Positions 1 through 12,269 of a stretch of DNA of 12,269 nucleotides are shown one piece after another. Each line of letters opens with the position of its first letter. Position 1 is the stretch's first letter. The position numbers were made by a program, and so were the translations under genes. The notes under the pieces are model-generated. The model had not been told where the DNA came from. It saw nothing but the letters and a program-made list of their open reading frames with translations, and did no database searches. This DNA comes from Deltaproteobacteria bacterium (GTDB taxonomy: Bacteria; Desulfobacterota_C; Deferrisomatia; Deferrisomatales; JACRMM01), in NCBI GenBank assembly GCA_016218905.1, contig JACRCS010000988.1:1-12269 (forward strand), read 5' to 3'.

Positions 1-96
1 CGCTACGTTCTCACGGCCAAAGGACGCCGAGTCGTGACGGCGATCATCAATACGCAACATGTTCCAGTCACTAAACTTTTGGACCTCGCAGCATGA
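1..96 (+). CDS. C-terminal fragment of an unidentified protein (5' end outside the window)
   Basis: Frame 1 is open from the first base and stops at TGA 94-96, giving a 31-residue tail that begins RYVLTAKGRRVVTAI and ends KLLDLAA. The pattern R-Y-x-L-T-x-K-G-R-x-V is typical of the last strand and helix of a winged-helix-type domain. I recall similar tails in a widespread group of hypothetical proteins of mobile-element flavour, but that memory cannot be tested here. It is the only + strand coding signal in the window and it converges on the DUF1329 gene. The 31 codons are too few to prove coding; the protein-like composition and recognisable tail motif are the support. No function is assigned. 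Confidence 0.5.
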   Translation, partial: RYVLTAKGRRVVTAIINTQHVPVTKLLDLAA

Positions 97-135
97 GAAT
101 CTTGATGCAATTTCGGGAAGCTGGAGGTTAGTAGT

Positions 136-204
136 ACAGAGGGCACAGAGAAAAACCAAGTCACGGCTCTTTGGTCTTCTCTGCGTTCTCTGCGCCTCTG
201 CGAG
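136..204. repeat. CACAGAG-type interrupted inverted repeat between convergent genes
   Basis: The left part reads ACAGAGGGCACAGAGAAAAA and the right part is its imperfect reverse complement, made of repeated TTCTCTGCG/CCTCTGCG units. The inner stem is ACCAA (155-159) with TTGGT (171-175), and it continues outward through GAGAA(A)A / TCTTCTC. Repeats built from CACAGAG/CTCTGTG units are common between genes in many bacterial genomes. The element sits between a + strand gene ending at 96 and a minus strand gene ending at 248, the usual place for such repeats. Read on the minus strand, the inner stem is followed by TTTTT, so it could be a weak terminator for the DUF1329 operon. It may also simply be an intergenic repeat. 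Confidence 0.6.
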
Positions 205-235
205 AAATCGGTCTTTCGTGCCACCCACTGGATTT

Positions 236-266
236 CCGGAAGGGCTCCTACTTCAGCCCCTTTCGG
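236..266 (-). terminator. Imperfect stem-loop enclosing the DUF1329 stop codon (tentative)
   Basis: CCGGAAGGGCT (236-246) pairs with AGCCCCTTTCGG (255-266) across an 8-base loop, with one bulged base and one A-C mismatch in the minus-strand RNA. The TAG stop of the DUF1329 gene (248-250) lies in the loop. No T-tract follows on the minus strand, so this is not a canonical intrinsic terminator. It might protect the 3' end of the transcript or be incidental. Confidence 0.25.
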
Positions 267-1711
267 CCCTCGAGCTTGATGTCCTCCCGGTCCCACGCGG
301 CCGGGATCGCGGCTCCCATGATCACGTTCGAGTGCAGGTCGATGTGGTCCCTGAAGTGGGCAAACGCTCCGAACCAGGACATGTGGCCCATCTCGGGATG
401 CCAGCCCGGGTTCAGGTCGAAGGTCCGGTAGAGGCGGCCCTTCTGATCATAGTTGGCGATGTGGTAGAAGTTGAAGTTCTCCTGATCGATGTAGAGGATC
501 CGGCTGCCGTAAACGTAGTTCTTGTCCTGCTGCGTGAGCTTCACTACGTAGAGCGGCCGTCTCTCCAGCCGGACGTTCCGGAACTCATAGTTGCCCTTCG
601 AGCTCACGTACTCTGCGCCGTCGATCGTCGGGGCCATCACGAGGTACTCTCGCTCCTCGATGATCTCCATCTTATAGGGATAACGCTGCGGACTGAGCTT
701 CTGTCCCCATCCCTCCTGGTCTTCGTAGATCAGGTCCTGCCCACCGATGGCGTCCTGCGTGTCGGTCGCGCTCATCTTCTTCACGCGCCGGAAGGAGGGG
801 ATGTACATGAGGTTGAGGTCCGGCTTGAGAGGGTCCCTGTAGTAGATCTGCTCCAGGCCCAGCCCCGCCATGTCGCGTGGGGTCTCGAAGACGACCAGGG
901 CCGTTCCCGTCTCCCCCAGTTCCTCCGCCCGCTTGTCATAGGTGCCGTAGGGCGGGAAGACCGCGCGCCCGGCGAGGCTCATGCGGCGCACCGTGTCGAT
1001 GCCGGCGAAATCGATCTTGAGATTTTTGTTGAAGCCCAGCCCGTAGTTGACGAGCCAGACCTCGTGGCCGAAGCTCAGGTACCGCTTCTCCACGTTCGCC
1101 ATGATCTGCTGGGCCTTGAAGGGGCCTGAGGGCCGCGGGAAAGGGTAACCGCCGGCCCAGGTGGAGCCGATGACGTATCCCTTGTCATCGAGCTTCGTCT
1201 TGCCGAGGTTCTTCTTGGTCATCTCGGAGATCCCCAGAGACCAGTAGTACTCTCTCGTCGGAATGATCTCGAACTCGGGGATGTTCCCGGAGTGGGGCGG
1301 GGCCCCCGGTTTGATCCGGTTGTAGAGGTCGGGCGTCATCAGCTGCTTGAAGCCGGGGTGCTGGGACAGATCCTTGTACGTGTACTTCCCGGGTTTGATC
1401 TCCGGGGCGATCTTTCCCACGACGTCAGGGGCCTTGAACCCGACCAGCTCCGACCACGCCTTCTTCATGTCTTCCGGTTCGGCCACGAGGTGCGAGTACA
1501 CGGAGGCCGGCAGGATCTGCTTCAGCCCGAACTCCTTCAGCACCGGACGCGGGTCGTCCAGCGCCTTCTTGTGCTTCTCGAACTCCGCCCAGGTGAAGGT
1601 ATAGGTCTCCGGATTGATACGCTTGGGCTCAGCCCCTCGCGCCAGCAGCGGAAGGGCGAGCACCAGAGAGGCAGCCGAGAGAATCAAACGCATCGCTTGC
1701 TTGCGTCTCAT
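248..1711 (-). CDS. DUF1329 family exported protein, possible periplasmic hydrophobe carrier
   Basis: This is a 487-residue protein starting at ATG 1709-1711. The start is chosen because AAAGGAG lies 9 bases upstream and because it opens directly into a signal peptide: basic MRRKQAMR, a hydrophobic stretch to about residue 23, and a cleavage region near 24-27 (ARGA). The body looks like DUF1329 (PF07044), including WAGGYPFPRPSGP near 185-197, and the length suits the family. Residues 303-331 (YIPSFRRVKK, then IGGQDLIYED) and 401-430 (YGSRILYIDQ, then YDQKGRLYRT) resemble the LolA-like carriers found beside MMPL transporters. That similarity is my inference. It is the last gene of the four-gene envelope operon, 57 bases after the DUF1302 gene. 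DUF1329 and DUF1302 genes are commonly adjacent. The biochemical function is unknown; a periplasmic location is likely. Confidence 0.9.
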   Translation of the reverse strand: MRRKQAMRLILSAASLVLALPLLARGAEPKRINPETYTFTWAEFEKHKKALDDPRPVLKEFGLKQILPASVYSHLVAEPEDMKKAWSELVGFKAPDVVGKIAPEIKPGKYTYKDLSQHPGFKQLMTPDLYNRIKPGAPPHSGNIPEFEIIPTREYYWSLGISEMTKKNLGKTKLDDKGYVIGSTWAGGYPFPRPSGPFKAQQIMANVEKRYLSFGHEVWLVNYGLGFNKNLKIDFAGIDTVRRMSLAGRAVFPPYGTYDKRAEELGETGTALVVFETPRDMAGLGLEQIYYRDPLKPDLNLMYIPSFRRVKKMSATDTQDAIGGQDLIYEDQEGWGQKLSPQRYPYKMEIIEEREYLVMAPTIDGAEYVSSKGNYEFRNVRLERRPLYVVKLTQQDKNYVYGSRILYIDQENFNFYHIANYDQKGRLYRTFDLNPGWHPEMGHMSWFGAFAHFRDHIDLHSNVIMGAAIPAAWDREDIKLEGRKGLK

Positions 1712-1720
1712 CGCGAGTTT

Positions 1721-1727
1721 CTCCTTT
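1721..1727 (-). promoter_or_regulatory. Ribosome binding site that fixes the DUF1329 start
   Basis: AAAGGAG on the minus strand sits 9 bases before ATG 1709-1711. It favours that start over an in-frame TTG at 1739-1741, which would add ten charged residues ahead of the signal peptide. Confidence 0.75.
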
Positions 1728-1768
1728 CGGAAGAGTTCCAACCGTTGAAGTAGGGTCAGCCGTCCGGA

Positions 1769-3355
1769 TCACTGAAACTTGTAGGTCACCGTCGCGAAGA
1801 GCTTGTCGTGGTTCTTCATCGCGTCGTTCCCGATGCCTCGGGCGCTCGCCTTCAGGGCGAAGACGCCCAAGCCCAGGTCCCAGGACTGCGTGGGAGAATA
1901 CGTCAGCTTACCGAGCCAAGTATCCGACTGGTTCGTGTAGTCGTGCGACCAGAAGAAGAGCGGAGCCAGCTTGTTGTGGAGGTAGCTCGTCATCACGACC
2001 AAGGTCGACTTGTGGTTGTTCTCCCGGAGCGCCGGCGGCACCGATCCGCGCTGGGTGACGGTGAGCGGTTGGCCGCCGATGAGCGCGTTGGCCACGTCGC
2101 CGGAATCGGGGAAGTCCAGCTCCCGCTGGTAGAAGTACTGAGGCGAGATGAAGAAGTAGGCCCTGGGGTTCAACCAGTTGATCTTCACCTTCCAGTCGAC
2201 CCCGAGGGCGAGGCGCAGCTCGTCGGTCTTCCAGAAGAACTTCGCGGGATCGAACATTTCGTTTGTTCCGTAGGTGGTGTCGAAGGCGTAGATCGCCTCG
2301 AGGCGGAGGACCGGGGCGACGCCCCCCAGGAAGCTCGCCTTCAGCCCCTCGAAGGCACCGGAGGCCGTGAGGCCGACGAACCGGAGCTTGGGGAACTCTC
2401 CCTCCTGGAAGGGATGGATGACCGGCAGGCCATCGAAGCCGTTCGCGATCGGATCGACCGTGGGAGGAATCGGAAGCGGATGCGCCGCGAAGTCGCGGTC
2501 CCGGCCGTTGAAGTAGAGGAGGTTCACCAGGGTGCCGCGGATGTTCCCCTTGAGCTTCAAACCGTAGCTGAAGTCCTTGGGATCGAGATTGTCCGGCCGG
2601 TCGATCTTGCTGTGAAGGCTCCCGAGGTGCACGGGTGCGCCCAGGTCGACGCCGGGCGCGAAGACGCCCTGGCGGTCGTTCCCGGCCTCGACGATCTGGT
2701 TGCCGCGGAACTGCAGCGCCGGGTCGAGGATGAACTGCAACCCGAGATCCTGGAGCACGGTCGAGTTGACTTTCGTGTTGTACTCGGCACGCACGAGCCA
2801 GATCGGGATGATCGTGTGCTCGAACTTCACGTCCGTCGGGCCCCGCCGCTGATCCACGGGATTGATGAGGTTCGCGAGAACGAATCCGTCCGTCTCGCCC
2901 CACTGCACCACCTGTTTGCCGAGGCGGAGGTAGACGTGTTCCGCTCCGTAAGTGACGTGGGCCTCCTTCAGGAGATCCTGCCAGTCGTCCCGGATGTACT
3001 GGTGATCGCGGGAGCGGTCGAACAGCTTGTCGTTCCACTGGTTGTTGTTCTTCAGGATGTCGTAGGCCCAGTCGGCCTCGAAGCTGCCCGAGACGAAGGC
3101 GCTAACGTTCCGGCTCGGCTTCGCCTCGACCTCCACGAGCGCGGTCGTCAGGAAGGAGTTGAAACCGCTCTGGTTCTCGAACTTGTTCTTGACCAGGCCG
3201 TAGTCGGCCTCCTGCGAAATGTAGCCCATGATCGAGACCGGTTTGCCTCCCACTGTAAACTCGTACGCGGATCCCGAGGAGAGGAGAACGCCGAAGGAGA
3301 GGAGGGATAACCCCAGGACCGTTCCGATCTTGCCTCGCCGCTTGCTCAACGTCAT
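1769..3355 (-). CDS. DUF1302 family outer-membrane beta-barrel-like protein
   Basis: This is a 528-residue protein from ATG 3353-3355, preceded by GAAAGGTGTG about 6 to 9 bases upstream. It has a signal peptide: KRRGK, a hydrophobic core at residues 11-26, and likely cleavage after SGSA (residue 30). Residues 143-172 carry the DUF1302 (PF06980) hallmark, with LRLGKQVVQWGETDGF followed by LINPVDQRRG. The rest alternates polar and hydrophobic residues and is rich in Tyr, Phe and Trp, as expected of beta-strands. It ends TVTYKFQ, close to the aromatic C-terminal signal of outer-membrane barrels but with one extra Gln after the Phe. An in-frame GTG at 3413-3415 would extend the N-terminus by 20 residues, but it would bury the signal peptide. 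The gene lies 74 bases after the RND gene and 57 before DUF1329. Role inferred: outer-membrane pore or acceptor for what the RND pump moves. Confidence 0.9.
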   Translation of the reverse strand: MTLSKRRGKIGTVLGLSLLSFGVLLSSGSAYEFTVGGKPVSIMGYISQEADYGLVKNKFENQSGFNSFLTTALVEVEAKPSRNVSAFVSGSFEADWAYDILKNNNQWNDKLFDRSRDHQYIRDDWQDLLKEAHVTYGAEHVYLRLGKQVVQWGETDGFVLANLINPVDQRRGPTDVKFEHTIIPIWLVRAEYNTKVNSTVLQDLGLQFILDPALQFRGNQIVEAGNDRQGVFAPGVDLGAPVHLGSLHSKIDRPDNLDPKDFSYGLKLKGNIRGTLVNLLYFNGRDRDFAAHPLPIPPTVDPIANGFDGLPVIHPFQEGEFPKLRFVGLTASGAFEGLKASFLGGVAPVLRLEAIYAFDTTYGTNEMFDPAKFFWKTDELRLALGVDWKVKINWLNPRAYFFISPQYFYQRELDFPDSGDVANALIGGQPLTVTQRGSVPPALRENNHKSTLVVMTSYLHNKLAPLFFWSHDYTNQSDTWLGKLTYSPTQSWDLGLGVFALKASARGIGNDAMKNHDKLFATVTYKFQ

Positions 3356-3429
3356 GAGCTTCACACCTTTCAGCAAAATGGTTGCCAACGTGAAGGACTG
3401 ACTTCCTCCTAACACCTAAAACCTGATTC

Positions 3430-5862
3430 CTACGCTTCCTCCGCGGCCACGACGGATTCGAGACCGGCCCCTCTACATCGGCTCTCGTTCAAAGCGACTA
3501 CGCCTCGGGTTATGAACTTGGGCTTGATGAGATAGATCATCAGCGGGTGCAGGGTGAAACAGAAGAGAACGTTGATACCCATGATCATGGACAGGAAGAA
3601 CCCCACCTGGGCCTGGAACTTCATGTCGGAGAGGAAGTACCACGTCAGGATGGGGAGGACGATCGTGACGCCCGTATAGAAGACCGCCTTGCCGCAGGTG
3701 CAGATCGACTGGGTGATCGTGGCGCCCCAGCTTCGGTGGACCGGGAACTCCTCCATGGCCCGACTGTAGAGGTAGATCGCGAAGTCTGCGCCGATCCCGG
3801 CGCCGATGGCCGCGATGGGCAGCGTATTGATCGACAGGCCCATCCCGTTGAGGCTCATGTAGGCTGCGACCATGACGTTCGCGATCATCAGGGGCACGGT
3901 GAGCATCAGGCCGGCCACGAAGGAGCGGAACATGAAGGAGCAGAGCAGGATCATCCCCGTGTAGATGAGGGCGTCGATCAGGGCGTGCGTGCGCCTCATC
4001 TCCTCGTTCACCGCAATCTCCATTCCGATGCGGCCTCCGGCGAGCTTGAACTCGCCCGAGCCGGTCTTCATGGGATGGTCCTTGAAGAAGCCGTAGGCGG
4101 CGTCCCGGATGCGTTCCAGGTTGTCGGAGGTGTGGTCGGAGAAGTAGAGCTGGATCTGGGACCGCTCCAGGTCCGCGTCGAGGAAGCGCTGGAGGGCCGT
4201 CGCGCCCGTGACTCTACGGACGTACCCCACCACCGCCGTGAGCTGTTCTTCTTCGCTCGGCAGCTGGTGGTAGGCGGGGTCCCCGTCGTGGAGCATCACG
4301 TTGACCATCTTCGCCATGTTCCCAACGGAGCTCGAAGACTTGTAGATGTCGGGCAGGCGGACGGCCATGTACTCCTGGAAGTCGTCGAAGGTCTGCAGCA
4401 CGGCCGGCTCGTACACCGACTGCGGGGCTCCCTCGTAGAAGAGCGCGAGGTTCTCCGACGAGGCGTTGAAGAGCCCGTCGACGACGGCCGTGTCCTTGTT
4501 GTAGGGGTGGCTCGAGTAGAAGAGCGGAGAGCCCGGAGTGGGATCTCCGATCTTCAGCTTCGTCATCTCCCAGGCGCAAAAGGCGATGAGCACCCCAAGC
4601 ATCGTGCCCATGACGTACTTCGTCCTGGGCCCGATGGAGAAGCTCGTCAGGGCCATGAAGAGACGGGCCTTCCGGTCGAGGTGGCAGCTCTCCTTCGCCC
4701 ACTCCCCGCTCGCCACCTCAAGGGGGATGAGGCTGCAGATGGCGGGGACCAGGAAGCCGGTAAGGAGGATGGTCATCATCCAGAAGGTCATGATGATCGC
4801 CAGGTGCTGCATGAGGGCGATCTTGGCCACGAAGAGGACCGTGAACCCCGCCGCGTCCGAGACGACCGCGGTGAAGTTCGGGATGAACATCGTCCGCATC
4901 GTCTCGTAGCACGCCTTCGTCCGGTCGCCCCCGCTCGCGTTCAGCTCCTCGAAGTAGCGGTAGGCGATCTGATGGGAGTTCCCGATGATTCGGGAACCGA
5001 CCAGGAACGCCAGGACGTAGAGGAGCGGGTTGAAGTTGATCCCCGTGAACCCGATGAAGCCGAGACCCCAGATCGTCAGGATGAGCGTCGCGGCCAGGGG
5101 GGAGATCGCTCCGGGAACGTTGGTGAAGATGAGCCAAAGCACGAGGGCGATGGCCGCCAGGCTGACGCCGAAGACCATGAACATCTGGGATTTGAGGCTG
5201 AAGACCCAGCCCATCAGCATCGGGTAGCCGACCACGTGGACGGAGGTCTCACCGTCCGAGTACTGCTGCACGATGCCCCGCAGCATGTTGAAGGCGCGCA
5301 GGTAGGAGATGTTCTCCTTGAACTCGGTGAGCAGGAGCGCGGCCTTGCCGTTCTCGGCGACGAGCGTCCCGTTGTAGGCCGGATTGGAGAAGACGTTCTT
5401 TTTCAGGGAGTCGAGCCCCTCCCGGGTTTGGGGCACGTCCGGGTACATCAACGCTTCGATGCTGATCTCGCCCTTGGCCTTGGTGTGGACGACCTTGCTC
5501 AAGTTGCTCGCGATGGAAACGGTGAGGAGGCGGTAGACCTCGTCCGCCATCTCCACCTGCTCCGTCATCTTCTTCAGCTTCGTGAGGGTCTTGGGGTTGA
5601 AGATGTCGCCGTTCTTCTGGACGAGGGCGATGGCTACGGTCGAGCCTCCGCTCCCGAACACCTCGGCGAAGCGGGCCTGCAATTTGAGATAAGGGTGGTC
5701 GTACGGGAGCATCTCCTGGAGGATCACCTCGCCCCGGATCTGGAACGCGCCGTAGGCGAAGACGGCCGTGATCGCCAGAATGGCGACGAGGGCGGGGACT
5801 CTCTTCCGGGTCAGGTACCAGGAGATCTTGTCGGAGAGGTTGCGCTTCGCGTCGAGACCCAT
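3430..5862 (-). CDS. RND superfamily (MMPL/COG1033-type) inner-membrane transporter
   Basis: This is an 810-residue protein from ATG 5860-5862 with GGAAGG 7 bases upstream. It shows the duplicated RND layout: a first membrane helix at about 23-41, a periplasmic domain at about 42-220, a helix bundle at about 226-380, a helix near 415-432, a second periplasmic domain at about 435-628, and a second bundle at about 631-778. The second half carries IGAGIGADFAIYLYSR (686-701) with Asp693, the usual proton-relay position of MMPL proteins. The equivalent first-half stretch, VGSRIIGNSHQIAYRYFEEL (288-307), has no acidic residue at that position. The length fits COG1033-type exporters, which often move lipids or other hydrophobic molecules. 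It is the second gene of the operon, 56 bases after the propeller gene. Substrate unknown; export to the periplasm is inferred from family and neighbours. Confidence 0.93.
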   Translation of the reverse strand: MGLDAKRNLSDKISWYLTRKRVPALVAILAITAVFAYGAFQIRGEVILQEMLPYDHPYLKLQARFAEVFGSGGSTVAIALVQKNGDIFNPKTLTKLKKMTEQVEMADEVYRLLTVSIASNLSKVVHTKAKGEISIEALMYPDVPQTREGLDSLKKNVFSNPAYNGTLVAENGKAALLLTEFKENISYLRAFNMLRGIVQQYSDGETSVHVVGYPMLMGWVFSLKSQMFMVFGVSLAAIALVLWLIFTNVPGAISPLAATLILTIWGLGFIGFTGINFNPLLYVLAFLVGSRIIGNSHQIAYRYFEELNASGGDRTKACYETMRTMFIPNFTAVVSDAAGFTVLFVAKIALMQHLAIIMTFWMMTILLTGFLVPAICSLIPLEVASGEWAKESCHLDRKARLFMALTSFSIGPRTKYVMGTMLGVLIAFCAWEMTKLKIGDPTPGSPLFYSSHPYNKDTAVVDGLFNASSENLALFYEGAPQSVYEPAVLQTFDDFQEYMAVRLPDIYKSSSSVGNMAKMVNVMLHDGDPAYHQLPSEEEQLTAVVGYVRRVTGATALQRFLDADLERSQIQLYFSDHTSDNLERIRDAAYGFFKDHPMKTGSGEFKLAGGRIGMEIAVNEEMRRTHALIDALIYTGMILLCSFMFRSFVAGLMLTVPLMIANVMVAAYMSLNGMGLSINTLPIAAIGAGIGADFAIYLYSRAMEEFPVHRSWGATITQSICTCGKAVFYTGVTIVLPILTWYFLSDMKFQAQVGFFLSMIMGINVLFCFTLHPLMIYLIKPKFITRGVVALNESRCRGAGLESVVAAEEA

Positions 5863-5918
5863 GGTCGTGCCTTCCGTTTGAGGTCAGTTGCCGCCGGAGG
5901 AGCGCTCGCAGGGGCTGA

Positions 5919-6935
5919 CTAGAGCCTGGCCCGGCCCCACTTCTCGCCCTTCCCGTCGCTCAGGTAGATCCATCCCTCCTTCCCGACCCCGACGTAGCCG
6001 GCGGCGCCCCGCGGGATGATGCGGTAGATCCAGCCGTAGCGGACCGGCGGCTCGGCGCCGGCGGGCCTGAAGGTGGCGCCGCCGTCGGAACTGGAGAGCA
6101 GGAGGCCGTCGCCGCCGATGAGGACCCTTCCCCTGGCATCGCTCGCCACGGCGAAGAGGTGGGCGCGGGGAAGGCCGCTCACCACCTGCCAGGTGGCGCC
6201 GCCGTCGGTGGTCTTCGTTACGTACCCGTCGATGCCCACGGCCCAGGCGGTACGCGGATCGACCGCTACGATGTCGAAGAGGAAGGTTCCGCCCTCGGGC
6301 TCGCCCGTCCGGTCGGAGATCCGGTAGGAACCCGCCTGCTGCCGCCAGGTAGCGCCGCCGTCCTCGGTCCGGTAGATGAAGCCGTACTCGCCGGCCGCCC
6401 AGCCGGTGCGCTCGTCGCAGAAGGAGACCTTCTTCAGGAGGAAGTCCTCGTCCTTGAACTGGACGGCCCAGGTCCGGCCGCCGTCCGCCGTGTAGAGGAT
6501 GGTCGTCCTCTCGCCGACCGCCCAGCCCTTCAGCGGGCTCACGAACTGGACGGACATGAGGAACTCTTTCACCGGGCTCTTCTGCGGGGCCCAGGTCTTG
6601 CCGCCGTCGGTCGTGTGGAGGATCGTCCCGACGTCTCCCACCGCCCAGCCGTTTTGCCGGTCGAAGAAGGAGACGGAGGTCAGGGTCCGCATCGTTCCGC
6701 TCTGTTGGACCACCCAGGTGGAACCTCCGTCCGCGGTGTGGACGATGGCTCCCCGCCGCCCGCAGGCCCATCCCTCCTTCTCGCTGGGGAAGCTCACCGC
6801 GAGGAGGTCATGGGAGAACTTTGCAGAACGCGCTTCCACTCCGGTCGCGGCGAGCGACACGGCGAGCGCCAGACCTGCGGCTCGCAGGAGTGCCGCAGCG
6901 CGGACGGGGGAGCGGGCGGGCCGGGATGCGTGCAT
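5919..6935 (-). CDS. Ycf48-like exported beta-propeller (photosystem II stability factor/BNR-repeat family)
   Basis: This is a 338-residue protein from ATG 6933-6935 with AAGGAG (6945-6950) 9 bases upstream. It has an Arg-rich N-terminus, a hydrophobic segment at about 13-30, and likely cleavage after VEA (residue 35). Six Asp-box motifs (S/T-x-D-G-G-x-T-W/F) have their Asp at 69, 110, 151, 192, 244 and 284. A degenerate seventh, YLSDGKGEKW, lies at 324-333. Each is preceded by a GWAVG-like strand (for example 97-100, 137-141 and 231-234). Seven repeats fit a seven-bladed propeller as in Ycf48/HCF136. The family is best known for photosystem II assembly, but nothing photosynthetic is present here, and homologues occur beside RND/DUF1329/DUF1302 genes in heterotrophs. 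It is the first gene of the envelope operon. Likely role: periplasmic scaffold or substrate-contact protein for the RND pump (inference). Confidence 0.9.
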   Translation of the reverse strand: MHASRPARSPVRAAALLRAAGLALAVSLAATGVEARSAKFSHDLLAVSFPSEKEGWACGRRGAIVHTADGGSTWVVQQSGTMRTLTSVSFFDRQNGWAVGDVGTILHTTDGGKTWAPQKSPVKEFLMSVQFVSPLKGWAVGERTTILYTADGGRTWAVQFKDEDFLLKKVSFCDERTGWAAGEYGFIYRTEDGGATWRQQAGSYRISDRTGEPEGGTFLFDIVAVDPRTAWAVGIDGYVTKTTDGGATWQVVSGLPRAHLFAVASDARGRVLIGGDGLLLSSSDGGATFRPAGAEPPVRYGWIYRIIPRGAAGYVGVGKEGWIYLSDGKGEKWGRARL

Positions 6936-7281
6936 GGTCGTCTTCTCCTTCGGACGTCCTGAGGTTCGGTCTTCGCTCGGAGCGGCGCTCGCGCCTTGCG
7001 TGCGCCCGGCGGGTCCGGTCGTTCCGCTTGCCCGCCCCGGCCCGCCTCAGTCAACCATTGTTACGCTATACGCCGCGACGGTTCCCGCTCTATGACCTGT
7101 GTCATACAGACAGGCAGATTCTTCCTCGTCTCCTCGCCGCTTCTCCGCGTTTGGTGCCGAGGACGTTCGTTTTGTTCCCTCGCTGTCCCCGCAGCGACGG
7201 CCAACATCCGTCGAGAGCGGGGGGCGACACGAGGGAGTGAGGCCCCAACGCCTTCGGACCGAATACTCGCCTCGAGCTCGC
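6936..7281. other. 346-bp intergenic region, probable promoter region of the envelope operon
   Basis: No convincing gene is seen on either strand. It separates the end of dctM from the start of the Ycf48-like gene, both on the minus strand, and is far longer than the spacings inside either operon. It holds the dyad at 7091-7106, an overlapping CCTGT-N9-ACAGG repeat (7096-7114), a TCGCTG-N6-CAGCGA dyad (7180-7197) and the short palindrome TTCGGACCGAA (7253-7263). A TATAGC on the minus strand (7065-7070) could be a -10 element, but it lacks a good -35. The left-hand operon probably starts here. Confidence 0.55.
7091..7106. promoter_or_regulatory. Perfect dyad TATGAC-CTGT-GTCATA, candidate operator
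   Basis: The 16-bp sequence TATGACCTGTGTCATA has perfect 6-bp half-sites around a 4-bp spacer. It lies about 155-170 bases upstream of the Ycf48-like start, in the only long gap between the two operons. A compact A/T-ended dyad in GC-rich surroundings looks like a homodimeric regulator site. Reading leftward on the minus strand, it would overlap the -35 zone of a promoter using TATAGC at 7065-7070. The regulator cannot be named from sequence. Confidence 0.4.
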
Positions 7282-8568
7282 CTAGTTGCCCATGAGTCGC
7301 GTCGGGAGCCAGAGGACCAGCGGGGGGTAGTACGTGACCAGGAGGAGCACGACGGCGAGGGCGAGGATGAAAGGAGTGCTCTCGCGAAAGGTCTCCCCGA
7401 CACGGGCGTTGCCGATGGACGACGTGAGATAGACGAGGAAACCGACGGGAGGCGTCAGAAGCCCGATCTGGAGGTTCAGCACCACCATGACCCCGAAGTG
7501 CACGGGGTCGACGCCGACCTTCTGGACGAGAGGGACGAACATGGGGACGAGGATGATGAGGGCCGGGACCGGGTCGAGGACGCAGCCCCAGGCGAGGAAG
7601 AAGACGTTGATGACGAGCAGCGTCACCCAGGGGGAGGTCGAGATGGACTGCACCGTCGCCACGATCGCGTCCGCGACGCGCATGTTGGCGAGGAGCCAAC
7701 CGAAGACGTATGAAGCGCTCAGGATCAGGAGCATCACCGCCGAACCGGCCGCCGCCCGGCCGAAGACGCGGGGAATGTCCCGAAACCCCATGCCCCGGTA
7801 GACGAAGAGCCCCACCACGAGGGCGTAGAGCGCGGCGATGGCGCCCGCCTCCGTGGCGGTCATGAGGCCGGCCACGATGCCGCCGAGGACCAGGAGGGGC
7901 ATGAGGAGGGCGAAGAGCGCTTCCCAGAGGGCTCGGAAGCGCTCGGACCAGACGACGCGCGGCGACGTCGCGTAGCCGCGCCTGCGGCTGACGAGGTAGG
8001 ACGTTCCCATCAGGTAGAGTCCCATCACGGCGCCCGGCACCGCGCCGCCCAGGAAGAGCTTCCCGATGGAGATGTTGGCGAGGATCCCGAGGACGAGCAT
8101 GGGGAGGGACGGCGGGATGATGGGCCCGATGGTGCCCGCGGCGGCCGTAAGGGCGGAGGCATAGGGGGCGCCGAAGCCGGCGCGCTTCATCGCGGGGATG
8201 AGCACGGAGCCGGTGGCCGCGGCGTCTGCCACGGAGGAGCCGGAGACGCCGGCCATGAGCATGTTCGAGACGACCACCACGTGGGAGAGCCCGCCCCGGA
8301 AGTGACCGACGAAGGCGGTGGCCACGTTGACGAGCCGCTGGGTGATGCCGCCCTCGTTCATCAGCTCGCCCGCGAGGTAGAAGAAGGGAATCGCCAGGAG
8401 CGAGAAGGAGTCGAGGCCGGAGAGCATGCGCTGCGGAAGCACCTCGAGCGGGATCTGCCCCGGGTGGACGAGGATGAACGCCGTGGAGGCGAGCCCCATC
8501 GAGAAGGCCACCGGCACGCCCAGCGCCATGAAGGCGAAGAGGAAGAGGAGCAGTAGCGCGAGGTCCAC
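7282..8568 (-). CDS. dctM: TRAP transporter large permease subunit (DctM family)
   Basis: This is a 428-residue protein starting at GTG 8566-8568 with GGAGG 5 bases upstream. The N-terminus (LALLLLFLFAFMALGVPVAF) and length match DctM proteins. It is hydrophobic throughout, about 11-12 predicted membrane helices. It carries family landmarks: LLAIPFFYLAGELMNEGG (57-74), GVSGSSVADAAATG (107-120) and GTIGPIIPPS (145-154). These regions form the transport core of this Na+-coupled family. It is the last gene of the hyuA-hyuB-dctPQM run, 70 bases after dctQ. With DctQ it forms the inner-membrane complex fed by the DctP binding protein. The substrate class is usually a carboxylate; the specific one is unknown here. 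Confidence 0.95.
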   Translation of the reverse strand: MDLALLLLFLFAFMALGVPVAFSMGLASTAFILVHPGQIPLEVLPQRMLSGLDSFSLLAIPFFYLAGELMNEGGITQRLVNVATAFVGHFRGGLSHVVVVSNMLMAGVSGSSVADAAATGSVLIPAMKRAGFGAPYASALTAAAGTIGPIIPPSLPMLVLGILANISIGKLFLGGAVPGAVMGLYLMGTSYLVSRRRGYATSPRVVWSERFRALWEALFALLMPLLVLGGIVAGLMTATEAGAIAALYALVVGLFVYRGMGFRDIPRVFGRAAAGSAVMLLILSASYVFGWLLANMRVADAIVATVQSISTSPWVTLLVINVFFLAWGCVLDPVPALIILVPMFVPLVQKVGVDPVHFGVMVVLNLQIGLLTPPVGFLVYLTSSIGNARVGETFRESTPFILALAVVLLLVTYYPPLVLWLPTRLMGN

Positions 8569-8573
8569 GTCAG

Positions 8574-8578
8574 CCTCC
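8574..8578 (-). promoter_or_regulatory. Ribosome binding site for the GTG start of dctM
   Basis: GGAGG on the minus strand lies 5 bases before GTG 8566-8568 and supports the non-ATG start. The next in-frame ATG is 13 codons on and would cut into the first membrane helix. Confidence 0.7.
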
Positions 8579-8638
8579 GGGCCCGACGACCTCCTGGCGA
8601 GGCGGTCGGGCGTGGACAGGTCGAAAGGGATCAGCCGC

Positions 8639-9136
8639 CTACCGACTCTCCAAGGAGGTCGACTCTTCGTGAGCCGGCGGCGCGAGGATCCGAAAGAAGA
8701 TCAGGAGGCCCATGAGCCCCGCGCCCACCGGAAGGGCGGCGTAGAGGTACATGACCGTGAAGGGCAGAAACGCGTAGAAAGTGAGGTCCCCCGCCTTCAC
8801 CACCGGGAGGCTCTTCGCGATCAGCAGAAGCAGGAAGGCGAGCACCACCACGTGCACGAGGACGTCGAGGCGCCTCCGGTTCGCTTTGCCGAGCTTCTCG
8901 CGGAGCATGTCCATCCGGAGATGGACGTTCCGGTAGAGGGCCGCGGCGGACCCGAGCCACGCGGCCCAGCCGAAGAAGAGGACGGAGAGCTCCTCGGGCC
9001 AAGGCAGCGAGGCCTGGAAGAGGTACCGCAGCCCCACCTGGAGCGAGACCACGAGCAGCATCCCGAGGAGGAGCAGGCCCGCGACGAGCTCCACCAGGCC
9101 GCCCAGGCGCTCGGAGGCCTTCGCGAAGCGGCTCAT
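8639..9136 (-). CDS. dctQ: TRAP transporter small permease subunit (DctQ family)
   Basis: This is a 165-residue protein from ATG 9134-9136. Its first bases overlap the dctP stop as ATGA (9133-9136), so translation is probably coupled; there is no strong Shine-Dalgarno. The reading frame stays open further upstream, but that part lies inside dctP and is GC-rich out-of-frame sequence. Four membrane helices are visible, at about 13-35, 50-68, 88-108 and 125-150. LRYLFQASLPWPEELSVLFF (36-55) is the familiar R-Y-x-F-x-x-x-x-x-W-x-E-E pattern of DctQ, and HLRMDML follows at about 72-78, as usual. It partners DctM in the inner membrane. The C-terminal tail is short and polar. Confidence 0.93.
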   Translation of the reverse strand: MSRFAKASERLGGLVELVAGLLLLGMLLVVSLQVGLRYLFQASLPWPEELSVLFFGWAAWLGSAAALYRNVHLRMDMLREKLGKANRRRLDVLVHVVVLAFLLLLIAKSLPVVKAGDLTFYAFLPFTVMYLYAALPVGAGLMGLLIFFRILAPPAHEESTSLESR

Positions 9137-10155
9137 TTGCTCTTCAGCTTCCGGACCTCCTGGAGGAGGCCCTTGCGCCAGAACTTCCCCGAGCTGTCCC
9201 ACTCCTCGAGCAGCGGCTCGATCATCGCCGCGAAGGCCTGACGGTCGGGGACCGTGATGTTCATCCCCTTGGCCTTCAGCGTCTCGAGGTCCTTCAGCTC
9301 CTGCGCCCGCCAGGTCTGGCTCTGGAACTCGCCGGCCTCGGCCCCCGCCTCGATCACGATCTTCCGCTGGGCCGGCGTGAGGCTGTCCCACGCCTTGTCG
9401 CTCATCACCAGCGTGAGCGCGGGCATCAGGTGGGCCAGGAGGGCCACGTTTTTCTCCACCTCGTAGAACTTCATCTGGGCGACCGAGATGACGTCGCTGT
9501 CCTCCCCGTCCACGAGGCCCGTCTGGAGGGCCGTGAAGAGCTCGCTGAACTCCACCGGGGTCGGCGCCGCCCCCCAGGCCCGGAAGATCTCCAGGTGCAT
9601 GGGGAAGGGCGCCACGCGGATCTTCAGCCCCTTCAGGTCGGCCGGCGTCTTCACCGGCTTCGTCTTCGTGGAGAGCTGCTTGGGGCTCCGGTCGCCGAAG
9701 TAGGCGAAGACCTGGAAGCCCACCCTCGCGTTGTTGAACTCCGAGATGATCTCCGCGAGGACCGGCGAGCGGAGGAAGGCCAGCAGATGGTTCGTGTCGC
9801 GGAAGGCGAAGGGCGCCATGAAGACATTGAAGTCCCGCCCGTTGCGGAAGGGGGCGAGCATCGCGTAATCCATCACGCTCACGTCGATCGTGCCGGTCTT
9901 GAGCGCACCCGGCGTCTCCCGCACGTTGGCGAGCTGCGCGTTGGGAAAGACCTGGACCTCCATCTCGCCCTTGCTCTTCGCCGCAACGAGCTCGGCGAAC
10001 TTCACCGCGCCCTTGTGCATGGGCGTGCCTTCCGAGAGGAAGTGCGAGAACTTGAGGGTGACCTTCGCCTCGGCGGCCGAGCCCGCAAGGGCCGCGAGGA
10101 CCAGCGCCATCAGGGTGCAGAGCTTCGCAGCGAGCCCTCTACGACCGGTGGTCAT
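9133..10155 (-). CDS. dctP: TRAP transporter periplasmic solute-binding protein (DctP family)
   Basis: This is a 340-residue protein from ATG 10153-10155 with a very strong AAAAAGGAGG 5 bases upstream. The signal peptide has MTTGRRG, a hydrophobic core at about 9-24, and cleavage after AEA (residue 30). The mature part begins KVTLKFSHFL, typical of DctP. LKGLKIRV (174-181) contains Arg180, which aligns with the conserved arginine that grips the substrate carboxylate in this family. It is followed by GAAPTPVEFSELFTALQTGL (195-214) and VDGEDS, the usual second-lobe landmarks. Length is normal. It lies 88 bases after hyuB and overlaps dctQ. Next to hyuAB, a plausible ligand is a small carboxylate such as 5-oxoproline or a carboxylated hydantoin (inference only). 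Confidence 0.95.
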   Translation of the reverse strand: MTTGRRGLAAKLCTLMALVLAALAGSAAEAKVTLKFSHFLSEGTPMHKGAVKFAELVAAKSKGEMEVQVFPNAQLANVRETPGALKTGTIDVSVMDYAMLAPFRNGRDFNVFMAPFAFRDTNHLLAFLRSPVLAEIISEFNNARVGFQVFAYFGDRSPKQLSTKTKPVKTPADLKGLKIRVAPFPMHLEIFRAWGAAPTPVEFSELFTALQTGLVDGEDSDVISVAQMKFYEVEKNVALLAHLMPALTLVMSDKAWDSLTPAQRKIVIEAGAEAGEFQSQTWRAQELKDLETLKAKGMNITVPDRQAFAAMIEPLLEEWDSSGKFWRKGLLQEVRKLKSK

Positions 10156-10160
10156 TCTCG

Positions 10161-10170
10161 CCTCCTTTTT
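10161..10170 (-). promoter_or_regulatory. Strong ribosome binding site of dctP
   Basis: AAAAAGGAGG on the minus strand, 5 bases before ATG 10153-10155, is the best Shine-Dalgarno in the window. It fits the high amount of binding protein that TRAP systems need relative to their permeases. It rules out the longer open frame that runs up into hyuB. Confidence 0.8.
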
Positions 10171-10243
10171 GATGGGCGGCCGAGCCGCGCCGGCAACGTC
10201 TTCTCCAACACGTCTGTTTCGAAACCGGAAAGGAAGACCGGCC

Positions 10244-11965
10244 TCACGGTCCCCCACGGAGCGCCCTCGTCCCGTCGTGGTCGACGCTTCGCCCGTCGGC
10301 TCCGAGCGCGACGCCGTAGTCGAGGCGGGCGCTCTCCGGCGAGACGTACCCGTTGCGGACGTCCTCCAGCACCGCCTCCGGAGGCCGCTCCAGCGGGTCG
10401 CCGTAGCCCCCGCCACCGCCCGCGGTCACGACGACGCGGTCGCCCTCGTCGAGCTCCACGCCGGGATGCTTGAGCACCTCGAACTCGCCCTTCGCCTTGG
10501 ACCGGATCAGGGCGAAGTTGCGCAGCCCCTCCTTGCCTCCGAAGAGCCCCCAGTGTGGCGTCTTCCCCTTCTCGATCACGCCGAAGAAGATGCCCGGCGC
10601 GGTGAGCCGGAAGTGGGTCCGGGAAGCGAGACCGCCCCGGTGTCTGCCGGCGCCGCCGCTGTCCGGCACGAGCTCGCAGCGGTCGACCACGAGGGGGTAG
10701 GTCGACTCCAGGACCTCGCTCGGCGTGTTCTTGCACGCCCCGGCCGAGAGCGGATAGAGGAAGCACTCCCCGTCGGAGTGGTAGTCTCCGCCCTGACCGA
10801 CCACGCAGGGGGTGAGCGTCCCCCAGTACCTTCCGGTCTCCGGGTCCATCCCGGCGAACCCCTCGCACACGACGTCGGCCCCCGAGAGCGCGGGGACGCG
10901 CTCGGGGAGCGCCCGGTGGAGGGCCCGGTTGATCAGGTCGAGGGCGATCGGGGCCACCCAGGCGTAGAGGAAGGAGGGCACCGTGTCGCTCGCGTTGAAG
11001 ATGCTCCCCTCGGGCGCGACCACCTTGATGGGCCGGTTGAAGCCCTCGTTCCCGGGGAGCTCGGGGACGGTGAGCGCCTTCACGCCGACCCTCGCCGCCG
11101 CCAGGGTGCTGATCAGGAGGCCGTTCATCGGTCCCCGCTGCTCGGGCGCGGAGCCGGTGAAGTCGATCGTGATCTCGTCGCCTTCGACCGTGATCGTGAC
11201 CTTCACCGGGACGGGCCGGTCGTGGTCGATGCCGTTGTCGTCCAGGTAGTCCTCGGCCGTGTAGACCCCGTCGGGGATCGCGGCGATGGCGTGGCGGATC
11301 ATCCGTTCGCTGTGGCCGTAGATCTCCTCGACACACGCGCGCACGGTCTCGGCGCCGTACTTGTCGAGGAGCTCCGCGATCTGCTTCTCCGCGAACCGGC
11401 AGCCGGCGACCTGGGCCTGCATGTCGCCCCAGACCGCGTCCGGCGCCCGCGAGTTCGCCTTGATGATCTCCCAGACGTCCTTCTGGAGCTCTCCCTTCCG
11501 GTAGATGCGCACCGGGGGCACCCGCAGGCCCTCCTCGAAGACGTGCCGGGCGTCGGTGGGGAAGACGTCCTTCGCGCCCAGGTCGAGCCAGTGGGACTTG
11601 GTCGACGCGTACCCGAAGAGGCTCCCCCGGTAGAAGATGGGGGTGAAGAGCAGCGCGTCGGAGGTGTGGGCGCCGGTGATGCCCGGGCAGGTCGAGATGA
11701 TCACGTCCCCGGGTTCGAGGTTCTCCTTCCCCAGCACTTCGACGCAGTTCCGCGTCGCCGGGCCGAGGCTCCCCAGGAAGAGCAGCATGCCGTGGGACTG
11801 AGCGAGCACGCCCGCCTCAGCGTCGAGGACGCCGAAGCAGCAGTCCATGATCTCGTACAGGAAGGGAGTCACGCCGCAGCGGAAGGCTGTCTCCTGCATG
11901 CCGTTGGCCACGGAGATCAGGTTGTTCCGTACGACGGCGAGGGTGATCGGGTTTACTTGCGCCAT
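10244..11965 (-). CDS. hyuB: Hydantoinase B/oxoprolinase family protein (HyuB)
   Basis: This is a 573-residue protein from ATG 11963-11965, preceded by GAAGGGAAAGAG. The N-terminus (NPITLAVVRNNLISVANGMQ) and C-terminus (GGGGGYGDPLERPPEAVLED from 516, then VRNGYVSPESARLDYGV) are textbook for PF02538, and the length is normal. Subunits of this type pair with HyuA in ATP-dependent N-methylhydantoinases, 5-oxoprolinases and acetone/acetophenone carboxylases; the sequence does not distinguish these. The likely metal-site pairs are kept as H100-x-x-D103 and H125-x-x-D128. The region usually reading N-D-P-Y just before the first His is STCPGITG here (91-98), so the active-site loop is divergent. The A-subunit gene is immediately upstream. 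Cytoplasmic enzyme; exact reaction not assigned. Confidence 0.93.
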   Translation of the reverse strand: MAQVNPITLAVVRNNLISVANGMQETAFRCGVTPFLYEIMDCCFGVLDAEAGVLAQSHGMLLFLGSLGPATRNCVEVLGKENLEPGDVIISTCPGITGAHTSDALLFTPIFYRGSLFGYASTKSHWLDLGAKDVFPTDARHVFEEGLRVPPVRIYRKGELQKDVWEIIKANSRAPDAVWGDMQAQVAGCRFAEKQIAELLDKYGAETVRACVEEIYGHSERMIRHAIAAIPDGVYTAEDYLDDNGIDHDRPVPVKVTITVEGDEITIDFTGSAPEQRGPMNGLLISTLAAARVGVKALTVPELPGNEGFNRPIKVVAPEGSIFNASDTVPSFLYAWVAPIALDLINRALHRALPERVPALSGADVVCEGFAGMDPETGRYWGTLTPCVVGQGGDYHSDGECFLYPLSAGACKNTPSEVLESTYPLVVDRCELVPDSGGAGRHRGGLASRTHFRLTAPGIFFGVIEKGKTPHWGLFGGKEGLRNFALIRSKAKGEFEVLKHPGVELDEGDRVVVTAGGGGGYGDPLERPPEAVLEDVRNGYVSPESARLDYGVALGADGRSVDHDGTRALRGGP

Positions 11966-12122
11966 GGGCTCTTTCCCTTCAAATACGCTCGAGCGCTGAA
12001 GGAGTTCCAGGTCAGGTCAGCTCTTTGTGGGAGCGGGCTCCAGGCCGCGATTCTGGGCCGAAGGCCCCGGGTCGGGCTGCGCCCGATATCGCGGCCTGGA
12101 GGCCGCTCCCACGAGGCACCCG
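11966..12122. other. 157-bp spacer between hyuA and hyuB
   Basis: Genes for HyuA and HyuB are usually very close or overlapping. Here the spacer is mostly occupied by the cloverleaf repeat at 12027-12112. The remainder holds the hyuB ribosome-binding region, a CGCTCGAGCG palindrome (11986-11995) and a small GGTCAGGTCA tandem near 12011. No ORF of note is seen. Confidence 0.7.
12027..12112. repeat. REP-like palindromic element with cloverleaf folding potential
   Basis: The outer arms are 25 bp each (12027-12051 and 12088-12112). They begin GTGGGAGCGG and end CCGCGAT, and match as reverse complements at 24 of 25 positions, the exception being the 11th base. The 36-base interior holds two more perfect hairpins: GGGCC-GAA-GGCCC (12055-12067) and TCGGGC-TGC-GCCCGA (12072-12086). 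The predicted fold is a long stem topped by two short ones. Arms of the GTGGGAGCGGC...CCGCGAT type belong to a repeat style I know from several GC-rich genomes (REP/REPIN-like, often mobilised by RAYT transposases). It starts 10 bases after the hyuA stop. No clear target duplication was seen. Confidence 0.85.
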
Positions 12123-12269
12123 CTAGAGCTCGATCACCAGATTTGCCAGCGGGTCGACGCCGAGCCGCTGACCGGGCAGCACGACCGTGATGTGATGCGG
12201 CTCCTCCACGATCGCGGGCCCCGCGACGACGTGGCCGGGCGCGAGGCGATCGCGGTCGTACACGTCGCA
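12123..12269 (-). CDS. hyuA: Hydantoinase A/oxoprolinase family protein (HyuA), C-terminal fragment
   Basis: The last 48 codons of a minus-strand gene run in from the right edge and stop at TAG 12123-12125. They read CDVYDRDRLAPGHVVAGPAI, then VEEPHHITVVLPGQ, and end LANLVIEL. The YDRxxLxxGxxxxGPAIVEE pattern with a following PGQ is the standard C-terminal end of HyuA/5-oxoprolinase A proteins (PF01968 family and its C-terminal domain). Only the tail is visible, so the ATP-binding core and true length cannot be judged. It is upstream of hyuB in the same direction, and the two products normally form one enzyme. The 157-base gap between them is unusual. Confidence 0.88.
   Translation of the reverse strand, partial: CDVYDRDRLAPGHVVAGPAIVEEPHHITVVLPGQRLGVDPLANLVIEL

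Follow-up and report, generated by a model that had tools for sequence, protein, structure and literature searches.

Cassettes coding for DUF1302, DUF1329, Ycf48-like and RND proteins are already in print, and the published set includes one regulated betaproteobacterial operon of this kind. In the AmeABCD system of Castellaniella defragrans, the four families are represented by AmeA (DUF1302), AmeB (DUF1329/LolA), AmeC (COG4447, Ycf48-like) and AmeD (HAE3 RND), with a gene order, DUF1302-DUF1329-propeller-RND, that the paper terms conserved (PMC6394551). Loss of function has been published for an ameB insertion and for the ameABCD deletion, and the authors, in the part of the article available, see the system as an exporter (PMC6394551). 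The P. putida genes PP_0765/PP_0766 and PP_2018/PP_2019 are needed for growth on Tween 20, and were proposed to form a novel transport system on the basis of this shared phenotype and of AlphaFold co-folding (Foldy paper, PMC10866462). The contact between the RND protein and PP_2018 was termed strong there, whereas the two contacts of the DUF1329 protein are rated differently in two panels, as weak and as likely. In Delftia, where part of the cassette has been studied, a mutant of the propeller gene phnL shows a 48 h lag on phenanthrene and grows normally on pyruvate. The 'Nanopod' cluster of the Desulfobacterota strain ORM2a, from a methanogenic benzene culture, has also been described, its authors leaving the direction of transport open in the available text (PMC13101534).

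The locus considered here is a new copy of this published kind, found in a stretch of 12,269 nucleotides (the window). It shares all four families with AmeABCD, but its order is propeller-RND-DUF1302-DUF1329, and it is therefore not filed as AmeABCD itself (PMC6394551). Its likeness to the P. putida set lies in a DUF1302 protein, a DUF1329 protein, a periplasmic protein (PP_2018, which we assume to be the propeller) and an efflux transporter, although the P. putida genes occupy two separate places by locus tag whereas those of the window form one run (PMC10866462). The ORM2a cluster resembles it by description (DUF1329, YCF48-related and MMPL proteins plus a porin-like protein), with two extra genes, one for a universal stress protein and the other for a hypothetical protein (PMC13101534). 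A further likeness, to systems that pair an RND with a LolA-like partner but have no propeller, is offered by Thalassolituus TOL_3187, a single chain with MMPL and LolA-like domains that is up 42-fold on C28 alkane, and that the authors of the alkane study, in the part available, see as helping to place a porin (PMC6304351). In this protein, and at loci L152-L155 (whose DUF labels come from iterated profiles and not from Pfam), the likeness consists in an MMPL-type RND that adjoins a LolA-like domain or is fused to it. At L152-L155 the flanks of about 1.5 kb showed no propeller, and the RNDs carry an Asp in TM4 and a Thr in TM5, unlike the window RND. The initial annotation had described such genes as lacking an established function, which overlooks several publications addressing it. 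Its proposal of hydrophobic-molecule transport is sound, published genetics linking such genes to the use or tolerance of hydrophobic compounds; it is not new, because the same kind of cassette has already been published.

The four genes and their products

Four co-oriented open reading frames are read on the minus strand from 6935 to 248. All are open, and the gaps of 56, 74 and 57 bases claimed in the initial annotation could be reproduced with the starts used there, as could the signal peptides of three products, each of which begins with a single hydrophobic, signal-peptide-like segment. The first gene (5919..6935) codes for a 338-residue Ycf48-like (PSII_BNR) beta-propeller with a signal peptide (PF14870, 116.2 bits against a gathering cut-off of 27). 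It contains six canonical Asp-box motifs, [ST]xDGGxT[WF], at residues 67, 108, 149, 190, 242 and 282. Ycf48 proteins are its best sequence relatives in the PDB, and its score against the NCBIfam Ycf48 equivalog NF010237 is 115.6 bits, below the cut-off of 326; judged by sequence, the protein would thus belong to the fold family PF14870 only, and not to the Ycf48 photosystem II assembly factors. Gene order varies among cassettes, so that a propeller gene in first place cannot be taken to mark an assembly factor made early, as had been suggested.

The second gene (3430..5862, minus strand) codes for an 810-residue MMPL-type RND inner-membrane transporter, which is assigned to the cassette subfamily from PF03176 (55.9 bits, gathering cut-off 20.5) and from its place in an RND tree. 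Since its best NCBIfam model, HAE3 TIGR00921, gives 125.9 bits, under the curated cut-off of 351.9, the protein is termed HAE3-like only. The claim of 12 helices agrees with family membership, but a simple hydropathy scan gave only 9 segments over threshold. The third gene (1769..3355, minus strand) codes for a 528-residue DUF1302 protein with a signal peptide (PF06980, 52.8 bits, gathering cut-off 23.2), putatively an outer-membrane beta-barrel. AlphaFold2 predicts, with moderate confidence (pLDDT 67), that it folds into a porin-like barrel, which agrees with the role of barrel partner given to it earlier; the best Foldseek matches among those listed are the porins OmpU, OmpF and MOMP, and no TolC-type duct appears among the best 50.

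The last gene (248..1711, minus strand) codes for a 487-residue protein with a signal peptide, putatively a periplasmic carrier, which matches both DUF1329 (PF07044, 86.5 bits, gathering cut-off 23.1) and LolA_like (PF17131, 61.3 bits, gathering cut-off 30). The AlphaFold2 model (pLDDT 87.1) is mostly helical over about the first 200 residues, and Foldseek relates it to LolA3 (9tp6, TMt 0.83) and to the DUF1329 structure 4z48 (TMt 0.71). The predicted fold is that of the LolA superfamily, and the carrier role proposed for this protein is borne out to this extent.

Scans of the window gave one promoter-like site for 1.1 expected and seven terminator-like sites for 6.2 expected, neither above chance. 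The TRAP transporter and hydantoinase B genes (7282-11965) were considered as further parts of the system and rejected, as they are separated from the propeller gene by 346 bases and are not repeatedly found together. DctP and DctQ had no match among the related loci compared, in which HyuB (9 loci) and DctM (6 loci) are represented solely by relatives at about 24-27% identity; these neighbours point to no substrate. At L001, the closest relative, a hydantoinase A gene lies upstream, resembling acetophenone carboxylase gamma with 668.7 bits, below the cut-off of 1500.

Linkage, co-divergence and gene neighbourhoods

All four families lie in one same-strand cluster in 21 of the 26 related loci, above chance. 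In genome G007, which has 53 DUF1329 and 35 DUF1302 genes, at most about two chance neighbours within 4 kb are expected, and 29 clusters holding both were counted, the cluster count being based on 97 DUF1329 places (matches weaker than about 1e-14 omitted), 72 RND rows (second halves of genes omitted) and one propeller row per gene. Besides the orders of the window and of AmeABCD, RND-DUF1329-propeller-DUF1302-DUF1329 and propeller-RND-DUF1329-DUF1302 were also seen. The four genes co-diverge within each of two many-copy genomes (Mantel r 0.73-0.98). The four families are thus one real unit, as claimed, on linkage and within-genome co-divergence. A chance run of unrelated envelope genes, to which the occurrence of DUF1302-DUF1329 pairs and of lone members might point, is refuted by the neighbourhood counts and is hardly conceivable, since the genes are linked in several bacterial groups, in more than one order, and co-diverge within genomes.

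Co-divergence would also be expected from duplication of whole blocks, with no complex needed. Over 45 cassette pairs, mean identity drops from the RND (56.7%) through the propeller (51.1%) and the DUF1329 protein (44.9%) to the DUF1302 protein (40.8%), as expected if the outer parts meet a varying substrate. Some of the flanking reading frames, which were chosen by length, could be assigned to no family and are unlikely to be genes. An RND profile detected this type of pump in 39 of the 198 genomes sampled from one phylum, the sample including two genomes in which it was already known.

Several cassettes are found on plasmids. The one on plasmid 2 of Aromatoleum aromaticum EbN1 (EBN1_RS22870-22885) matches the window in its four families and in their order, its RND being about 31% identical, and sits among genes for acyl-CoA dehydrogenase, thiolase, AMP-ligase and hydroxyacyl-CoA dehydrogenase, a beta-oxidation-like run which the window lacks. 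On three further plasmids the cassette is near oxidoreductase, aldehyde dehydrogenase or pobA genes, and one of the five complete plasmid cassettes adjoins mercury-resistance genes, without a plain catabolic set. Among the matches listed, HGD-D genes (2-hydroxyacyl-CoA dehydratase / benzoyl-CoA-reductase type) and DUF1329 genes lie within 6 kb of each other in 13 of 85 cases, against at most 3.2 expected, in a count that omits G008 (67 copies, small contigs). Within the same matches these neighbours amount to seven sites, six of them tandem pairs; a single genome accounts for eight of the 13, and none occur in four of the eight genomes.

Intramembrane acids of the RND pump

MmpL3 has been described as having proton-relay dyads with an Asp in TM4 and in TM10 (PMC7458404). 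In the window RND, the retained TM10 aspartate, Asp693 (3784..3786, minus strand), aligns by a weak match with an Asp-Tyr of MmpL3. The TM4 stretch (residues 286-303, 4954..5007, minus strand) contains Arg291, Asn295 and Gln298, and Asn295 occupies the position of an Asp found in 11 of 18 generic rows, so that the MmpL3 arrangement, an Asp in both helices, is not seen here. The aligned TM5 stretch (residues 330-342, 4837..4875, minus strand) holds Asp336, an extra intramembrane acid of the clade. In the RND tree (75 cassette-clade and 18 generic rows, five of 98 rows with scores under 640 being omitted, and AmeD not being among the rows), the window RND falls in the supported cassette clade. 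This clade keeps the TM10 Asp, lacks the TM4 acid in 74 of 75 rows and has the TM5 acid in 67 of 75, versus none of the 18 generic rows. The idea that the TM4 Asp is universal in generic relatives was rejected, seven rows lacking it (L099, L100, L106, L122, L148, L149 and L151); the TM5 acid is thus the cleaner mark, and it is the mark of one clade. The same TM4/TM5 pattern fits all six plasmid RNDs, and 26 of 28 further RNDs, which came from a family-profile search and represent further members rather than a blind sample. We have seen no description of this loss in TM4 and gain in TM5 in the published work found on such cassettes.

When a propeller lies within 6 kb of the RND, the TM5 acid is present in 60 of 66 cases; without such a propeller it is present in 7 of 32. 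An independently repeated linkage between the two is not shown by the tree, in which the acid changes only five times and only four independent pairs lie on starred branches. The exceptions are of several kinds. A propeller without the TM5 acid is seen at L129 and L143 (Asn), at L146 and L147 (Ala), at L096, where every relay acid is missing, and at L095, whose HAE1-like reading frame is not the cassette pump. L073, L074 and L082, though members of the cassette clade, lack the acid, and no propeller is seen in their flanks of about 1.4 kb; L116 combines an Asp in TM4 with an acid in TM5. Of the seven RNDs with the acid and no propeller, four are at contig edges and three have about 1.4 kb of flank.

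Possible cargo and direction of transport

With a probability of about 0.6, we consider that this cassette, one of the known DUF1302/DUF1329/Ycf48-like/RND kind, handles a hydrophobic growth substrate across the cell envelope. Candidate substrates are aromatic compounds, terpene-like or long-chain molecules, and intermediates of catabolism. The substrate would cross the outer membrane at the DUF1302 barrel and be held by the DUF1329 carrier, which would exchange it with the RND at the inner membrane, with the propeller as probable partner of the RND. Judging from the aligned acids, the RND may spend the proton gradient through Asp693 in TM10 and Asp336 in TM5. Chances are roughly even that the net direction is inward supply, inward being slightly likelier than outward. 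A bolder version, a 'Lol pathway in reverse', is rather doubtful: the LolA-fold carrier would take the growth substrate from the outer-membrane barrel to a proton-driven RND delivering it inward or into the inner membrane, the TM5 acid would replace the lost relay acid of TM4, and the dozen or so diverged copies per genome would each be tuned to a substrate.

A quite possible alternative, though one to which we give less than even odds, is a tolerance pump like the one proposed for AmeABCD, which would remove toxic hydrophobic substrate or intermediates from the inner membrane and periplasm and release them outside the cell. Cells lacking ameABCD tolerated monoterpenes less well and accumulated more Nile Red, and HAE3-type RNDs are said to transport their substrates to the periplasm (PMC6394551); in a comparative-genomics study, the four families were also listed as a possible means of coping with toxic aromatic compounds. 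However, in the part of the Ame paper available, Nile Red efflux curves of wild type and mutant are almost identical, the difference being seen in uncoupler-treated cells (PMC6394551), and the defects seen with Tween 20, phenanthrene and perillic acid are failures of substrate use. The porin-like model of the DUF1302 protein, with no TolC-type duct among its best 50 matches, also argues against such an export route.

It is unlikely that the cargo is a lipid whose movement remodels the outer membrane or drives vesicles, helping growth on hydrocarbons only indirectly. The Delftia phnL mutant did lose most of its vesicle and nanopod output, DUF1302 and DUF1329 proteins have been detected in nanopods, and HpnN moves hopanoids, as told in the available part of the Ame paper (PMC6394551). 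Yet normal growth of this mutant on pyruvate speaks against it, and the tens of diverged copies per genome (53 for DUF1329 in one) fit many substrates better than one lipid. An envelope lipid also looks less likely than a growth substrate because several cassettes adjoin CoA-dependent or other degradation genes.

To our knowledge, the movement of oily substrates across the water-filled periplasm of Gram-negative bacteria is poorly understood. Being found on plasmids, including catabolic ones, and present in many copies in some genomes, the cassette is a good test bed for this question. The TM5 acid provides a sequence mark by which cassette pumps can be told apart from the generic MMPL-type proteins of this comparison, and a one-residue handle on whether, and how, the pump is proton-driven.

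Composition and linkage of the four genes

The Ycf48-like propeller, MMPL-type RND, DUF1302 and DUF1329 genes occupy positions 6935 to 248 of the minus strand, with starts at 6935, 5862, 3355 and 1711, respectively. Given these starts, the intergenic gaps of 56, 74 and 57 bases in the initial annotation are matched exactly, and the signal peptides it ascribed to three products correspond to N-terminal signal-peptide-like segments in the propeller, DUF1302 and DUF1329 proteins. A complete TRAP transporter (DctM, DctQ, DctP) and hydantoinase B are encoded upstream (7282–11965), co-oriented and 346 bases off the cassette; they do not recur as a set of cassette neighbours among the loci compared.

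The propeller contains six canonical Asp boxes; its closest solved sequences are Ycf48, and its score lies far under the Ycf48 equivalog cut-off. The RND protein is MMPL by Pfam, and HAE3 is its best NCBIfam model, yet with a score under the HAE3 cut-off. The AlphaFold2 model of the DUF1329 protein (mean pLDDT 87.1) is mostly helical over residues ~1–200 and strand-rich thereafter. Its top Foldseek match among LolA-fold structures is LolA3 of Porphyromonas gingivalis (TMt 0.83), the value for the DUF1329 structure 4z48 being 0.71, and the Pfam LolA_like family spans residues 280–441 in a 496-residue reading of the protein. The DUF1302 protein is modelled with moderate confidence (pLDDT 67) as a large barrel, general porins being nearest. 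Mean identity over 45 pairs of window-type cassettes decreases from the RND (56.7%) to the propeller (51.1%), DUF1329 (44.9%) and DUF1302 (40.8%).

An RND-alignment scan of genome contigs retrieved 26 loci, and all four families form one cluster on one strand in 21 of them, which do not represent 21 independent genomes (L002, L006, L009 and L012 all come from one Desulfatitalea MAG). Among the five others, DUF1302 was not detected in L006, and the contigs of L010, L012, L019 and L026 are short or truncated. The window's order, propeller–RND–DUF1302–DUF1329, is the most frequent; RND–DUF1329–propeller–DUF1302–DUF1329 is found in Parvibaculum and its kin, and L005 and L014 display two further orders. 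Over 11 genomes, 97 DUF1329 places were used; DUF1302 lies in the same cluster in 60 cases, an RND in 35 and a propeller in 33, and 34 of 42 propellers are clustered with an RND. The cassette is thus made of two sub-modules, propeller plus RND and DUF1302 plus DUF1329, which combine in varying orders, the latter also occurring alone.

Two genomes are extreme in their DUF1329 matches, PL23a_bin.76 (G007; loci L025 and L087–L106) with 53 and the Desulfatitalea MAG (G011; loci L107–L126) with 29. About 10 and 12 propeller–RND units are present in them, respectively. Inter-copy distances of the four proteins correlate within each genome (Mantel r 0.73–0.87 and 0.80–0.98; permutation values ≤0.0035; each pair is based on 7–12 copies, some truncated at contig ends), a comparison that removes species relatedness as a factor. 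The four genes have been inherited as units, which is co-inheritance, as distinct from contact.

The pump clade and its intramembrane acids

In MmpL3, the proton relay is described as served by Asp-Tyr dyads in TM4 and TM10 (accessible part of PMC7458404). Asp693 (TM10) of the window RND is kept; a weak alignment places it opposite a relay Asp of this kind. In a FastTree tree of 93 RNDs, the top-supported split sets 75 rows apart from 18 generic ones, with a propeller within 6 kb in 65/75 versus 0/18. The TM4 acid is absent in 74 of the 75 clade rows, which mostly have His or Asn there (“SHGVQ”, “GNSHQ”), and a TM5 acid, Asp336 in the window, is found in 67, versus none of the generic rows, where Thr is usual. 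Since the TM4 Asp is present in 11 of the 18 generic rows (“ADSVH”) and seven also lack it, the TM5 acid is the cleaner mark of the clade. Because only five changes are needed on the tree, it is a mark of one clade, not a repeated correlation. Among 28 further RNDs, the TM5 acid is present in 27, the TM4 acid absent in 27 and both features combined in 26; the TM10 Asp is found in 26 (Asn in two), with a propeller within short flanks in 18. All six plasmid RNDs fit the acid pattern. Judging from these alignments, the TM5 Asp may replace the TM4 Asp in the proton relay.

Within the clade, Arg291 (TM4) is shared by most members on the side that includes the window RND; on the opposite side, whose motif also occurs on the plasmids of P. 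putida, Massilia and P. aeruginosa, the position is taken by Ile or Leu. The cassette-linked RND of L096 (G007 C138) has a very long branch, and its TM4, TM5 and TM10 relay acids were all not found; it may have degenerated or may not be driven by protons. In L152–L155, L150 and L076, RNDs of the generic type (Asp in TM4, Thr in TM5) adjoin genes labelled by profiles as LolA-like and barrel, with no propeller in the short flanks, perhaps an ancestral three-part form. Loss of the TM4 acid extends beyond the cassette clade, since a second RND group (L148, L149, L151) has His for the TM4 Asp; it has Ala in TM5 and no propeller was found.

Catabolic neighbours and plasmid copies

A flank survey covered 12 window-type loci and 96 ORFs. 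Of the 25 listed, HGD-D (2-hydroxyacyl-CoA dehydratase/benzoyl-CoA-reductase type) is the most frequent Pfam family, with at least five ORFs, next to BadF/BcrAD ATPases (at least three), thiolases and phenylacetate-CoA-ligase-type proteins (at least two each). In a control over eight genomes, 13 out of 85 HGD-D genes have a DUF1329 gene within 6 kb, at most 3.2 being expected (8 versus 1.8 at 3 kb; 14 versus 4.9 at 10 kb). These 13 genes make up seven sites, six being tandem pairs; eight belong to PL23a_bin.76, and four of the eight genomes have none. This proximity fits anaerobic aromatic degradation and does not name the window's substrate. In the 3.7 Mb genome of a Nitrospinae MAG (G008, L014), the 2-hydroxyglutaryl-CoA dehydratase D family is matched 67 times.

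At E 1e-100, the RND profile matches 39/198 genomes of a phylum sample around Desulfocicer, of which G001 and G007 were known beforehand; at E 1e-60 it matches 36/200 of the phylum sample around Parvibaculum, generic RNDs included, and at E 1e-20 it matches 46/72,556 plasmid records. Six of these 46 were examined, and five carry all four families. EbN1 plasmid 2 has them in the window's order, flanked by acyl-CoA dehydrogenase, thiolase, AMP-ligase and hydroxyacyl-CoA dehydrogenase genes; the others are the plasmids of Methylibium PM1, P. putida YC-AE1 (pobA close by), Massilia WG5 (aldehyde dehydrogenases close by) and P. aeruginosa MH19 (mercury-resistance genes close by, without a plain catabolic set). 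Comamonas 7D-2 pBHB (8271–11316) looks like a broken-up cassette, with an RND and a short propeller piece between transposase genes, and no DUF1302 or DUF1329 found in that stretch. On the Methylibium plasmid (11477–19748), one RND lies amid three DUF1329 genes, one on the opposite strand.

Published relatives and proposed transport

This kind of four-family cassette is already known. In the accessible parts of the papers cited, operons of these families stand under aromatic-pathway regulators in Betaproteobacteria (PMC6449761), such a cluster is expressed on benzene in ORM2a (PMC13101534), and AlphaFold contacts accompany the proposal of a P. putida set as a transport system (PMC10866462). 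The Delftia set resembles the cassette by three families: the propeller gene phnL, whose mutant is impaired on phenanthrene and not on pyruvate (PMC3958437), is preceded by locus tags 1756 (DUF1302) and 1757 (DUF1329) (PMC3110197). In the ORM2a paper, DelCs14_1722, a DUF1329 gene, is named as the source of the Delftia phenanthrene defect; the Delftia paper names the Ycf48-like phnL (Delcs14_1758), and its main text contains neither DelCs14_1722 nor “DUF1329”. In Thalassolituus, a single protein with MMPL and LolA-like domains is induced on C28 alkane (PMC6304351).

On the favoured reading, a hydrophobic growth substrate would be passed among the DUF1302 barrel, the LolA-type carrier and the RND in a proton-driven manner. 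The propeller would be the partner of the RND, a view drawn from the PP_2019–PP_2018 contact called strong in the accessible text of PMC10866462, PP_2018 being assumed to be the propeller. The case for import comes from growth failures. The cassette could instead work as an exporter, as proposed for the tetrapartite AmeABCD of Castellaniella defragrans, which has the identical four families; the available part of that report describes reduced tolerance and small Nile Red effects, the latter under uncoupler, but near-identical efflux curves (PMC6394551). The TM5 feature of the pump was not found described: no mention of a TM5 Asp standing in for the TM4 Asp was met in the literature, in searches not aimed at TM5. 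This acid provides a testable detail of the mechanism.
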